Below, one piece after another: positions 1 through 64,000 of a stretch of 64,000 nucleotides of DNA (positions are counted from its first letter, which is position 1; each line of letters begins with the position of its first letter). Location: assembly GCA_025056215.1 (NCBI GenBank), contig JANWWC010000001.1, positions 682,001 through 746,000 on the forward strand, read 5' to 3'. The position numbers and the translations under genes were made by a program. Under the pieces are notes generated by a model. The model ran no database searches. It was not told the origin of the DNA and saw nothing but the letters and a program-made list of their open reading frames with translations. This stretch comes from Cytophagales bacterium. Its GTDB lineage: Bacteria > Bacteroidota > Bacteroidia > Cytophagales > Flammeovirgaceae.

Positions 1-119
1 AAATACACTTATTTTTGATATTTTCTTTTTCTTTCTTTAAATTTTTTCTTTTATTATTGCATAGCTTTTCAAGAATTTTCTGATGTCTTTGAAGTTGAAT
101 ATTTTTGTATTTAGAACAC

Positions 120-1694
120 ATGAAAACAAATTTTCTTTTCATTATTGCTTTTTTCGCTTATTTTATTGCATATTCCAACAACATACAAGTAACTAATGTA
201 GGAATCATCAATCAAAATACCACCTTAGATTTTTCCATGATACGCTTCGATATATCATGGCAAAATTCTTGGCGCACTTCTAATTTAGAAAGCAACTGGG
301 ACGCAGCGTGGGTATTTGTCAAGTACAGAAGAAAATGGTCAAACGAGTGGTTTCATGCTTATTTGCACAATACTGGGCATTCTGCTCCGAGTGGATGTAC
401 TCTTCAACCAGGGCTAATGAATACAAGTGCATCTTTCGATTCGATTACCAACCCTGCCGTAGGTGTTTTTGTATATCGCTCTTCTGACGGAATCGGAAAT
501 ATCAGTTTTAACAACATCCAATTGCGTTGGAACTACGGTGTAAACGGTTTAGCAGATTACGATAGCGTAGAAGTGTGCGTTTACGCGATTGAAATGGTGT
601 ATATTCCACAAGGTAGCTTCTACGTAGGCGATAACGATATGTTAAACAATTCCACATCATCAGGAAGATTTCGAAGAGGAGATGCTGATTTGCCTTTTCA
701 AGTGACATCGGAGGCAGCTCTGACTATTAACAATACATCCGCCACAGAACTGTGGGGAACCTCTACTTCAGGAACTAACACTATCGGAGGAAGTGGCACT
801 TTGGCAGCAAGTTTTCCCAAAGGGTATGGAGCTTTTTATATTATGAAATACGAGCTTTCTCAGTATATGTATAAGGAATTTTTAAACAAACTTACTCGAA
901 CTCAACAGTCTTCAAGAACTTTTATATCTGTTGTTGGTAATTATCATTGTAACTCAGGCGGCGGATGTACTTCTATTCAAAATAGAAACGGGATTCGTTT
1001 GATAAGTGACCCAGGAGGTAGCCTACCTCGCGTCTTTGGAAACGATTTGAGTGGTAATCTAACACCAGACGAATCCAATGACGGTCAGTACATCGCTCAT
1101 AATTGGACAAGCAACGACGATTTATTTGCTTTTGCAGACTGGTCAGGACTTCGACCTTATACAGAACTAGAGTACGAAAAAGTATGTAGAGGAACTTTGG
1201 TTCCTTTAGCCAATGAACGTCCGTGGGGAAACACGAACCAGACAACAGCAACAGGTATTACAAATCCTGGGCAAACTAATGAAATTGCTTCTCCTACAAG
1301 TGCCAATATCGTTTTAGGAAATGCTCCTTCTGTGCAAGGTCCTCTTAGAAGTGGAAATTTCGCAAGAGCTTCTTCAGACCGAGAACAAGCAGGCGCTGCC
1401 TATTACGGCGTGTTAGATATGGGAGGAAATCTTTGGGAGCTTATCGTTTCAGTAGGAGTACCAACTCACAGAACATTTCAAGGAAATATACATGGCAACG
1501 GTAACTTAAATGCTGCCGGTAACTCGGATGTAAGTGGATGGGCTCCTTCTCTATGTTATAGAGGAGGTTCTTGGGGGAACACACTGCCTACTACCATTCA
1601 CCATACATCCGATAGAACATTTGCAAGCAGTGTGAATCCTAACAATATTCGCTACAGTAGTGTAAGCATTCGTCTCGCAAGAACAAGCCCTTGA
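120..1694 (+). CDS. Secreted FGE/SUMF1-fold protein, copy 1
   Basis: Predicted exported protein of 524 residues. The first ATG after a short AT-rich leader gives a clear signal peptide (about residues 1-20); a TTG further upstream adds only a few residues. Residues 20-150 form an N-terminal domain rich in aromatic residues that the next gene shares. From about residue 155 it follows the formylglycine-generating enzyme (SUMF1/EgtB/PvdO) fold, with GLRPYTELEYEKVCRG near 342, GGNLWEL, RGGSW near 480 and the terminal RLAR. The two copper-binding cysteines that true FGE enzymes carry after RGGSW are absent, so a structural or binding role is likelier than catalysis; GldJ and GldK of the gliding machinery use the same fold. 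A CxxGGGC pair sits in an insertion near residue 285. Function not known. Confidence 0.8.
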   Translation: MKTNFLFIIAFFAYFIAYSNNIQVTNVGIINQNTTLDFSMIRFDISWQNSWRTSNLESNWDAAWVFVKYRRKWSNEWFHAYLHNTGHSAPSGCTLQPGLMNTSASFDSITNPAVGVFVYRSSDGIGNISFNNIQLRWNYGVNGLADYDSVEVCVYAIEMVYIPQGSFYVGDNDMLNNSTSSGRFRRGDADLPFQVTSEAALTINNTSATELWGTSTSGTNTIGGSGTLAASFPKGYGAFYIMKYELSQYMYKEFLNKLTRTQQSSRTFISVVGNYHCNSGGGCTSIQNRNGIRLISDPGGSLPRVFGNDLSGNLTPDESNDGQYIAHNWTSNDDLFAFADWSGLRPYTELEYEKVCRGTLVPLANERPWGNTNQTTATGITNPGQTNEIASPTSANIVLGNAPSVQGPLRSGNFARASSDREQAGAAYYGVLDMGGNLWELIVSVGVPTHRTFQGNIHGNGNLNAAGNSDVSGWAPSLCYRGGSWGNTLPTTIHHTSDRTFASSVNPNNIRYSSVSIRLARTSP

Positions 1695-1716
1695 TTTTTA
1701 CTAAAAACATAGATGT

Positions 1717-3279
1717 ATGAGAAAATCATTTTTACTCATTTATTTTTTCTCTTTCTTATGCTCAGCTAATAATATTCAAATTAACAATGTAGCTGTGGGA
1801 GGGCAAAATTTAGCGCTTAAATATACACTTGTTCAATTTGATATATCTTGGGAAAACTCTTGGAGAACTTCTACTTATGAAAGTAACTGGGACGCTGCTT
1901 GGGTCTTCGTAAAATATCGCAAAAAATGGGATACGCAATGGTTTCATGCTTATTTGCACAACAGCGGACATAACGCACCCTCAGGTTGTACCATTACACC
2001 TGGACTTGTGAACACGAGCGCTGCATTCGATTCTATTAATAATCCTGCTGTAGGCGTTTTTATTTATCGCTCTTCCAATGGAATTGGAAACATAAGCTTT
2101 AACGGCGTCCAATTGCGTTGGAACTACGGTGTAAACGGTTTAGCAGATTACGATAGCGTAGAAGTGTGCGTTTATGCAATTGAAATGGTATATATTCCAC
2201 AAGGTAGTTTTTTTGTAGGTGATAACGACATATTCAATAGTTCTACTTCTTCAGGGCGGTTCCGAAGAGGAGACGTAGATTTGCCTTTTGAAATCACATC
2301 AGAAGCAGCCATCTCGATAGGAAACACATCCTCCACTCAATTATGGGGAACCTCTACTTCAGGAACTAACACTATCGGAGGAAGTGGCACTTTGGCAGCA
2401 AGTTTTCCCAAAGGGTATGGAGCTTTTTATATTATGAAATACGAGCTTTCTCAGTACATGTACAAAGAATTTTTGAATAAGCTCACTCGAACTCAACAAG
2501 CTAACAGAAGTCCTGTTACTATCGTAGGAAACTATCACTGCGGTGGTGGCGGAGGATGTGCTACCATTCAGAACAGGAACGGCATTCGTCTTATGAGTGA
2601 TCCTGGCGGGACGCTGCCGAGAGTTTTTGGAAACGATTTTAATGGAAATAACACAGAAGGAGAAGCAGGCGACGGGCTTCATATTGCTTGTAATTGGGTA
2701 AGCGCAGACGATATACGCGCATTTGCGGATTGGTCTGGCCTACGACCTTATACAGAACTTGAATACGAAAAAGTTTGTCGCGGACCTTTGATGGTAGTTT
2801 CGAATGAACGCCCTTGGGCAACTACTAATCAAACTTTTGCTACTGGTATTGTGAATCCAGGACAAGACAACGAAATCGCATCACCTTCGAGCGCCAACCT
2901 AGTGTACAATAACCATGCAAGCGTACAAGGGCCTTTAAGATGCGGAAACTTTGCGCGCGCCTCTTCTAACAGAGAAGAAGCAGGAGCTGCTTATTACGGT
3001 GCTTTAGACATGGTGGGAAATCTTATCGAGTGCATCGCATCCGTTGGGGTTACCGCCCATCGTTCTTTTCAAGGTAATATTCATGGAAATGGTGTCTTGA
3101 ATACTAGTGGAAACACAGATATCACTGTATGGCCCTCTTCATTTGGTTTAAGAGGAGGAAGTTGGTCTACTACTGCCTCCTTACCTCATACGTCCGATAG
3201 AAATTTCGCTAGTTTCGAAATAACAGGAAATACAAAATACAATTATGCTTCAATCCGATTAGCTAGAACTCAACCGTAG
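1717..3279 (+). CDS. Secreted FGE/SUMF1-fold protein, copy 2
   Basis: Tandem paralogue of the preceding gene, 22 bp downstream, 520 residues, with its own signal peptide (about 1-18) and the same two-part build: an N-terminal aromatic-rich domain and an FGE/SUMF1-fold domain with GLRPYTELEYEKVCRG, a C-x5-C pair in the same insertion, RGGSW and terminal RLAR. Again no cysteines follow RGGSW, so no FGE-type metal centre is expected. Most of the gene differs from copy 1 at many synonymous sites, but two blocks (2108-2174 and 2344-2456) are identical to it, suggesting gene conversion. It lies 5 bp from the T9SS repeat protein, so the three genes probably form one transcription unit for surface or secreted proteins. 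Confidence 0.8.
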   Translation: MRKSFLLIYFFSFLCSANNIQINNVAVGGQNLALKYTLVQFDISWENSWRTSTYESNWDAAWVFVKYRKKWDTQWFHAYLHNSGHNAPSGCTITPGLVNTSAAFDSINNPAVGVFIYRSSNGIGNISFNGVQLRWNYGVNGLADYDSVEVCVYAIEMVYIPQGSFFVGDNDIFNSSTSSGRFRRGDVDLPFEITSEAAISIGNTSSTQLWGTSTSGTNTIGGSGTLAASFPKGYGAFYIMKYELSQYMYKEFLNKLTRTQQANRSPVTIVGNYHCGGGGGCATIQNRNGIRLMSDPGGTLPRVFGNDFNGNNTEGEAGDGLHIACNWVSADDIRAFADWSGLRPYTELEYEKVCRGPLMVVSNERPWATTNQTFATGIVNPGQDNEIASPSSANLVYNNHASVQGPLRCGNFARASSNREEAGAAYYGALDMVGNLIECIASVGVTAHRSFQGNIHGNGVLNTSGNTDITVWPSSFGLRGGSWSTTASLPHTSDRNFASFEITGNTKYNYASIRLARTQP

Positions 3280-3284
3280 TTACA

Positions 3285-4385
3285 ATGAAACTATATTTCG
3301 GGACGGTTTTCTCAATCTTGGCAATTCACTACTCGTATGCCCAGAACAACGCTATTTTTTACGGAGGAGAAGGCAAAGGAGAATCGCTATTTTGTTATTC
3401 TCAAGCAAATGCTGTTTTAAATAATTCTATTTTTTTAGGTGGAGAAAGCGAAGGAAGCAATGTGTTTTGCTATCAACAATCTAATCCAGTACTTAATAAC
3501 AACATTTTCATAGGAGGAAATTCTATTGGAGAGCGCGTTTTTTGTTATGAGCAAGATAACGCAACTATCAATAATAGCATTTTTAAAGGGGGAAACGCTT
3601 CTGGAAGTAGAGTATCGTGCTATGAGCAATTAAATGCCATTCTAAACAACAACATTTTTATAGGAGGAAACTCGATTGGAGAACATGTCTTTTGTTATGA
3701 ACAATTAAGTCCAGTTCTTAACAATAGTATATTTATCGGAGGAAATTCTATTGGTGAAATTGTGTTTTGCTATGAACAAGACAACGCTATTATCAATAAT
3801 AATATCTTTAAAGGAGGAACCTCAGCAGGGTTTGCTAGAAGTTGCGTTGGTACGCTGGAGGCTGTCCCCTTGCCTATCCAAGTCTTGATATTTGAACTTA
3901 TTGAATTATTTCCTAAAGTGCATCTTTATTGGAGGGTATCATCTGTAATCAATACCGAATACATTGTAGAAAAAAGCTCAAATGGCATCGAATGGAACGA
4001 AATTGGTACTTTAAAAGGCAATTCATTCTCTTACCACTTCACTGATTCTCTTTCTCATGAAGGAACATTCTACTATCGCTTTAAGTATCGCGATGAAAAA
4101 TCTGCACTTGTATACTCACCAATCCGAAATGTATATTATTCTGTTGCGAACACATCTGAACATCATGCTTTAATATATCCTAATCCTACTAACAGCGAAT
4201 TTTTTGTAGTTACCTCTTCTTCTCACTATGAAATAGAACTTATCAATTCGTTAGGACAAATAGTTTACAAAATCGAAAATGCTACTTCTGTAAATGTTAA
4301 TGAGTATCCGAATGGAATTTATACTGTAAAGATAACCTTCCGCGACGGAGTTTCCCTATATCGTAAGATTTTAATCCAAAAATAA
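3285..4385 (+). CDS. Secreted cysteine-repeat protein with T9SS sorting domain
   Basis: Protein of 366 residues with a signal peptide ending near AQ at residue 20. Residues 21-187 are seven units of exactly 25 residues, pattern NNxIFxGGxxxGxxxFCYEQxN, each with a cysteine at unit position 17 (residues 37, 62, 87, 112, 137, 162, 187). A linker region (about 195-285, starting LPIQVLIFE and containing VEKSSNGIEW) resembles the module that often precedes sorting domains in Bacteroidota. Residues 295-366 are a type A T9SS C-terminal domain (YPNPTNSEFFV, then NGIYTVKITF and a basic tail). It should cross the outer membrane through the type IX system and become surface-anchored or released. The repeat may be a beta-solenoid or disulfide-bearing stalk; that is inference. 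Confidence 0.82.
   Translation: MKLYFGTVFSILAIHYSYAQNNAIFYGGEGKGESLFCYSQANAVLNNSIFLGGESEGSNVFCYQQSNPVLNNNIFIGGNSIGERVFCYEQDNATINNSIFKGGNASGSRVSCYEQLNAILNNNIFIGGNSIGEHVFCYEQLSPVLNNSIFIGGNSIGEIVFCYEQDNAIINNNIFKGGTSAGFARSCVGTLEAVPLPIQVLIFELIELFPKVHLYWRVSSVINTEYIVEKSSNGIEWNEIGTLKGNSFSYHFTDSLSHEGTFYYRFKYRDEKSALVYSPIRNVYYSVANTSEHHALIYPNPTNSEFFVVTSSSHYEIELINSLGQIVYKIENATSVNVNEYPNGIYTVKITFRDGVSLYRKILIQK
3345..3845 (+). repeat. Seven tandem 75-bp coding repeats
   Basis: In-frame tandem repeats of 75 bp inside the T9SS repeat protein, starting at 3345, 3420, 3495, 3570, 3645, 3720 and 3795 (the last is partial). Copies differ at many third positions, so they are old. Units 2-3-4 resemble units 5-6-7 in order: endings NPVL/SPVL, DNATI/DNAII and the KGG...SC form in units 4 and 7. 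This points to a 225-bp higher-order duplication. Confidence 0.85.
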
Positions 4386-4431
4386 ATCTTTACTATTACA
4401 AAGAATGTTAAACGAAATTGAAATATAAAAT

Positions 4432-4450
4432 CTCTTAAAGTCTCTAAGAG
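4432..4450 (-). terminator. Likely terminator of the gldB operon
   Basis: Inverted repeat CTCTTA / TAAGAG with a 7-nt loop, overlapping the last codons of the leftmost minus-strand gene. Read on the minus strand it is followed by a T-rich stretch (ATTTTATATTTC). The stem is short and AT-rich, so it is only moderately convincing. It lies between two convergent transcription units. Confidence 0.4.
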
Positions 4451-4785
4451 TTACTTGATGAAGATACTTTGCGCTGCTCACTCCAATAAGCAAACAATTT
4501 ATTTTTAAGATACTCTAAAAGAAGGATTCCGATATTTTTTTGTATCCATTGCCATACAATAGAAGAGGATGGCTGATATTGAACTTTAGAAGAATGGAAA
4601 TTTTTGTCTTTTTCACTACCAAAAAAAAATTGAAAGACAAAATAAGCTACTAACCCTGCAATCAAAGAAATAGCTACAACTTTGAGCACACGAAGGATGC
4701 TAAATTCTAATTTTGCTATATTCTCAAGAAGTTGCTCTGTTAACTCTTGTTGTCTTGCTATGATGTTTTTTTTCGTATTATTCAT
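4444..4785 (-). CDS. Small membrane protein, last gene of the gldB operon
   Basis: Protein of 113 residues, not assigned to a family. The chosen ATG overlaps the end of the previous gene by 8 bp (ATGAATAA), which suggests translational coupling; a longer reading would run further into that gene. It has a lysine-rich amphipathic N-terminus (about 1-28), one strong membrane segment (about 34-54, ending in FVFQFFFG), a polar linker and a second weakly hydrophobic stretch near 78-95. The pairing with a holin-like membrane protein suggests a small inner-membrane complex, but no function can be read from the sequence. Confidence 0.65.
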   Translation of the reverse strand: MNNTKKNIIARQQELTEQLLENIAKLEFSILRVLKVVAISLIAGLVAYFVFQFFFGSEKDKNFHSSKVQYQPSSSIVWQWIQKNIGILLLEYLKNKLFAYWSEQRKVSSSSNS

Positions 4786-5143
4786 AAAATTGATCTTCGA
4801 AAAGCATTTTTTCAACAATTCGGCGCATAAGATTACGGAATGTCGACCTGAATTTAAAAAATATCCCCCAAAAAACTATAAATAAAAGCGTCACCACAGC
4901 AAAGCCGACGTAACGCGGAATTTGCCACACATCGCTAATAAAAAAAGCAATTGTAAAACAAGCGAACAAAAAAGCAATAGCAAGAGTTCCTAATAATACG
5001 AGAAGTAAAAAAAATACAGCTAAGAAACGGGCTACACTTTCTTTAAGTTCAATTTTAGCAAGTTGAGCATATAAATAGAGCAATTCGCGCAATTGTTCAG
5101 CAATTTGAGTAAGAAAGCGCACAATAAAAGATTGTTCTCTCAT
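4778..5143 (-). CDS. Phage-holin-like (Phage_holin_3_6) membrane protein
   Basis: Protein of 121 residues with an N-terminal amphipathic helix (about 1-35, LYLYAQLAKIELKE), two adjacent membrane spans (about 40-65 and 75-97) and a basic C-terminal tail. This layout fits the PF07332 'phage holin family' proteins, which in non-phage contexts are small inner-membrane proteins of unknown role. It overlaps gldB by 4 bp (ATGA) and the next gene by 8 bp, so it is surely part of the same operon. There are no phage genes nearby, which argues against a real holin. Confidence 0.65.
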   Translation of the reverse strand: MREQSFIVRFLTQIAEQLRELLYLYAQLAKIELKESVARFLAVFFLLLVLLGTLAIAFLFACFTIAFFISDVWQIPRYVGFAVVTLLFIVFWGIFFKFRSTFRNLMRRIVEKMLFEDQFYE

Positions 5144-6180
5144 GAATTAGGCTTCTTAGGCTTAAATTTGGATTGTTCGAAAATATATTTTGCATTTTTT
5201 TCTTCCATGAGGGCTGGAAGAGTCATCGTAGAATTTCGCTTCATATAGGCTTTGATGATTTCCCATGCTAACCATCTTCCCACTCTTCCAGGGCATTCAT
5301 CGCCAATTTCAAGGGTTTTAGGGCGCTCACCGACGTATTTATTTTTAATAAACTCTTGTGTTTCATAAAAAAGCCCGTAGCCATTTTCGCCTTTATACTC
5401 CACAAAGTGCGACCATATTTGGTCCACATTATAACGACAAGCCAGCAATTCGGCGCGCGTATACCCTAAAATTAATGTATCGGGCACGTATGGCAAAATT
5501 TTTTTTGTAAAATAATAAGACTTTCCATAAAAAATCATGTCTGCTAACAGTGTTTTGTCTTGGAAATCGTAAGCGTTGTATTTAGCCGAAAGCATAATAA
5601 TAGTAGTCGGAACGATCGTTTGAGGCGAATATCGTTTAAGAATATACATCGGAATTTCAGGAGGATAGTACATCATCTTCTTTTCTCCTAAAAAATACTC
5701 CAAGCTAATTACCATCATATCTTCCGCTATAAAAATATCTCGCCCAAAGCCGAGAGCTCCATAGCCTGAAACAATCGTAAAAATTTGAGGCTGTTTAAAC
5801 TCAGGATAATAATATTTTAAAAACCGAAACGCCTGCTCAAATTCTTTTTCTATATCAGAAATAGAAGAAAAAGTTTGTTGTACATCTGCTAAAAGAGTAT
5901 CTGTTTGAGGAAAAGACCTAAATTGAGTCATTACTTTCCATAAAGTAGAAGTCTCGGCGGGTGTAAAACTGCGCACATACCTCTGAAATAAGGGATTTTC
6001 TTCTAAATATGAAGAAAACTCTTGCTCTGTTTTTAAAGCAAAAATTTCTTTCTCCCATCGTCGAATACTTACCTTTTCTACTTGTACGTTCGAAACATCT
6101 GGAATGGGTTCTTCATCCGCTGTTTCAGAGCATGAAAACATGCTCATCGTTGTCAAAACAATTAGTAGTAGTTTTTTCAT
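5140..6180 (-). CDS. gldB: Gliding motility lipoprotein GldB
   Basis: Lipoprotein of 346 residues: signal sequence MKKLLLIVLTTMSMFSC with the lipid-accepting cysteine at about 17. The body matches GldB in length and in family stretches such as GYGALGFGRDIFIA near 145, the central MPMYILKRY-like region (here IPMYILKRYSPQ), and the C-terminal ECPGRVGRWLAWEIIKAYM followed by IFEQSKFKPKK. GldB is needed for gliding in Flavobacterium and is found across Bacteroidota, including non-gliders, so it supports but does not prove motility. It starts 2 bp after the TolC-type gene and overlaps the following gene by 4 bp. Confidence 0.85.
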   Translation of the reverse strand: MKKLLLIVLTTMSMFSCSETADEEPIPDVSNVQVEKVSIRRWEKEIFALKTEQEFSSYLEENPLFQRYVRSFTPAETSTLWKVMTQFRSFPQTDTLLADVQQTFSSISDIEKEFEQAFRFLKYYYPEFKQPQIFTIVSGYGALGFGRDIFIAEDMMVISLEYFLGEKKMMYYPPEIPMYILKRYSPQTIVPTTIIMLSAKYNAYDFQDKTLLADMIFYGKSYYFTKKILPYVPDTLILGYTRAELLACRYNVDQIWSHFVEYKGENGYGLFYETQEFIKNKYVGERPKTLEIGDECPGRVGRWLAWEIIKAYMKRNSTMTLPALMEEKNAKYIFEQSKFKPKKPNS

Positions 6181-6182
6181 AT

Positions 6183-7658
6183 TTAAAACACAATAGATTT
6201 CCCGGCGTAAAAATCTAAAATCTTCATTTTAAACCAAAAGTCAAATTCAGCTTGTAAGAGCTGATTTTCGGCATTTAACAAATTGATACGAGCATTTTGC
6301 CATTCTACCAAAGGTAAAGCGCCTGCTTCATAACGATTGGTTATCATTTGAAAGTTTTGTTTAGTAGCTTCTACTCGCATACGATTCGAATGATAGGTTT
6401 TGTGAGCTAATTTTACATCGCAATAAGCGCGTTCAATCTTTTGTTGAAGTTGTAAGCGAACTTGTTGTTCATTCAAATCGGCTTGCTTGGCTCGAAGTTG
6501 AGCAGCAACAACATTAGCTCTATTTCGGTAACGAGTAAAAATAGGAATTGTAAGGTCAAAACTAAGAGAGCGCCGTAAACTTTGGTCGAGTTGATCAAAA
6601 AAAGTAAACGGTTCTAATATAGGAAGGGTAATGGCTCTATCTTGAAAGACAGGTATGGGAGTTTGGTTGCTATCAAAAAAATATCCTATAATTTCTCTAT
6701 TAGTCACTGTCGAAAATCCAGTTAATTTTTGTTTTTGTGCGCTAGAGTAAAGCGTAAATAATCCGGCAGAAAATGAAAGCGTAGGCAAAAAAGCAGCTTT
6801 TGATATGTGTACGCTCGCATATGCACTTTTTTTCTGCCATTCAGCACTATGAATTTCGGGCATTTCTCGAACTGCTACTTCATAGATTTCTTTAGGAGTC
6901 TGAATAGTCAATTGCTCTGGAGGCTCAGGAAAGGTAGGCAATTCTATTGCAAAAGGATCGTGAAAAGGAATGTGCAAAAGTTGCCTGAGTTCTAACAAAG
7001 AAAGTTCTAAATTGTTTTCTGCATTCACAAGATTAGTTTCGTCGATAGCCAGTTGAGCGCGAAGTTCGGTTTCATGAACTATAGGTAGCGAGCCAGAGCG
7101 CACCAACGATTGAGTGCGAATCAGTTGATTTTCAGTAATCTGTTTTTGGTTCCGTAGGTTCTGAAGTTGTTTTTCTTGTAAGGCGATTTGTAAAAAAAGG
7201 GTTGCGATGCTAAGCGACAACTCATTCTTAGCTTTTTGAAGAGCGTATCTCGAAGATTGAACATTAGCTCGATTTTGCTGAATCGTATAATGAAGTCGAA
7301 AGCCATTGAATAAAGCAATAGTAGAGCTTATCGAGAAATTATTAGATTGAATTCGTCGGTTAAGAAACTGATTAGTAAAAGGGTCAATAGAGCGTCCCCA
7401 ATTATAAGCGTGAGAGGCTCGTCCGTTGATATCTGGCATTTTTTCGTAATAAGACTGCTTAAGTTGGTTTTCAGCTTGTTGAACATCTATTTCGGCGAGT
7501 TGAATAGAAATATTGCGTTGTAAAGCGTATTCTACACATGCCTGGAGCGTCCATTTTTCTTGGGCAAACACACAAAAAGAAAAAAAACAACCTGCAAAAA
7601 GTTTGCTTATCAACAACAATTTTTCATAAAAATGAAATATTTTACACTTAGAACACAT
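6183..7658 (-). CDS. TolC-family outer membrane channel protein
   Basis: Protein of 491 residues from the ATG 10 bp after the methyltransferase gene; a longer in-frame extension would lie inside that gene and is rejected. The signal peptide (about 10-33) ends in FCVFAQ. The rest shows the two related halves of TolC-type proteins: WTLQACVEYALQRN at the start, long alpha-helical heptad regions (about 170-260 and 380-480), and a repeated YEAGALPLVEW / VRSGSLPIVHE turn. It should form a trimeric outer-membrane channel used by an efflux pump or type I exporter. No pump subunits are in this operon, so its inner-membrane partner must be encoded elsewhere. Confidence 0.85.
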   Translation of the reverse strand: MCSKCKIFHFYEKLLLISKLFAGCFFSFCVFAQEKWTLQACVEYALQRNISIQLAEIDVQQAENQLKQSYYEKMPDINGRASHAYNWGRSIDPFTNQFLNRRIQSNNFSISSTIALFNGFRLHYTIQQNRANVQSSRYALQKAKNELSLSIATLFLQIALQEKQLQNLRNQKQITENQLIRTQSLVRSGSLPIVHETELRAQLAIDETNLVNAENNLELSLLELRQLLHIPFHDPFAIELPTFPEPPEQLTIQTPKEIYEVAVREMPEIHSAEWQKKSAYASVHISKAAFLPTLSFSAGLFTLYSSAQKQKLTGFSTVTNREIIGYFFDSNQTPIPVFQDRAITLPILEPFTFFDQLDQSLRRSLSFDLTIPIFTRYRNRANVVAAQLRAKQADLNEQQVRLQLQQKIERAYCDVKLAHKTYHSNRMRVEATKQNFQMITNRYEAGALPLVEWQNARINLLNAENQLLQAEFDFWFKMKILDFYAGKSIVF

Positions 7659-7668
7659 ATCAATCTTT

Positions 7669-8883
7669 CTAATTTTTTGCAAGAAGTGCCATGTAAAAAC
7701 CATCAAAACCAGATTGAGCGGGAGAAATGCTAATTTCTTCTTGCAAAGTAAAAAATTTACCTTGCTGTGTATGCAAAAAAGTTTGAATTTGCTTTTCATT
7801 TTCAGAGGGCAGTATGCTGCAGGTAGCATATACCATTTTTCCACCTGATTTTACAATAGGACTGTATTTTTGAAGAATTTCTTGCTGAGTTTTTTGAAGA
7901 TTCTCTAAAAAAGAAGGCTGAAGTTTCCATTTAGCATCCGGATTTCGACGCAGAACGCCCGTTCCAGAGCAAGGTACATCGAGTAATAAGCGGTCTGCCG
8001 TGTTATAAAGCCTTTTAATAATTTTGAAAGAACGAATTAACCTCGTTTCGATAATACTAACTCCTGCTCTTTTAGCGCGCTTTTTCAAATTTTGCAATTT
8101 ATGTTCTTCCACATCCAGCGCAATAATAGAACCTTTGTTTTTCATTAAAGCGGCGATGTGCAGTGTCTTGCCCCCTCCTCCCGCACAAGCATCTACTATA
8201 CGCATACCGCTCTGAGGCGAAAGCAGATGCGCTACGCGTTGAGAAGACGCATCTTGTATCTCAAACCAACCTTTTTGAAAGCCCTCCAAACGAAATAAAT
8301 TTTGGCGTCTCAGAATTAAAATAGCTTCAGGACAACCTTGAATTAGTTGATAGTCAATGTTTTGACTTTTAAAATAATCAAAAAGCTGCTCAAGACTAGT
8401 TTTTAAAAGATTAGCCCTAATTACTAAAGGAGCAATTTGATTGAGACTTTCTAATTCTACAAGCCATCTTTGTTGTAGTTCCGAAAGTCCGCGCTCAAAC
8501 AACCAATCTGGCATAGAAAAGCGAACTGCTAATATATTTTGAGCTTGTTGTTTTTTTTGCGCAATAAGAGAGGGGCACAAGGTTTTCCATTCATCCCAAG
8601 AAGGCAATTCTTTATTCTGCAAAAGGAACCAAACTCCCACGAGTTGAAAATAATTTTGGTTCGGATTTGAATAATCGGTATCAGCACAAAAACATATAAG
8701 TCTCCACCAACGAACCATATCGTAAAAATTTTCAGCAATAAAAGCGCGGTCACGGCTTCCCCATTGCTTGTTTTTAGCAAACAATTCTTCTAAAGCACGG
8801 TCAGCATACTGATTGTATTTGAATACTTTCTCCAGAGTTTGAGCGATTGCTAGTATTAAATTCCTATGAAAAAGTTTTTTCAT
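7669..8883 (-). CDS. RsmB/NOP-family rRNA (cytosine-C5) methyltransferase
   Basis: Protein of 404 residues, started at the ATG; a TTG two codons upstream is less likely. The N-terminal third is a helical, NusB-like region. The C-terminal half is a SAM-dependent Rossmann domain: VDACAGGGGKTLHIAALM (motif I, near 233), ALDVEEHKL, then DVPCSGTGVLRRNPD and YATCSILPSEN, which carry the two cysteines used by m5C RNA methyltransferases (release and catalysis). It probably methylates 16S rRNA, as RsmB does at C967, though the exact position is inferred. It is the first gene of the five-gene minus-strand operon that includes gldB. Confidence 0.85.
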   Translation of the reverse strand: MKKLFHRNLILAIAQTLEKVFKYNQYADRALEELFAKNKQWGSRDRAFIAENFYDMVRWWRLICFCADTDYSNPNQNYFQLVGVWFLLQNKELPSWDEWKTLCPSLIAQKKQQAQNILAVRFSMPDWLFERGLSELQQRWLVELESLNQIAPLVIRANLLKTSLEQLFDYFKSQNIDYQLIQGCPEAILILRRQNLFRLEGFQKGWFEIQDASSQRVAHLLSPQSGMRIVDACAGGGGKTLHIAALMKNKGSIIALDVEEHKLQNLKKRAKRAGVSIIETRLIRSFKIIKRLYNTADRLLLDVPCSGTGVLRRNPDAKWKLQPSFLENLQKTQQEILQKYSPIVKSGGKMVYATCSILPSENEKQIQTFLHTQQGKFFTLQEEISISPAQSGFDGFYMALLAKN

Positions 8884-9006
8884 TCGCAAAATTCTGTTCT
8901 TTTTTAAAGCGAACTCTCTTGCAAGGTAACAAAAAGGATCGTAAAGTTAACATTGAATTGTTTTCTTACAAGTCAATTCTTTTTGTACTATGCAAACGGT
9001 AAGCTC

Positions 9007-9437
9007 TTGAATCACAAAAGGAACAAGTTAGGTCCTAATGATTGGGTTTGTAAAGCACATGTATTCTCAACGTGATAAGCCCCAATAGCATGAAAATCAG
9101 CTCTTTTAGAAGTAAGCATCTTCTACACGTGAAAACTTTTATTCCATTCATTCAGGGGTATCCGCTCTGTAAAACTCGTATCTTGTGTATACATCTTAAA
9201 ATTCTCTATCGTTAGTCCTTTAAAAGTACCAAAAAGAAGAAGAAATGCTTTTGGCTAGCTTCTGGGCTCATGTCTGCAAGCTGACTACTTGTAGCACTTT
9301 CTGCATAGCAAACAGGCTTAAACATACAAATGCAAGGTCTTATAGTGTTACATTTGTAACATTGCTCATGTGCAAAGTGTAATAATATCGCCTATTGTTC
9401 CGCATTTAAAACAATACGTATCAGAAGACTGGCAAGC
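9007..9437 (-). pseudogene. Decayed coding remnant with a CHC2-like zinc-finger fragment
   Basis: No intact gene lies between 8884 and 9537, but the minus strand keeps protein-like pieces in shifting frames. At 9372-9419 it reads TYCFKCGTIGDIITLC, like the end of a CHC2 zinc finger of DnaG-type primases. Further along, one frame reads ESATSSQLADMSPEASQ and, after a frame change at a poly-T tract near 9230, another reads FKGLTIENFKMYTQD, then FTERIPLNEWNKSFHV, a stop, and ADFHAIGAYHVEN. Several frameshifts and one in-frame stop make it non-functional. CHC2 proteins are common on Bacteroidota mobile elements, so this may be the scar of one. The family call is tentative. Confidence 0.35.
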
Positions 9438-9537
9438 ATAAACTTAACAATACATGTACGCAATAACTTTGCAATATCTTTTTGTTACAAACAAAACTTT
9501 TCCTGTTTCTTTGTTTTATCAATTTTTGCTCAAACAA

Positions 9538-10650
9538 ATGATACTAACAAAAACAGAATCCACCTGTAAAAATAAAATCAAAATTTTTAGAAAAATAAGA
9601 TGGTTGTTGGTCTTAGGAGTGTTAATAAATGCATGCCAATCAGCAGAAAACTCTTCTTCGTACAATCTCAAAACACTGCCTGTGCGTTATGCGCAGCGCT
9701 TTTCAATTGAATACAACGAAAATTTTCAATACCTCATGACAATACGCTTAGAAAATGATAGTATTTTATATAAACTTCCCACAAATGTCTCTAAAATAAT
9801 TTGCGCTTCTACTACTCATGTTGCAATGCTACACGTGTTAGGAGCAGATAGCTGCCTAATTGGTATTTTAGGAGGCCAATATTTATGTAATCCGTACCAG
9901 AGAAGAAGATATGAAACAAAACAAATTCGAGAACTTGGCAGTATTTCTCAGCCCGATTTAGAATCTATTTTGATGCTTCGCCCCGATGTAATTCTATTAA
10001 GTTCACGCCCTGAAGAACTACCCGCTACATGGAAACTGATTCAACAAACAGGAATTCCTATAATTTTCATAGCAGAATGGTTAGAAAATACGCCTTTAGG
10101 AAGATGTGAATGGCTCCGCGTGATAGGCATCATGACCAATAAACTTGCACGTGCAGATAAATTTTTAGATAGCGTTGCAGCTATTTATCAGCATCTTTGT
10201 TTGAGTGTTCAGAAAGATTCTTCTAAAAATTCTCCTACGGTAGTTGCGGGCATGGGCTATCAAGGCGTTTGGTACGTTCCTGCTGGAAGAAGCTACGTGG
10301 CTACACTTTTGAAAGATGCTGGAGCTCATTATCCTTGGGAAAACATCGGCGGAGAAGGCAGTTTATCGCTCGATTTTGAAACATTTTACGCAAAAGCTCT
10401 TCACGCTGATATTTTAATCAACGTCGGAACATGCCGCTCCATTGCAGAATTGATCGCTCTCGATAAACGACTTGCTTTTTTAAAAGCTGTTCAACAAAAA
10501 AAAGTTTATAATAACGACCTTCGAATAACAGATAACGGAATTAACGAATATTACGAAACTTCTGTTGTAGCACCTGAAAAAATACTTTCTGACCTCATTC
10601 ACATACTCCAACAAAAAGATTCCTTATATTATTACAGAAAGTTATTTTAA
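9538..10650 (+). CDS. ABC-transporter substrate-binding lipoprotein (iron/cobalamin type)
   Basis: Protein of 370 residues from the ATG followed by a lysine-rich N-region; an upstream alternative adds a hydrophobic stretch that does not look like a signal. The hydrophobic core LLVLGVLINAC places a lipid-modified cysteine at residue 33. The body follows the periplasmic binding protein family PF01497 (BtuF/FhuD/FecB-like): IICASTTHVAMLHVLGA, a DLESILMLRPDVILLS lobe motif near 140, a long linker helix (NKLARADKFLDSVAAIYQHL), and GMGYQGVWYVPAGRSY in the second lobe. Ligands of this family are ferric siderophores, haem or cobalamin; the sequence does not decide between them. No permease or ATPase gene is nearby, so it is an orphan. 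Confidence 0.75.
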   Translation: MILTKTESTCKNKIKIFRKIRWLLVLGVLINACQSAENSSSYNLKTLPVRYAQRFSIEYNENFQYLMTIRLENDSILYKLPTNVSKIICASTTHVAMLHVLGADSCLIGILGGQYLCNPYQRRRYETKQIRELGSISQPDLESILMLRPDVILLSSRPEELPATWKLIQQTGIPIIFIAEWLENTPLGRCEWLRVIGIMTNKLARADKFLDSVAAIYQHLCLSVQKDSSKNSPTVVAGMGYQGVWYVPAGRSYVATLLKDAGAHYPWENIGGEGSLSLDFETFYAKALHADILINVGTCRSIAELIALDKRLAFLKAVQQKKVYNNDLRITDNGINEYYETSVVAPEKILSDLIHILQQKDSLYYYRKLF

Positions 10651-11063
10651 GGCTCGTCACTTTCGTCTTCTTCTGTTGTCTTTGGAGAGAATTTATTTGC
10701 CTTTTTAGAGCGACGACGCGCTTTTGAAAGAGATTCCCATTTTTTGAGTTGTTCATTTGTAAGAATTTCGCGAAAAGCCTGACGGCGCTTCTGACGCAAA
10801 AGGCGCAACTCAGATTGTACCTCTTTTTTCTCTTTAGTGTATTTTTCTAAGATTTTATTTTTTTGCTCCCAAAAATCGAGCTGTACTTGTCGGATTTTAT
10901 TAACCTGCTCATCAGAGAGTTGCAGTTCACTTTTCATTTTTTCAGCAAACCGTTCGGCTCGCTGCGAAAGTGATCGACCTGCTTGATTGTCATTTTCTTG
11001 AGATTGTCCGCGACTTGCTATAAATAAAAAAATACACCCGATTCCCAAAAATAATTTTTTCAT
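10647..11063 (-). CDS. Exported Spy/CpxP-like helical protein
   Basis: Protein of 138 residues with a signal peptide (about 1-20, ending RGQS). Residues 30-110 are a charged helical region with two LTxxQ-like elements, LSDEQVNKIRQVQ and LTNEQLKKWESL, spaced as in small periplasmic chaperones or sensors of the Spy/CpxP type. The tail is strongly charged (basic, then acidic). It overlaps the stop of the convergent lipoprotein gene by 4 bp and the upstream small exported gene by 4 bp (ATGA), so the two minus-strand genes are coupled. The precise role is unknown. Confidence 0.6.
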   Translation of the reverse strand: MKKLFLGIGCIFLFIASRGQSQENDNQAGRSLSQRAERFAEKMKSELQLSDEQVNKIRQVQLDFWEQKNKILEKYTKEKKEVQSELRLLRQKRRQAFREILTNEQLKKWESLSKARRRSKKANKFSPKTTEEDESDEP

Positions 11064-11389
11064 AGAGCTTTACTAAAATAATGGTATTCTCTAATAATAG
11101 GGTTACAAGCGCACTTTTGTTGTACAAAGGGCAAATCTCTTTCTGCTTCTCGATAGGAATAATACGATTTTTTGTACAAAACTACATTAATATCAGTAGA
11201 AACTAACCTGACAGTATGCAAAACAAAATCTTCAGACGGCCTTAAGACAAGTTCATCAGAGCGAACTTCTATTTTATAAATCTGACCTTGAAATACATTT
11301 TTTATTGGCGTAGAATTCTTACACGGTAGTTTTTCTTTGCAAAAGCTCTCAAAATTTAGCAAGAAGCTTATTAGCAAAAGAATGCTCAT
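11060..11389 (-). CDS. Small exported protein of unknown function
   Basis: Protein of 109 residues with an N-terminal hydrophobic segment (MSILLLISFLLNF) that would serve as a signal peptide. The mature part contains cysteines near 17, 23, 91 and 93 (the last two as KCACNP) and a beta-rich centre. No family recognised. It overlaps the Spy-like gene by 4 bp, so the pair is probably translated from one message. The start is the only ATG that gives an export signal. Confidence 0.5.
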   Translation of the reverse strand: MSILLLISFLLNFESFCKEKLPCKNSTPIKNVFQGQIYKIEVRSDELVLRPSEDFVLHTVRLVSTDINVVLYKKSYYSYREAERDLPFVQQKCACNPIIREYHYFSKAL

Positions 11390-11524
11390 GGTCTTTTGAG
11401 TTATTTTATAATACTTTGATACGATATTTTGATAGATAAGTTCTTAATCTTCCAACTTTTTAAGGTAAGTGCAAAATTGCTAATAAAAGTTAAAAAGAAA
11501 CTTCAGAAAATATAAAAGTTTTCT

Positions 11525-11532
11525 TAGTTTTG
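11525..11532 (+). promoter_or_regulatory. Promoter -7 element and repeated operator candidate upstream of tetR
   Basis: TAGTTTTG matches the Bacteroidota -7 consensus TAnnTTTG and lies 23 bp before the tetR ATG; no clear -33 TTTG was found. The sequence ATAAAAGTT occurs three times around it (11483-11491, 11512-11520, 11545-11553), and the last two copies extend to ATAAAAGTTTT. These flank the -7 element and are candidate binding sites for the TetR protein, by analogy with self-regulated efflux operons. Confidence 0.45.
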
Positions 11533-11555
11533 TAACGACTTTCAATAAAAGTTTT

Positions 11556-12185
11556 ATGAGTCAAATAGAAACTAAAACAAGAATTCTACAAAACGCTCGC
11601 GAATTGTTTCGACGCAAAGGAATTCGCAGCGTAAGAATGGAAGATATTGCTAACCATTTAGGAATTTCAAAAAAAACACTCTATCAGCATTATAAAGATA
11701 AAAAGAATCTCATTATAGCAATTGCAGAATACGATATAGAAAGTCACATCAATTTTTTGCGAAGTGTTCGGTCGGAATCTATCAATTCGATAGAAATTAT
11801 TTTGCGGACAAGCGAACATTTCTTTAAGGATATTGCTAACATCAATCCAGCTATGATAAGCGACGTACAGCGTCTTTACCCTGAAGCATGGGAAAAATTT
11901 AAAGAAAAGAAGAATGAGCTTTTTACAATGAGTCTCGTTCAAACACTTTCAGAAGGCAAACAACAAGGCTTGTTCCGCTCCGAGATTCATCCTGAAATTA
12001 TGGCGAAATTAAGGCTAGCCCAAATCGAGTTAGCTTTTAATTCTGAGATATTTCCATTTGATAAGTACAATTTCTTAGAAGTACACAAGCAATTTTTCTT
12101 TCACTTTTTGTGGGGCATATGCACGGAAAAAGGTCTTAAACTTATGGAAGAATATTCTAACAAAAATTTGTTTTATACAGTTTAA
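11556..12185 (+). CDS. TetR/AcrR-family transcriptional regulator
   Basis: Protein of 209 residues. Residues 5-50 are a typical TetR helix-turn-helix: ILQNARELFRRKGIRSVRMEDIA, then LGISKKTLYQHYKDKKNLI. The remaining 150 residues are the helical ligand-binding and dimer domain, with no family-wide motifs. It is 23 bp upstream of a complete RND efflux gene set on the same strand. A TetR protein in this place normally represses its own operon and releases DNA on binding a pump substrate; that is inferred from context. Repeated ATAAAAGTT boxes upstream may be its sites. Confidence 0.9.
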   Translation: MSQIETKTRILQNARELFRRKGIRSVRMEDIANHLGISKKTLYQHYKDKKNLIIAIAEYDIESHINFLRSVRSESINSIEIILRTSEHFFKDIANINPAMISDVQRLYPEAWEKFKEKKNELFTMSLVQTLSEGKQQGLFRSEIHPEIMAKLRLAQIELAFNSEIFPFDKYNFLEVHKQFFFHFLWGICTEKGLKLMEEYSNKNLFYTV

Positions 12186-12208
12186 TAATTGTTTTCAAGA
12201 TTATTCAC

Positions 12209-13561
12209 ATGAAACCGATTACCCTGATTGTTTTTTACACTGCTATTGCAAGCATCTTAACAAAGCATGTGTTTGCGCAGAATCAACAATTTTCACTGCA
12301 GCAAGCCATAGAATATGCCGTCCAAAATCACTCGAGCGTACAAAACGCTAAATTAGACCAGCAATCTGCCCGCGGACGAGTAGGAGAAGTTCGCGCCATG
12401 GGACTGCCACAAGTCAACGCCTTCGTGAACATTACAGATAACTACAAAATCATGTCGCAGTTTATTCCTGCGAATGTATTCGTTCAGCAAGCTCCACCTG
12501 ATTTAATCGTTCCTGTAGCGTTTGGCGTTCGCCATACAGGAATGGCGGGTATCTCTATCCAACAACTTCTTTTCGACGGAACGTTTTTTCTAGGGCTTAA
12601 AGCTGCTAAAGTATACACAGAGCTAGCCGATAAATCATTGATAAAGACTAAAATTGATGTAGCTGCTAACGTTACAAAAGCATACTACGGCGTATTAGTA
12701 ACAGAAGCACAACTTCAAATGCTTAAGATTAATGAAGCTCGTTTAGATACACTATTCTATCAAACAAAAGTACTCTACCAACAAGGTTTTGCCGAAAAAC
12801 TTGACGTAGATAGACTACAAGTACAAGTAAATAATCTCAAGCAGCAAATTCTTCACACAGAAAGAACTTACGAACTGAGTAAGATGCTTTTGGCTTTTCA
12901 AATGGGCTTGCCTGATGCCACCGAGCCTATTGTGCTCACTACAAAACTCGATGAAATCCAACTCAATATAGATAGCCTAAACGAGGGCCATTTCTCTGTA
13001 ACTGATCGCATTGAATATCAACAACTTGAAGTACAACGGAAATTAAATCGAATGAACATCAAACGTCTGAATGTAGGTTATTTGCCTACCTTTTACTTAA
13101 CGGGTACTCCCTTAGGGTATAACGTTGGCGGCAGAGAGTACGATATATATTTCGACAAATGGCACCGATTTGGAAACATCACGCTTTCTATTTCTATGCC
13201 GTTGTTCGACGGATTGAGAAAAAAATATATGGTGCAACAAGCGCGTATGGAACTTTATAAAATAGAAAACTTTCAAAAAGAACTTAAACGAAGCTTTGCA
13301 CTTGAACAAAATCAAGCTATTCGGAACCTACAAAGCGCGCTAGAGCAACTCCAAATTCAACGAGAAAACATGGAATTGGCACGCGAAGTAATGCGAGTTG
13401 CTAAAGCAAAATACGAACAAGGAGTAGGCTCTTCTTTAGAAATCATAGAGGCTGAAACCTCTTACAAAAATGCTGAAACAAATTATTTTTCAGCGCTCTA
13501 CAACGCACTTATCGCAAAAACAGATTACGAAAAAGCTTTTGGAAAAATCAAAGTAGAATAA
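12209..13561 (+). CDS. TolC-family outer membrane channel of RND pump (first)
   Basis: Protein of 450 residues with a signal peptide ending VFAQ near residue 24. It has the TolC-type opening (FSLQQAIEYAVQNHSSVQNAKLD), helical barrel regions around 120-230 and 330-440, and the family's paired turns (QQGFAEKLDVDRLQVQ and EQGVGSSLEIIEAETSY). It should be the outer-membrane exit duct for the RND pump encoded downstream. It is the second gene of a run starting with tetR; a second, clearly different TolC-type protein closes the pump set at 18176. Confidence 0.9.
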   Translation: MKPITLIVFYTAIASILTKHVFAQNQQFSLQQAIEYAVQNHSSVQNAKLDQQSARGRVGEVRAMGLPQVNAFVNITDNYKIMSQFIPANVFVQQAPPDLIVPVAFGVRHTGMAGISIQQLLFDGTFFLGLKAAKVYTELADKSLIKTKIDVAANVTKAYYGVLVTEAQLQMLKINEARLDTLFYQTKVLYQQGFAEKLDVDRLQVQVNNLKQQILHTERTYELSKMLLAFQMGLPDATEPIVLTTKLDEIQLNIDSLNEGHFSVTDRIEYQQLEVQRKLNRMNIKRLNVGYLPTFYLTGTPLGYNVGGREYDIYFDKWHRFGNITLSISMPLFDGLRKKYMVQQARMELYKIENFQKELKRSFALEQNQAIRNLQSALEQLQIQRENMELAREVMRVAKAKYEQGVGSSLEIIEAETSYKNAETNYFSALYNALIAKTDYEKAFGKIKVE

Positions 13562-13580
13562 TCATTAAAACTATTGCCAT

Positions 13581-14723
13581 ATGAAACCTTTATATGTTAG
13601 CCTTCTTTTTTCCGTTTTTTTATGGAATTGTGGTGGAAAAAATCAAATTCCTGCTGATTTAGAAGGCAAGAAAGCGCTGCTTATTGATTATAAAAAACAA
13701 ATGGCAGACCTTAAAACTAAAATCGAACAACTCGAAGCTGATATTCGAGCTATCGAGAAACCAAATCCTAAAGCAGGACTCAAACTTGTAGAAACTCAAA
13801 CCCTTGTCGATACTACCTTCCAACATTTCATCGATGTACAAGGCAATGTAGAATCGGAAATGAACGTGTTAGTCAATCCTGAAATTAGTGGAATTCTATT
13901 GCGAAAAGCTGTCAAAGAAGGACAGTCTGTCAAAAAAGGACAACTTCTCGCAGAAATAGATGCTGAGAGCATTCGCAAAAATATTGCAGAACTGGAAAAA
14001 TCTTTAGAACTCGCTCAAATTGCCTACGAAAGACAAACAAATCTATGGAACCAAAAAATAGGTACGGAAATGCAATATCTTCAAGCTAAAAACACCAAGG
14101 AACGCCTAGAAAAATCTTTAGAAAGCGCTAAAACTATGCTTCGCAAGGCGTCGGTAGTCTCACCGATTGATGGCGTTGTAGAAGCATTTGCATTAAACGT
14201 AGGAGAAATGGCCAATCCTGCTATTCCTTTGTGCCGCATTGTGAATCTCAAACAAGTAGATGTTGTAGCAGACGTATCAGAAACTTACGCAAAAGTAGTT
14301 CGCAAAGGAGATAAAGTAGATATCTTATTTCCAGCTATTGGAACAAAGGTCACAGCATATATTAGTATGGTAGGGCAATACATCAAACCCGATAACAGAA
14401 CTTTTAAAATTGAAATTCAAATTCCAAACCCTGACGAATATTTAAAGCCCAACACTTTAGCAATTGTTCGCATTAACGATTTTACTCAAAAAAATGCTAT
14501 CGTAGTGCCGTCGAATATTGTTCAAAAATCTACCGATGGTACTAAGTTTGTGTATGTAGTGCGCTCCGAACAAGGAAATGACGTCGTGCGAAAAATAAAC
14601 GTAGAAGTAGGAAAATCTTACGATGAGAAAACGCACATCTTATCAGGGTTGAAAGTAGGAGATAAAATCATTACCAAAGGTTACACAGAAATTGTGGACG
14701 GTGAAATTGTGAATGCTCTTTAA
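13581..14723 (+). CDS. RND efflux periplasmic adaptor (membrane-fusion protein)
   Basis: Protein of 380 residues, probably a lipoprotein: the short signal ends in FLWNC, although the box is not canonical. A coiled coil (about 30-60) precedes the adaptor core: a lipoyl-like half (VNPEISGILLRKAVKEGQSV, near 95-125), an alpha-hairpin (about 130-185), the second lipoyl half (VVSPIDGVVEAFALNVGEMA, near 190), a beta-barrel and a membrane-proximal domain ending in GLKVGDKIITKGYTEIVDG. This is the HlyD/AcrA build. It links the RND permease encoded 12 bp downstream with the outer-membrane channel. Confidence 0.9.
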   Translation: MKPLYVSLLFSVFLWNCGGKNQIPADLEGKKALLIDYKKQMADLKTKIEQLEADIRAIEKPNPKAGLKLVETQTLVDTTFQHFIDVQGNVESEMNVLVNPEISGILLRKAVKEGQSVKKGQLLAEIDAESIRKNIAELEKSLELAQIAYERQTNLWNQKIGTEMQYLQAKNTKERLEKSLESAKTMLRKASVVSPIDGVVEAFALNVGEMANPAIPLCRIVNLKQVDVVADVSETYAKVVRKGDKVDILFPAIGTKVTAYISMVGQYIKPDNRTFKIEIQIPNPDEYLKPNTLAIVRINDFTQKNAIVVPSNIVQKSTDGTKFVYVVRSEQGNDVVRKINVEVGKSYDEKTHILSGLKVGDKIITKGYTEIVDGEIVNAL

Positions 14724-14735
14724 ACCACAAAAACC

Positions 14736-17700
14736 ATGAAAAAACACGAAAGAAATTTTGGGTTAAGCACATTAGCCCTTAGAAATAGCACATCCGTTTT
14801 TATTCTAACAGCTATCATCTCGGTGGCGGGCTTATTTGCTTATCTGAATATGCCCAAAGAAAGTTTTCCAGAAATTGTTATTCCGACTGTTTACATCAAC
14901 ACCGTTTACCCAGGAAATTCTCCTTTAGACATTGAAAATCTGATTACAAGACCACTCGAAAAAGAGCTCGATGCAGTAAAAGGAGTAAAAAAAATTTCCT
15001 CTACCTCCGCACAAGATGTTTCGATTATTATCATCGAATTTAATGAAAACGTGGACATCCGAAAAGCGCTGCAAGATACAAAAGATGCTATTGATAGAGC
15101 CAAAAAGGACTTACCCAATGACCTTGACCGCGACCCTGTCGCTATGGAACTCGATTTTACAGAAATTCCTATCATGGAAATCAATCTTTCAGGCGATTTT
15201 GAAATTGAAAAACTAAAAGAGTATGCCGAAAAACTTGAAGAAGAAATCGAAATGCTTCCAGAAGTTCGACGAGTAGACGTGCTCGGCGCTGTAGAGCGAG
15301 AAATTCAAATCAACGTAGACCTCTACAAAATGGAAGCCATGAAAGTAACTTTCAACGACATAGAGCAAGCCATTACGAGCGAAAACATGACTATTTCAGG
15401 CGGCGACATTATGAGAAATGGCTTCCGGCGTTCGCTCCGCATCGACGGAGAATTTAAATCTGTTGAAGAAATTGCAAACATTATCGTCAAACATGAAGAC
15501 CAAAACATCATTTTCTTGCGAGACGTAGCTGAAGTAATCGATACCTACGAAGAGCGCAAAAGTTATTCTCACTTAGGTGCTGCTGGTGAATTCCTTACCC
15601 AAGGCATGAAACCTGTAGTAAGTGTAAAAGTAATCAAAAAAGGAGGTGAAAATCTCGTATTTGCAGATGCTAAAATTCAAGCCATCCTCCAAAAAGCACA
15701 AAAAACCTATTTACCTTCTCATTTGAATATTGTTATCACTAACAGCCAAGCGGAAGACATCAAAAAACAAATTTCAAATCTTGAAAACAGCATTATTTCT
15801 GGAGTCATTTTGGTAGTAGGAGTGTTGCTGTTCTTTATGGGGCTTCGCAATGCAACGTTTGTCGGAATAGCCATTCCACTTTCGATGTTTATTTCTTTCT
15901 TGATTCTCAATTCTTTTGGAATTACTATCAATATCGTTGTATTGTTTGCACTCATCATTGCCTTAGGGATGTTAGTAGACAATGGTATTGTAGTGATTGA
16001 AAATATTTACCGCTTGCGCGAAGAAGGATACGATAATTTTGAAGCAGCGCGCTTAGGAGTAGGAGAAGTAGCTCTTCCGATCATTTCTTCTACGCTTACT
16101 ACAGTAGCTGCATTTGTCCCTTTGGCTTTTTGGGGAGGAATCTTAGGTGAATTTATGAAATATTTACCTATCACTCTCATCATCGTTTTATCTGCTTCGC
16201 TTTTTGTAGGATTAATTATCAATCCAGTAGTAGCTGCCAAGTTCATGCGCTTGGAAGTAAAAGGCGAAAAACGCAATTACAATAAACTTCTTATTGCTTC
16301 TGCGATTGCCATTCTGATGGCTCTTGTATTGTACGCAACAGGCAAACCCTACACAATAGCTAATCTTTTAATGACTTTCGCTCTCATTTCCCTATTCAAC
16401 GCATATCTACTTCGAACTTTAACCGACTGGTTTCAAAATACTTTTTTGGTTTGGTTAGAAAGAATTTATCGCTCATTCTTAGAATATGCTCTAACAGGCT
16501 ATCGCCCTTATGCTTTTTTTGTAGGAACGTTCGTCATTTTAATTTTATCGATTGCATTATTTACTTGGCGCGCTCCTGAAATTTCACTTTTCCCTTCAGC
16601 AGAGCCTAAGTTTATCAACGTGTTTATCGAGCTTCCGCAAGGAACCGATACTAAGTCTACTCTCGTCAAAACGCGTGAAATCGAACAACGCATCTTTCAA
16701 ATTCTTAAGCCTCATGAAAATATAGTAAAATCGATTGTTACAAATGTAGGAAAAGGAACCAAAGGTGAGGGATTAGAAAGCTCTATGAGCGCCGACTTCA
16801 CTCCTAATCGCGCCAAAGTTACCGTACATTTCATTGATTATAAGCTCCGTGGCGAAGAGCATAGCACTAAACAGATTCTCAAAGAAATTTCTGACGAAAT
16901 GAAAAAAATCCCAGGGGCCGTTATTCAAACAGAAAAAAATCGCGTAGGTCCACCCGTAGGCAAACCTGTTAGCATAGAAGTAACAGGAGAAGATTACATA
17001 ACACTCATCCATGAAGCAGAACGCATTCAAAAACTTATTGAGCAAGCAGGCATCGAAGGACTTGACGGCTTAAAAATGGAAATAGAACTCGGAAAACCTG
17101 AAATTATTCTCCATATAGATAGAGCAGCAGCGCGGCGCTATGGACTTTCTACTGCTCAAATTGCCATGGCTTTGAGAACATCTGTTTACGGAAAAGAAAT
17201 TTCAAAATTCAAAGATGGAGAGAACGACTACCCGATTATGCTGCGTCTTGATGAAAAATATAGAACAGATATGACAGCACTCTCTGAACAAAAAATCACT
17301 TTCCGAGACAACAAAGGAAAATGGCATCAAATTCCTATTTCAGCGGTAGCTACTATTGAAAATACAACAACTTTCGGCTCCGTACGCCGTAAAGATTTGG
17401 ACAGAATGATTGTAGTGTCTTCTAACGTGCAAGAAGGCTACAACGCTAATGAAATAGTAGCTCAAATCAAGAGCGTCTTACAAAATCATCAAATCAAAGA
17501 AGGTTATCGGTTTCGGTTTGGAGGAGAGCAAGAAGAACAAGCCAAGTCTATGGCATTTTTAATGAAAGCGTTGCTAATTGCGGTCGCTGCTATTTTTCTA
17601 ATTTTAGTGTCTCAGTTCAATTCGGTAGTGAAGCCTTTTATCATTACCACCTCTATTTTGTTTAGTACAATCGGCGTGTTTTTAGGGTTGTTTTTTGCAG

Positions 17701-18155
17701 GAGATGATTTTATTATTATCATGACTGGAATTGGCATCATCTCTTTGGCTGGAGTAGTAGTTAATAACGCTATCGTTTTAATCGACTATACCAATCTGAC
17801 TATTGAAAGAAGAAAATCTGAACTCGGACTTTCAGAAAAAGACGCTCTTCCTTGGCAAGAAGTAATTCAATCACTTATTGAGGCTGGTTTTACGCGTTTG
17901 CGTCCTGTGTTGCTAACTGCTATTACCACCGTATTAGGACTATTTCCATTAGCTATTGGTTTGAACTTAGATTTCGTAGGACTATATCAAGAATTCAAAC
18001 CTGATATTTATTGGGGAGGTGAAAATGCCGACTTTTGGGGACCTATGGCTTGGACAGTAATTTACGGTTTAACATTTTCTACATTTCTCACACTTGTAAT
18101 TGTTCCTGTGATGTATTTGCTTAGCGAAAAATTAGCCAGAATGTTTGCTAAATAA
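14736..18155 (+). CDS. RND-family efflux transporter permease
   Basis: Protein of 1139 residues, the inner-membrane pump driven by the proton gradient. It has the RND layout of two repeated halves: TM1 near 20-40, a large periplasmic loop, TM2-6 (about 345-505), an extra segment with two added membrane spans (about 515-565), TM7 near 590, a second periplasmic loop and TM8-12 (about 950-1135). The TM4 proton-relay motif reads LGMLVDNGIVVIENIYR: the first Asp is present and the second is Asn, as in many members. TM10 has GVVVNNAIVLIDYTN. It lacks the histidine and methionine metal motifs I would look for in a metal pump, but the substrate cannot be told. Confidence 0.92.
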   Translation: MKKHERNFGLSTLALRNSTSVFILTAIISVAGLFAYLNMPKESFPEIVIPTVYINTVYPGNSPLDIENLITRPLEKELDAVKGVKKISSTSAQDVSIIIIEFNENVDIRKALQDTKDAIDRAKKDLPNDLDRDPVAMELDFTEIPIMEINLSGDFEIEKLKEYAEKLEEEIEMLPEVRRVDVLGAVEREIQINVDLYKMEAMKVTFNDIEQAITSENMTISGGDIMRNGFRRSLRIDGEFKSVEEIANIIVKHEDQNIIFLRDVAEVIDTYEERKSYSHLGAAGEFLTQGMKPVVSVKVIKKGGENLVFADAKIQAILQKAQKTYLPSHLNIVITNSQAEDIKKQISNLENSIISGVILVVGVLLFFMGLRNATFVGIAIPLSMFISFLILNSFGITINIVVLFALIIALGMLVDNGIVVIENIYRLREEGYDNFEAARLGVGEVALPIISSTLTTVAAFVPLAFWGGILGEFMKYLPITLIIVLSASLFVGLIINPVVAAKFMRLEVKGEKRNYNKLLIASAIAILMALVLYATGKPYTIANLLMTFALISLFNAYLLRTLTDWFQNTFLVWLERIYRSFLEYALTGYRPYAFFVGTFVILILSIALFTWRAPEISLFPSAEPKFINVFIELPQGTDTKSTLVKTREIEQRIFQILKPHENIVKSIVTNVGKGTKGEGLESSMSADFTPNRAKVTVHFIDYKLRGEEHSTKQILKEISDEMKKIPGAVIQTEKNRVGPPVGKPVSIEVTGEDYITLIHEAERIQKLIEQAGIEGLDGLKMEIELGKPEIILHIDRAAARRYGLSTAQIAMALRTSVYGKEISKFKDGENDYPIMLRLDEKYRTDMTALSEQKITFRDNKGKWHQIPISAVATIENTTTFGSVRRKDLDRMIVVSSNVQEGYNANEIVAQIKSVLQNHQIKEGYRFRFGGEQEEQAKSMAFLMKALLIAVAAIFLILVSQFNSVVKPFIITTSILFSTIGVFLGLFFAGDDFIIIMTGIGIISLAGVVVNNAIVLIDYTNLTIERRKSELGLSEKDALPWQEVIQSLIEAGFTRLRPVLLTAITTVLGLFPLAIGLNLDFVGLYQEFKPDIYWGGENADFWGPMAWTVIYGLTFSTFLTLVIVPVMYLLSEKLARMFAK

Positions 18156-18175
18156 GCAAAACACACAAAAATGGT

Positions 18176-19492
18176 ATGAAATATCGCAAAACTACAACAA
18201 CAATATCATTGCAATTACTCTTAGTAGCAATTGCAATGCTATTTTTTTCTGCCTTGTATGCGCAAGAAATTCCTATTGACACTTCTTTTTCTCGCCAAAT
18301 TCTTAGATATGAAGAATATATCGAAAAAGTAGGAACTCAAAACCTAGGATATGTAGCCGAAAAATTCAATATCAACATTGCAGAAGCTAAAATTTTGAGC
18401 GCAAGCATTTTTCCCGACCCAGAAATAGGTTTTGGTTGGTTCGATAACGGTGAACGACGCCTAAATATGGGCTACGGTTTCACTTCAGAACTCAGCTGGA
18501 CCGTTGAACTGGGCAAAAAAAGAAAAGCTCGTATCAATCTCGCCCAAAGTGAATACTTACTAGTGCGCTACCTTGTGCAAGATTATTTTCGCAACTTACG
18601 AGCAGATGCCACTTTAGCTTATTTGCAAGCACTTCAAAATCGGCAACTTCTCGATGTCCAAATCAGCTCTTACCGAACTATTTATCAGCTCGCTCAAAGC
18701 GATAGTATACGCTTTAAGCTTGGCATTATTACTGATATTGATGCACGCCAATCCAAATTAGAAGCACAAACCATGCTCAATGATGTTTTTCAGGCAGAAG
18801 CCGAGTGGAAAACGAGTTTAGCAACTCTTTCCATCTTAGTAGGTACACAACAAACCGATACTCTCTTTATCCCGCAAGGACAACTTGAAAAATTTGAGCG
18901 TTCCTTTAACCTCGAAGAACTCATCACTACAGCACAAAACAATCGGGCAGACCTCTTGGCAGCACTTCAAAGCAAACGCGTTGCACAAAACTTATTGCAA
19001 ATCGCTAAAAGCAACCGCATTCCTGACATTTCGATTTCTACGGGGGTTAATTATGTTTCTTATGTGAGAAATATCATCGCTCCGACACCTTCATTTACAA
19101 GCGTAAACGTAGAAATCGCATTTCCGTTAAAAATTTCTAATAATCGTCCAGGTGAACTTCAAGCTAATTACTATCTTGCACAACAAACAGATGCTCAATA
19201 CAAACAAGTCGAACTGGCCATTCAAGTGGAAATCATTCAAGCTTATTTTAAATATTTAGCTCTCCAAAAGCAAGTAGAACAATTCAAAAACGGACTGCTT
19301 ACAGAAGCTAAAGCAGTACTAGACGGCAAAATTTATAGTTATCAACGCGGAGAAACTTCACTTTTGGAAGTATTAAATGCTCAAAGAACTTATATTGGCA
19401 TTCAACAAGCTTATTATCAAACTCTTTATAATTACGCAGCTGCCTTAGTAGAACTTGAAAGAGCTGCAGGCATTTGGGATATCAACTTCTAA
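18176..19492 (+). CDS. TolC-family outer membrane channel of RND pump (second, CzcC-like)
   Basis: Protein of 438 residues with a signal peptide ending LYAQ near 30. It keeps TolC-type organisation but of the CzcC/CusC flavour: FPDPEIGFGWFDNG near 80, the TVELGKKRKARINLAQSEY stretch near 110, and two long helical arms with turns FKLGIITDIDARQSKLEAQ and YQRGETSLLEVLNAQRTY. It differs clearly from the channel protein at 12209. Pump operons usually carry one channel gene; two suggests alternative exit ducts or different expression levels. It is 20 bp after the permease gene and 5 bp before the next. Confidence 0.88.
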   Translation: MKYRKTTTTISLQLLLVAIAMLFFSALYAQEIPIDTSFSRQILRYEEYIEKVGTQNLGYVAEKFNINIAEAKILSASIFPDPEIGFGWFDNGERRLNMGYGFTSELSWTVELGKKRKARINLAQSEYLLVRYLVQDYFRNLRADATLAYLQALQNRQLLDVQISSYRTIYQLAQSDSIRFKLGIITDIDARQSKLEAQTMLNDVFQAEAEWKTSLATLSILVGTQQTDTLFIPQGQLEKFERSFNLEELITTAQNNRADLLAALQSKRVAQNLLQIAKSNRIPDISISTGVNYVSYVRNIIAPTPSFTSVNVEIAFPLKISNNRPGELQANYYLAQQTDAQYKQVELAIQVEIIQAYFKYLALQKQVEQFKNGLLTEAKAVLDGKIYSYQRGETSLLEVLNAQRTYIGIQQAYYQTLYNYAAALVELERAAGIWDINF

Positions 19493-19497
19493 ACTTT

Positions 19498-20217
19498 ATG
19501 AAATATTGTATTTTTGGGTTTTGTGTTATTGTATGGACAATAAACAAAGTAGAAGCGCAAATTCCCGATTCATTGATGCCCTACGCTGGAAAGACAACCT
19601 TCGGAATGAAAGCAGGATACACTCTTTCTACTCTGTATGGCAAAGAAATAGAATACATCTTTGCAGAAAACACCGCTCAACCTGTAGGCAGATGGCACGC
19701 AGGGATCTGCTTTACATCAAGATTGACTCCTCGTTTTTGGTTGATGCACGAACTTTTATTTTCGCAGCGGGGAAGCCGTGTTAGTTTCTTAAATAAAAAC
19801 GCCGAAAAATATTCTTCTTTCTTTCGAACAAGTTACTTGGATTTTTACCCTGCTAATCTTGTATTCAATTTCAGAGGCTTGCAGCTATACTCCGGAATTT
19901 ATACGAGCCTTTTACTCCATGCTACTGCCGAACGCCAAGACGACAACAATCATCTCTATAAAGAAAGTTTCTTTGGGAGTGGAGGTGAAAACGAACAAAA
20001 CCAAAAGTATCTTCAAAAATTTGATTTTGGAGCGAATATAGGTCTTAAGTATGAGTTTCCATTCAGATTAAGTCTCGAAATTCGTTATGCGCATGGCATA
20101 GTTGATATTTTTCAGTACGCCAACAGCTACACTTTCGAAGACAATAAAAATAGTGCCATTCAAATTTTTCATCGCTTTATTATGATTTCAGCAGGCTATA
20201 CTTTCACAAAAAAATGA
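19498..20217 (+). CDS. Exported outer-membrane beta-barrel-like protein
   Basis: Protein of 239 residues, started at the ATG 5 bp after the preceding gene, which gives a signal peptide (about 1-22, ending EAQ); a longer reading would begin inside that gene. Alternating polar and aromatic residues (GMKAGYTLSTLYG, RFWLMHELLFSQRGS, FDFGANIGLKYEFPF, FIMISAGYTFTKK) and the terminal aromatic strand fit a small eight- to ten-strand barrel of the PorT/OmpA-like 'outer membrane beta-barrel' group. It ends the efflux operon and may be a surface accessory, but the link is by position only. Confidence 0.7.
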   Translation: MKYCIFGFCVIVWTINKVEAQIPDSLMPYAGKTTFGMKAGYTLSTLYGKEIEYIFAENTAQPVGRWHAGICFTSRLTPRFWLMHELLFSQRGSRVSFLNKNAEKYSSFFRTSYLDFYPANLVFNFRGLQLYSGIYTSLLLHATAERQDDNNHLYKESFFGSGGENEQNQKYLQKFDFGANIGLKYEFPFRLSLEIRYAHGIVDIFQYANSYTFEDNKNSAIQIFHRFIMISAGYTFTKK

Positions 20218-20233
20218 GTTTTGTTAGAATACC

Positions 20234-20261
20234 TTGAAGTAATAGCTTTTTGTTATCTTTG
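20234..20261 (+). promoter_or_regulatory. Promoter of prfA
   Basis: TATCTTTG at 20254-20261 matches TAnnTTTG; TTG at 20234-20236 with a 17-bp spacer fits a -33 element. The ATG of prfA is 18 bp downstream of the -7 box, giving a very short leader. Confidence 0.6.
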
Positions 20262-20279
20262 CGCTAAATTTTTAAAATC

Positions 20280-21362
20280 ATGTTAGAAAAATTAGAACAA
20301 ATCAAAGAGAGATTTGAGGAAGTAGGAAGGCTCATCGTAGCGCCAGATGCTATGGCCGATATGAAGCAGTTCGCTAAACTCAACAAAGAATATAAAGAAC
20401 TCGAAAAAATTGTAAAAGAATATATTGCTTACAAAAATACTTTAGATAACCTAAGGAGTGCCAAAGAAGTTTTGGTCAATGAAAAAGATCCAGAATTTCG
20501 CGAAATGGCAAAACTGGAAATTGAGGAACTTACTAAAAAACAAGAAGAACAGGAAGAGATTCTCAAGTCGCTACTGATTCCTAAAGACCCTAATGACAGT
20601 CGAGACGTAATTATGGAAATTCGAGCAGGAACAGGAGGCGATGAAGCTTGCCTTTTTGCAGGAGATTTGTTTCGCATGTATCAGCGCTATGCAGAAAAAC
20701 AAAATTGGAAAACAGAAGTTCTCGACTATACAGAAGGAACATCTGGCGGATTTAAAGAAATTATCATGCGAATTTCAGGCGAAGATGTGTATGGAAAACT
20801 AAAATACGAATCGGGCGTGCATCGCGTGCAACGCGTTCCCGCCACCGAAACACAAGGGAGAATTCATACATCAGCTGCTTCGGTAGCAGTTCTTCCAGAA
20901 GCAGAAGAAATTGACGTTCAAATCAACATGAACGATATCAAAAAAGAAACTTATTGTTCCTCAGGTCCAGGAGGGCAATCGGTCAACACTACTTATTCAG
21001 CAGTGCGTCTCACCCATATCCCAACAGGAATAGTAGCCCAGTGTCAAGACGAAAAATCTCAAATCAAAAATTTTGAGAAAGCACTTTCTGTGCTCCGCGC
21101 TCGCATCTATGAACTTGAAAAAAGAAAACAAGAAGAAGCAATGGGAGCAGCCCGCAAATCGATGGTAGGCAGTGGCGACCGCTCTGATAAAATCCGTACT
21201 TACAACTGGCCTCAAAGCCGCGTAACAGACCATAGAATCGGATTTACGGTATATAATCTCCCTGCAGTTATCGACGGAGATATCGATGAATTTATCGAAC
21301 AATTAAGGCTTGCCGATAACGCCGAAAAAATGAAAGAAGGTGCTTCTATCTCAATAGAATAA
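20280..21362 (+). CDS. prfA: Peptide chain release factor 1
   Basis: Protein of 360 residues, the normal length. It ends translation at UAA and UAG codons in the ribosome. The stop-reading region contains the RF1 tripeptide PAT near residue 187 (RVPATETQGRIHTSAAS), and the catalytic loop has GGQ near 230 (SSGPGGQSVNTTYSAVRL), whose glutamine helps hydrolyse peptidyl-tRNA. The N-terminal helical domain (about 1-100) is rich in lysine and glutamate as usual. It has its own promoter and is not in the efflux operon. RF2 would carry SPF in place of PAT, so the call is firm. Confidence 0.97.
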   Translation: MLEKLEQIKERFEEVGRLIVAPDAMADMKQFAKLNKEYKELEKIVKEYIAYKNTLDNLRSAKEVLVNEKDPEFREMAKLEIEELTKKQEEQEEILKSLLIPKDPNDSRDVIMEIRAGTGGDEACLFAGDLFRMYQRYAEKQNWKTEVLDYTEGTSGGFKEIIMRISGEDVYGKLKYESGVHRVQRVPATETQGRIHTSAASVAVLPEAEEIDVQINMNDIKKETYCSSGPGGQSVNTTYSAVRLTHIPTGIVAQCQDEKSQIKNFEKALSVLRARIYELEKRKQEEAMGAARKSMVGSGDRSDKIRTYNWPQSRVTDHRIGFTVYNLPAVIDGDIDEFIEQLRLADNAEKMKEGASISIE

Positions 21363-21416
21363 TTCATTTTCCGACACATCTAATCATTTTGAGAAATTTA
21401 TTAAGCAAATTTTTTT

Positions 21417-21445
21417 AAGAAAGAAGTTGCGGTTTCTTTTTTCTT
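21417..21445 (+). terminator. Weak terminator after prfA
   Basis: AAGAAA at 21417-21422 can pair with TTTCTT at 21433-21438, followed by a T-rich run. The stem has six bases and mostly A-T pairs. TACATTTC just downstream (near 21450) is one base off the -7 consensus and may serve the next gene. Confidence 0.3.
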
Positions 21446-21479
21446 TTGTTACATTTCTAAAACGAAATTCTAAAGAAGA

Positions 21480-22529
21480 GTGCCTTCTATACGCGAACAT
21501 ATAGTTTGGTGTGTATGTTGCTTAGCAATTGTAGGAATATATAGCGTATACATACGCCCTTTGATTCCTGATTTTTATGAAGGCAAACCTGTTCCCTTTG
21601 GCGAATGGATAGAATATGTTTACCCTCGCTTTGTCATAGAAAAACAACGCTTTCCGCTCGATTTTTTTATCTCTAAAGCAGATCAACTTATTTTTCGGCT
21701 AATAGTAGTAAGTTATGCAGGCTTATGTTTGTTCAATATACTTCGTACACCTAAATTTCGAAAGTGGCTTTTTATAAAAACTTCCCGTAAACAAGTTCGG
21801 TTACTGCAATTTGTATTTTATGTGTTAGTTGCTTTTTTTACATATGATTGGCTTAGTACCCTGAACGATTACCAAAAATTAAAAGTCTTCTATTCTCCTG
21901 TTTCTTGGATTGCTTGGTTAGGACTTCCATATTTCTCGCCCTTTTGGCTATTGGTAACATGGTTGAGCTATATGATAAGTCTCATATTAGCGAGTTTTAA
22001 TCTCAAAGGAATATGGAGCGCCAGCATAGCGGGTATTTTGTTTGTTATCTTACAAGGGTATTTGCAAAGTTTTGGCAAAATAAATCATGAGTATGCACCA
22101 CTCACTTATCTAATGTTATTGATGCCTTTTTTAATTTACGAAACTCAAAAAGCAAAAGACACTTTTGAAAGTTGGTCACTCCAACTGATGCGAATCGCTG
22201 CAATTAGCGGTTATGTACTATCAGGAATAGAAAAATTACTAATAAGCAACGGAATGGTTTGGAAAGATGAACCTTTTTGCGGGCTCGTGCATGATAAATT
22301 GCCCAAATTCACATCTCTTTTCCCTATTGATGGACATGTATGGGCAGCTATCGTTGTTATATTTCAAATAAGTTTTGTCTTAGTTCCTTTTTCGAGCAAA
22401 TCGCAAAAAATTTTGCTTCCTCTCGGTGTGCTTTTTCACATTTCTATTTGGAACTTTTTTGGAATCGGAGCTATCTTTCATCCATGGCTTGTAGGCTATA
22501 TTTTTTATTCTATTCAAGATCGCTCATGA
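21480..22529 (+). CDS. Polytopic membrane protein, HTTM-like
   Basis: Protein of 349 residues starting at GTG; there is no in-frame ATG before the middle of the protein. About eight to nine hydrophobic segments are visible (near 10-28, 75-92, 108-125, 150-175, 180-200, 210-225, 240-255, 285-305, 310-345). Between the later ones lies YVLSGIEKLLISNGMVWKDE, which resembles the part of HTTM (vitamin K-dependent carboxylase-related) membrane proteins that follows a conserved helix. I do not see the complete set of that family's residues, so this is a tentative link. It overlaps the next gene by 4 bp (ATGA). Confidence 0.55.
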   Translation: MPSIREHIVWCVCCLAIVGIYSVYIRPLIPDFYEGKPVPFGEWIEYVYPRFVIEKQRFPLDFFISKADQLIFRLIVVSYAGLCLFNILRTPKFRKWLFIKTSRKQVRLLQFVFYVLVAFFTYDWLSTLNDYQKLKVFYSPVSWIAWLGLPYFSPFWLLVTWLSYMISLILASFNLKGIWSASIAGILFVILQGYLQSFGKINHEYAPLTYLMLLMPFLIYETQKAKDTFESWSLQLMRIAAISGYVLSGIEKLLISNGMVWKDEPFCGLVHDKLPKFTSLFPIDGHVWAAIVVIFQISFVLVPFSSKSQKILLPLGVLFHISIWNFFGIGAIFHPWLVGYIFYSIQDRS

Positions 22530-23173
22530 AAAAGCTGTTATTTTTATTTGGAACTTTATTGGGAATAACCGCGTGCGCACAAGATTCCACTACTTTTTTC
22601 AACCCTCGCAAAATAGCGTTAGGCGTTAGTATGCAACACCTGTTTATAAATGGATTGCGATTAGAGCTTGAAATTCCTGTTACTTCTCAGAGTACGTTTC
22701 TTTTAAATCCTATTTATTACCTTTCTGACGGGAAAAATAGAACAGTACAGTCTTATAAAAACGACGCTGTAGAAGGATTTGGAATAGAAATCATGCGTAA
22801 AAATTACTTATGGCAAAAAGTAAGACCCAAAAGATTTCTTCACGAACGTTTTTATGTGGGTTATGGCGTAGGATATCATCGAATACAAGTAAGCTATAAC
22901 GAACTCAATTGGGTAAAACGAAATTCGTTCTATTACATTGAAAACAAAAGGTTCCATGAAACCGTCCACCGAGGAGATATATTTGGGGCACTAGGACTTC
23001 GCTACGAATGGTGCGACCGTCTGTTTGCAGATATAAGTTTAGGTCCTTGCATCAGAAGAGCCTTCTTTAAACATGAACAACTCATCTACTTGCGAGAATA
23101 CAAAAGCATGACAGATTATCATTATAGTGGTATTACATTGCGTCTGTTAGGAACCATCGGAGTAAGATTTTAA
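22526..23173 (+). CDS. Exported protein, possible lipoprotein
   Basis: Protein of 215 residues from the ATG overlapping the stop of the HTTM-like gene by 4 bp; an earlier in-frame start would lie deep in that gene. MKKLLFLFGTLLGITAC AQ fits a lipoprotein box (cysteine at 17) or an ordinary signal ending CAQ. The mature protein has beta-barrel-like strands (LFADISLGPCIRRAFF, YSGITLRLLGTIGVRF with a terminal aromatic). It may be an outer-membrane or periplasmic partner of the membrane protein before it. No family recognised. Confidence 0.6.
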   Translation: MKKLLFLFGTLLGITACAQDSTTFFNPRKIALGVSMQHLFINGLRLELEIPVTSQSTFLLNPIYYLSDGKNRTVQSYKNDAVEGFGIEIMRKNYLWQKVRPKRFLHERFYVGYGVGYHRIQVSYNELNWVKRNSFYYIENKRFHETVHRGDIFGALGLRYEWCDRLFADISLGPCIRRAFFKHEQLIYLREYKSMTDYHYSGITLRLLGTIGVRF

Positions 23174-23253
23174 AACATGTATGGCTTTTAGGAACAAAAC
23201 AATACAAAAAAAACTTAAAAAAGTTTAATTTTAACACCTTTTATGTTAACATA

Positions 23254-23285
23254 TTGCCTTGTTTCCGATTCTTTGAATAAGTTTG
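23254..23285 (+). promoter_or_regulatory. Promoter of accD
   Basis: TAAGTTTG at 23278-23285 fits TAnnTTTG. TTG at 23254-23256 lies 21 bp upstream, an acceptable -33 spacing. The accD ATG follows 22 bp later. An A-rich inverted repeat (AAACTT/AAGTTT, 23211-23226) upstream may end the previous unit. Confidence 0.5.
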
Positions 23286-23307
23286 CATGTTTAATTTTTA
23301 GAAAATT

Positions 23308-24150
23308 ATGTCTTGGTTTCAAAGAGTTGAAAAAGGAATTCTCACGCCCACTACTGAAAAAAAAGATGCACCCGATGGCTTGTGGTATCGTTCTCCCAGT
23401 GGGAAAATTATTCATACACGAGAGTTAAAAAACAATTGTTATGTCGTTCCTGATGACGGCTATCACGTAAGAATAGGCTCAAAAGAATATTTTGAGATTC
23501 TTTTTGATAATAACGAGTTTACAGAACTCGACCCAAACATGTCTTCGAACGACCCTTTAGGATTTGTAGATACAAAACCCTATCCCGAGCGTATTACAGC
23601 CAGTCAAAAGAAAACAGGCTTGAAAGATGCTATTCGAACTGCCTACGGCAAACTCGATGGTCATAACATCGTAATTGGTTGCATGGATTTTGAGTTTATC
23701 GGAGGCTCTATGGGTTCGGTAGTAGGCGAAAAAATTGCGAGAGCTGTAGACTATGCTCTCAAAACCCAAACGCCGCTGATGATTATCTCAAAATCAGGAG
23801 GGGCGCGTATGATGGAATCGGGATATTCTTTGATGCAAATGGCAAAAACTTCTGCTAAATTAGCTTTGTTGCACGAAGCAGGCATTCCATACATTTCTCT
23901 GATGACAGACCCAACTACGGGAGGTGTGACAGCATCTTTTGCAATGTTGGGCGATTTCAATTTGGCTGAACCAGGCGCACTTATAGGGTTTGCAGGTCCT
24001 CGTGTCATTCGAGAAACCATCGGAAAAGATTTGCCAGAAGATTTTCAAACTGCAGAGTTTCTTTTAGAGCATGGATTTATCGATTTTATCGTAGATAGAC
24101 GCGAACTCAAAAAGAAAATATCTTTATTATTAAAGATGTTAAAACACTAA
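23308..24150 (+). CDS. accD: Acetyl-CoA carboxylase carboxyltransferase subunit beta, lacking zinc ligands
   Basis: Protein of 280 residues, the beta half of the carboxyltransferase that moves CO2 from biotin to acetyl-CoA in fatty acid synthesis; the alpha half (accA) is not in the window. The crotonase-like core is complete: [19 protein letters not shown] near 130, [18 protein letters not shown] near 155, [31 protein letters not shown]. The N-terminal zinc ribbon has lost its cysteines: where the family has CPSC and CPKC this protein has SPSG (residues 29-32, one residue short) and VPDD (47-50). Sequences of this kind are, from memory, usual in related Cytophagales. The last base of its stop codon is the first base of the hemE start. 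Confidence 0.95.
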
Positions 24151-25184
24151 TGCCTCTTCAAAACGACTTAATACTCCGCGCTGCTCGCGGAGAAGAAGTA
24201 TCGCGTGTTCCTGTTTGGTTGATGAGACAAGCGGGGCGCGTTCTTCCAGAATACCGCATAACGCGCTTAAAAGCTCCTGACTTTATCTCTTTTGTAAAAA
24301 ATCCAGAACTCGCTGCCGAAGTAACCGTACAACCAGTAGAAATTTTAGGAGTAGATGCTGCCATCATTTTTTCAGATATTTTAGTGGTTCCAGAAGCGCT
24401 GGGATTGCCTTATGAAATGTATGAAACAAAGGGACCTTATTTTCCTAAGACCATCTCTTGCGAGAGCGACATTAAAAAGTTGCGAAATGCTTCTTGCGTA
24501 GAAGAACTTTATTACGTAGAGGAGGCTATTCGCTTAACTAAGCAAGCGCTTCATAACCGCGTACCTCTGATTGGTTTTGCGGGGGCTCCTTTTACTATCT
24601 TTTGCTACATGATTGAAGGAAGTAGCTCTAAAACTTTCTCCAAAGCAAAAAAGATGCTCTACCAAGCACCGCTTTTATCACACTTGCTCTTGCAAAAAAT
24701 CACAGATTGCACAATTAGCTATTTACAAATGCAAATACGTGCAGGAGCAAACATAATTCAACTCTTTGATTCATGGGCAGGTATTCTTACATCCGAACAA
24801 TACCGAACATTTGCTATCCCTTACATTCGACAAATTTTAGAAGCAATTTCAGAAGTACCCAAAATTGTATTTGCTAAAGATGCTTTTTTCGCTCTTGCTG
24901 ACCTTGCAAAACTCCCTTGCGATGTAATAGGATTAGATTGGTGTACTACACCTGAATTCGGCAGAAAAGAAGTAGGCAGTCAAAAAACTTTACAAGGCAA
25001 TTTAGACCCTTGCGCTTTGTATGCACCTGATGAAATACTTATAGAGCTTACTCAAGAAATGCTCCGACGATTCGGAAAAAATAGATATATTGCCAATTTA
25101 GGACACGGTCTTTATCCTGATATCGAAAAAGAAAAAGCAAAGCTTTTTGTAAAAACCGTGCAGGAATTTACCTTTTCTGCGTGA
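24150..25184 (+). CDS. hemE: Uroporphyrinogen decarboxylase
   Basis: Protein of 344 residues, usual length. It removes four carboxyl groups from uroporphyrinogen III to give coproporphyrinogen III in haem synthesis. Diagnostic stretches are VPVWLMRQAGRVLPEYR near residue 20 (substrate-binding Arg), FSDILVVPEALG near 72, GFAGAPFTIFCYMIEGSSSK near 140, LFDSWAGILT, and NLGHGLYPDIEKE near the C-terminus. The start overlaps the accD stop by one base (TAATG), so the pair is translationally coupled; I know no functional reason for the pairing. Confidence 0.96.
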   Translation: MPLQNDLILRAARGEEVSRVPVWLMRQAGRVLPEYRITRLKAPDFISFVKNPELAAEVTVQPVEILGVDAAIIFSDILVVPEALGLPYEMYETKGPYFPKTISCESDIKKLRNASCVEELYYVEEAIRLTKQALHNRVPLIGFAGAPFTIFCYMIEGSSSKTFSKAKKMLYQAPLLSHLLLQKITDCTISYLQMQIRAGANIIQLFDSWAGILTSEQYRTFAIPYIRQILEAISEVPKIVFAKDAFFALADLAKLPCDVIGLDWCTTPEFGRKEVGSQKTLQGNLDPCALYAPDEILIELTQEMLRRFGKNRYIANLGHGLYPDIEKEKAKLFVKTVQEFTFSA

Positions 25185-25315
25185 AAGTACTACATTTAGT
25201 TAGCAGAAACATGTTTTGACACAAGAATCATTTTAAAACCATACTCTTTACATCGCTTTCAAACTTTTAGATTTGACAAACGTTTATGCATCAGCAAGGA
25301 AGTTCATGAAAATTT

Positions 25316-26407
25316 ATGCACCCCTTCGCCCAAAAACTCATTAGTTGGTTTGAACGTCATCAAAGAGAGTTGCCATGGCGAAAAACGAAAGATCCCTATG
25401 CCATATGGCTTTCAGAGATTATTTTGCAACAAACTCGCGTCAAACAAGGGCTCGCCTACTACGAACAATTTCTTCAAACCTTTCCCACCATATTTGATTT
25501 AGCAAAAGCCTCTCAAGAAGAAGTATTAAGGCTTTGGCAAGGGTTAGGCTACTATACTCGAGCGCGCAATTTGCATCACACTGCGCAATACATCGTAGCA
25601 AAATATCAAGGGCGTTTCCCTTCGAATAGTCAAGAACTTCAAAAACTAAAAGGAATCGGAAAATACACTGCAGCAGCCATTGCCTCTTTTGCTTTCGACG
25701 AGCCTATACCTGTAATTGATGGAAATGTATATCGAGTATTGGCGCGATTGTTTGCAATTGAAAGCGATATTTCATCGCCTACAGCATATAGAACATTTGA
25801 ACAAGTTGCTTTAGAACTCTTACCTGCTAGTTCTCCAGCAATTTTTAATCAAGCTATCATGGAATTCGGCGCTATCCAATGCACACCACAAAACCCTGCT
25901 TGCATCACCTGCATATTTTTTAATGACTGTAGAGCTAGAATTCTTGGAAAGCAGCATGAACTTCCTAAAAAATCTAAAAAAATAAAATCTCAAAACCGCT
26001 ACTTCCATTACTTTGTAGTGGTATATCAAGATAAAATTCTGATGAAAGAACGCTTAGAAAATGATATTTGGAAAGGTTTGTATGATTTTCCGCTCTTAGA
26101 AACAGAAGCACCTCTCTCTGAACGAGAAATCTTAGAAATTTGTAAACAGAAGTTTGCTACTGAAAACATTTCTTTCTCGCTTCCTTATCACAAACATGCC
26201 CTTACTCATCAAACTATTTGGACTCTTTTTATTCGCATTTCATTTACTGAAAGTAGCGCCGATGTTCAAAATGTCATCAAATCTACTAATGCTCAACTGT
26301 ATACTTTGCCACAAATTCAAAAATTACCTAAACCTATTCTAATTGCGTCTTTTATTCAACAAACTTCACTACATTTTTTGAACCCTCCCATTAAACAAAA
26401 AATTTAA
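25316..26407 (+). CDS. mutY: A/G-specific adenine DNA glycosylase
   Basis: Protein of 363 residues. It removes adenine mispaired with 8-oxoguanine or guanine. The helix-hairpin-helix region LKGIGKYTAAAIASFAF leads to the catalytic aspartate in VIDGNVYRVLAR (D135); the second catalytic acid is E34 in WLSEIILQQTRV. The iron-sulfur loop is intact (C189-x6-C196-x2-C199-x5-C205). The C-terminal 130 residues are the MutT-like domain that recognises 8-oxoG. The ATG chosen is the only one near the N-terminal motif. About 130 bp separate it from hemE, with no obvious gene between. Confidence 0.95.
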   Translation: MHPFAQKLISWFERHQRELPWRKTKDPYAIWLSEIILQQTRVKQGLAYYEQFLQTFPTIFDLAKASQEEVLRLWQGLGYYTRARNLHHTAQYIVAKYQGRFPSNSQELQKLKGIGKYTAAAIASFAFDEPIPVIDGNVYRVLARLFAIESDISSPTAYRTFEQVALELLPASSPAIFNQAIMEFGAIQCTPQNPACITCIFFNDCRARILGKQHELPKKSKKIKSQNRYFHYFVVVYQDKILMKERLENDIWKGLYDFPLLETEAPLSEREILEICKQKFATENISFSLPYHKHALTHQTIWTLFIRISFTESSADVQNVIKSTNAQLYTLPQIQKLPKPILIASFIQQTSLHFLNPPIKQKI

Positions 26408-26433
26408 TTTAATAAAAACCTAATAGAAACTTC

Positions 26434-26441
26434 TAAATTTG
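26434..26441 (+). promoter_or_regulatory. Promoter -7 element of polyprenyl synthase gene
   Basis: TAAATTTG fits TAnnTTTG and lies 36 bp before the ATG. No TTG or TTTG was found at the right distance upstream, so support rests on the -7 box alone. Confidence 0.35.
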
Positions 26442-26477
26442 GGCGAAACCACGAAATTTAACTAATCGCCTTTTCGT

Positions 26478-27455
26478 ATGACAAAAATTTCACTTCATGA
26501 AATACAAGCGCCTATCGCAAATGAAATCGCTGTATTTGAAAGCAAGTTCAAGGAATTTATGAAGAGCAATGTTCCTCTTCTAGACACAATTATGAACTTT
26601 ATCGTAAAGCGAAAAGGCAAACAAATGCGCCCTATTTTAGTGTTTTTATCTGCAGGACTCTCTGGAAAAATTACAGAGGCTACTTACCGAGGAGCGGCAC
26701 TTATTGAACTGCTTCATACCGCTACCCTAGTTCATGATGATGTAGTAGATAATTCCTATTATAGAAGAGGATTTTTCTCTATTAACGCTCTCTGGAAAAA
26801 TAAAATCGCAGTATTAGTAGGCGATTATTTACTTTCACGTGGTTTGTTGCTTTCTATCGAACATCGCGATTTCGAACTACTTAAAATTGTTTCGAACGCG
26901 GTGCGCGAAATGAGTGAAGGCGAACTGCTTCAAATGGAAAAATCTCGACTTTTAGATATTACAGAAGACATTTATTATACCATCATCCGACAAAAAACTG
27001 CTGTATTACTACGTGCTTGTTGCGCTGTAGGAGCTCATTCAGCAGGTGCAGATGAAAATATAACCTTGCGAATGGCACAATTTGGCGAAAAACTGGGGGT
27101 TGCCTTCCAAATCAAAGATGATTTGTTTGATTATGGAACAGCAGAAATAGGAAAACCTGTCGGAATCGATATTAAAGAAAAAAAAATAACACTTCCTCTT
27201 ATTTATGCTCTTCAGCGCGCCTCCTGGGCAGAACGTAAGCAAATTATTTTCATGATTAAAAATCAAAGCGAAAACCCTAAAAAAGTAGCTGAAATTATAG
27301 ATTTTGTGAAACGCTCAGGAGGAATAGAGTATGCTCAACAAGCTATGGAAAATTATAGAAAACAAGCGTTAGAAATTTTATGTCAATTTCCTCGAAATGA
27401 TTTCAAAAATGCTTTAGAAAAATTTCTTAGCTTCGTAATCGATCGTAAATTTTAA
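26478..27455 (+). CDS. Long-chain polyprenyl diphosphate synthase
   Basis: Protein of 325 residues of the trans-prenyltransferase family, which extends allylic diphosphates with isopentenyl diphosphate; here probably the octa/hepta-prenyl chain of menaquinone. The first aspartate-rich motif is LVHDDVVDNSYYRRG (near 90) and the second is FQIKDDLFDYGTAEIGKP (near 213), both complete; the KRKGKQMRPILV substrate site is near 45. The size and the plain DDxxD (no extra residues) fit the bacterial long-chain group (IspB-like), but chain length is not decidable by eye. Isochorismate synthase, also in this window, supports a menaquinone context. Confidence 0.88.
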   Translation: MTKISLHEIQAPIANEIAVFESKFKEFMKSNVPLLDTIMNFIVKRKGKQMRPILVFLSAGLSGKITEATYRGAALIELLHTATLVHDDVVDNSYYRRGFFSINALWKNKIAVLVGDYLLSRGLLLSIEHRDFELLKIVSNAVREMSEGELLQMEKSRLLDITEDIYYTIIRQKTAVLLRACCAVGAHSAGADENITLRMAQFGEKLGVAFQIKDDLFDYGTAEIGKPVGIDIKEKKITLPLIYALQRASWAERKQIIFMIKNQSENPKKVAEIIDFVKRSGGIEYAQQAMENYRKQALEILCQFPRNDFKNALEKFLSFVIDRKF

Positions 27456-27519
27456 TGGGTATAATTCCTTCCGAAAGAATCTTTTCTCTTGCTTTTATGA
27501 CGCAAAAAAGTTGTAGATT

Positions 27520-27527
27520 TACTTTTG
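27520..27527 (+). promoter_or_regulatory. Promoter -7 element upstream of the TrkH-type gene
   Basis: TACTTTTG fits TAnnTTTG and lies 67 bp before the ATG. No -33 element at the normal distance was seen. Confidence 0.3.
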
Positions 27528-27594
27528 CTTACTAATTTTGGAAGAATTCTAAACATTCTTTTATGCTCCGTAAAATCGTTCACCAATACACGCG

Positions 27595-29466
27595 ATGAAA
27601 AGTACTGTCGCCGATAAAGTCAATAGCTTTTTATACGGAATCCGTACGCCTATTCTAACATTTTTAAAAATTATTAGCATTTTTAATGTATTGATAGCTG
27701 TTTCTTTGCTTATCTATCGCTTCGGATTTCATCTTTCGGAGGAAGAAGTTTCAAATGTTTTAGTACGGTTTGATGTCTTATTCTTGGTGTTTGTAACTAT
27801 CTATTTTTTGCGCATGATATTTGCGTTAAATAGAAAACAATACCTTAAAGAAACACAATTTGAGTTCTTGTTGTGCTTTTTTGTGTTTATACATTGCTTG
27901 TGCGTTTATTTATTTGATTTTATACCCAACTTGTGGCTGATGCGTCTATTAAAATTAAAAAATCCAGAGCTTTCGCATCAGCACATCTTAAGCTTTTATA
28001 TGCTTTTGTTAGTAGGATTGGAAGTAGTAAAATGGAGCGGAAAAATTTCAGAATTAGAACTCAAACCTGCTACTACTTTTATTCTTAGTTTTTTACTTCT
28101 CATTAGCATGGGAACTTTCCTGTTGATGTTGCCCGCCATGACACAGGGAAAAGAAGGAGTTTCCTATAAAGAAAGTATGCCGTTTTTAGATGCTCTCTTT
28201 ACTGCAGTAAGTGCTTCTTGCGTAACGGGTTTAGCTGTAGAAGACACAGGAACTTACTTTACCTTCAGAGGTCATCTGGTAATTATGGTGCTGATGCAAC
28301 TCGGCGGACTTGGCGTAGTTTCTTTTACTACTTTCTTTGCTTCTTACATGGCAAAAGGAGTAAGTCTCAAACATCAGTCCATTATTCAAGATTTTTTGGG
28401 AAGTGAAACTCTTATCGGAGCCAAAGATATGTTGCGAAAAATTGTTTTTATTACACTTTTAGTAGAATCTATTGGAGCAATTCTGATTTTTTTTTCGTGG
28501 GACCCTAATCTCCAATTTAAAAATGGATTGAGTGACAAAGTTTTTTATTCCATCTTTCATTCTATTTCAGCTTTTTGTAATGCAGGTTTCTGCCTATTCT
28601 CTGATAGTCTTTATACAGATAAAGAATGGTATATGACACCTGAAGGTGAAACGATTTATTTAAATGTGCGCGAAATGTATCAACTACACTTTGTCATAGC
28701 AATTATTATCATACTGGGTGGATTAGGATTTGCTACCATCGAGGATATTTATCATTCGCTTTTGGCTAAGGTTCGCCGACCTTGGCTATTGTGGAACATC
28801 AACACCAAAGTATCTGTTACTGCTACAATAATTTTAATCAGTTTGGGACTGATCGGATTTTTTATTTTAGAATTTGACCAACTTACTAACCGAACTATCA
28901 TAGAAGCTCTTAATACAGCTTTTTTTCAGTCTGTTACAACACGCACTGCAGGTTTTAATACAATGGATTTCGCCACTTTGCGAACACCTACCATCATCTT
29001 GGTGATCTTTCTTATGTTTATTGGGGGTTGCTCTGGCTCTACAGCAGGCGGAATCAAAACTTCTACATTTTATCTGATTGCAAAATCTGCTTTCGATACC
29101 ATTCGAGGGCAGCAAGACGTCGTAATTGCTTATCGCAAAATCGAAAATGAAACTATCAAAAAAGCTTATTCCGTATTTATGTTTGCTACTACTTATAATG
29201 TAATTGCTATTTTCTTGCTTTCTATTACTGAAGCAGATAATCCAGAAATTTCTATTTTGAATATTTTTTTCGAGCAAGTTTCTGCATTTGCCACTGTAGG
29301 GCTCTCCATGGGCATCACAGCCAAGTTAAGTACATTAGGGAAAATCATTATTATTGTTTCAATGTTTATCGGGCGAATTGGGACACTTACCCTTGCTCTT
29401 GCTCTTAGTAATCGAGTAGTAACAAACAAATTCCATTATCCTAAAGGTTATTTAATGGTAGGATAA
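27595..29466 (+). CDS. TrkH/KtrB-type potassium transporter
   Basis: Protein of 623 residues, the membrane channel part of a K+ uptake system. Three or four extra N-terminal membrane spans (about 15-160) precede the four-fold pore repeat. Four filter-like loops are visible: SASCVTGLAVEDTG, SAFCNAGFCLFS, TRTAGFNTMD and SAFATVGLSMGIT, each with the expected glycine. GGCSGSTAGGIKTSTF lies in the gating region. Such channels usually need a cytoplasmic TrkA/KtrA RCK subunit, which is not in the window. Its stop codon directly abuts that of the convergent arsC gene. Confidence 0.92.
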   Translation: MKSTVADKVNSFLYGIRTPILTFLKIISIFNVLIAVSLLIYRFGFHLSEEEVSNVLVRFDVLFLVFVTIYFLRMIFALNRKQYLKETQFEFLLCFFVFIHCLCVYLFDFIPNLWLMRLLKLKNPELSHQHILSFYMLLLVGLEVVKWSGKISELELKPATTFILSFLLLISMGTFLLMLPAMTQGKEGVSYKESMPFLDALFTAVSASCVTGLAVEDTGTYFTFRGHLVIMVLMQLGGLGVVSFTTFFASYMAKGVSLKHQSIIQDFLGSETLIGAKDMLRKIVFITLLVESIGAILIFFSWDPNLQFKNGLSDKVFYSIFHSISAFCNAGFCLFSDSLYTDKEWYMTPEGETIYLNVREMYQLHFVIAIIIILGGLGFATIEDIYHSLLAKVRRPWLLWNINTKVSVTATIILISLGLIGFFILEFDQLTNRTIIEALNTAFFQSVTTRTAGFNTMDFATLRTPTIILVIFLMFIGGCSGSTAGGIKTSTFYLIAKSAFDTIRGQQDVVIAYRKIENETIKKAYSVFMFATTYNVIAIFLLSITEADNPEISILNIFFEQVSAFATVGLSMGITAKLSTLGKIIIIVSMFIGRIGTLTLALALSNRVVTNKFHYPKGYLMVG

Positions 29467-29883
29467 TCACAAATTTTCTTCTACAAATTTTTTGCAGTAC
29501 TCTTTAATCATTTGGCGGACACGCCTAAACTCTTGGAAGATTTCTTCTTCTGTTCCTGTAGCTTTTGCAGGATCTGGAAAATTATAATGAAACTTCTTCG
29601 CTTGAGAAGGAAACACAGGACAACGCTCTTTAGCATTATCACAAACCGTAATAACAATATCAAAATTTATATCTTGATATTCATCTACTCTATTAGAAGT
29701 ATGCTTCGAAATATCAATTCCATCTTCGAGCATTACGGCAATTGCCTTAGGGTTGACTCCGTGCGCTTCTACTCCCGCACTATAGATTTCTGCCCTATCT
29801 CCCGCAAAATGACGTAAGTATCCTTCTGCTATTTGGCTTCTACAGCTATTACCTGTGCAAAGCACCAAAACTTTTTTTTTCAT
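29467..29883 (-). CDS. arsC: Arsenate reductase, low-molecular-weight phosphatase type
   Basis: Protein of 138 residues, started at the ATG one base after the acr3 stop; an earlier TTG reading lies in acr3. It reduces arsenate to arsenite in the cytoplasm. The P-loop CTGNSCRS at residues 9-16 (C9-x5-R15) is at the very N-terminus, and the relay cysteines C81 and C88 (VCDNAKERCPVF) match the thioredoxin-coupled Staphylococcus-type enzyme. Its product would be exported by the upstream Acr3. The two genes are clearly one transcription unit; no arsR-type regulator is nearby. Confidence 0.93.
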   Translation of the reverse strand: MKKKVLVLCTGNSCRSQIAEGYLRHFAGDRAEIYSAGVEAHGVNPKAIAVMLEDGIDISKHTSNRVDEYQDINFDIVITVCDNAKERCPVFPSQAKKFHYNFPDPAKATGTEEEIFQEFRRVRQMIKEYCKKFVEENL

Positions 29884-29884
29884 T

Positions 29885-30895
29885 TTAATATTTCCACTGA
29901 TTTGCAATTTGTACTAACGATAACATTACTGGTACTTCAATCAACACACCTACTACCGTCGCCAAAGATGCTCCCGATTGAAGCCCAAACAACGAAATAG
30001 CCACGGCAACTGCTAACTCAAAAAAATTACTTGCTCCAATCATAGAGGCAGGCGCGCAGATAGCATAAGGTAATTGAAGTTTCTTTCCTAAAAACCAAGT
30101 AAAAAAGAAAATAAAGTAAGTTTGTAGTGTCAGAGGAACTGCAATCAAAAAAATATCAAAAGGTTTTTCTAAGATTTTATTGCCTTGAAATGCAAATAAT
30201 AAAATGAGCGTAGTCAGAAGAGCGACCATCGAAACAGGCTTTAAAGCAGGCAAAAATCGATTTCTAAACCACGCTTCCCCTTTTCGCTTTATTAAATAAC
30301 GATAACTCGCATATCCACTCAACAACGGAATTAACACAAAAATTACGACTGAAGCTACTAATACATCATATGGTATTGTCAGATGAGTGACACCTAATAA
30401 AAGCTTGACAACCGGAATGAAGGCAATTAAAATAATCAAATCGTTTACAGAAACCTGAACAAGCGTGTAATTAGCATCGCCTTTAGAAAGATAAGACCAT
30501 ACGAATACCATCGCCGTACACGGAGCAGCCCCTAACAAAATAGCTCCTGCGATATACTGTTCCGCTGTCTCTGAGGAAATGTAAGCATCAAAAATTTTCG
30601 TAAAAAAGATCCAGGCAAAAAATGCCATTGTAAAAGGTTTTATCAACCAATTCACCAGAAGCGTAATTCCTAATCCTTTTAGATTTTTCGAAATTTGACT
30701 AATGGAAGAAAAGTCTATTTGTACCATCATTGGATAAATCATCAACCATACCAATATTGCTACTGGTATGTTTACAGAAGAAATTTTCCAAGAGCTAATT
30801 GCCTGGATACTTTCTCCTACTACATTACCTAACAAAACTCCTATAGCGATACACAGCGTCACCCACACAGTAAGATAGCGCTCGAAAATTCCCAT
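29885..30895 (-). CDS. acr3: Acr3-type arsenite efflux transporter
   Basis: Protein of 336 residues with about ten membrane spans, of the BART superfamily. Typical stretches are FERYLTVWVTLCIAIGVLLG at the start, VNIPVAILVWLMIYPMMVQIDF near 45, LGAAPCTAMVFVWSYLSKGDA with the conserved cysteine near 125, VNDLIILIAFIPV, and IGASNFFELAVAVAISLFG near 290. It exports arsenite (and perhaps antimonite) using the proton gradient. It is upstream of arsC with one base between them. Confidence 0.92.
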   Translation of the reverse strand: MGIFERYLTVWVTLCIAIGVLLGNVVGESIQAISSWKISSVNIPVAILVWLMIYPMMVQIDFSSISQISKNLKGLGITLLVNWLIKPFTMAFFAWIFFTKIFDAYISSETAEQYIAGAILLGAAPCTAMVFVWSYLSKGDANYTLVQVSVNDLIILIAFIPVVKLLLGVTHLTIPYDVLVASVVIFVLIPLLSGYASYRYLIKRKGEAWFRNRFLPALKPVSMVALLTTLILLFAFQGNKILEKPFDIFLIAVPLTLQTYFIFFFTWFLGKKLQLPYAICAPASMIGASNFFELAVAVAISLFGLQSGASLATVVGVLIEVPVMLSLVQIANQWKY

Positions 30896-30916
30896 ACAAT
30901 TTTATTCTGAATTAAG

Positions 30917-30924
30917 CAAATCTA
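30917..30924 (-). promoter_or_regulatory. Promoter -7 element of acr3-arsC
   Basis: Read on the minus strand this is TAGATTTG, which fits TAnnTTTG, 21 bp before the acr3 ATG. A perfect palindrome TTATGCATAA lies just upstream at 30932-30941 and could hold a repressor, but no regulator gene is adjacent. Confidence 0.4.
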
Positions 30925-30989
30925 ATTTTTATTATGCATAACTTGATGAACTAAAAATAAATAAAAAGTAAAAACCCAGTAAATTTTGA

Positions 30990-32021
30990 TTAAGCTAGAC
31001 CGTGTTTGATATCAAAATACACCAAGATATAAGTTTCTTTTTTGTCGTCCATCACGCGCAGCATGCCTTTGCTAGCTGCAGGATATGAAAAATAGAAATC
31101 GTATTCTACTTCTGGCTGAATAGGTTTTAGATTGATAAAGCGGTGGTTGCGCGTTTCCATATTTTGTTTGAAGTCAAAAAAATAATTAATTTTTTCAAGT
31201 GTATGGCGGTTAGTAACTTTTTGGGATTTCATTTGGTCTCGAGAAATTTTTACTTTTTCTGTAAAGGGATCAAATACAGATTTTGTCAATAAAGAATTGA
31301 TATGGATTGTGCTAATTGCATGATGCATATTCAAACCTTCTTCATGCCAAACGCGCTGCACAGGAATATTTTCTAATTGCATGGTGGCATTAATACGCTC
31401 ACAACCTCTATCTTTAGAAAAGTTGATAGCATAACGAATCATATCTCGGAAAACTCCCTTTCCACGCGCTTCCTTTGTAACGCCGTATAAAATTCCTTTG
31501 GAAACACCGCTTTCTTCGAAATTAAAATTAGTAAATCCGATAACTTTTCCATTTTGTTTCACTAACCAACAAATTCGCTTCGGATTTCCTTCTGCATAGC
31601 TGCGCACCCAATCCTGATAGCCCTCCGTAACAGCTTTTTTATCAAAATACGAGTTGGTCCGATAGTGGTTCATGTAATTACCAAAGCACTCTGCTACAAT
31701 CTCGTTTAATACAGTATGGTCGTCAAGCCCTGCAATCTCGAAGGTAAGATCTTTGTTTTGAAGCTCCTTATAAGGAATCTTAGAAAGTTCTGCTTCATAA
31801 TATACTAAAGAATCTGCAATAATGAACGGAATAGCGGTTTTTTCGAGCCTATCTAAGTGAGTCAATTCTATGGTAGGAATGCGAATAATAGCAACATCAA
31901 TATTATGGCGCAAAATTTCATTTAAAATATAAGGAACATCCAATGTCTGAGCGTTATCCATGCGAAAAATGCGCATTCCAAAGCGAATACTATCTTGCTT
32001 TGCATAAACTAATTCACTCAT
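30990..32021 (-). CDS. WecD-like GNAT acetyltransferase with C-terminal extension
   Basis: Protein of 343 residues. Residues 1-95 resemble the N-terminal half of WecD-type sugar-amine acetyltransferases (DSIRFGMRIFRM, then AIIRIPTIELTHLDRLEK and IADSLVYYEAEL). Residues 100-250 are a GNAT fold with the acetyl-CoA loop GVTKEARGKGVFRDMIRYAI near 185 and ENIPVQRVWHEEGLN near 225. Residues 250-343 form an extra domain with no recognised family. The expected reaction is acetyl transfer from acetyl-CoA to an amine, perhaps of a nucleotide sugar. No glycan genes are adjacent, so the substrate is open. Confidence 0.65.
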   Translation of the reverse strand: MSELVYAKQDSIRFGMRIFRMDNAQTLDVPYILNEILRHNIDVAIIRIPTIELTHLDRLEKTAIPFIIADSLVYYEAELSKIPYKELQNKDLTFEIAGLDDHTVLNEIVAECFGNYMNHYRTNSYFDKKAVTEGYQDWVRSYAEGNPKRICWLVKQNGKVIGFTNFNFEESGVSKGILYGVTKEARGKGVFRDMIRYAINFSKDRGCERINATMQLENIPVQRVWHEEGLNMHHAISTIHINSLLTKSVFDPFTEKVKISRDQMKSQKVTNRHTLEKINYFFDFKQNMETRNHRFINLKPIQPEVEYDFYFSYPAASKGMLRVMDDKKETYILVYFDIKHGLA

Positions 32022-32162
32022 CTTACTACAATTTTAATTTCCAGAAAGTTTTTGCTAATAACGCAAACATTCTTATTTAGCGCAAAAAAGACTCAACATA
32101 ATTTCAAATCGTTGGCATACTTCTTGAGAGAAATATGTTTGCCAAAAAACCAAAGTTTGCAT

Positions 32163-32696
32163 ATGAACGGAAACCACTGGGCTGACCTACAAAAATTTGT
32201 TCTCAATAATTTAGAAATCACTTTTATTATTATTTTTTGCGGGTTAGCTATTATTTTTTTGTTAGTAGCGCTCATTACAAGCGGAAACTCCAAAAAAGAA
32301 AACACGTCTGATTTTAGCCAGGATATCGAATTAGAACAATTAGTTCAAGAACTTAAAAAAGCCTCTATCAATTCGCGTTGGCTTTTAGAGCAATATGAAT
32401 TGCGTGTTAGACAAAAGGATGATGAAATGATCACAAAAATACGCCGCATTGCAGAAATTGATGAAGCTATCAGAGCTCTTAAAGCAAATCTCGATTTGTT
32501 GCCCGACTCTCCGAAGGGAAGCATACAAAAAATCAGAAAACTTATTGAAAAAGCTCAACAAGAAAATTTGTTCAAACGGAAGATACATTCTGTAAATCCA
32601 CATCAATATTTTATTATAGGGATGCTAACAGGCATCGGAATTTGCCTTGTTTTAGGAATATTGGCTATCTGGCTTTTGAATATTGAACTCACTTGA
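32163..32696 (+). CDS. Membrane protein with coiled coil
   Basis: Protein of 177 residues from the internal ATG; an upstream reading adds 37 residues without a sensible signal and lies in the divergent promoter region. One membrane span is at about 15-39 (EITFIIIFCGLAIIFLLVALI) and a second at about 150-174, with a cytoplasmic charged helical stretch between (60-140). No family recognised. It is divergent from the acetyltransferase and probably monocistronic. Confidence 0.55.
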   Translation: MNGNHWADLQKFVLNNLEITFIIIFCGLAIIFLLVALITSGNSKKENTSDFSQDIELEQLVQELKKASINSRWLLEQYELRVRQKDDEMITKIRRIAEIDEAIRALKANLDLLPDSPKGSIQKIRKLIEKAQQENLFKRKIHSVNPHQYFIIGMLTGIGICLVLGILAIWLLNIELT

Positions 32697-32780
32697 AATT
32701 TAAAATAAACTAAACTTATAGCATTTTGAAGCGGCTAAAAACCTTCCTAACAAAATTGGTGTTACCTTAGGAAAAAAATT

Positions 32781-33998
32781 ATGCTCAGTCTTGAACATTA
32801 CAGAAGAGATTTTCCGATTTTACATCAAAAAGTAAACGGATTTCCATTAGTATATTTAGACAACGCTGCCACTTCTCAGAAACCGCAAGTAGTAATCGAT
32901 GCACTTGTGAACTATTATCAAAAAATCAATTCGAATGTGCATCGAGGCGCTCACTACTTAGCCGACCAAGCCACGATTGCTTTTGACGAAACTAGAAAAA
33001 AAGTACAAAAGTTTATCAATGCACAATATCCTGAAGAAATCATTTTCACTAAAGGTACTACTGAAAGTATTAACTTAGTAGCTTTTTCATTCGGAGAGGC
33101 GTTTGTTTCTCCTCAACAAGAAATTCTCATTACCGAAATGGAGCATCATGCCAACATTGTGCCTTGGCAAATGCTGTGCGAAAGGAAAAAAGCTATTTTA
33201 AAAGTAGTTCCAGTGTTAGAAGATGGAACTTTAGATATTGAAAGTTTTTATCGCTTTCTTTCCCCTAATACGAGTTTGGTAGCTATCACACACGTTTCGA
33301 ATGTATTAGGAACTATCAATCCTATTCAAGAAATTATTCAAGTAGCGCACGCAGCAGGTGCCAAAGTATTGGTAGACGGTGCACAATCGGTTCCTCATTT
33401 TCAAGTAAACGTACAAGAATTAGATGCAGACTTTTTTGTATTTTCAGGGCATAAAATTTTTGGACCTACAGGAGTAGGAATTCTTTATGGAAAAAAAGAA
33501 CTCTTAGAACTCATGCCTCCTTATCAAGGCGGAGGCGCTATGATAAAAGAAGTGACTTTCGAACGCACTACCTACAACCGACTTCCTCACAAGTTTGAAG
33601 CTGGAACTCCTAATATTGCTGACGTGATTGGCTTAGGTGTTGCTCTCGATTATGTCCAAAACATTGGAATCGAGAATATCGCTCTTCAAGAGCATGCACT
33701 CACTGAATATGCCACTCAGCAACTTCAGCAAATTCCGAGTCTGAAAATTATTGGAAATACTCCTAACAAAGTAAGCGTTATCTCGTTTGTAATCTCTGGC
33801 ATCCATCATTACGATTTAGGGATGCTACTCGACGCAAATGGCATCGCTATCCGAACAGGGCACCATTGCGCTCAACCGCTCATGAGACGCTTTGGAGTCG
33901 AAGGAACTGCACGTGCCTCTTTTGCGTTTTATAATACAAAAGAAGAAATTCACAAACTTTGCGAAGGCGTTGAAAAGGCTATTGCTGTACTCACCTAA
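32781..33998 (+). CDS. sufS: Cysteine desulfurase, SufS type
   Basis: Protein of 405 residues, PLP-dependent. It takes sulfur from cysteine for iron-sulfur cluster assembly. The PLP lysine is K225 in FSGHKIFGPTG; the persulfide cysteine is C363 in RTGHHCAQPLM. VYLDNAATSQKP near 25 and NVHRGAHYLADQAT near 55 are typical of the SufS/CsdA group. Unusually, no other suf genes (sufB, C, D, E) lie beside it: the next gene is an unknown secreted protein 12 bp downstream. A separate or second SufS elsewhere is possible. Confidence 0.93.
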   Translation: MLSLEHYRRDFPILHQKVNGFPLVYLDNAATSQKPQVVIDALVNYYQKINSNVHRGAHYLADQATIAFDETRKKVQKFINAQYPEEIIFTKGTTESINLVAFSFGEAFVSPQQEILITEMEHHANIVPWQMLCERKKAILKVVPVLEDGTLDIESFYRFLSPNTSLVAITHVSNVLGTINPIQEIIQVAHAAGAKVLVDGAQSVPHFQVNVQELDADFFVFSGHKIFGPTGVGILYGKKELLELMPPYQGGGAMIKEVTFERTTYNRLPHKFEAGTPNIADVIGLGVALDYVQNIGIENIALQEHALTEYATQQLQQIPSLKIIGNTPNKVSVISFVISGIHHYDLGMLLDANGIAIRTGHHCAQPLMRRFGVEGTARASFAFYNTKEEIHKLCEGVEKAIAVLT

Positions 33999-34010
33999 TA
34001 AACAAGCAGC

Positions 34011-35507
34011 ATGTTCAAATGGAAACATTTTGCGCTTTTATTCTTAACTTCTTTTTCTACAAAAGGTCAACCTTTAGAACTCGAAGGATTGATTTCTTTT
34101 TCAGATTCTGTTCTTAAAGTAGAAGTCGTTCATGAATGGAACTCTAAAAACTTTTTTGTAGTAACTTCTTCTCAAGAAAACAGGTTGGACTGGAAATTTT
34201 TTCATTATGCCCCTTCTGGAACCCTTTTACATCAAGTTCATCTTCGACGCCCTGAAGCAGAACAAATTCTCCACACAAAAGCCTATCAGAATTTCTTGTT
34301 TGTTTTGAGTAGTAACAGCGAAAAACAATACACAATTCGAATCTGGCAAGTAGAAAGTGACATTATAGAGCACAGATACGAAAACAATCTGCGCTTGAGT
34401 CTTGATTTTTTTGAGATTCTATCAGACGAAATTTTTTTGTTAGCCGGCGAAATTCGTGGGAGACCCGCTGCGATTCTTTTTCTACCTACTCAACAACCTG
34501 ACGTAAGAGTACTCCCTATGATAAATCAAATAGAAGGAAAAATTATAGAAACTTATAGCAATCCGCAGGAGGGTCTTATCGGAATTGGCATGAAAGGAAA
34601 CGGTGGACAAGCGCGCTTCAAATCGTTTTATTTTCGCTTTCGGAACGATGCATCTCTAATTTCCCAGCATGTTTTCCAAGAAAGCTATCAGTTTACAATT
34701 CATAGCTTCAAAACTGCTCTGCTTGAAGAAAAGCAAACTTGGCTTGTAGCTCACTACGGCATCGACCGCTCAGGAAATACACAAGGGATCTGTCTGATTG
34801 ATTTACAAAAAGAAAAAGTTCCTACCTTTTATCCTTGCGACTTTAGCGAATGGAAGTTAGCCTTTGCGCATTATTCTCCTAAAGCGATAGAGAAACTACA
34901 AGCTAAAATCGAAAAGTTTCAAAAAAAAGGAAAAACTTATCCTATAGGAGGAAGATTTTTGTTGCACACTCCTCGACTATTAGATACTGTTATTTACGTA
35001 AGTGGAGAGTTTTACGAGTTCGCACGTGGAAATGTAACTGGATATCGCTACACTCCTTATCCAGCGCGTACGCAACTTAACCTGACCTATTGGGACGGAA
35101 ATCCACTCTATGCCCCCCTGCCTCCTACTCAATATCAACCTGATATTTACCGCTATCAACAATTTTTAATTGCTGCCTTTAATACCTCTGGCAAAAAAAT
35201 TTGGGACAATCAACTTCTGCTGAAAGAAGACGTTTCACTCGAATTGAAGCCTCATACCACTGCTGTTTTTAAAAACGATTCGCTTTGTATTTTTCAAAAA
35301 ACAGAAAAAGAAATTCGCTACGTATTTACACATATCAACACATTTCAACCTGCACATCAAATCATGTCTTTGGAAGACTTACAAACCTCTAAAAACGAAA
35401 AACTTACAACTCTCTATTTACAAAGTCATCATCAAAATCAACGTCTTATAGGAGTTTTTCAATCTAAAGAAAAAAAAAGAAAGTGGCTAATAGCAGTTTG
35501 GAGATAA
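34011..35507 (+). CDS. Secreted protein of unknown function
   Basis: Protein of 498 residues with a signal peptide (about 1-19, ending STKGQ). The mature part consists of repeated beta-strand and turn elements (for example FFVVTSSQENRLDWKFFHY and LVAHYGIDRSGNTQGICLID) as in beta-propellers, with no T9SS sorting domain. No family recognised. It starts 12 bp after sufS and may share its message, although an iron-sulfur role is not implied. Confidence 0.6.
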   Translation: MFKWKHFALLFLTSFSTKGQPLELEGLISFSDSVLKVEVVHEWNSKNFFVVTSSQENRLDWKFFHYAPSGTLLHQVHLRRPEAEQILHTKAYQNFLFVLSSNSEKQYTIRIWQVESDIIEHRYENNLRLSLDFFEILSDEIFLLAGEIRGRPAAILFLPTQQPDVRVLPMINQIEGKIIETYSNPQEGLIGIGMKGNGGQARFKSFYFRFRNDASLISQHVFQESYQFTIHSFKTALLEEKQTWLVAHYGIDRSGNTQGICLIDLQKEKVPTFYPCDFSEWKLAFAHYSPKAIEKLQAKIEKFQKKGKTYPIGGRFLLHTPRLLDTVIYVSGEFYEFARGNVTGYRYTPYPARTQLNLTYWDGNPLYAPLPPTQYQPDIYRYQQFLIAAFNTSGKKIWDNQLLLKEDVSLELKPHTTAVFKNDSLCIFQKTEKEIRYVFTHINTFQPAHQIMSLEDLQTSKNEKLTTLYLQSHHQNQRLIGVFQSKEKKRKWLIAVWR

Positions 35508-35596
35508 AATTTTTAGCTGAGAAGGCAAAAATTAGTTGCTTGTATGAAAATAGCAAAAAAATTACATCAAAAAGTAGTTAGTAATTGTGCGTCTGT

Positions 35597-35604
35597 TATC
35601 TTTG
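35597..35604 (+). promoter_or_regulatory. Promoter -7 element of TerB-like gene
   Basis: TATCTTTG, the same octamer as at prfA and ppx, 27 bp before the ATG. No TTTG at the usual -33 distance was seen. Confidence 0.45.
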
Positions 35605-35631
35605 TAATGAAAACTAAACGTATGTTCATTC

Positions 35632-35997
35632 ATGGTAAGTGAAGAAAAAAAAGCCTTTCTCCTTCTAAAGTCAGTGATATTTCATTATCATGGTTTAGAT
35701 GATGACGAACGCGCTTTACTGGAAGAAACTGCCAAAGAAATTGACGGCTTAGAAGAACTTCAATGGGCTCATGAATTTATTGCAGAAGACTACTACACAG
35801 CTTTCGAACGTTCTCGCAAATATTTAGAAGGAGTAATGAATAGCATGGACAAAGAAAAACGTTTACAATACCTTATTTCTGTGTGGAACGCAAACAATAA
35901 AAAAGGTTATATTTCTGAAATGGAAGCAACAGCGATGCTCAAATTAGCACGCGATTGGCATATCGAACGAGAATTGCTCGACTTTATTCGAAAATGA
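35632..35997 (+). CDS. Small acidic TerB-like protein
   Basis: Protein of 121 residues, all-helical and acidic, without signal or membrane segment. The helices EKKAFLLLKSVIFHYHGLDDDERALLEETAKEI and EKRLQYLISVWNANNKKGYISEMEATAMLKLARDWHI resemble the metal-binding TerB / DjlA-N helical fold, in which acidic residues between helices bind a cation. That link is from general shape, so it is weak. It lies 39 bp before gldE, with a promoter of its own just upstream. Confidence 0.5.
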   Translation: MVSEEKKAFLLLKSVIFHYHGLDDDERALLEETAKEIDGLEELQWAHEFIAEDYYTAFERSRKYLEGVMNSMDKEKRLQYLISVWNANNKKGYISEMEATAMLKLARDWHIERELLDFIRK

Positions 35998-36036
35998 TGC
36001 GACATCGCTTTTGAAGATTAACCTCCGTGTTGCAAT

Positions 36037-37374
36037 ATGGAATCCTCTAAACTCATATTTTTAACTTCTTCTCCTTCTGTTTATTCCCTTTTTATAGTTA
36101 TAGGCATTCTTTTAGCAGCGTCAGCCCTAATTTCTGGTTCTGAAGTTGCTTTTTTTTCTCTTTCACAGGTGCAACTCGCAAATTTGCGAAAAAGCAATAA
36201 GCCTGCTGATAAACATATTTTGCGCCTTACTGAAAACCCTAAACTACTTTTAGCTACTATTTTAATGCTAAATAACACAGTAAATGTAGGAATTGTCACT
36301 ATTTCGACATTTCTTTCTTGGGAATTGCTCGGGAAAAACAGCGAAAACGCCATCTTTATTGTTTCTATCGTCGTGACTATTCTCTTGGTATTTTTTGGAG
36401 AAATATTGCCTAAGGTATACGTAACTCAATATAATTTAACTTTTGCTCGTTGGGTAGCTCGTTTTTTTATAGTGGCTACCCGTCTAATGCAACCTTTTGC
36501 TACTCTGCTCAACAGGATTAGCGGCGGAATAGAACAGCGCCTCAGACGTAAAAACAAAAAAATGGCTGTTTCTGCCAAAGAATTAGAAGAAGCTGTCGAA
36601 ATGACAACCGCACAAGCTACTACCGAAGAAGAAAAAGAAATTCTGAAAGGAATTGTCAAATTCGGTACAAAAACTGTTAAACAAATCATGCAGACGCGTC
36701 TGGATATTGCAGCAATCGATATCGAAACAGATTTTCACGAACTCATGGACAAAATTAACAAATGGGAATATTCCCGCCTTCCTGTCTACCGAAATACTAT
36801 CGACTCGATTGAAGGAATCTTATACGTGAAAGATATTTTACCTTACTTAGAAGAAAGCGAAAAATTTCGTTGGCAAGACCTTATCCGAAGAAACGTGCTA
36901 TTTGTTCCAGATTCTAAACGAATTGATGACTTATTCAAAGACTTTCAATCTAAACATGTTCATATTGCAATTGTGGTAGACGAATATGGCGGAACAGTAG
37001 GTTTGGTTACAATGGAAGACATTATCGAAGAAATTGTAGGCGAAATCAACGATGAATTTGACAACGATGTTTCGCTTTACAAACAAATTGGTGAAAACAT
37101 TTACCAGTTTGATGCTAAAATTTCATTAATCGACTTTTGTAAAATACTAGAAACAGACCATGCAATTTTTGAAGAAGCTAAAGGAGAAAGCGAATCGTTA
37201 GGCGGGTTGTTGTTAGAACTCTTTCAATATCTGCCCAAAACAGGAGAAAAAATTACGTTTCAGCATTTTAAATTCACTGTCATTGCAGTTACTAAAAAAC
37301 GCATCAAAACAGTTCGAGTAGAAATTCTACCTTCTTCATCGACAGAATTAAAAGAATTTGAGCCTGCAAAGTAA
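36037..37374 (+). CDS. gldE: GldE-like CNNM/CorC-family membrane protein
   Basis: Protein of 445 residues. Residues 15-190 form the CNNM (DUF21) transmembrane domain (LISGSEVAFFSLSQVQLANLR, TILMLNNTVNVGIVTIST, FGEILPKVYVTQYN). A CBS-domain pair follows (about 210-340, with LPVYRNTIDSIEGILYVKD and VDEYGGTVGLVTMEDIIEEI), then a CorC/HlyC C-terminal domain (about 350-430). Bacteroidota proteins of this build and length are called GldE; in Flavobacterium GldE sits beside GldD and helps gliding. Here gldD is not adjacent, so a general magnesium/ion role is also possible. Its stop overlaps the photolyase start by one base. Confidence 0.7.
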   Translation: MESSKLIFLTSSPSVYSLFIVIGILLAASALISGSEVAFFSLSQVQLANLRKSNKPADKHILRLTENPKLLLATILMLNNTVNVGIVTISTFLSWELLGKNSENAIFIVSIVVTILLVFFGEILPKVYVTQYNLTFARWVARFFIVATRLMQPFATLLNRISGGIEQRLRRKNKKMAVSAKELEEAVEMTTAQATTEEEKEILKGIVKFGTKTVKQIMQTRLDIAAIDIETDFHELMDKINKWEYSRLPVYRNTIDSIEGILYVKDILPYLEESEKFRWQDLIRRNVLFVPDSKRIDDLFKDFQSKHVHIAIVVDEYGGTVGLVTMEDIIEEIVGEINDEFDNDVSLYKQIGENIYQFDAKISLIDFCKILETDHAIFEEAKGESESLGGLLLELFQYLPKTGEKITFQHFKFTVIAVTKKRIKTVRVEILPSSSTELKEFEPAK

Positions 37375-38912
37375 TGAAGACGCTCCGTCTGATTTTAGGT
37401 GACCAACTCAATATAAATCATTCGTGGTTTGCTACCATAGACCCTAATGTTTGGTACGTTATGATGGAGGTGCGCTCCGAAACTGATTATGTCGCTCATC
37501 ACATTCAAAAAGTAGTAGCTATCTTTGCTGCAATGCGAAACTTCGCTCACCAACTTCAAAGGATAGGACATCAAGTAATTTACATTACCTTAGACGATAA
37601 AAATAATCGTCAATCGTTTCCCGAAAATATTCGATGGCTCATTCAAGCACATCACTTTCAAAAGTTTGAATACCAACTTCCAGACGAATTTAGAGTAGAT
37701 AAAATTCTTCATGAACTCTGTCTTACACTTTCAATTCCTTGCCAAGAATTCGATACAGAGCATTTCTTCACCACTCGCCACGAATTAGGCCTTATTTTCC
37801 GTGACCAAAAGCAATACCTTTTAGAAACCTTTTACCGAAAAATGAGGCTCAAGCACAATCTTTTATTAGACGCAAAACAAAAACCGTTGGGCGGAAAATG
37901 GAACTACGACGCAGAAAACAGAAAACCTTACGACGAAAAAGTAAAAGTTCCTCCTCCTCTTTTGTTTCAGCACCGCGTTCAACCTCTTGTAGAGCTTCTT
38001 CAAAAGCAAAACGTCAAAACTATTGGCTCTATAGATAGCGAAAATTTTTCATGGAGTCTTTCTCGAAAAGAAGCTTTAGCTCTCTTAGAGTACTTTTTAA
38101 AAAATCTGCTTCCGTATTTTGGTACATACCAAGATGCGATGCATACAGATTACCCTTATTTATTTCACTCGCGATTGTCTTTTGCTTTGAACGTCAAACT
38201 TATTAGCCCGCACGAGGTAATAGAACAAGCTATTGCAGAATGGCAGCAGTATCCTGAAAAAATCTCTTTTCCGCAAATAGAAGGATTCGTCAGACAAATT
38301 CTTGGGTGGCGCGAATACATGCGCGGTATTTATTGGCTTAAAATGCCAGAATACGCTCAATTAAATTATTTTCATCATCAAAACCCGCTTCCTTCTTGGT
38401 ATTGGAGTGGGGAAACGCGGATGGCTTGTCTGCGCGACGTTATTACTAATTCTTTGCGCAATGCTTTTGCTCATCATATTCAAAGGCTGATGATTACAGG
38501 AAATTTTGCACTGTTAGCAGGCGTTCATCCTAATGAAACAGACCGATGGTATTTAGGCATCTATGCAGATGCTTTCGAATGGGTAGAAATCACCAATACG
38601 CGAGGAATGAGTCAGTATGCCGATGGTGGTATTGTCGGTACCAAACCTTATGTTTCTACTGCTCAGTATATCAATAAAATGAGCAACTATTGTCACAAAT
38701 GTTTTTATGACAAAAACCAAAAAGTAGGACATCGCGCCTGCCCATTTAATAGCCTTTATTGGCATTTTTACTTTCGAAACCGCCAAAAATTAGAAAGAAA
38801 TCTGAGAATAGGAATAGTGTACCCTACCCTACAACGCATGGAAGCAAATGGCGAACTTGCTTCTATTCTTCAACAAGCAGAACATTACCTACAAAATGCT
38901 GAAAGTTTGTAA
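37374..38912 (+). CDS. Iron-sulfur (6-4) photolyase / cryptochrome (PhrB type)
   Basis: Protein of 512 residues of the FeS-BCP photolyase group. The N-terminal Rossmann domain begins LRLILGDQLNINHSWF; the C-terminal helical domain binds FAD (ITGNFALLAGVHPNETDRWYLG and DAFEWVEITNTRGMSQYADGG). Four cysteines, C352, C440, C443 and C456 (MACLRDV, YCHKC, RACPFN), have the spacing of the [4Fe-4S] ligands of Agrobacterium PhrB. A HHIQRLMIT histidine pair lies near residue 369, as expected in the (6-4) site. Light-driven repair of (6-4) photoproducts is likely, though a photoreceptor role is not excluded. It is coupled to gldE by a TAATG overlap. Confidence 0.88.
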   Translation: MKTLRLILGDQLNINHSWFATIDPNVWYVMMEVRSETDYVAHHIQKVVAIFAAMRNFAHQLQRIGHQVIYITLDDKNNRQSFPENIRWLIQAHHFQKFEYQLPDEFRVDKILHELCLTLSIPCQEFDTEHFFTTRHELGLIFRDQKQYLLETFYRKMRLKHNLLLDAKQKPLGGKWNYDAENRKPYDEKVKVPPPLLFQHRVQPLVELLQKQNVKTIGSIDSENFSWSLSRKEALALLEYFLKNLLPYFGTYQDAMHTDYPYLFHSRLSFALNVKLISPHEVIEQAIAEWQQYPEKISFPQIEGFVRQILGWREYMRGIYWLKMPEYAQLNYFHHQNPLPSWYWSGETRMACLRDVITNSLRNAFAHHIQRLMITGNFALLAGVHPNETDRWYLGIYADAFEWVEITNTRGMSQYADGGIVGTKPYVSTAQYINKMSNYCHKCFYDKNQKVGHRACPFNSLYWHFYFRNRQKLERNLRIGIVYPTLQRMEANGELASILQQAEHYLQNAESL

Positions 38913-38959
38913 AAAGAATCATTTCCTTTTCTTTATTTGCATACGATTTTAGAACCTCT

Positions 38960-40372
38960 ATGAAAAAAATAAATATACAGCTCAAAACAGAAAAAATTTT
39001 AGCAGATACTTTTACTGCTGTAAGCGCGTATTTAAAATTACGAGATCATTTTCCTTTTTCAATTCTCTTAGAAAGTTCAGACTATCACGGCAATGAACAT
39101 TCTTTTACATACATCTGCCTAATGCCTGTTGCTTTTATTCGCATCGAAGGATTAGAGGTTGTTCGTCAATTTCCTGGCCAAATTCCCAAGCCTTTTTCGC
39201 TTTCTCATCGCCGTCAAGCTCTCACAGCTCTTCAAGATTTTGTTCAATCTTTTCAACACGCTCCCCATGATTTCAAATTCATTACACAAGGAATCTTTGG
39301 ATACATGACTTACGACGCTGTCCAATACTTTGAGGAAATCACATTTGATAAAACCAAAATCGAACCCACTGCTCAAATCCCGCCGATTCAGTACTATGCT
39401 TACAAATATATTTTAGCGTTCAACCATTATAATAACGAACTTTATATAGTTGAAAATCAATATGAAGGAGATACAACTCCTTCTCAACTTCCATTTATTA
39501 AAAATCTTTTAAACCAAAAAGATTTCGCTTCTTATCGATTCGAATTAAACGGAGAAGAGCTTTCTAATTTTACAGACGAAGAATTTCTAAAAATACTTCA
39601 AAAAGGCAAAGACCATTGTTTTCGAGGAGATGTTTTTCAAATTGTATTATCAAGACGTTTCACGCAAAAATTTCGAGGCGACGAATTTACTTTGTACCGT
39701 GCATTGCGTTCTATCAACCCTTCTCCCTATCTGTTTTATTTTGACTTTGGAAACTTTAAAATTTTTGGTTCTTCTCCAGAGGCACAGCTAGTAGTAAGAA
39801 ACGGAAAAGCGAGCATTTATCCTATAGCGGGAACTTTTCGACGTACGGGCGACGATAAAAAAGATGCTATCTTAGCAGAACAACTTTTCGAAGATGAAAA
39901 AGAAAACTCTGAGCATATTATGCTCGTCGATTTAGCGAGAAACGATCTAAGCATCCATGGAGAAAACGTAAAAGTAGCTACTTTTAAGGATATTCAATAT
40001 TATTCTCATGTAATTCATTTGGTTTCACATGTGATTGCTGATGTCAAAAAAGAAGACATGTTTGCGCTTGTAGGAGGGACGTTTCCTGCTGGAACACTCT
40101 CAGGTGCTCCTAAATACATGGCAATGACTCTTATTGATAGATACGAAAATGTGAGCAGAAGCTTTTATGGAGGGGCTATCGGCCATATTGGTTTTGATAA
40201 TTCGTTTAACCATGCTATTATTATACGCTCATTTCTGAGTCAATACAATACTTTACATTATCAAGCGGGTGCGGGCGTAGTAGCACTTTCTAAAATTGAA
40301 AACGAACTTCAAGAGGTACACAACAAATTAGCCGCTCTCAGAAGAGCACTTCAGGTAGCAGTTACCTTATGA
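38960..40372 (+). CDS. trpE: Anthranilate synthase component I
   Basis: Protein of 470 residues. It turns chorismate and ammonia into anthranilate, the first step of tryptophan synthesis. The N-terminal LLESSDYHGNEHS (near 33) is the LLES-type tryptophan feedback element. The catalytic half contains DVFQIVLSRRF, IFGSSPEAQLVVR, YPIAGTFRRTG (the PIAGT motif of TrpE and PabB), ENSEHIMLVDLARNDL and GTFPAGTLSGAPK. PabB lacks the feedback motif at this place, so TrpE is preferred. No trpG or other trp gene is in the window. It overlaps the next gene by 4 bp (ATGA). Confidence 0.9.
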   Translation: MKKINIQLKTEKILADTFTAVSAYLKLRDHFPFSILLESSDYHGNEHSFTYICLMPVAFIRIEGLEVVRQFPGQIPKPFSLSHRRQALTALQDFVQSFQHAPHDFKFITQGIFGYMTYDAVQYFEEITFDKTKIEPTAQIPPIQYYAYKYILAFNHYNNELYIVENQYEGDTTPSQLPFIKNLLNQKDFASYRFELNGEELSNFTDEEFLKILQKGKDHCFRGDVFQIVLSRRFTQKFRGDEFTLYRALRSINPSPYLFYFDFGNFKIFGSSPEAQLVVRNGKASIYPIAGTFRRTGDDKKDAILAEQLFEDEKENSEHIMLVDLARNDLSIHGENVKVATFKDIQYYSHVIHLVSHVIADVKKEDMFALVGGTFPAGTLSGAPKYMAMTLIDRYENVSRSFYGGAIGHIGFDNSFNHAIIIRSFLSQYNTLHYQAGAGVVALSKIENELQEVHNKLAALRRALQVAVTL

Positions 40373-40920
40373 GTAACATGAGTAATAAATTTCGAAAACT
40401 TTCTATAGAAGAACTCGGGCGCAAAAGTGTAGAAGAAGCGCGCTCATCGGAAAAGTATCCTGTTTGTTTAGTGTTAGAAAACATTCGTAGCATGCACAAC
40501 GTAGGTTCTATTTTTCGCACAGCAGATGCGCTCAACGTCCGCGAAATAGTGCTTTGTGGTATCACGGCGCGTCCTCCTCACCGAGAAATTAACAAAACTG
40601 CTTTAGGAGCTACTGAATCTGTTGCATGGAAATACTTTACGCATACAGCTGAAGCGTTTACTTATCTCCAACAACAAGATTACTATATTGTTGGCATTGA
40701 ACAAACTACTCATGCTATAGCACTTCATCATTTTGAGTTTACAACACGACCCTATGCGTTTGTATTTGGAAACGAAATCGAAGGAATCCAACAAGAAACT
40801 CTTAATGCGTGTGAGGATGTTATCGAAATACCACAATTTGGAATAAAACATTCGTTTAATGTTTCTATTACAGCTGCCATCGTACTTTGGGAATATGTCC
40901 GCAAGAGGCACCTTTTTTAA
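40369..40920 (+). CDS. SpoU/TrmH-family RNA 2'-O-methyltransferase
   Basis: Protein of 183 residues, a single SPOUT-knot domain without the RNA-binding N-terminal part of larger members. Motif 1 is VLENIRSMHNVGSIFRTADAL near 35 (conserved Asn and Arg), motif 2 is YAFVFGNEIEGIQQ near 130, motif 3 is IPQFGIKHSFNVSITAAIVLWEY near 155. It methylates a ribose in tRNA or rRNA; which one is not clear. The ATG overlaps the trpE stop (4 bp) and the gene ends 4 bp inside the convergent HNH-AP2 gene. Confidence 0.85.
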   Translation: MSNMSNKFRKLSIEELGRKSVEEARSSEKYPVCLVLENIRSMHNVGSIFRTADALNVREIVLCGITARPPHREINKTALGATESVAWKYFTHTAEAFTYLQQQDYYIVGIEQTTHAIALHHFEFTTRPYAFVFGNEIEGIQQETLNACEDVIEIPQFGIKHSFNVSITAAIVLWEYVRKRHLF

Positions 40921-41483
40921 TCTACTTGGTTTTTATTATGAAAATGCGCCAATGTTCTTGTAGCTTGTTGAACTTCAAACGGTTCTTTTCCCAAAAACAA
41001 CTCCGGAAAATTCAGGCTTTTAGTAAATCCAAAGCGCTTGAAAGATTCTTGGTCGTAAGCCAAAGCGGCTTCTTCTGCTGTATTAAACAATCCTAAATAA
41101 ATTCGTTTTCCTTTATCGTACAACACCGCGCGAAAACGATTTCCATCTCGGGCTATTCCTCGAAATTTATTCAATCTTTCTTGCCGACGGCGCAAATCGG
41201 ACATCGTAACCCACTCTAAGTTGCTAAGGCGGCAATCCAGCTTGTTGCCATTCTTCATGCACACAAATAACTTTTGGTGCGTTTGTTTTCGTTTGATAAA
41301 GTGCTCTGCTAATAATTTGTGCATGTAGAATGTGTGAAGTTTTCCTTCTTTCATATATTGCAAAACGGCATATCCTGCTGAATGTAGGCGCCAATGATGA
41401 ACGAGTTGGTGTTCTTGCAAGAAATTTGCGCCTTGTTCACATAATAAAACAGTTTTATCAGAATTAATAAGCGAGATAACCAT
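40917..41483 (-). CDS. HNH-AP2 homing-endonuclease-like protein
   Basis: Protein of 188 residues. Residues 30-100 form an HNH-type nuclease core (YMHKLLAEHFIKRK, then NGNKLDCRLSNLEWVT, where the family has NKxDNRxxNLxWVT). Residues 105-160 form an AP2 DNA-binding domain: FRGIARDGNRFRAVLYDKG, then YLGLFNTAEEAALAYDQE and the final LNFPE. This pairing is usual in free-standing homing endonucleases of phages and introns. It is not in an intron here but sits alone between a methyltransferase and a TPR lipoprotein gene. Cys for Asn in the NKLDCR segment may weaken catalysis. It is either a domesticated DNA-binding protein or a recent mobile arrival. Confidence 0.75.
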   Translation of the reverse strand: MVISLINSDKTVLLCEQGANFLQEHQLVHHWRLHSAGYAVLQYMKEGKLHTFYMHKLLAEHFIKRKQTHQKLFVCMKNGNKLDCRLSNLEWVTMSDLRRRQERLNKFRGIARDGNRFRAVLYDKGKRIYLGLFNTAEEAALAYDQESFKRFGFTKSLNFPELFLGKEPFEVQQATRTLAHFHNKNQVD

Positions 41484-41502
41484 AAGTTAAAAAAATTTAT
41501 AG

Positions 41503-42630
41503 ATGAAAAAATTTATCTCATACTTATTTCAGAACTCTTTTCAGGCTGATTTTGTTCTCATCTTCAGTTTTATTAAGAAATTTTTTTTAGGCTTTTCTTG
41601 TTTTTTTTTAATTACAAGTTGTAAAAAAAACGACCAATACAATGATACTCAGTTCCCTTTAGGTTCTCTTAGAGTAGACACCTCAAATGTAATATCATAT
41701 TTAAACAAAATTATAGAAGAAAAATCCGATGTAGAAGCTCTCGCAGCTCTCGGAATTTTGGAAGCTAAACGAGCTAATTGGATACAAGCACAAAAACTTC
41801 TTCAAGAAAGTATTAGATTAGGAAATCAAAAAGATGTTACGCGCAGTTGGCTTGTCAAAACACTTGTGCAACTTCAAAAATATACGGAGGCACAAAAAGC
41901 TGCAGAGCCTCTCCTTCAAAAAGGATATTACGATACTGAATTTATCATACAACTCGCACAAGCATACTATCATACCCAAAACTACGCTAAAGCATTCGAA
42001 ATTTTGAAACTTCCTCAAAACATTTATAAACAACGTTTAGATGCCCAAAATTTAGTTGCTACCATTCAAATAAGTCTGAAAGATACCTTAGCTGCGTGGC
42101 AAACCCTTCAAAGTATTTTAGAGAAAGATTCTAGTTATAGCCCTGCTCTTTCTAATGCTTTTCAGTTATCTGTCTTACAAAAAGATTATAAGAAAGCATT
42201 TGATTACGCTTCTCGATATTTGCAACATACTAGTGAGCCTGATACTTCTTTTTCGTTTGTGTTCGCTTTGATGTGGCAACGTTTCAAAAAATTAGATACC
42301 GCTGCTGTATGGTATCAAAAAGCTCTTGAAAATGGAAAAGTAAGTGTAGAAGCAAATTTGTTTTTGGCAGAATATTTTGCCCAACGTTACAATTATTCTA
42401 AAGCTTCTCATTATTGGAAAAATGCTTTAAAAATCAATAAAAATTTGCCTTACGTATATCAGCGGTTGGGTTACTCTTACGAATATTACTTAGGGAATTT
42501 ATCAGAGGCAGAAAAATACTATATTTTAGCGCGCTCATACACTCCTTATGATACAGCAATCGATAGAGCTATTCGAAGAATTAATTACAAACTGCGCATC
42601 AAGCCTTTAAAAGAAGAGATTAAAAAATAA
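41503..42630 (+). CDS. TPR-repeat lipoprotein
   Basis: Protein of 375 residues. A long N-terminal signal region ends in FFLITSC (lipid cysteine near 40). From about residue 70 it is made of tetratricopeptide helices (for example LAALGILEAKRANWIQAQKL, LAQAYYHTQNYAKAFEIL, AVWYQKALENGKVSVEANLF and LGYSYEYYLGNLSEAEKYY). The result would be a membrane-anchored periplasmic scaffold for protein contacts. It is divergent from the HNH-AP2 gene with 19 bp between, so their promoters overlap or lie inside the genes. Partners unknown. Confidence 0.8.
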   Translation: MKKFISYLFQNSFQADFVLIFSFIKKFFLGFSCFFLITSCKKNDQYNDTQFPLGSLRVDTSNVISYLNKIIEEKSDVEALAALGILEAKRANWIQAQKLLQESIRLGNQKDVTRSWLVKTLVQLQKYTEAQKAAEPLLQKGYYDTEFIIQLAQAYYHTQNYAKAFEILKLPQNIYKQRLDAQNLVATIQISLKDTLAAWQTLQSILEKDSSYSPALSNAFQLSVLQKDYKKAFDYASRYLQHTSEPDTSFSFVFALMWQRFKKLDTAAVWYQKALENGKVSVEANLFLAEYFAQRYNYSKASHYWKNALKINKNLPYVYQRLGYSYEYYLGNLSEAEKYYILARSYTPYDTAIDRAIRRINYKLRIKPLKEEIKK

Positions 42631-42879
42631 TTTATTGAATATGCAACTTTTTTTGTGATTTCTTTACATTTGCGAATCATACTCATAAATCCAAAATGTA
42701 AAATTTGAAGCATGAATAACATTTTTTATAAGTCTTACATTTTAAAAAATGATGCTTTGCTCATGAGTTTTAGAAGAGTACAAAAAGTTTGATGGAAATT
42801 TTGTAGAATAAAATAATTGTTGACTAAAGTATCCACACGCGTAAGAAGGTGTTTAAAATGATAAGTTATTTTATATAAA
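42631..42879. other. AT-rich intergenic stretch with a possible short transcript
   Basis: About 250 bp without a convincing gene. On the plus strand TACATTTG at 42665-42672 fits the -7 promoter element, and an inverted repeat (AAAATGTAA at 42693-42701, TTACATTTT at 42735-42743) follows. A 26-codon frame (42712-42792, beginning MNNIFYKSYILK) lies across it, but has no signal, family or composition to favour it over chance. Confidence 0.3.
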
Positions 42880-42910
42880 TTTGAATAAAAGTTCAAATAA
42901 TATATATTTG
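42880..42910 (+). promoter_or_regulatory. Promoter of tRNA-Ala
   Basis: TTTG at 42880-42883, a 19-bp spacer, then TATATTTG at 42903-42910: an exact match to the Bacteroidota promoter. The tRNA begins 10 bp downstream. It is among the clearest promoters in the window. Confidence 0.75.
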
Positions 42911-42919
42911 CGTGTTTAA

Positions 42920-42993
42920 GGGGAATTAGCTCAGTTGGCTAGAGCGTTTGCATGGCATGCAAAAGGTCACGAGTTCGAGTCTCGTATTCTCCA
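42920..42993 (+). tRNA. tRNA-Ala (anticodon GGC)
   Basis: A 74-nt cloverleaf. The acceptor stem GGGGAAT pairs with ATTCTCC; the D arm is AGCTCAGTTGGCTAGAGC; the anticodon stem TTTGC/GCAAA holds the loop ATGGCAT with anticodon GGC; the T arm is ACGAG TTCGAGT CTCGT. The discriminator base is A, and CCA is not encoded. It reads GCC and GCU alanine codons. The next gene's ATG is 51 bp downstream; a longer reading of that gene would start inside the tRNA. Confidence 0.96.
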
Positions 42994-43044
42994 CTAATGA
43001 GGCAATACCCCAAGCCCAATTTTTTAAAACTTTTTAAAATTGTT

Positions 43045-44493
43045 ATGGCAAAATTAAAACATATTATTAAGCAACTCTCCCAACAAGATTATGAAAATAT
43101 TTATGAGCAACTTGTCAAAAGTAGTGCTGATAAATCTGCATTGCTACTAAAAGTTTTGCGAGAAAAGCATCACAATGATGCTAAACTCATGGAAGAACTT
43201 GATGTAAATACAAACGCTTACTATACACTGCGTTCCCGATTAAACCAAAAAATTGAGGAGTATCTGCTCCAACAGATGGAAAGCCCTCGCACAGATTTGC
43301 TTAAAAAAGTTGCTAATATTAACGAGGTAATTTTTACGAAAAAAAAAGCTATTTCAATTGCTACTTTAAAAAAATTAGAAAAAGAACTTCTCGATTACGA
43401 TCTTTCTAATGAACTCACCATTATATACAAAACGCTGAAACGCCTTCACATTCATTCTCCTGAATACTATCACTATTCTCAGATGTATAACAAGCATGTA
43501 TCCTGCATGCTTGCTATTGACAAAGCAGAAGACATTTTGGCGGAATATTTTAAAAAGTATGGACTTTATACTCTTTCAGGAGACCCTAACGAACGCGCCG
43601 AATTAGGAATGCTTGCACAAGAAATAGAGAACATTGCACGACTTTATACATCGCACCGATTATTTGTTTATCAAAACTGCCTAACAGTTTTTCACCGCTT
43701 GTTTGTAGAACCTGAAGACGTTGTTGGTGATAATCAGGAACCTATTGAAGATATTCTCAATAAAATAGAACAAATTTTTGAACAATATTATCTTGATTCT
43801 GTTTACTTTCATCTTAGATTAGTAGTAGAATTTTTACGATTAGAATATTATACCCATTACAAAGTTTACCGGAAAGCAGAAAAATATTTCGAAGAAATCA
43901 ACCAAGACATAGCTCTTTTATTGAGCAATTATACTCTTTATACTTTTCCAGCTCAATTTTTACAGACAAAATTAGAGCGCAGCATTCGCCTCAACATTGC
44001 TCACGAACTCTATGAAGAGTGCGAAAGAGTTTTTGAAGAAATCGAACTCGATAAAGAAGACGTCCCACGCTATTTGAATTATGTAATGTTTCGCGCTCTT
44101 GCATGTTACTACGCTGAAAAATATGATGAAGCAGCGCGGTGGATTAATAACCTCATCAACGAAATGACTCTCAAAAAATATCCACTCGCTATGTTAGATA
44201 TCAAATGCATCTTAGCACTGCAGTACTGTTTGATGCGAGACAACGATTTGTTTGCACAACTTATGAGCAGCATCCAGCGCCAAATTCGGTTGATGGGCAA
44301 AGAAGAGTGTGAAGATATCTTTTTGTTCACCAAAATTCTTAAAATTGCCGTTAGCGAAGTAAAACGGGATAAACCTCAAAAAATTAAAGGATACGCCAAT
44401 CGCTTGCAAAACTTACAACGCAAAAGAGGATTCAACCCGATTCGATTTATCGTAATCGATGATAAGCTAATTCAGAAGTTGTGTCATGAATAA
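43045..44493 (+). CDS. Large helical protein of unknown function
   Basis: Protein of 482 residues, started at the ATG 51 bp after tRNA-Ala, because an upstream in-frame reading falls in the tRNA. There is no signal or membrane span. Nearly all of it is charged helix: an N-terminal part (1-110) with LSQQDYENIYEQLVKSSADK and YTLRSRLNQKIEEYLLQQ, and a TPR-like series in the middle and C-terminus (LACYYAEKYDEAARWINNL). No family name can be given. It lies 10 bp before an ECF sigma-factor gene and probably shares its message, so a regulatory or scaffold role is possible. Confidence 0.6.
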   Translation: MAKLKHIIKQLSQQDYENIYEQLVKSSADKSALLLKVLREKHHNDAKLMEELDVNTNAYYTLRSRLNQKIEEYLLQQMESPRTDLLKKVANINEVIFTKKKAISIATLKKLEKELLDYDLSNELTIIYKTLKRLHIHSPEYYHYSQMYNKHVSCMLAIDKAEDILAEYFKKYGLYTLSGDPNERAELGMLAQEIENIARLYTSHRLFVYQNCLTVFHRLFVEPEDVVGDNQEPIEDILNKIEQIFEQYYLDSVYFHLRLVVEFLRLEYYTHYKVYRKAEKYFEEINQDIALLLSNYTLYTFPAQFLQTKLERSIRLNIAHELYEECERVFEEIELDKEDVPRYLNYVMFRALACYYAEKYDEAARWINNLINEMTLKKYPLAMLDIKCILALQYCLMRDNDLFAQLMSSIQRQIRLMGKEECEDIFLFTKILKIAVSEVKRDKPQKIKGYANRLQNLQRKRGFNPIRFIVIDDKLIQKLCHE

Positions 44494-44503
44494 GTTGTAA
44501 TAA

Positions 44504-45121
44504 ATGAATATTTTTCGAAAAAAAGTTTCTAAAACTTCTCTTAGCGATGAAGAAATTCTTGAAACTTACAAAAAAAGCCATGACAAAGCTCTCTTAGACG
44601 AACTCTTTCGACGTTATATTCCCTTGGCTTTTGGCGTTTGTATGAACCGTCTAAGAGACGAAGATGATGCTAAGGATGCTGTTATTCAGGTATTTGAAAA
44701 ATTATTAGATCAAATTGATACCCTAGAAGTCAAAAATTTTCCTGCTTGGCTTTATCGCGTTACAAGCAACTTTTGCCTAATGGAACTTCGCAAGAAAAAA
44801 GTGGTTCAACAAAACCGAGTAGAAATTGAATTTTCCTCTCCTGAACTTGTGGAAAATTACCACGAAATTCATCTTACAGATGAAGAAAGTTCAGAAAATC
44901 GTTATCAAGAGGTAGACCGTGCTCTTGAAGAGCTATCCACTGAGCAAAGAACTTGTATCGAACTTTTTTATGTACAAGAAAAAAGTTATCAAGAAATTGC
45001 AACCCTTACAGGATATACGCCTAAACAAGTTAAAAGCTATATCCAAAATGGTAGACGAAGATTGAAAAAATTGCTCGGTCAAAAATCGATTTTCTGGATG
45101 ATATTCTTAATAACGTTTTAA
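44504..45121 (+). CDS. ECF-type RNA polymerase sigma factor
   Basis: Protein of 205 residues. Region 2 lies near 30-95 (LLDELFRRYIPLAFGVCMNRL, then DEDDAKDAVIQVFEKL and FPAWLYRVTSNFCLMELRKKK) and region 4 near 140-190 (LEELSTEQRTCIELFYVQEKSYQEIATLTGY with YTPKQVKSYIQNGRRRLKKLL). The short linker between them is usual for ECF sigma factors, which direct polymerase to stress or surface genes and are held by a membrane anti-sigma factor. The following gene, overlapping by one base, encodes such a membrane protein. Confidence 0.88.
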   Translation: MNIFRKKVSKTSLSDEEILETYKKSHDKALLDELFRRYIPLAFGVCMNRLRDEDDAKDAVIQVFEKLLDQIDTLEVKNFPAWLYRVTSNFCLMELRKKKVVQQNRVEIEFSSPELVENYHEIHLTDEESSENRYQEVDRALEELSTEQRTCIELFYVQEKSYQEIATLTGYTPKQVKSYIQNGRRRLKKLLGQKSIFWMIFLITF

Positions 45122-46083
45122 TGAAAGCATTTATGAAAAGCAATTATTCACTTGAAAAAAAATTTTTCCCAAAAACTGAGCACCCTTCTGTGGAGGAGCT
45201 TATCTCATATGTAAAAAACACTCTGCCAGAGCATCAAAAAAGAAAAGTGGAACTTGCTATCGCCGAAAATCCATTCTTAGCAGAAGCTCTCGAAGGAATT
45301 GAAAAAATGAAAAACCCTGAAGATTTAAAACATATTATCGAAACCGTTCATGAACGTTTTGCAATCTCTAGGAAAAAGATAGTTTCTTTATGGACATATA
45401 GTGGAATTGCAGCTTCTTTATTGCTTATCGCAGGATTAGTATGGTTTTTTATAGCTTCACGAAAATCTATCACATCCGAAACTACCCAAGAAACTTCTTT
45501 TCAACAAACTATCCAAGAAAAAGGTTCAATAGATACAACCACCAAATTGCCTCAAATAACCCCTTTACCACCCTCTGTGGTTTATTCTTCTTCTAAAAAA
45601 ATACACTCTTCAACGCCTTCAGCAAGTGTTCCTAACCAACCAAGAATATTTACACCTACGTCTACACCAGAAAGTATGATCGCTTTCAAAGCAGAGGAAT
45701 CTTTTACAGGCTCTCAAGAGAAAGTTTTTCAAAAGTTCTCTTTGGAAACAGAAAAAAAACTTGAAGATTCTTTAGCACTCTTACAAAAGTACTACAACGA
45801 ACATTCTTACGAACAAGCGATTCAACTTGCAGAGGTTCTACTTTCTCAATATCCGTGCCACCCCGTTTGCAACTATATTGCAGGGAGTATTTATTTAACA
45901 AAAAATCAGAAAGAACTCGCAAAAAACAGACTTTTGTTGCTTTTCGGGCAAGAACAAACAGAAACTTTTGCGCAATTTGAACTCAAAACCCTTCTTATGC
46001 TTGTTCAAACAGATAAGTTTGAAGAGGCTCAAACGCTCATCTCACAATACAAATGGGAAGATAAAAAACTGATTAAGCAATAA
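45121..46083 (+). CDS. Predicted anti-sigma factor with membrane span and TPR-like tail
   Basis: Protein of 320 residues. The N-terminal cytoplasmic part (1-85: HPSVEELISYVKNTLPEHQKRKVE) resembles the zinc-free anti-sigma domain seen beside Bacteroidota ECF genes; no HxxxCxxC zinc motif is present. One membrane span lies at about 92-114 (GIAASLLLIAGLVWFFIA). A long Ser/Thr/Pro/Gln-rich periplasmic linker (120-200) leads to a TPR-like helical end (LALLQKYYNEHSYEQAIQLAE). It would hold the sigma factor at the membrane and release it on a periplasmic signal. The start overlaps the sigma gene stop by one base. Confidence 0.7.
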   Translation: MKAFMKSNYSLEKKFFPKTEHPSVEELISYVKNTLPEHQKRKVELAIAENPFLAEALEGIEKMKNPEDLKHIIETVHERFAISRKKIVSLWTYSGIAASLLLIAGLVWFFIASRKSITSETTQETSFQQTIQEKGSIDTTTKLPQITPLPPSVVYSSSKKIHSSTPSASVPNQPRIFTPTSTPESMIAFKAEESFTGSQEKVFQKFSLETEKKLEDSLALLQKYYNEHSYEQAIQLAEVLLSQYPCHPVCNYIAGSIYLTKNQKELAKNRLLLLFGQEQTETFAQFELKTLLMLVQTDKFEEAQTLISQYKWEDKKLIKQ

Positions 46084-46085
46084 AA

Positions 46086-46850
46086 ATGATCCCTTTACTT
46101 CCTAATCTTTTTGAAAAACCTATTCCTATTTCGTTGCCTATCACTGGAAAAAATACAGAGCCTACTTGCTTTGGCGCAGAAAGCCCGAAACTAGAAACTA
46201 TCATCACAAACAATTTTATAGGAAGCGTAGCAGACGGAGGTTTTTGCAATCATCGAAAACTTACTTTAACTCCACACGGCAACGGAACTCATACAGAATG
46301 CTTAGGACACCTCACTGCAACTCCATTGCATATCAATCAAATATTAGACTGCTTTTTTTTTCCTGCACTGCTCATTTCTGTGCAACCACAAACGACTGAA
46401 AACGACTTTGTCATAAAAGTTTCTTCTATTCAAAAAAATATTGAAAACCAAAAACATACGTCGTATTGGTATAAATTTTCAAAAAAAGCGCTCATCATCA
46501 GAACTTTACCTAACGACGAATCAAAAAAGCATCGCCAATATACAACAACTAACCCTCCCTATTTCGAACCAGCGGTAGGAGAGTTTTTAGCCCATTACGA
46601 CGTAATGCATTGGCTTTGTGATTTGCCTTCTGTAGATAAAGAATCAGACGGAGGTGCTCTCGCTACTCATAAGGCATTTTGGCAATATCCTCACAATCCA
46701 CGCCTAAAGGCTACTATTACAGAACTCATCTTTGTGCCTAATGAAATATCCGACGGGTTTTATTGGCTCTATCTTCAAATCATCAATTTAGAAAATGATG
46801 CTTCTCCCTCTCATCCTGTTTTATATTATCCTTCTAATTTTACATTTTGA
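46086..46850 (+). CDS. Cyclase-family (kynurenine formamidase-like) hydrolase
   Basis: Protein of 254 residues. The metal-binding signature of the cyclase family (HxGTHxDxPxH) appears as PHGNGTHTECLGHL near residue 72: the two His of GTH and GH positions are kept, while Asp is replaced by Glu and Pro by Leu. Further on, PAVGEFLAHYDVMHWLCDLPSVDKESDGG is the family's second conserved part. Members hydrolyse amide or lactone bonds using zinc or manganese (for example N-formylkynurenine). The substrate is not clear. It starts 2 bp after the anti-sigma gene, so it may be controlled by that sigma factor's operon. Confidence 0.7.
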   Translation: MIPLLPNLFEKPIPISLPITGKNTEPTCFGAESPKLETIITNNFIGSVADGGFCNHRKLTLTPHGNGTHTECLGHLTATPLHINQILDCFFFPALLISVQPQTTENDFVIKVSSIQKNIENQKHTSYWYKFSKKALIIRTLPNDESKKHRQYTTTNPPYFEPAVGEFLAHYDVMHWLCDLPSVDKESDGGALATHKAFWQYPHNPRLKATITELIFVPNEISDGFYWLYLQIINLENDASPSHPVLYYPSNFTF

Positions 46851-46904
46851 GATTATGGTAAAGGACAATTATTTTAGTGTTTTCTTTTCATAAGATTAAT
46901 TAAT

Positions 46905-48257
46905 ATGTCAACACTCTCAACGCTTACAGCTATTTCTCCAATAGACGGGAGATATTATGACAAAACCTACTTACTTTCAAAATACTTTTCTGAATATGCT
47001 CTGATTCGCTATCGAGTAATGGTAGAAATCGAGTATTTTATTTCTTTGGCTGAGGTTCCACTTCCTCAACTACAAAACATTCCTTCTTCATCGTTAGCTC
47101 AACTGCGAAACATTTACAAGCAATTCGAAGAAAAAAATGCAATTACTATCAAAAACCTTGAAAAAATCACTAATCATGATGTAAAAGCAGTAGAGTATTT
47201 TATAAAGCAAGAATTTTCTAAAATAGGAATCGGAAATGAAATCGAATTTGTTCATTTTGGTCTTACCTCCCAAGATATTAACAATACTTCTATTCCAATA
47301 ATGTTGCGAGACGCTACTCAAGAAGTCTTGTTGCCTTCAATTCAAGAAATCGTTTCTCAGCTCAATGAGTTTGCGCTCAGATGGGCGAATATACCTATGT
47401 TGGCACATACTCACGGACAACCTGCTAGCCCTACGCGCGTCGGCAAAGAACTCAAAGTATTTGCTTATCGGTTAGAAGAACAAATCAAAATGCTTTTAGC
47501 TGTTCCATATGCAGCAAAATTCGGAGGAGCTACAGGAAACTTTAATGCGCATCAAGTAGCTTATCCGCATATCAACTGGATAGAATTTGCTAATAAGTTT
47601 ATAGAACAGCGCCTGCAACTTAAACGCTCGCGCTATACTACTCAAATTGAAAATTATGACTATTTAGCCGCTTATTGTGATGCTTGGAAACGCATCAATA
47701 CTATCCTAATTGACTTATGTAGAGATATTTGGCAATATATTTCTATGAACTACTTTAAACAAAAAATCAACCCCCAAGAAGTAGGCTCTTCGGCGATGCC
47801 TCATAAAGTTAATCCGATAGATTTTGAAAATGCAGAAGGAAATTTAGGAATTGCTAACGCTCTTTTAGAACATTTTGCTGCTAAACTGCCCATTTCTCGC
47901 CTGCAACGCGACCTGACAGACTCCACCGTATTGAGGAATTTAGGTGTCCCACTTGCTCATATTCTTGTTGCTGCAGATGCTATCCAGAAAGGATTCGAAA
48001 AAATAGAACTCAATATGCCTTCTATTCAACAAGATTTAGAACAAAATTGGGTTGTGATTGCAGAAGGTATCCAAACTATTTTGCGAAGAGAAGGATTCCC
48101 AAAGCCTTATGAAGCACTCAAAGAACTTACACGCACTACGCAAACAATTACAAAAGAAGATTTTAAGAGATTTATTGAAAATTTGGAAGTTTCTGCAAAA
48201 GTAAAAGATGAACTCTTAAAAATTTCTCCTTTTAATTACATTGGCATTTATGAATGA
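46905..48257 (+). CDS. purB: Adenylosuccinate lyase
   Basis: Protein of 450 residues. It acts twice in purine synthesis, splitting fumarate from SAICAR and from adenylosuccinate. The fumarase/aspartase-superfamily signature GSSAMPHKVNPIDFENAEGN near residue 293 is complete. TAISPIDGRYYDKT at the N-terminus, NHDVKAVEYFIKQ near 87, FGLTSQDINNT near 118 and AHTHGQPASPTRVGKE near 165 (with the active His) mark PurB. It is followed, 1 bp away on the other strand, by the Nudix gene; the two units converge. Confidence 0.96.
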   Translation: MSTLSTLTAISPIDGRYYDKTYLLSKYFSEYALIRYRVMVEIEYFISLAEVPLPQLQNIPSSSLAQLRNIYKQFEEKNAITIKNLEKITNHDVKAVEYFIKQEFSKIGIGNEIEFVHFGLTSQDINNTSIPIMLRDATQEVLLPSIQEIVSQLNEFALRWANIPMLAHTHGQPASPTRVGKELKVFAYRLEEQIKMLLAVPYAAKFGGATGNFNAHQVAYPHINWIEFANKFIEQRLQLKRSRYTTQIENYDYLAAYCDAWKRINTILIDLCRDIWQYISMNYFKQKINPQEVGSSAMPHKVNPIDFENAEGNLGIANALLEHFAAKLPISRLQRDLTDSTVLRNLGVPLAHILVAADAIQKGFEKIELNMPSIQQDLEQNWVVIAEGIQTILRREGFPKPYEALKELTRTTQTITKEDFKRFIENLEVSAKVKDELLKISPFNYIGIYE

Positions 48258-48258
48258 C

Positions 48259-48804
48259 TCAGAAACGAAATAAGCGAGCTACCTTCAGAAGTCCCGCCAC
48301 ACTGATGGCATCAGTAATTTCATTATTTTCAGCCATGCGAATTGCTTCTACTAAAGGAAGTTTGCGAATTTCTAATTTTTCAGTTTCATCGAATTCAGTC
48401 TTTCCTTCGATAAGATCTTCTGCCAAAAAAACATAGCCGACTTCATCTGTTACACAATTTGACGTATGTAGAATCATGATTTGAGTAAGCTTTTGAGCTA
48501 TCAATCCAGTTTCTTCCCGCAGTTCTCTCAAAGCAGTAGCTTCAGGTGTGTCTGTTTTTTTCCCTCCTCCCATCGGGATTTCCCAAGAATATAGATTCAA
48601 TGGATATCGATACTGACCTACTATCCATGTATTGAATTGTTTGTCTACCGGAATAATGCCAATAGCATAATTTTTAAAGCTCACTACCCCATAAATTCCT
48701 TCTTTACCTGTAGGCGCTGTTACACTATCTTCACGAACTTTTATCCATGGATTTTCATAAACAAGGCGCGAATAATGTACGCGCCACGGATTGAGAATTG
48801 TCAT
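48259..48804 (-). CDS. Nudix hydrolase (ADP-ribose pyrophosphatase-like)
   Basis: Protein of 181 residues. The Nudix box is complete, from GGGKKTDTPEATALRELREETGL near residue 79 (pattern G-x5-E-x7-REUxEExGU, with bulky U). The N-terminal part (NPWIKVREDSVTAPTGKEGIYGVV) and the VGQYRYPLNLYSWEIPMGGG segment match ADP-ribose and nucleoside-diphosphate-sugar pyrophosphatases. It clears reactive ADP-ribose or a similar metabolite. The lipoprotein gene ends 3 bp upstream, so the two are probably co-transcribed. Confidence 0.85.
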   Translation of the reverse strand: MTILNPWRVHYSRLVYENPWIKVREDSVTAPTGKEGIYGVVSFKNYAIGIIPVDKQFNTWIVGQYRYPLNLYSWEIPMGGGKKTDTPEATALRELREETGLIAQKLTQIMILHTSNCVTDEVGYVFLAEDLIEGKTEFDETEKLEIRKLPLVEAIRMAENNEITDAISVAGLLKVARLFRF

Positions 48805-48807
48805 ACT

Positions 48808-49395
48808 TTATTGAGCTTGCTGAATTTTTCCATCTAAAGTGATTTCATATACAATCATCGGAGGAAAATTGGTGTTAGGCTTAGCATCTTTCAAAATGAT
48901 TTTAGTTCCTCCATCTGCTAATCCTCCATTTCGAAAAATTTCAATTTCTTTTTCTGTAGTATAATATTGTAGAACAATTCCAGAAATAAACTTTCCTGTA
49001 GTATCGTAAGTACACAAATAAGTTTCTTTTTCTCCGTCAGAAAATATGATGGTCGTAATGTCTGGACGTCCTGGTACATTTGCTACTCGATAATAGGTTT
49101 TATTGCAAGTGATTTTTTTGGTAGGGTTTCCATCAAATGGATGATTGATAATCTGATTTCCTTCCAAAAATTTGGAGCACTCTTCTGCCGAAATTTCCTT
49201 TCCTGCTTTATTTTGTGTAAATCCAAAAAACCAATCGTAATCGTAACTCTTTCCACTCTCAGCATTTTCAAATTTGCTAAAAAAAGCTGTTACAGTGGGA
49301 GAAGAAGTCTGAGCTTGTTGCTGAGTGGTTTCCTGAGAACCAGAGGAACAAGCGCTTGCGGCGAGCATCAAAAAAAAGAATCTGTATTTTTTCAT
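48808..49395 (-). CDS. Lipoprotein of unknown function
   Basis: Protein of 195 residues. The signal MKKYRFFFLMLAASAC puts a lipidated cysteine at 16, followed by a Ser/Gln/Thr linker. The mature part (about 40-195) is mixed beta with cysteines near 78, 97 and 128. No family recognised. It lies 66 bp after the GH3-family gene and 3 bp before the Nudix gene. Confidence 0.65.
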   Translation of the reverse strand: MKKYRFFFLMLAASACSSGSQETTQQQAQTSSPTVTAFFSKFENAESGKSYDYDWFFGFTQNKAGKEISAEECSKFLEGNQIINHPFDGNPTKKITCNKTYYRVANVPGRPDITTIIFSDGEKETYLCTYDTTGKFISGIVLQYYTTEKEIEIFRNGGLADGGTKIILKDAKPNTNFPPMIVYEITLDGKIQQAQ

Positions 49396-49461
49396 AAATC
49401 AAAATTTTTTGAGTTGTAAAACCATTTGAAAGATTATAAAATTTTTACAAGAGTACAAATT

Positions 49462-50958
49462 TTATCGTCTCCATAAAGAAAGTGCATCGGCAATTTTTCG
49501 ATCGTTTGCTAACCGAGGTACTTTATTTTGTCCACCTAATTTACCAATAGACTTCATATATTGCTGAAAAGCATCAGGCAACAAAGAAGTAATAACGAGC
49601 CTTCTTAAAATATTTCCTGCTCGCAAATCTTCGTAATAAATATTTAAGTTTCGCATTTGGATATCAATTTCATCCGCAAAATCATCTATTGAGTCGGGAG
49701 AATTGACGAAAGCTATTAACCATTCATGATAAGGCAAACCTTCCGAAGGAGTTACCATAGGCGCTACTGTAAATTCAGCAATTTTTACTTGGGGGTACTT
49801 TTCGAGCGCCAAACACATTGCTTTTTCTACTTCTTCTCCAATCACATGCTCTCCAAAAGCAGAAATAAAATGCTTTACCCTTCCTGTTACTAACAATTTA
49901 TAGGGGTTTTTAGCAACAAACTTTACTGTGTCTCCAATCGAATATGCCCAAAGACCTGCATTTGTACTCATAATAAGCGCATAATTTTTTTCTAATTCTA
50001 CTTCTTCAATAGTGAATCGGCGCGGGTTAGGCTGAAAATATTCTTCTAATGGCACGAATTCATAAAAAATCCCGTGATTGAGCAAAAGCAATAAGCCGCT
50101 CTCTTTTTGCGAATTCTGATACGCAATAAATCCTTCAGAGGCTGGGTAAGTTTCAATAGAACTGATAGGCTGTCCGATAGATTCTTCAATACGCGCTCGA
50201 TAAGGTTCGTAGTTTACTCCTCCGTACACGAATACAGAAAAGTTAGGAAATACTTCTTTGATGCGCTTTCCTGTTTTGGCAATGATTCTGTCAAAATACA
50301 TCTGCACCCAAGGAGGAATTCCTGATATTAAGCCCATGTCTTGATGTAAAGTTTCTTCAACAATTTTGTCGAGCTTTTCTTCCCAGTCTTCTATAATATT
50401 AGTTTGCCAAGAAGGTAATTGATTGCCTCTCAACCAAGCAGGAACATGATGATTAACAATCCCTGAAAGACGTCCTGTAAGAATTCCATTTTTAGAATCC
50501 AAAGCCGGACTTCCTGACAAAAAAATGAGCTTTCTATCTAAAAAATCAGCTTTCCCTGTTTCATAAACGAAGGACATCAAAGCATTCCGCGCAGAAATGA
50601 TGTGATAAGGCATCGACTGGCGACTAATTGGGATATATTTGATACCCGAAGTAGTACCTGAGGTTTTAGCAAAATACAAAGGCCTACCTTTCCAAAGCAC
50701 ATTTCTCTGACCTTCAATGACTTTTTCTAAATAAGGTTTCAAAGCTTCATAATCGCGAATAGGTACTTGTTTTTGAAAATCAGCTATCGTTTGAATATGC
50801 TCAAAACCATGCTCTCTTCCAAAATCCGTTTTACGCGCCTGTCGGATAAGTTGTCGAAAAACGTTGGTTTGCGTTTGCATAGGTCTGAGTGCCCAATCGA
50901 GCGTTTGATTATGAAGATAAGCCGCAAAAGGCTTTGCAAAAAAAGAGCGAATTCCCAT
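49462..50958 (-). CDS. GH3-family acyl-adenylate enzyme
   Basis: Protein of 498 residues of the GH3 (auxin-responsive) branch of the adenylating enzyme superfamily. Visible elements are FAKTSGTTSGIKYIPISRQSM near 108 (the ATP loop), FVYGGVNYEPYRARIEE near 260, YPASEGFIAYQ near 285, and LVTGRVKHFISAFGEHVIGEE near 380. Plant GH3 enzymes join acyl acids to amino acids; bacterial members are widespread in Bacteroidota, with undefined substrates. It is divergent from the ppx gene across a 117-bp region with an operator-like inverted repeat. Confidence 0.85.
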   Translation of the reverse strand: MGIRSFFAKPFAAYLHNQTLDWALRPMQTQTNVFRQLIRQARKTDFGREHGFEHIQTIADFQKQVPIRDYEALKPYLEKVIEGQRNVLWKGRPLYFAKTSGTTSGIKYIPISRQSMPYHIISARNALMSFVYETGKADFLDRKLIFLSGSPALDSKNGILTGRLSGIVNHHVPAWLRGNQLPSWQTNIIEDWEEKLDKIVEETLHQDMGLISGIPPWVQMYFDRIIAKTGKRIKEVFPNFSVFVYGGVNYEPYRARIEESIGQPISSIETYPASEGFIAYQNSQKESGLLLLLNHGIFYEFVPLEEYFQPNPRRFTIEEVELEKNYALIMSTNAGLWAYSIGDTVKFVAKNPYKLLVTGRVKHFISAFGEHVIGEEVEKAMCLALEKYPQVKIAEFTVAPMVTPSEGLPYHEWLIAFVNSPDSIDDFADEIDIQMRNLNIYYEDLRAGNILRRLVITSLLPDAFQQYMKSIGKLGGQNKVPRLANDRKIADALSLWRR

Positions 50959-51004
50959 AACCTAAACTTCTTTCTTGCAAAAAACAAAAACATCTCAAAC
51001 AGGA

Positions 51005-51053
51005 CAAACAAAACCAAAGTTTGTTTGAGTAAAAAGCCTTTATCTTATCTTTG
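51005..51053 (+). promoter_or_regulatory. Promoter of ppx with overlapping inverted repeat
   Basis: TTTG at 51024-51027, an 18-bp spacer, then TATCTTTG at 51046-51053, 22 bp before the ATG. Overlapping the -33 element is a perfect 8-bp inverted repeat CAAACAAA (51005-51012) / TTTGTTTG (51020-51027) with a 7-nt loop. A regulator bound there would cover the ppx -33 box and might also act on the divergent GH3 gene. Confidence 0.6.
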
Positions 51054-51075
51054 AAACTGAATCTGATTATCTTTT

Positions 51076-52005
51076 ATGGGCAAGTTTTCTGAGTTAAAAT
51101 TAGCAGCGGTAGACATTGGTTCAAACGCCATTCGCATGCAAATTTCTAATGCTCTCATACACGAAAATGATGTAGTTTTCAAAAAAGTAGAATACATACG
51201 TTTTCCTCTCCGCTTAGGCGCTGACGTATTTACATTTGGAAAAATTACTCAGAAAAATGAAGAAAAGTTTGTAAAGCTGATGCAAAATTTCAAAAACTTC
51301 GTAGAACTATATGAAACAGACGATTATATGGCATGTGCTACCTCTGCTATGCGAGAAGCCTCTAATGGAGAAGAAATTGCACTAAGAGTATACTATAACA
51401 TAGGTCTAAAAATCAATATCATAGATGGGCAACGAGAAGCTGAACTTATCAACAAATCAATTTACAATTATATACAAGACGGAAATTATTTACATATAGA
51501 TGTAGGAGGAGGTAGCACTGAACTAAATGTCTACGTCAATCGGCAAAAAATTAATTCTAAATCTTATCCATTAGGCTCTGTAAGGCATTACAGCGAGGAA
51601 ACGTTTTTTTACCAAATGAAAGAAATTCGAGAGTGGCTCTCTGCACAACCTTTTTTACCACTAATTCCTGTAATTGGCATCGGAACAGGAGGCAATATCA
51701 ACAAACTATTCGAACTAACAGAAAAGAAAAAAGGCAATCGCGTCAAACTTAAACACATCGAACAAACAGCCAACTGTATTGCCAATATGAGTTTAGAAGA
51801 ACGACTCTTCAAACTTAAGTTGAACCACGACCGCGCCGATGTAATTGTTCCAGCATCTCGCATTTATCTCGAAATTTTGCACATGGTAGGAGCCAAAGAA
51901 ATCATTGTGCCTGACATGGGTCTTAAGGATGGAATCATTATTTCGCTGTATGAAAATTTTAAAAAAAATAACAATCGCTTCGGCATCTCTTATGATAGCA
52001 GATAA
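51076..52005 (+). CDS. Exopolyphosphatase / GppA-family phosphatase
   Basis: Protein of 309 residues, the length of the single-domain Ppx/GppA type without the C-terminal HD part of E. coli Ppx. It has the ASKHA ATPase-like fold: LAAVDIGSNAIRMQISNA near 8, YLHIDVGGGSTELNVY near 139, and ACATSAMREASNG near 90. These enzymes cut polyphosphate or pppGpp in the cytoplasm, so a link to the stringent or phosphate response is possible. The promoter just upstream is clear. Confidence 0.88.
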   Translation: MGKFSELKLAAVDIGSNAIRMQISNALIHENDVVFKKVEYIRFPLRLGADVFTFGKITQKNEEKFVKLMQNFKNFVELYETDDYMACATSAMREASNGEEIALRVYYNIGLKINIIDGQREAELINKSIYNYIQDGNYLHIDVGGGSTELNVYVNRQKINSKSYPLGSVRHYSEETFFYQMKEIREWLSAQPFLPLIPVIGIGTGGNINKLFELTEKKKGNRVKLKHIEQTANCIANMSLEERLFKLKLNHDRADVIVPASRIYLEILHMVGAKEIIVPDMGLKDGIIISLYENFKKNNNRFGISYDSR

Positions 52006-52007
52006 GT

Positions 52008-52026
52008 TCTTCTCAGAAGATTTTTT
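52008..52026 (+). terminator. Possible terminator after ppx
   Basis: TCTTC/GAAGA with a 3-nt loop, directly followed by TTTTTT. The stem is only five pairs, so the strength is doubtful. Confidence 0.35.
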
Positions 52027-52112
52027 GATTTTTTTTCGCTTTGTTGCAAGGGAGCGTTTTTTGTTCAATCTTGCAAAAAATTTAAATCCATTTTTAATTC
52101 AAACTATTGATT

Positions 52113-54566
52113 ATGAGAGTTTTAAAATTTGGAGGAACTTCTGTTGGTAAGCCTGAGATAATTCGACAAGTAGTACAAATTGTTCAAAGCAAACCTCAAC
52201 CTTGCGTTGTAACGGTTTCAGCATTTGGAGGCACTACCGACAAACTCATTCAAACAGCTCAACAAGCCGCTCTCCGACAAGAATCTTATAAAGAAAGTTT
52301 AAAAGAAATTGAAAAAAGGCATCTTGATGCAGTCAATGAACTAATTCATGCTTCGCGTCGTAGCGGTGTTATCGCCAAAGTAAAAGAAATGCTGAACGAA
52401 CTTGAAGACGTCTTGCAAGGTATTTATATGTTACGAGAACTCTCTGCGCGCACCCAAGATTATGTGATGAGTTTTGGAGAACGCATATCTGCTTATATCG
52501 TTGCTGAAACCTTTGTAGAATACAATATCGAAGCCATCTCAGTAGATGCTCGTCAACTTATTCGCACCAATGCTGATTTTGGAAATGCTAAAGTGGATTT
52601 TAAAACAACTAACCAACTCATACAATCTTTTTTTAATGACTCAAATAAAAACGTTCTGAAAGTAGTAACAGGTTTTATTGGCTCAACAGCACAAGGCGAA
52701 ACCACTACTTTAGGTCGCGGTGGCTCTGACTATACAGGTGCTATTTTAGCTGCTGCATTACGCGCGGATGTTTTAGAAATTTGGACTGATGTAGATGGAA
52801 TGCTCACTGCAGACCCTCGCAAAGTACCTAAAGCGCTTAAAATCGAAGAAATCACTTACGAAGAAGCTATGGAACTTTCTTTTTTTGGTGCAAAAGTGAT
52901 TTATCCTCCCTCAATTCAGCCTGCTTTCGCAGAACAAATTCCTATTCTTATTAAAAACACTTTCAACCCCAACGACCCCGGAACACTCATTACCAAAGAA
53001 ACAAAAGACGACCATCGAGCTATTAAGGGTGTTTCTTCTATAAATGATATTGCTTTGGTAACTCTTTCGGGAGGAGGCATCGTAGGTGTTCCCGGAAGCG
53101 CTATGCGCATGTTCAGAGCTCTAGCTCAACAAAATATTAATATTATTCTTATTTCTCAAGCCTCTTCTGAGCACTCCATTAGTGTTGCTATTAGCAACAA
53201 ACACGCTGAAGAAGCTGAAAATGCTCTTCAAATAGAGTTCTCTCAGGAGCTCAAACAAGGGCTTATTAACAAAATCGTCGTAGAAAAAGACTTAGCTATC
53301 ATTGCAGTAGTTGGAAAAGGAATGAAAAACACGCCTGGCATTTCTGGGAAAATATTCTCAGCTTTAGGAAGAAACGGTATTAATGTGTTAGCTATTGCAC
53401 AAGGAGGTTCAGAAATTAATGTTTCTTTAGTGATTAACAAAGCTAATGAAAAAAAAGCACTAAATGTAATTCATGAAAGTTTCTTTCTTTCTGAAACCAA
53501 AAGTCTCCATGTATTTTTAGTAGGAACAGGGCTCATCGGCGGAACGTTGCTCAGACAAATCTCAGACCAAATCGAAACCTTGGCTCAAAGAAACCATATC
53601 GAACTTAAAGTATGTGGAATCGCTAACCTACAAAAACATATTATCAACATCAACGGAATAGATATTAAAAATTGGCAAACTGCTTTAGAAAAAGAAGGAA
53701 GAACTACAAATCTGGAGCAATTTATCAATGAAATGATTTTAGCCAATCTTCCTAATAGCGTTTTTGTAGATTGTACAGCAAGCCAACAAGTAGCTGATTT
53801 GTACAGCAAAATACTAAAAGCCAGCATTTCAGTAGTAACTCCTAACAAATTAGCAGCTTCAGGTCCTTACGATATTTATAGTATGCTCAAGGCGAGAGCA
53901 CAAAAGCACAATGTAAAATATCTTTTTGAAACCAATGTGGGCGCAGGACTGCCTATTATTAGTACTCTCAACGACCTTATCACATCGGGCGACAAAATCA
54001 TTAAAATTGAAGCCATTCTTTCAGGTTCGCTCAACTTTATTTCTAATACAGTTTCTAAAGAAAAAAAATTAAGCCAAGTAATCCGAGAAGCACAAAAACA
54101 AGGCTATACAGAGCCAGACCCGCGCGTGGACCTGAGTTTTAAGGATGTAGCGCGCAAAATTCTTATTTTAGCGCGCGAATCAGGTTATAAAATGGAAATT
54201 GAAGATGTAGCTTGCGAACCATTTTTGCCTCAAGACTGCTTTACGGCGCCCTCTCTTGAAGAATTCTTTGCTAAAGTAGAACAATACGACGATGCATTTG
54301 AATCTATGCGCGCCCAAGCAGAAAAAGAAGGTAAAATTTACCGTGTTATTGCTACCTTAGAAAACGGGAAAGCTTTTGTCAAATTTCAGCCTATCGACCA
54401 CAAGCATCCTTTTTATTATGCTAAAGGAAGCGATAATTTCGTACTTTTTACAACTGTTCGCTATTCAGAATTACCTTTACTCATAAAGGGTCCTGGAGCA
54501 GGTGCAGAAGTAACAGCCGCGGGCGTATTTGCAGACATCGTTCGACTTGCAGGAATAGCAAATTAA
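52113..54566 (+). CDS. thrA: Bifunctional aspartate kinase / homoserine dehydrogenase
   Basis: Protein of 817 residues, started at the ATG; a TTG two codons upstream is not needed. Residues 1-290 are the aspartokinase (MRVLKFGGTSVGKPE with the KFGGTS motif; GRGGSDYTGAI near 202), about 310-455 hold two ACT domains for feedback control, and 465-817 are homoserine dehydrogenase (LVGTGLIGGTLLRQI nucleotide loop; VTPNKLAA; GAGLPIISTL; LSGSLNFI; GYTEPDPRVDLSFKDVARK). It catalyses the first and third steps from aspartate to threonine, methionine and lysine. A terminator hairpin follows. thrB and thrC are not adjacent, but ilvA, which uses threonine, is about 1.6 kb away. Confidence 0.96.
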   Translation: MRVLKFGGTSVGKPEIIRQVVQIVQSKPQPCVVTVSAFGGTTDKLIQTAQQAALRQESYKESLKEIEKRHLDAVNELIHASRRSGVIAKVKEMLNELEDVLQGIYMLRELSARTQDYVMSFGERISAYIVAETFVEYNIEAISVDARQLIRTNADFGNAKVDFKTTNQLIQSFFNDSNKNVLKVVTGFIGSTAQGETTTLGRGGSDYTGAILAAALRADVLEIWTDVDGMLTADPRKVPKALKIEEITYEEAMELSFFGAKVIYPPSIQPAFAEQIPILIKNTFNPNDPGTLITKETKDDHRAIKGVSSINDIALVTLSGGGIVGVPGSAMRMFRALAQQNINIILISQASSEHSISVAISNKHAEEAENALQIEFSQELKQGLINKIVVEKDLAIIAVVGKGMKNTPGISGKIFSALGRNGINVLAIAQGGSEINVSLVINKANEKKALNVIHESFFLSETKSLHVFLVGTGLIGGTLLRQISDQIETLAQRNHIELKVCGIANLQKHIININGIDIKNWQTALEKEGRTTNLEQFINEMILANLPNSVFVDCTASQQVADLYSKILKASISVVTPNKLAASGPYDIYSMLKARAQKHNVKYLFETNVGAGLPIISTLNDLITSGDKIIKIEAILSGSLNFISNTVSKEKKLSQVIREAQKQGYTEPDPRVDLSFKDVARKILILARESGYKMEIEDVACEPFLPQDCFTAPSLEEFFAKVEQYDDAFESMRAQAEKEGKIYRVIATLENGKAFVKFQPIDHKHPFYYAKGSDNFVLFTTVRYSELPLLIKGPGAGAEVTAAGVFADIVRLAGIAN

Positions 54567-54597
54567 AAACCTATAAGGCAAATCGCCTTGTAGGTTT
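54567..54597 (+). terminator. Strong terminator-like hairpin after thrA
   Basis: Immediately after the stop codon, AAACCTATAAGGC pairs with GCCTTGTAGGTTT (13 pairs, one of them G-T) around a 5-nt loop AAATC. The 3' side is only modestly T-rich, but the stem is the longest in the window. Confidence 0.65.
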
Positions 54598-54646
54598 AAG
54601 CCTATGAAAACACATTGCCAGCAAAATAACACGATAGTAAGCGTCT

Positions 54647-54739
54647 TTACGAAATAACAAAAAGATAAATTAGCAATATTGCAACCAATACAGATGCTTG
54701 AATAAAAGTGATAATTTGTATAGTTTTTACAAGGTTCAT
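54647..54739 (-). CDS. 30-residue membrane peptide with its own promoter
   Basis: Short reading frame coding MNLVKTIQIITFIQASVLVA plus ILLIYLFVIS: a short basic start and one hydrophobic helix of about 20 residues, as in small bacterial membrane peptides. A full promoter (TTTG-N20-TACATTTG, 54815 to 54784) lies upstream on the same strand, and a perfect 10-bp inverted repeat covers its -7 box. It is in a 326-bp region between thrA and isochorismate synthase with no other gene. It might be a small inner-membrane peptide or a toxin-like one; function unknown. The promoter and the hydrophobic composition are the case for it; no homologue was checked. Confidence 0.45.
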   Translation of the reverse strand: MNLVKTIQIITFIQASVLVAILLIYLFVIS

Positions 54740-54775
54740 GGCAGTAAAGGTTTTTAAGTGGAGGAATTGTTATAA

Positions 54776-54815
54776 TTTGTAAACAAATGTAAATGTTTAC
54801 AAATCAAAAATCAAA
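54776..54815 (-). promoter_or_regulatory. Promoter and 10-bp inverted-repeat operator for the small peptide
   Basis: Minus-strand TTTG (54815-54812) and TACATTTG (54791-54784) with a 20-bp spacer form a clean promoter. The inverted repeat TTTGTAAACA (54776-54785) / TGTTTACAAA (54794-54803) with an 8-nt centre encloses the -7 box, so a dimeric repressor bound there would block transcription. It is the best operator-like palindrome in the window. Confidence 0.55.
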
Positions 54816-54892
54816 CAATTTCGATCAAAAATATACGAAAACGATTGATATTTAAATTATTGTACATAATTCAGCGCGCCATTAATCAAAAT

Positions 54893-56062
54893 TTATAAGA
54901 AACGTCCAATAACATTCATTTTGATTTGAGTTTCTTCAAATTCTTTTTGAGGTATCGAATCTTGCGTAATGCCTGCACCTGCATACAAATAAGCTCCCTT
55001 TTCTAAGAGCTCTGCGCAACGCAGATTTACAAACAAATGAGTTTCTTGTTCGAAATTCACTATACCCCAGTATCCACTATACAAATTCCTAGAATAATTT
55101 TCGTATTGATGAATAAATGTAAGGGCTTGTTCTTTAGGCATTCCACATACAGCCGAGGTAGGATGTAATAACTCAAGCATCACACTTCCTAACTCAGGAA
55201 AGTTTACAGCCCTTGTGTCTACTATAAAGTCAGTTCTTAAATGAATAAGATTTCCTACTTCAACAGTACGAGGACCTACTTCTTCAAACTCGCGTAATCG
55301 TATTTTTTTAAAGCAATTTACGATGTAACGACTCACCAATGCCTGTTCTTCAATTTCTTTCTGACGCCAAGTAGCTTGTCGAATGTCATCAAGAGATTTA
55401 GGCTGTGTACCCGCAAGGGCTACTGTCCGAAAAATCCCCTTTGAATCTATGCTTATCAGAATTTCAGGCGATGCACCTATCCACCACCCGTGTTGAGGTG
55501 TAAAACAAAGTACGACAAAAGCATTAGGATACGCTTTGCACAGCTCAATAAACAATTTTGCTAAATCTAAAGAGTTAGAATAAGGCTGGTATCTCTTGCG
55601 AGAGAGCACTACTTTTTGCATTCTCCCGCAAGAAATTTGTTGTACGGCCTTCTCTACTATATCTTCAAAAAAGCTCTCTTCGTCCAGACTGCTCTTAAAA
55701 TCAATTCGGTTCAAAGAATAAGAAAAAAAAGGTTCCTTTTGAAAAGCTTCTAAAAAGATTTGCCCTTTTTCAATCTCAAAAAGAGGAGTTTGTTCTATAC
55801 CTTGCCATAAAGACGAAGCTATTATATCTGGTTTGAGCAATAAAGCGCGGTCGTTTTTTTCAAAAGGTTGTATCAAAAAACCTGCTCCAATTTCTTCTAG
55901 AACAGGATTTACTAAAGTACCGCCTTGCAAGTCAGTAAACCAAAAGATTTTTTGACTATTCGGCAGGTGCCATAATACTGTTCCCCATCGGCGTTGCTGA
56001 CACTCTAAAAGTGCTCGGTGAGATAAGGCAAAAGTTCGCTGAATAACCTGAGCTTCCTTCAT
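54893..56062 (-). CDS. menF: Isochorismate synthase
   Basis: Protein of 389 residues, started at the ATG of MKEAQVIQRTFALS; a TTG 12 codons earlier is less likely. It converts chorismate to isochorismate, the entry step of menaquinone (or of a catechol siderophore). The chorismate-binding core is present: QKVVLSRKRYQP near 160, WWIGASPEILISI near 200, FRTVALAGTQPK near 223, and LHPTSAVCGMPKEQA near 302. The LAGT motif, where TrpE and PabB have PIAGT, together with the KVVLSRK start fits the MenF/EntC group. No other men genes are adjacent, so menF versus entC depends on the rest of the genome. Confidence 0.85.
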   Translation of the reverse strand: MKEAQVIQRTFALSHRALLECQQRRWGTVLWHLPNSQKIFWFTDLQGGTLVNPVLEEIGAGFLIQPFEKNDRALLLKPDIIASSLWQGIEQTPLFEIEKGQIFLEAFQKEPFFSYSLNRIDFKSSLDEESFFEDIVEKAVQQISCGRMQKVVLSRKRYQPYSNSLDLAKLFIELCKAYPNAFVVLCFTPQHGWWIGASPEILISIDSKGIFRTVALAGTQPKSLDDIRQATWRQKEIEEQALVSRYIVNCFKKIRLREFEEVGPRTVEVGNLIHLRTDFIVDTRAVNFPELGSVMLELLHPTSAVCGMPKEQALTFIHQYENYSRNLYSGYWGIVNFEQETHLFVNLRCAELLEKGAYLYAGAGITQDSIPQKEFEETQIKMNVIGRFL

Positions 56063-56144
56063 ATTTTTGAATTGTTCTACAAATATAACCCAATCCAAAA
56101 AGAGAAAAACTTTGTAGAAGATTTAGGTTTACAAAAACGTGTAT

Positions 56145-56152
56145 TACCTTTG
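56145..56152 (+). promoter_or_regulatory. Promoter -7 element of ilvA
   Basis: TACCTTTG fits TAnnTTTG, 27 bp before the chosen ATG. No TTTG at the usual distance; the nearest is 30 bp upstream. This position also argues for the 56180 start over the GTG at 56165. Confidence 0.45.
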
Positions 56153-56179
56153 TAGTATGATATTGTGGCTCTTATAAAA

Positions 56180-57469
56180 ATGGTAAAATCAACTTTACAG
56201 AATACAGAGGAATCGACATCTGTTTATTTTCCTACGATTACTGCGATTACCAAAGCCTATCAACGCCTTAAGCAGGTAGTCAAACGAACTCCTTTGGAAT
56301 TAAATACAAATTTATCAGAACAATACAATGCGAATATTTACTTGAAGCGAGAAGATTTGCAGGTAGTTCGTTCTTATAAAATTAGAGGAGCTTATAACAA
56401 AATCAGCTCTCTTACTACCGATGAAATGCAACAAGGAGTAGTTTGTGCAAGTGCTGGCAATCACGCTCAAGGATTTGCTTATTCTTGTGCTAAGCTCAAA
56501 ATCAAAGGTGTCGTATTTATGCCCACTCCTACTCCGCGCCAGAAAATCAACAAAGTAAAATTTTTTGGAAAAGAATTTGTAGAAGTAGTTCTGGTAGGAG
56601 ATACTTTCGACGATGCCTATGCAGAGTCTCTAAAATTTTGTCAAGAACGCAATATGATATATGTTCCTCCTTTCGATAACGAACAAGTAATCGAAGGACA
56701 AGGAACTGTAGGCATGGAAATCTTAGAAGATGCCGAAACAGAAATCGATTTTCTTTTTATGCCCATCGGTGGTGGCGGACTTTCAGCAGGAGTAGGAAGC
56801 TATTTCGAACAAGTAAGTCCTCAAACTCAACTTATTGGTGCGGAACCTGCAGGAGCGCCCGCTATGTACGAATCTTTTAAACAAAATCAAATTGTTACTC
56901 TCGAGCAAATCGATAAGTTTGTCGATGGGGCAGCAGTTCGACGCGTCGGCAATCTTACCTTTGAAATTTGCAGAAGAGTCCTGAAAGATATTGTATTAGT
57001 TCCAGAAGGAAAAGTTTGTTCTACTATCTTAAAATTGTACAACGAAGAGGCTATCGTAGTAGAACCTGCTGGTGCTCTTTCTATTGCTGCTTTAGATTTT
57101 TACAAAGATCAAATCAAAGGAAAAAACGTAGTTTGTATCGTTTCAGGCAGCAATAACGACATTACGAGAATGGAAGAAATTAAGGAGCGCTCTTTGTTAT
57201 ACGAAGGATTAAAACATTATTTCATGATTACATTTCCTCAGCGCGCTGGAGCCCTCAAAAATTTTCTCAATCAAGTATTAGGACCTACTGACGACATTAC
57301 GCTTTTTGAATACACGAAAAAAACCAACCGCGAAGAAGGACCTGCCCTTGTAGGCATCGAAGTACAACAACGACAAGACTACGAACGACTTGTTCAACGC
57401 ATGAAAGAAGCAGGCATTCGTTTTAAAATTATTAATGAAGATATCGAGTTATTCAGCTTTTTAATATAG
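56180..57469 (+). CDS. ilvA: Threonine ammonia-lyase (threonine deaminase)
   Basis: Protein of 429 residues. It turns threonine into 2-oxobutanoate, the first committed step to isoleucine, using PLP. The PLP lysine lies in VVRSYKIRGAYNK near 58; ASAGNHAQGFAYSC near 85 and the glycine loop MPIGGGGLSAGVGSYFEQ near 195 bind the cofactor; SGSNNDI is near 325. The C-terminal 90 residues are one ACT-like regulatory domain (HYFMITFPQRAGALKNFL), as in shorter biosynthetic enzymes of Gram-positive type. It is divergent from menF, and 12 bp before rpe. Confidence 0.94.
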   Translation: MVKSTLQNTEESTSVYFPTITAITKAYQRLKQVVKRTPLELNTNLSEQYNANIYLKREDLQVVRSYKIRGAYNKISSLTTDEMQQGVVCASAGNHAQGFAYSCAKLKIKGVVFMPTPTPRQKINKVKFFGKEFVEVVLVGDTFDDAYAESLKFCQERNMIYVPPFDNEQVIEGQGTVGMEILEDAETEIDFLFMPIGGGGLSAGVGSYFEQVSPQTQLIGAEPAGAPAMYESFKQNQIVTLEQIDKFVDGAAVRRVGNLTFEICRRVLKDIVLVPEGKVCSTILKLYNEEAIVVEPAGALSIAALDFYKDQIKGKNVVCIVSGSNNDITRMEEIKERSLLYEGLKHYFMITFPQRAGALKNFLNQVLGPTDDITLFEYTKKTNREEGPALVGIEVQQRQDYERLVQRMKEAGIRFKIINEDIELFSFLI

Positions 57470-57481
57470 TCAAATTTTTTT

Positions 57482-58138
57482 ATGGTTGCTCCTTCTATTC
57501 TTTCAGCCGACTTGCTATCACTTGGCGATGAAATTCGGTTGCTTAACCACAGCAATGCAGATTGGATTCATTTCGATGTAATGGACGGTGTATTTGTACC
57601 TAACTTAACTTTTGGAATTCCGATTTGCGAGGCTATCAAACAAATAGCTCAAAAACCTATCGATGCACATTTAATGGTAGCACAACCAGAACAATTGATT
57701 CCATCATTTGCAAAAGCGGGCGCCTCCTGCATATCAATACACTATGAAGTCGTAACTCATCTTCACCGCACAATAACACAAATTAAAGAGTTAGGTTGTA
57801 AAGCAGGTGTAGCCATCAATCCACACACTCCTGTAAGCGTTTTAGAAGATATCATTGGCGAGTTAGATTACGTATGCTTAATGTCGGTCAATCCGGGTTA
57901 TGCAGGGCAAAAATTCATTTCTCACACCTTTGAGAAAGTAGCCAAACTTCGCAAGCTCATCGAAAAGCAAAATGCTAATGCGCTTATTCAAGTAGACGGC
58001 GGTATAAACATTGAAAACGGAAAAGAACTCGTCAAACAAGGAGCGGATATTTTAGTAGCTGCAAATTTTATTTATAAATCTAGCAACAAACTCGAGGCTA
58101 TTGACTCTCTCAAAAACCTTTTTGTAATTTACAAGTAA
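57482..58138 (+). CDS. rpe: Ribulose-phosphate 3-epimerase
   Basis: Protein of 218 residues, the usual length of this TIM-barrel enzyme of the pentose phosphate pathway. It interconverts ribulose 5-phosphate and xylulose 5-phosphate. Signatures: APSILSADLLSLGDEI at the start, HFDVMDGVFVPNLTFG near 30 (metal-binding His and Asp), DAHLMVAQPEQ near 61, LMSVNPGYAGQKF near 137 and IQVDGGINIENG near 170. It is 12 bp after ilvA and probably co-transcribed. Confidence 0.96.
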   Translation: MVAPSILSADLLSLGDEIRLLNHSNADWIHFDVMDGVFVPNLTFGIPICEAIKQIAQKPIDAHLMVAQPEQLIPSFAKAGASCISIHYEVVTHLHRTITQIKELGCKAGVAINPHTPVSVLEDIIGELDYVCLMSVNPGYAGQKFISHTFEKVAKLRKLIEKQNANALIQVDGGINIENGKELVKQGADILVAANFIYKSSNKLEAIDSLKNLFVIYK

Positions 58139-58209
58139 TTTTGCCAGTAAATTACTTTGATTTGTTATAATTGTGTGCTTAATTTTTTTGAAACTAAAAA
58201 TTCTTTTAT

Positions 58210-59520
58210 ATGAAAAACATTGCAATTCTTCTCAGCATACTGATAGGAATTCCTTTATTTGCTCAAGACGGTTGGAACTGGGGAGATGACCCTGCCACTG
58301 CTAAAGAAAAAAATGCACTTTATACAGATTTTCAAAAACAAGGCAAATACGCTGAGGCAGTAGAGCCCTTAGAATACTTACTCAAAAATGTTCCTAAGCT
58401 AAATCGCTCTATTTATCAAAACGGTGTTACTATTTATCAAAACCTGCTGCTCACTGAAAAAGATCCTGCCAAAATTATAGCTTATCAAGACCGCATTCTA
58501 GAACTTCTCGACCTAAGAATGAAATACTTTGGCGATGAAGAAAAAGTACTCGTCTACAAAGCACAACTTGCGTATCCTTATCTTATCAATCGAAAACCAG
58601 AACGACACGACGAGCTTTACGATACTTACAAAACTATCATTGATAAAATAGGGACAAAAGCAGGTTATATAGCTTATTATTACTATTTTGTACTCGCTCA
58701 AATACAATTCCAAAAAAAGAAACTTTCAGAAGACGAAATTTTAGCTATCTATGACCAGGTAACCTCCGCTAATAACGCCCTTCTTGCAACTGAAACCAAA
58801 CCAGAAATCAAAAAAGCTATCGAAGAAACGCAAGTCAAAGAAGATGGTATTCTTGAAAAAATGGTAACGCTCGACTGTAATTATGTTCGCAAGCGCATGG
58901 CTGACAGACTCACTAAAAATCCCGATTTAGAAACCGCCAAAAAAGCTATCAAATATATGACACAAGGCGAAGGCTGCGTCAAAGACCCGCTCTACCTAAC
59001 CGCTGTAAAATTTGTTCAACAAAAAGAGCCTTCCATGGATATTGCTATCAAAATTGCAAAACTTTTTGGCATAAATGGCGAGTTAGATTCCACCGAAATT
59101 TGGTATCAGAAAGCAGTGGAATTAGCAACTCCAACCGACGGAGAGCGAAAAGCAGACTGTTTGATGGAACTTGCTAAACTTGCTGCCAAAAAAGGACAAA
59201 AAGCTAAAGCAAGAGAATATGCTAAACAAGCAGCAGAGGCAGATAGCAAATCCGCTTCAGAGGCCTATAGTTTTATTGGAAATCTATATTTGGGAAGCGG
59301 ACCCGATTGCGTTTCTCCTGGAGACCCTGTTAAATCGCGCGCTGTTTATTTAGCAGCTTACGATATGTTTCAGCGCGCTGGAAATACTGCAGGCATGAAA
59401 GCAGCAGAAGCCCAATTCCCTTCTATGGAAGATATCTTTACCCAAGGAAGAAACTTAGGAGAAACTATTGAAATTGGATGTTGGGTGGGTGGAACTTCTA
59501 CGCTTCGACGTCGTCCGTAA
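58210..59520 (+). CDS. Exported TPR-type protein
   Basis: Protein of 436 residues with a signal peptide ending LFAQ at about 19 and a mature start DGWNWGDDP. Residues 35-400 are a chain of helical TPR-like pairs (for example YTDFQKQGKYAEAVEPLEYL, EIWYQKAVELATPTDGERKA, DCLMELAKLAAKKGQKAKARE). Similar proteins occur widely in Bacteroidota, and their role is unknown; a periplasmic scaffold is likely. The C-terminus (GCWVGGTSTLRRRP) is short and basic, and no T9SS sorting domain is present. A rho-independent terminator follows. Confidence 0.75.
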   Translation: MKNIAILLSILIGIPLFAQDGWNWGDDPATAKEKNALYTDFQKQGKYAEAVEPLEYLLKNVPKLNRSIYQNGVTIYQNLLLTEKDPAKIIAYQDRILELLDLRMKYFGDEEKVLVYKAQLAYPYLINRKPERHDELYDTYKTIIDKIGTKAGYIAYYYYFVLAQIQFQKKKLSEDEILAIYDQVTSANNALLATETKPEIKKAIEETQVKEDGILEKMVTLDCNYVRKRMADRLTKNPDLETAKKAIKYMTQGEGCVKDPLYLTAVKFVQQKEPSMDIAIKIAKLFGINGELDSTEIWYQKAVELATPTDGERKADCLMELAKLAAKKGQKAKAREYAKQAAEADSKSASEAYSFIGNLYLGSGPDCVSPGDPVKSRAVYLAAYDMFQRAGNTAGMKAAEAQFPSMEDIFTQGRNLGETIEIGCWVGGTSTLRRRP

Positions 59521-59527
59521 CAAAGAT

Positions 59528-59555
59528 AAGCGGCAGTAAAATCGGCTGCTTTTTC
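59528..59555 (+). terminator. Rho-independent terminator after the TPR gene
   Basis: AAGCGGC (59528-59534) pairs with GCTGCTT (59545-59551, one G-T pair) around a 10-nt loop and runs straight into a T tract. It separates the TPR gene from ispD, and supports the ispD start at the ATG downstream of it. Confidence 0.65.
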
Positions 59556-59567
59556 TTAGATAGTTTC

Positions 59568-60287
59568 ATGGAACAGTATGCAATCATCGTAGCAGGAGGA
59601 AGCGGAAGCCGTATGCAATCGAAGGTTCCCAAACAATTTTTAGAAATTGAAGGCAAGCCTATTCTGATGCATACATTAATGAGGTTTTTTGAAGCGGTCC
59701 CTAATATAAAGATTATCACGGTACTACCTCCTCAAGAAATAGAGACGTGGAAGTTTCTATGCAAAAAGCATGAGTTTTCTGTTCCTCACCAAGTTGTAGG
59801 AGGAGGCTCTACACGTTTTCACTCTGTTAAAAACGGATTAGCAGTTTGCCCCCACGAAGGATTAGTAGCTATTCACGACGGGGTAAGGCCTTTTGTAAGT
59901 AAAAGAGCTATTATAGAAAGTTTTGAAGTTGCTCAATCAAAAGGAAATGCTGTTCTTTCAGTTCCTTTAAAAGACTCTCTCCGATTCAAACATCAGAACG
60001 GCGCTACGCAAGCAGTAAACCGCTCAGCTTATGTGGCAGTCCAAACCCCACAAACTTTTCAGCTTTCAATTATCAAACCTTGTTTTGAAAGCCCTTATCA
60101 AGAATTTTTTACAGATGACGCTACTGTAGCCGAATACCACGGAATTCCCATTTATCTTATCGAGGGAGATGAAGAAAACATCAAGATAACAACTCCTTTA
60201 GACAAGCTATGGGCAGAAGTCTATTTGAAATCAAAAAGAATTTCTCAAGAAAATAACTTGCAGAGAGCAGGGGATTCGAACCCCTGA
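59568..60287 (+). CDS. ispD: 2-C-methyl-D-erythritol 4-phosphate cytidylyltransferase, ending inside a tRNA
   Basis: Protein of 239 residues. It joins CMP to methylerythritol phosphate in the non-mevalonate isoprenoid pathway. The nucleotide-binding loop is AIIVAGGSGSRMQSKVPKQF near 5; GGGSTRFHSVKNGL is near 78, AIHDGVRPFVS near 101, and DDATVAEYHG and EGDEENIKITTPLDK near the end are typical. The final residues QRAGDSNP, with the TGA stop, are read from the antisense strand of the tRNA-Ser gene (27-bp overlap at 60261-60287). So the natural stop seems to have been lost and the frame now ends in the tRNA. The start follows the terminator hairpin. Confidence 0.92.
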   Translation: MEQYAIIVAGGSGSRMQSKVPKQFLEIEGKPILMHTLMRFFEAVPNIKIITVLPPQEIETWKFLCKKHEFSVPHQVVGGGSTRFHSVKNGLAVCPHEGLVAIHDGVRPFVSKRAIIESFEVAQSKGNAVLSVPLKDSLRFKHQNGATQAVNRSAYVAVQTPQTFQLSIIKPCFESPYQEFFTDDATVAEYHGIPIYLIEGDEENIKITTPLDKLWAEVYLKSKRISQENNLQRAGDSNP

Positions 60288-60349
60288 TACGGTTTAACCC
60301 GTATACACACTTTCCAGGCGTGCTCCTTCAACCACTCGGACAGCTCTCT
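60261..60349 (-). tRNA. tRNA-Ser (anticodon GGA)
   Basis: An 89-nt class II tRNA on the minus strand. The acceptor AGAGAGC pairs with GCTCTCT, the D arm contains CCGAGTGGTTGAAGGAGC, the anticodon stem CACGC/GTGTG holds the loop CTGGAAA with anticodon GGA, the long variable arm forms TACGGGTTAAACCGTA, and the T arm is CAGGGG TTCGAAT CCCCTG. The discriminator is G, as in serine tRNAs; CCA is not encoded. It reads UCC and UCU. Its 3' end overlaps the end of ispD on the other strand. Confidence 0.96.
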
Positions 60350-60429
60350 TTTTTGCAAATAAACAAGTTAAATTTGTTTCTTACAATATCTTCATCATAA
60401 TTTGGAATTGCATCTTAACTACAATTTCT

Positions 60430-61071
60430 ATGCTTATTCAAACGTTCGTATTCAACGATTTATACGAAAACACTTATGTAGTAGTTGATGAATCAACAAA
60501 AATTTGTTGCATTCTCGACCCTGGTTGTTATTCAAAAAAAGAACAAAACGAGCTACTACGTTACATCGAGCAAAATCATTTGCACGTAAAAGCAATTATC
60601 AACACCCACTGCCATGTAGACCACGTAATAGGAAATGATTTTTGTAAACGAACTTTTAAAGCGCCGTTATTCGTACATGAAAATGCTCTAGAAACGCTTA
60701 GACAAGTTCCTTTATATGCCCCTTTGTACGGGTTTGTACACTACTACGAAACATATCCAGATGAATTTTTAAAAGAAGGAGAATTATTCTCTGTAGGAAA
60801 TCTTACATTTCAAGTATTAGATGTTCCTGGTCATTGCGAAGGACATTTAGCTCTCTTTCACGAAAAAACACCAGTAGTTTTTTCGGGCGATGTTTTGTTT
60901 CGCAATAGCATTGGAAGAACTGACTTTCCAGGTGGAAATTTTGAAAAAATACAGCATTCAATCCGACGCAAACTTTATGCTCTTCCCGATAATACTATCG
61001 TGTACGCGGGGCATGGAGAAACAACCACTATCGGTTTCGAAAAAATACATAACCCTTATATTCGAGCTTAA
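60430..61071 (+). CDS. MBL-fold metallohydrolase (glyoxalase II-like)
   Basis: Protein of 213 residues of the metallo-beta-lactamase fold with two metals. Ligand motifs are NTHCHVDHVIGN near 58 (HxHxDH), GHCEGHLALF near 138, FSGDVLF near 155 and AGHGETTTIG near 195. It hydrolyses a thioester or similar bond; the size and motif spacing match the short hydroxyacylglutathione hydrolase-like group. The exact substrate is not known. The next gene begins 4 bp after its stop. Confidence 0.85.
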   Translation: MLIQTFVFNDLYENTYVVVDESTKICCILDPGCYSKKEQNELLRYIEQNHLHVKAIINTHCHVDHVIGNDFCKRTFKAPLFVHENALETLRQVPLYAPLYGFVHYYETYPDEFLKEGELFSVGNLTFQVLDVPGHCEGHLALFHEKTPVVFSGDVLFRNSIGRTDFPGGNFEKIQHSIRRKLYALPDNTIVYAGHGETTTIGFEKIHNPYIRA

Positions 61072-61075
61072 TTAT

Positions 61076-61813
61076 ATGCGATTTTTCATTTTTTTCTTTC
61101 TGCTACCTCTAGTAGCACACTCGCAAAACCTATCTTCAGAATTTATAGTATCACCATCTTCCAAAAAAAGAACCCTACTTCCGATTAGTGGAATAAGAAT
61201 AGGAGCCGATATATTATTGCCTCTCACTCCTTTTTTAAGCAAGCCCGAAAACAAACGAAATGGTTACGAAATATGCTCAGAAATTTTATTATCTAATCGC
61301 TTTTTCATTCCTATAGATTGGGGATATGCTTCTATTGACCGTTCTTATACAGGAACCAGAAGTGTTATTCAAAACAACCAAGTAATAGCGCGCGTACCTT
61401 CTCAAACATATCAATATCACAATAGCGGAACTTATTGGAGAATCGGATTAGATTATAATTTTCTTCACCATCAAACCCAAGATGAGGCTCTTTTTGTAGG
61501 AGGCAGAATCGCATTTGTAAATTTTCAACATCAATTAAAATATACGTATTACGACGCCGTTTTAGGAATTTTCTCAGAAGATATGCCAATTACAGTTCAT
61601 AGAGCATGGTTAGGCGAGGCGGTAGCAGGCACAAAGGTGCGCTTTTTTCATCAATTTTTTGTAAGCACTTTATTAAGAATCAAAATACGACTCTATCAAC
61701 CCGAAACAAGTCTCTTTTCAATAAACGATATTCCTTGTTTCGGCGCTAATAACGACGCTATAAATATCTGGATAGGCTGGCAACTTATGTATCGAATTAA
61801 AACAAAAAGATAA
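61076..61813 (+). CDS. Exported DUF6048-like protein
   Basis: Protein of 245 residues, started at the ATG 4 bp after the metallohydrolase; a longer reading would lie in that gene. The signal peptide ends VAHSQ near 19. The mature part looks like an outer-membrane barrel, with RIGADILLPLTPFLS, RNGYEICSEILLSNRFFIPIDWG and a terminal NIWIGWQLMYRIKTKR. The pattern, in particular YWRIGLDYNFL and RAWLGEAVAGTKVRF, brings to mind DUF6048 of Bacteroidota. It is named from memory and should be treated as tentative. Confidence 0.6.
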   Translation: MRFFIFFFLLPLVAHSQNLSSEFIVSPSSKKRTLLPISGIRIGADILLPLTPFLSKPENKRNGYEICSEILLSNRFFIPIDWGYASIDRSYTGTRSVIQNNQVIARVPSQTYQYHNSGTYWRIGLDYNFLHHQTQDEALFVGGRIAFVNFQHQLKYTYYDAVLGIFSEDMPITVHRAWLGEAVAGTKVRFFHQFFVSTLLRIKIRLYQPETSLFSINDIPCFGANNDAINIWIGWQLMYRIKTKR

Positions 61814-61814
61814 A

Positions 61815-62351
61815 CTATGAAAAAGCTCCCGAAAGAGATACTAATTTTTGGCGAAATCTTTCAGGTTCTATTTCATCAGAAGTTAGGCGATAATCTGCCA
61901 TTAAATAATAAGGAAGGCGTTGCTGGAGTTTGGTTCGCAAGGTTTGCTTAAGTTCTTCAGTCGAAAGACCATTCAATAAAGGTCTTTTCCCCTGTTGCTC
62001 TTTGAGGTTTTCAAGTAAATTCTCAACAGTTTCATCCAAAAAAAAAGAAATTCCGTTTTGCTTAATAAATGCCATATTATCAAAAAAACAAGGAGTTCCC
62101 CCACCACAGGCAATGATAGCTCGGTTGGGCAATGTTGCATGTAAAACTTCTCTTTCTTTCCATCTAAAATATTCTTCACCTTTTTGAGCAAAAATTTGTT
62201 GAACCGAAATACCTTCTTGCTCTTCAATAATATTATCTAAATCAAAAAAAGAATAGTTAAGAAGAGAAGCGACTGCTTTTCCTAAAGACGTTTTTCCAGA
62301 GGCAGGCATCCCTATCAAATAAATTCGATTAGGAAACCGAATGTCGTTCAT
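61815..62351 (-). CDS. aroK: Shikimate kinase
   Basis: Protein of 178 residues from the ATG of MNDIRFPNRIYL; a second ATG seven codons upstream (62372) would also work. It phosphorylates shikimate on the way to chorismate, and trpE and menF in this window use that product. The P-loop is GMPASGKT (near 14, Ala where most have Gly), with FFDLDNIIEE near 35 (substrate Asp), YFRWKEREVL near 58 (Arg), ACGGGTPCF near 80, and KRPLLNG near 120 (lid). It overlaps nuoA by 23 bp. Confidence 0.9.
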   Translation of the reverse strand: MNDIRFPNRIYLIGMPASGKTSLGKAVASLLNYSFFDLDNIIEEQEGISVQQIFAQKGEEYFRWKEREVLHATLPNRAIIACGGGTPCFFDNMAFIKQNGISFFLDETVENLLENLKEQQGKRPLLNGLSTEELKQTLRTKLQQRLPYYLMADYRLTSDEIEPERFRQKLVSLSGAFS

Positions 62352-62808
62352 ACTTTTTATTAATTTGTTCATAAAGATATGAGGGTACCTTTGCACAAGG
62401 TACTTTGGGCGATATAGTAGGTTTTATCCAAGTGAGATGACCTTTTTTCCAAGGATAAATCAACCCAAATCCAAGAATTCCGATAAACAGTATTCCTTCT
62501 AAAACCCCTATCCATAGTCCCCATCCTTTTGTTTGTACAAAAAAAAGCTCATTTCCGAAAGTTACTGCCCATGGAAATAAAAAAACCATTTCTATTTCAA
62601 AAAGTACAAATACGAGTGCAATAACGTAAAAACGAACGTTAAACTGTCTCCACGCACTCCCTAACGTTTCTTCACCACACTCATAAGTAGATAGTTTTTC
62701 TATGTTAGGATTATTCGCACGAAAAAGGCGCGTAACCCACAGCCCTAACCTAATAAAAATAATAGCGCCAACGATAAACAATAAAATATTCCCAAAATCT
62801 GAAACCAT
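62329..62808 (-). CDS. nuoA: NADH-quinone oxidoreductase subunit A
   Basis: Protein of 159 residues with three membrane spans (about 6-28, 60-84, 97-118). It is a core membrane subunit of respiratory complex I. The loop YECGEETLGSAWRQFNVRFYVIAL (near 42-65) is the family mark, with the loop cysteine at about 44. Normally nuoA is followed by nuoB; here the downstream gene is aroK and the upstream gene a prohibitin, so it is separated from the rest of the nuo genes. The basic C-terminal tail is longer than usual. Confidence 0.9.
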   Translation of the reverse strand: MVSDFGNILLFIVGAIIFIRLGLWVTRLFRANNPNIEKLSTYECGEETLGSAWRQFNVRFYVIALVFVLFEIEMVFLFPWAVTFGNELFFVQTKGWGLWIGVLEGILFIGILGFGLIYPWKKGHLTWIKPTISPKVPCAKVPSYLYEQINKKYERHSVS

Positions 62809-62809
62809 A

Positions 62810-63670
62810 TTATTCTACTCCTTTCCACAATTTAGGAACTTCTCCGTAAACAGGAAGTTTACCGTCCCACTTTTCAATCCATTTTTGTTGAATGATTAAC
62901 TGATTTAGGGTTTGTTGTCTTAATCGGTTAGCTTCTGCCTCAGCTCTTGCACGAATTAGCAAACTTTCCGCTTCTCCCCGTGCTTCTTCGATTTTTTTAT
63001 CTGCATCGGCGCGCGCTTGTGCCACTTCTTGTTGTTTTTTAATAGCAATCTGCGTTGCTGCTACTTTTTGATTGATATTTTCTACCACAGATTCGGGCAA
63101 ACGCAATTCGTTTAGAATCACCACTTGTTCGATAACAAATCCTTCTGGTTCTAAAATGGCTCGAATCAGACTATCTGAAATTGCCTCAAACTCGGCTCTT
63201 CGCTCGTAGAGCATATCAGCTGTAAACTGAGAAGCTGTTTTGTTGAATGCATCTCGGAGGTAGTTTCTCAAAACAGTTTTTTCGAGTTCGTAAACAGGCT
63301 TTCTGTATTTCTTAAAAATTTTAACTACATTTTCGGGCGGTGTCAAATAGTTGAGAGAAACATCAAAACTAGCAATTAAGCCGTCTTTTGAGGTTACGCG
63401 AAACTCTTCATTTGTATAACTTCCTTCGCTTTCATCGCGCGTATACACTGCATTCTGAACATAAGTAGGAACTTCATAAATGCGCGTAGTAAGCGGATTA
63501 TACCAAACAATTCCTGTAACTTCCGTCACATCGTCGACTCCTCGCTCTGAACCATACAAGTTTACGCGTATGCCCACATGTCCCGCATCGATTCGCGTAC
63601 ATGAGCTGCTTAGCACAAAAATCAATGCGACAAAGCATGAGCCTATCACAAACACCTTAAACAAATTCAT
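62810..63670 (-). CDS. Prohibitin / SPFH-domain membrane protein
   Basis: Protein of 286 residues. An N-terminal hydrophobic segment (about 5-24) is followed by the prohibitin/SPFH domain (RIDAGHVGIRVNLYG; LTTRIYEVPTYVQNA; VTSKDGLIASFDVSLNYLT; VILNELRLPESVVENINQKV) and a charged coiled coil (about 205-265, rich in Ala and Glu). It forms large membrane-bound rings, often with FtsH-type proteases. SSSC at the end of the hydrophobic segment could be a lipid site or a plain anchor. One base separates it from nuoA. Confidence 0.88.
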   Translation of the reverse strand: MNLFKVFVIGSCFVALIFVLSSSCTRIDAGHVGIRVNLYGSERGVDDVTEVTGIVWYNPLTTRIYEVPTYVQNAVYTRDESEGSYTNEEFRVTSKDGLIASFDVSLNYLTPPENVVKIFKKYRKPVYELEKTVLRNYLRDAFNKTASQFTADMLYERRAEFEAISDSLIRAILEPEGFVIEQVVILNELRLPESVVENINQKVAATQIAIKKQQEVAQARADADKKIEEARGEAESLLIRARAEAEANRLRQQTLNQLIIQQKWIEKWDGKLPVYGEVPKLWKGVE

Positions 63671-63676
63671 AATTAA

Positions 63677-64000
63677 TCAGGAAATAGTAAGAATATTAAA
63701 AGGAAGCCCCACAAGATCTTGATAGTCTTCTCCTGCTTCTCTCATTTCATCATCTACCTCTTCACACCACCAATTTACTTCAACAGGAGTACCGCTTCGT
63801 GAAATTGCAGCAAACTTTTTAAAAACATCTAACAAACATTTAGAAGAACTCGTATTAAAATACTCTAATTGTACTTCTAACACAACCTTTTGTTTAGGAT
63901 AATTCTTATATTCTTCTAACCACTTAACAACAGGCGCATAAAAGCTAAGAGGATTTTCAGTAACTGAACGCCCGCGAATGGTCATTATTCCTGTCTGAGA
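63677..64000 (-). CDS. siaC: SiaC/DUF1987-family phosphoprotein (partial)
   Basis: The frame runs off the window edge: codons upstream of the ATG at 63985 continue in frame (reading SQTGIM) and fit the family, whose N-terminus is missing here. The visible part matches SiaC: GRSVTENPLSFYAPVVKWLEEYKN, then LEYFNTSSSKCLLDVFKKFA and the acidic EEVDDEMREAGEDYQDLV. SiaC is a small protein acted on by a kinase/phosphatase pair in pathways controlling diguanylate cyclases and biofilm formation. The target serine/threonine in the NTSSSK segment is present. The partner genes, if any, lie outside. Confidence 0.85.
   Translation of the reverse strand, partial: SQTGIMTIRGRSVTENPLSFYAPVVKWLEEYKNYPKQKVVLEVQLEYFNTSSSKCLLDVFKKFAAISRSGTPVEVNWWCEEVDDEMREAGEDYQDLVGLPFNILTIS

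Follow-up and report, generated by a model that had tools for sequence, protein, structure and literature searches.

Why does an exported protein place one cysteine in every 25 residues, and what do these cysteines do? The question is raised by the last gene of a probable operon of three, at positions 105–4385 of the window, as we call the whole 64,000-nucleotide stretch of Cytophagales DNA that was analyzed. The genes lie on the forward strand, separated by gaps of 22 nt and then 5 nt. The first two encode exported proteins of the FGE fold, and the third (3285–4385) encodes a repeat protein of 366 residues. According to the original prediction, the cysteines could form a metal ladder or a disulfide stack along a beta-solenoid, and the FGE-fold neighbors might be partners of the protein. 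We come to a different view of the first proposal and develop the second. Judging from co-variation between the two kinds of protein, we put at roughly 0.65 the probability of the following: that the repeat units serve as docking sites for the FGE-like ‘heads’ encoded upstream, that position 17 of the unit faces residue 151 of the head, and that in the subfamily with cysteine at position 17 (‘Cys17’) the contact is sealed by a disulfide bond.

The repeat protein and the proteins encoded upstream

The repeat protein begins with a signal peptide of typical look, assigned by inspection (residues 1–20; 3285–3344). This is followed by seven 25-residue units (residues 21–195; 3345–3869), a fibronectin-III-like linker domain (about residues 196–288, 3870–4148; match to 2ibb, Z 9.7, 2.8 Å over 93 residues) and a T9SS type A sorting domain (residues 297–364; 4173–4376). 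The sorting domain scores above both curated cut-offs, with 42.9 bits for PF18962 (cut-off 27) and 42.6 bits for TIGR04183 (cut-off 23), and is matched structurally by 8glk_D (Z 9.6, 2.1 Å over 71 residues), so that the protein is, as had been predicted, an exported T9SS protein. Our reading of the frame also agrees with the prediction of seven units with cysteine at position 17 of each. The cysteines are residues 37, 62, 87, 112, 137, 162 and 187 (codons at 3393, 3468, 3543, 3618, 3693, 3768 and 3843), all six spacings are exactly 25, and there is no other cysteine in the entire protein. Seven cysteines scattered at random over 175 residues would fall one per unit in a single phase with a chance of 2.8e-11, a figure that assumes random placement, and shared residues are expected anyway in related repeats. 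Asn1, Asn2, Ile4, Phe5, Gly7, Gly8 and Gly12 are, like Cys17, invariant in all seven units.

Tandem Repeats Finder reports the repeat as a 75-nt (25-residue) unit over 3495–3823. Unit 7 is degenerate, with 10–12 of its 25 residues identical to those of other units. Units 3 and 6 differ at 1, 3 and 14 sites in the first, second and third codon positions, respectively. Third positions are thus far more diverged, which implies that the units are not the product of recent expansion and that selection acts on them at the level of the protein. A higher-order unit of 75 residues, also predicted, is only suggestive: the pairing of units 2–5, 3–6 and 4–7 is indeed the best among the 15 possible pairings of units 2–7, but the identity at a lag of three is equaled by 10% (protein) or 13% (DNA) of the possible orders in which the seven units can be placed.

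The two FGE-like proteins are 73% identical. Copy 1 (529 residues, 105–1694; PF03781, 44.1 bits) comprises an N-terminal domain followed by the FGE fold, and copy 2 (520 residues, 1717–3279; PF03781, 38 bits) is the one from whose initial methionine we number the residues of the family. The AlphaFold2 model of copy 2 (mean pLDDT 87.4, pTM 0.90) has the FGE fold, its matches including 5nxl (Z 19.1, 3.3 Å over 233 residues) and EgtB, and the prediction of FGE-fold neighbors is borne out by these and by the PF03781 matches. Down to a threshold of E 1, Pfam gives nothing for the N-terminal domain, and no T9SS tail was found on copy 1. Residue 151 of copy 2 is a cysteine (codon TGC, 2167–2169), as is its counterpart in copy 1, Cys158 (codon TGC, 576–578). 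The catalytic, copper-binding cysteine pair of FGE, which we take to lie near the GG[S][W/Y] motif, is another matter: among 121 FGE-like sequences examined, 108 possess GG[x][WYFLHA], and none of the 108 has C-x(3-5)-C near it. FGE catalysis by the upstream proteins is rejected on the basis of the pair missing by this pattern.

A two-gene cassette across genomes

Loci were gathered by the FGE-like protein alone, whatever its neighbors. The N-terminal domain of the FGE-like protein, used as the query, is present in 25 of 395 genomes sampled across the phylum; with the domain of a relative, the figure is 67 of 395 across the class. A scan of contigs gave at least 539 FGE-like relatives, from which 78 loci were retained. 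Because some loci lie on the same contigs, the 189 FGE-like rows reduce to 175 distinct genes once sequence duplicates are removed. A gene for a product with ‘GG’ units lies downstream of 121 of these 175 within 4.5 kb, and within 400 nt in 108 instances. For the other 54 the script recorded no partner, some being at contig ends and some having partners that the script overlooked. With a looser pattern the motif is found in 77 of 100 next genes versus 76 of 886 other ORFs, six tandem FGE-like genes being excluded. This linkage, together with the co-variation described below, supports the suggestion that the FGE-fold neighbors are the partners of the repeat protein, and we see in this partnership our chief result.

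The partner product has a signal peptide and then, at its mature N-terminus, a unit of the form ‘A-Q-[FY]-x-G-G-x-x-x-G’. The number of ‘F-x-GG-x-x-x-G’ units per partner ranges from one to sixteen or more (one further row was scripted as 22), and the units are spaced mostly 20–32 residues apart with a mode of 25. A single unit is present in 52 of 114 distinct partner ORFs and more, commonly 2–8, in the rest; the counting patterns stop at gaps of more than 60 residues, so that partners with domain-separated units (L074, L133, L135, L146 and L155) score as single. A PNP-type tail occurs, by a simple pattern, in the last 120 residues of 52 of the 88 partners that are complete in their locus. In 13 members scanned, the units are not covered by any model of Pfam or NCBIfam, and the recurrent matches are to the T9SS tail. 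The genome of the window itself has a second cassette (L088; contig C9, about 295993–297895), in which the FGE-like gene has Arg151 and the partner is a 129-residue frame that has one GG unit and whose mature part is free of cysteine.

In the partners with domain-separated units just named, whole domains stand between the GG units. These have a cysteine near position 19, followed some 25 residues later by another with which it probably forms an internal disulfide, and the position-19 cysteine is accompanied by Lys or Arg at residue 151 of the FGE-like protein.

Across the family, position 17 is most often Ser, Cys, Thr, Gly, Asn or Ala, and hydrophobic residues are rare there (0.11). Multi-unit members with Cys17 include L091 (5 units), L092 (2), L125 (3), L132 (4), L157 and L167 (5 each), L093 (15 of 16 units, by script) and L200 (3 of 4, the first having Ser). 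Single-unit members with Cys17 are L095, L096, L120, L203, L208 and L209. Retention of Cys17 by these single-unit relatives makes it a trait of the subfamily, for which no ladder is required. Unit spacing among Cys17 members runs from 23 to 30 residues, which makes the exact 25 a feature of the unit length of the window protein, and their cysteines are often odd in number (7, 5, 5, 5, 3).

Record titles among the matches listed are mostly of Bacteroidota and Ignavibacteria, and some of the MAGs listed are labeled Omnitrophota, Brocadiaceae, Chloroflexi, Gemmatimonadota or Proteobacteria. GG partners were read at L111, L136, L149, L153 and L160; if the bins are correctly labeled, the pair may not need the T9SS. 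No description of the cassette turned up in the literature searched, in which the coverage of subscription journals was thin.

Co-variation of position 17 with residue 151

Cys151 is present in all 15 of the Cys17 rows, and in none of the 107 others that have a residue at this place (126 rows in all). Among the 3,327 column-letter tests made over 507 columns, none gives a stronger association, and no other column reaches 15/15 versus 0. Lys255 (FLN-K; codon in copy 2 at 2479–2481, computed from the Met numbering) comes second, with 14 of 15 Cys17 rows versus 1 of 109 others. Leu54 and Glu55 (1876–1881 in copy 2) and Ser147 are likewise associated with Cys17. These four residues track Cys17 in part through shared ancestry, and possibly they make up the remainder of a putative interface.

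Kinship was taken into account with a tree from which the associated columns had been masked. Both traits require eight changes on it, and all seven supported independent contrasts are concordant (sign test, p 0.016); the co-variation thus amounts to about seven or eight changes, on a tree whose support is SH-aLRT only. Lys255 is concordant in five of the seven contrasts. An earlier set of 107 rows had 93 with neither cysteine, 14 with both and none mixed, with 6/6 contrasts concordant (p 0.031). L103, which lies inside a Cys clade, has Ser151 together with mostly Ser17, and retains Lys255. At residue 151, Lys, Arg or Gln is encoded by 128 of the 175 FGE-like genes, and residue 17 is seldom hydrophobic; both positions, therefore, are probably exposed. 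Joint gain and joint loss of cysteine at two exposed positions are what one expects of an intermolecular bond, and not of a ladder within the repeats.

Several rows were settled by hand. The first pass gave 10/11 versus 1/101, with two exceptions that were resolved by reading the sequences: the FGE-like gene of L091 is split by a stop and has its Cys in the first piece, and the partner of L093, unassigned in that pass, carries Cys17 units. The raw scripted table was 12/0/4/105, and its four rows of ‘Cys17 without Cys151’ (L105 twice and L109 twice) were reset to no Cys17, because the domain that follows the units contains an additional GG. Partners assigned by hand were those of L132, L125 and L120 as Cys17, and of L103 and L099 as not. 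The repeat gene lies upstream of the FGE-like gene in L132 and L099, and about 2.9 kb downstream of it in L125.

For two loci, L203 and L208, the order of observation was reversed. Cys151 was seen first, a Cys17 partner was predicted to exist in the genome before this was read, and the partner was then found. It had been expected elsewhere and was directly downstream in each case, with a single degenerate unit in which VG replaces GG (‘VGNDDGFSFSC’ and ‘VGNDGGFSFSC’). In total there are 17 distinct Cys151 genes, spread over 15 loci, and every one of them has a Cys17 partner. Five genomes contain cassettes of both types, each cassette being matched within itself; these are cases that were noticed, and no systematic sample. 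They are the genome of the window (window versus L088), SJ452 (L091 versus L100 and L238), AlinenLipids_bin-7249 (L125 versus L099), G484 (L203 and L208 versus L214) and G615 (L132 versus L246).

Charge points the same way. Both positions are charged in 10 of the 134 FGE-like genes with a readable partner, and the signs are opposite in nine: Lys or Arg151 with Glu or Asp17 in seven, and Glu151 with Arg17 in L238 and L250, whose partners have Arg17 throughout or in the majority of their units. In L133 the two signs are equal. Fisher tests give 0.022 and 0.0044, having been devised after the fact and with kinship ignored. Where residue 151 is acidic, five of seven rows have no basic residue at 17.

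Docking, its rivals and known systems

The ladder that was originally proposed would make each unit a rung of a beta-solenoid, with the seven cysteines either joined in a disulfide stack or binding metal. It draws on the exact spacing in the window protein and on a predicted fold. AlphaFold2 does model the repeat protein as a beta-solenoid in which each unit makes one rung of 25 residues, at a mean pLDDT of 77.3 (69–90 by block in the repeat region) and a pTM of 0.48, and the top structural match is a phage tail fiber (7xy1_A, Z 10.1, 3.2 Å over 162 residues). For repeats, a Z under about 13 may reflect merely a common arrangement, by the caution attached to the matching tool, and nearly all of the matches listed cover residues 195–366, so that the repeats themselves are barely tested by them. 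AlphaFold2 is also reported to give confident yet unrealistic beta-solenoids for repeat sequences (PMC11795689). The model is thus weak evidence for a solenoid. About half of the family is single-unit or has its units separated by domains, and for those members a solenoid is impossible; an extended chain of separate docking sites is at least as likely as a solenoid. The ladder itself we consider distinctly improbable. Single-unit members keep Cys17, the number of cysteines is often odd, the spacing varies among Cys17 members, most of the family has Ser, Thr, Asn or Gly at position 17, and Cys17 tracks a cysteine in another protein. Homologues lacking the cysteines, which the original prediction had named as counting against it, make up most of the family, though not the close subfamily.

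Other explanations accept the co-variation. Cys17 and Cys151 might travel together without touching, as marks of lineage, or through a shared third protein or the same modifying enzyme. Cys151 is indeed clustered on the tree (8 changes versus a mean of 15.5 with shuffled labels), and further residues also separate the Cys17 class from the others. Against this are the concordance of every supported independent contrast, the five genomes in which cassettes of both types are matched within themselves, and the absence of a second FGE column with so clean a division, and we think the explanation unlikely. Alternatively, the FGE-like protein might act on the repeats as a modifying enzyme, oxidizing Cys17, for instance, as true FGE does the cysteine of sulfatases; this would suit the fold, the adjacency of the genes and the repeated cysteines. 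The motif recognized by FGE is C-x-P-x-R, but what comes after Cys17 is Y-x-Q or V-G-T. The majority of partners, moreover, lack Cys17 altogether, and the catalytic pair is missing, by pattern, from every motif-bearing sequence. This possibility is very improbable.

The reading that we prefer is docking. One FGE-like molecule would bind to each 25-residue unit, with position 17 of the unit sitting against residue 151 of the head. In the Cys17 subfamily this contact would be closed by an intermolecular disulfide, and in other subfamilies it would be a polar contact, or in certain cases a salt bridge. Anchoring would fall to the repeat protein, made up of signal peptide, units, fibronectin-III-like linker and T9SS sorting tail, which could display up to seven FGE-fold, C-type-lectin-like heads on the cell surface. 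The T9SS tail on the repeat protein, with none found on the heads, is what suggests that several heads hang from one surface anchor. Were the units stacked as rungs of a solenoid, there would be no room for a 55-kDa head on each. What we show is the cassette, the loss of the FGE catalytic cysteine pair and the co-variation; we infer that head and unit touch, that a disulfide joins them, that each unit takes one head, and that the heads are displayed at the surface and bind ligands. Two of the usual oxidants of such bonds, DSBA and VKOR, had no Pfam-model match in the genome of the window. A broader proposal, to which we give somewhat less than even odds, is that of a widespread cell-surface display system in which modular scaffolds with tandem GG units carry arrays of non-catalytic heads of the FGE/C-type-lectin fold. 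Cognate specificity would depend on one facing pair of residues, 17 and 151, whose contact changes in evolution among disulfide, salt bridge and polar, so that one genome could contain several cassettes that exclude one another.

If docking is correct, a job would be assigned to a very common and unannotated pair of genes, and the loss of catalysis in many exported FGE-like proteins would be explained. The unit would be a short, genetically encoded docking element convertible to covalent attachment, and the code of residue pairs would make the assignment of partners in genomes directly testable. The cassette would also be an extracellular addition to FGE-fold disulfide partnerships of the GldK type. 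GldK, from the same phylum, has the FGE fold, and its Cys343 is reported to be disulfide-bonded to SprF and PorG (PMC12635249); the FGE fold of PorK is described as a structural hub (PMC12421860). The likeness lies in a non-catalytic FGE-fold hub with an intermolecular disulfide to a second protein (PMC12635249, PMC12421860), and extends to structure, the model of copy 2 matching 9p6h_B with Z 17.9 (4.9 Å over 243 residues). The differences are that GldK and PorK form periplasmic rings or tracks, whereas in the cassette at least two small exported proteins accompany a repeat protein that ends in a T9SS tail, each repeat has a single cysteine, and the cysteines occupy other positions. No gldL, gldM or gldN was seen by reading positions 1–12000 of the window and the upstream contig (C9:672000–683000), unlike the gldKLMN/porKLMN cluster.

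Further likenesses are looser. Within the PF03781 FGE family, which includes EgtB and PvdO (5hha_B, Z 17.9), the window proteins share the fold and score above the PF03781 cut-off, but lack the catalytic pair by pattern and possess an extra N-terminal domain. In scaffoldins, repeated modules on an anchored scaffold carry many copies of partners through cohesin–dockerin docking. The resemblance, repeated docking modules on an anchored scaffold, is one of functional analogy only, since the cassette has other folds, short units of 20–32 residues and an optional covalent lock, and no cohesin or dockerin domain is among the Pfam matches listed for the three window proteins. The cassette would be a scaffold with docking repeats, a known kind, and there is a fair chance that it is something more distinct. 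Curlin repeats are strand–turn–strand units of 22–25 residues, rich in Gly, Asn and Gln. The likeness to these is judged by description; the repeat protein of the cassette has a T9SS tail rather than curli secretion, and Pfam gave no curlin match with an E of 1 or below. The head also resembles the fold of Treponema denticola variable protein 1 (2y3c, Z 16.5, 3.5 Å over 219 residues), a product of a diversity-generating retroelement. Such an element was considered here and rejected, there being no PF00078 match at E 0.01 in the genome of the window, in a search whose controls were positive in 3 of 14.

A few loci depart from the common pattern. A threonine-dehydratase-like gene directly follows the FGE-like gene in L077, L078, L079 and L080, replacing the GG-unit gene. 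One Ignavibacteriae MAG (L116, L121, L130, L144 and L147) has several cassettes, with FGE C-terminal regions that are very variable, and the same is true of G118 with its loci of the L118 type. In L139, L235 and L243, the N-terminal domain of the FGE-like protein contains a long insertion of the ‘VTVNTTSGLRVGMPV’ type.
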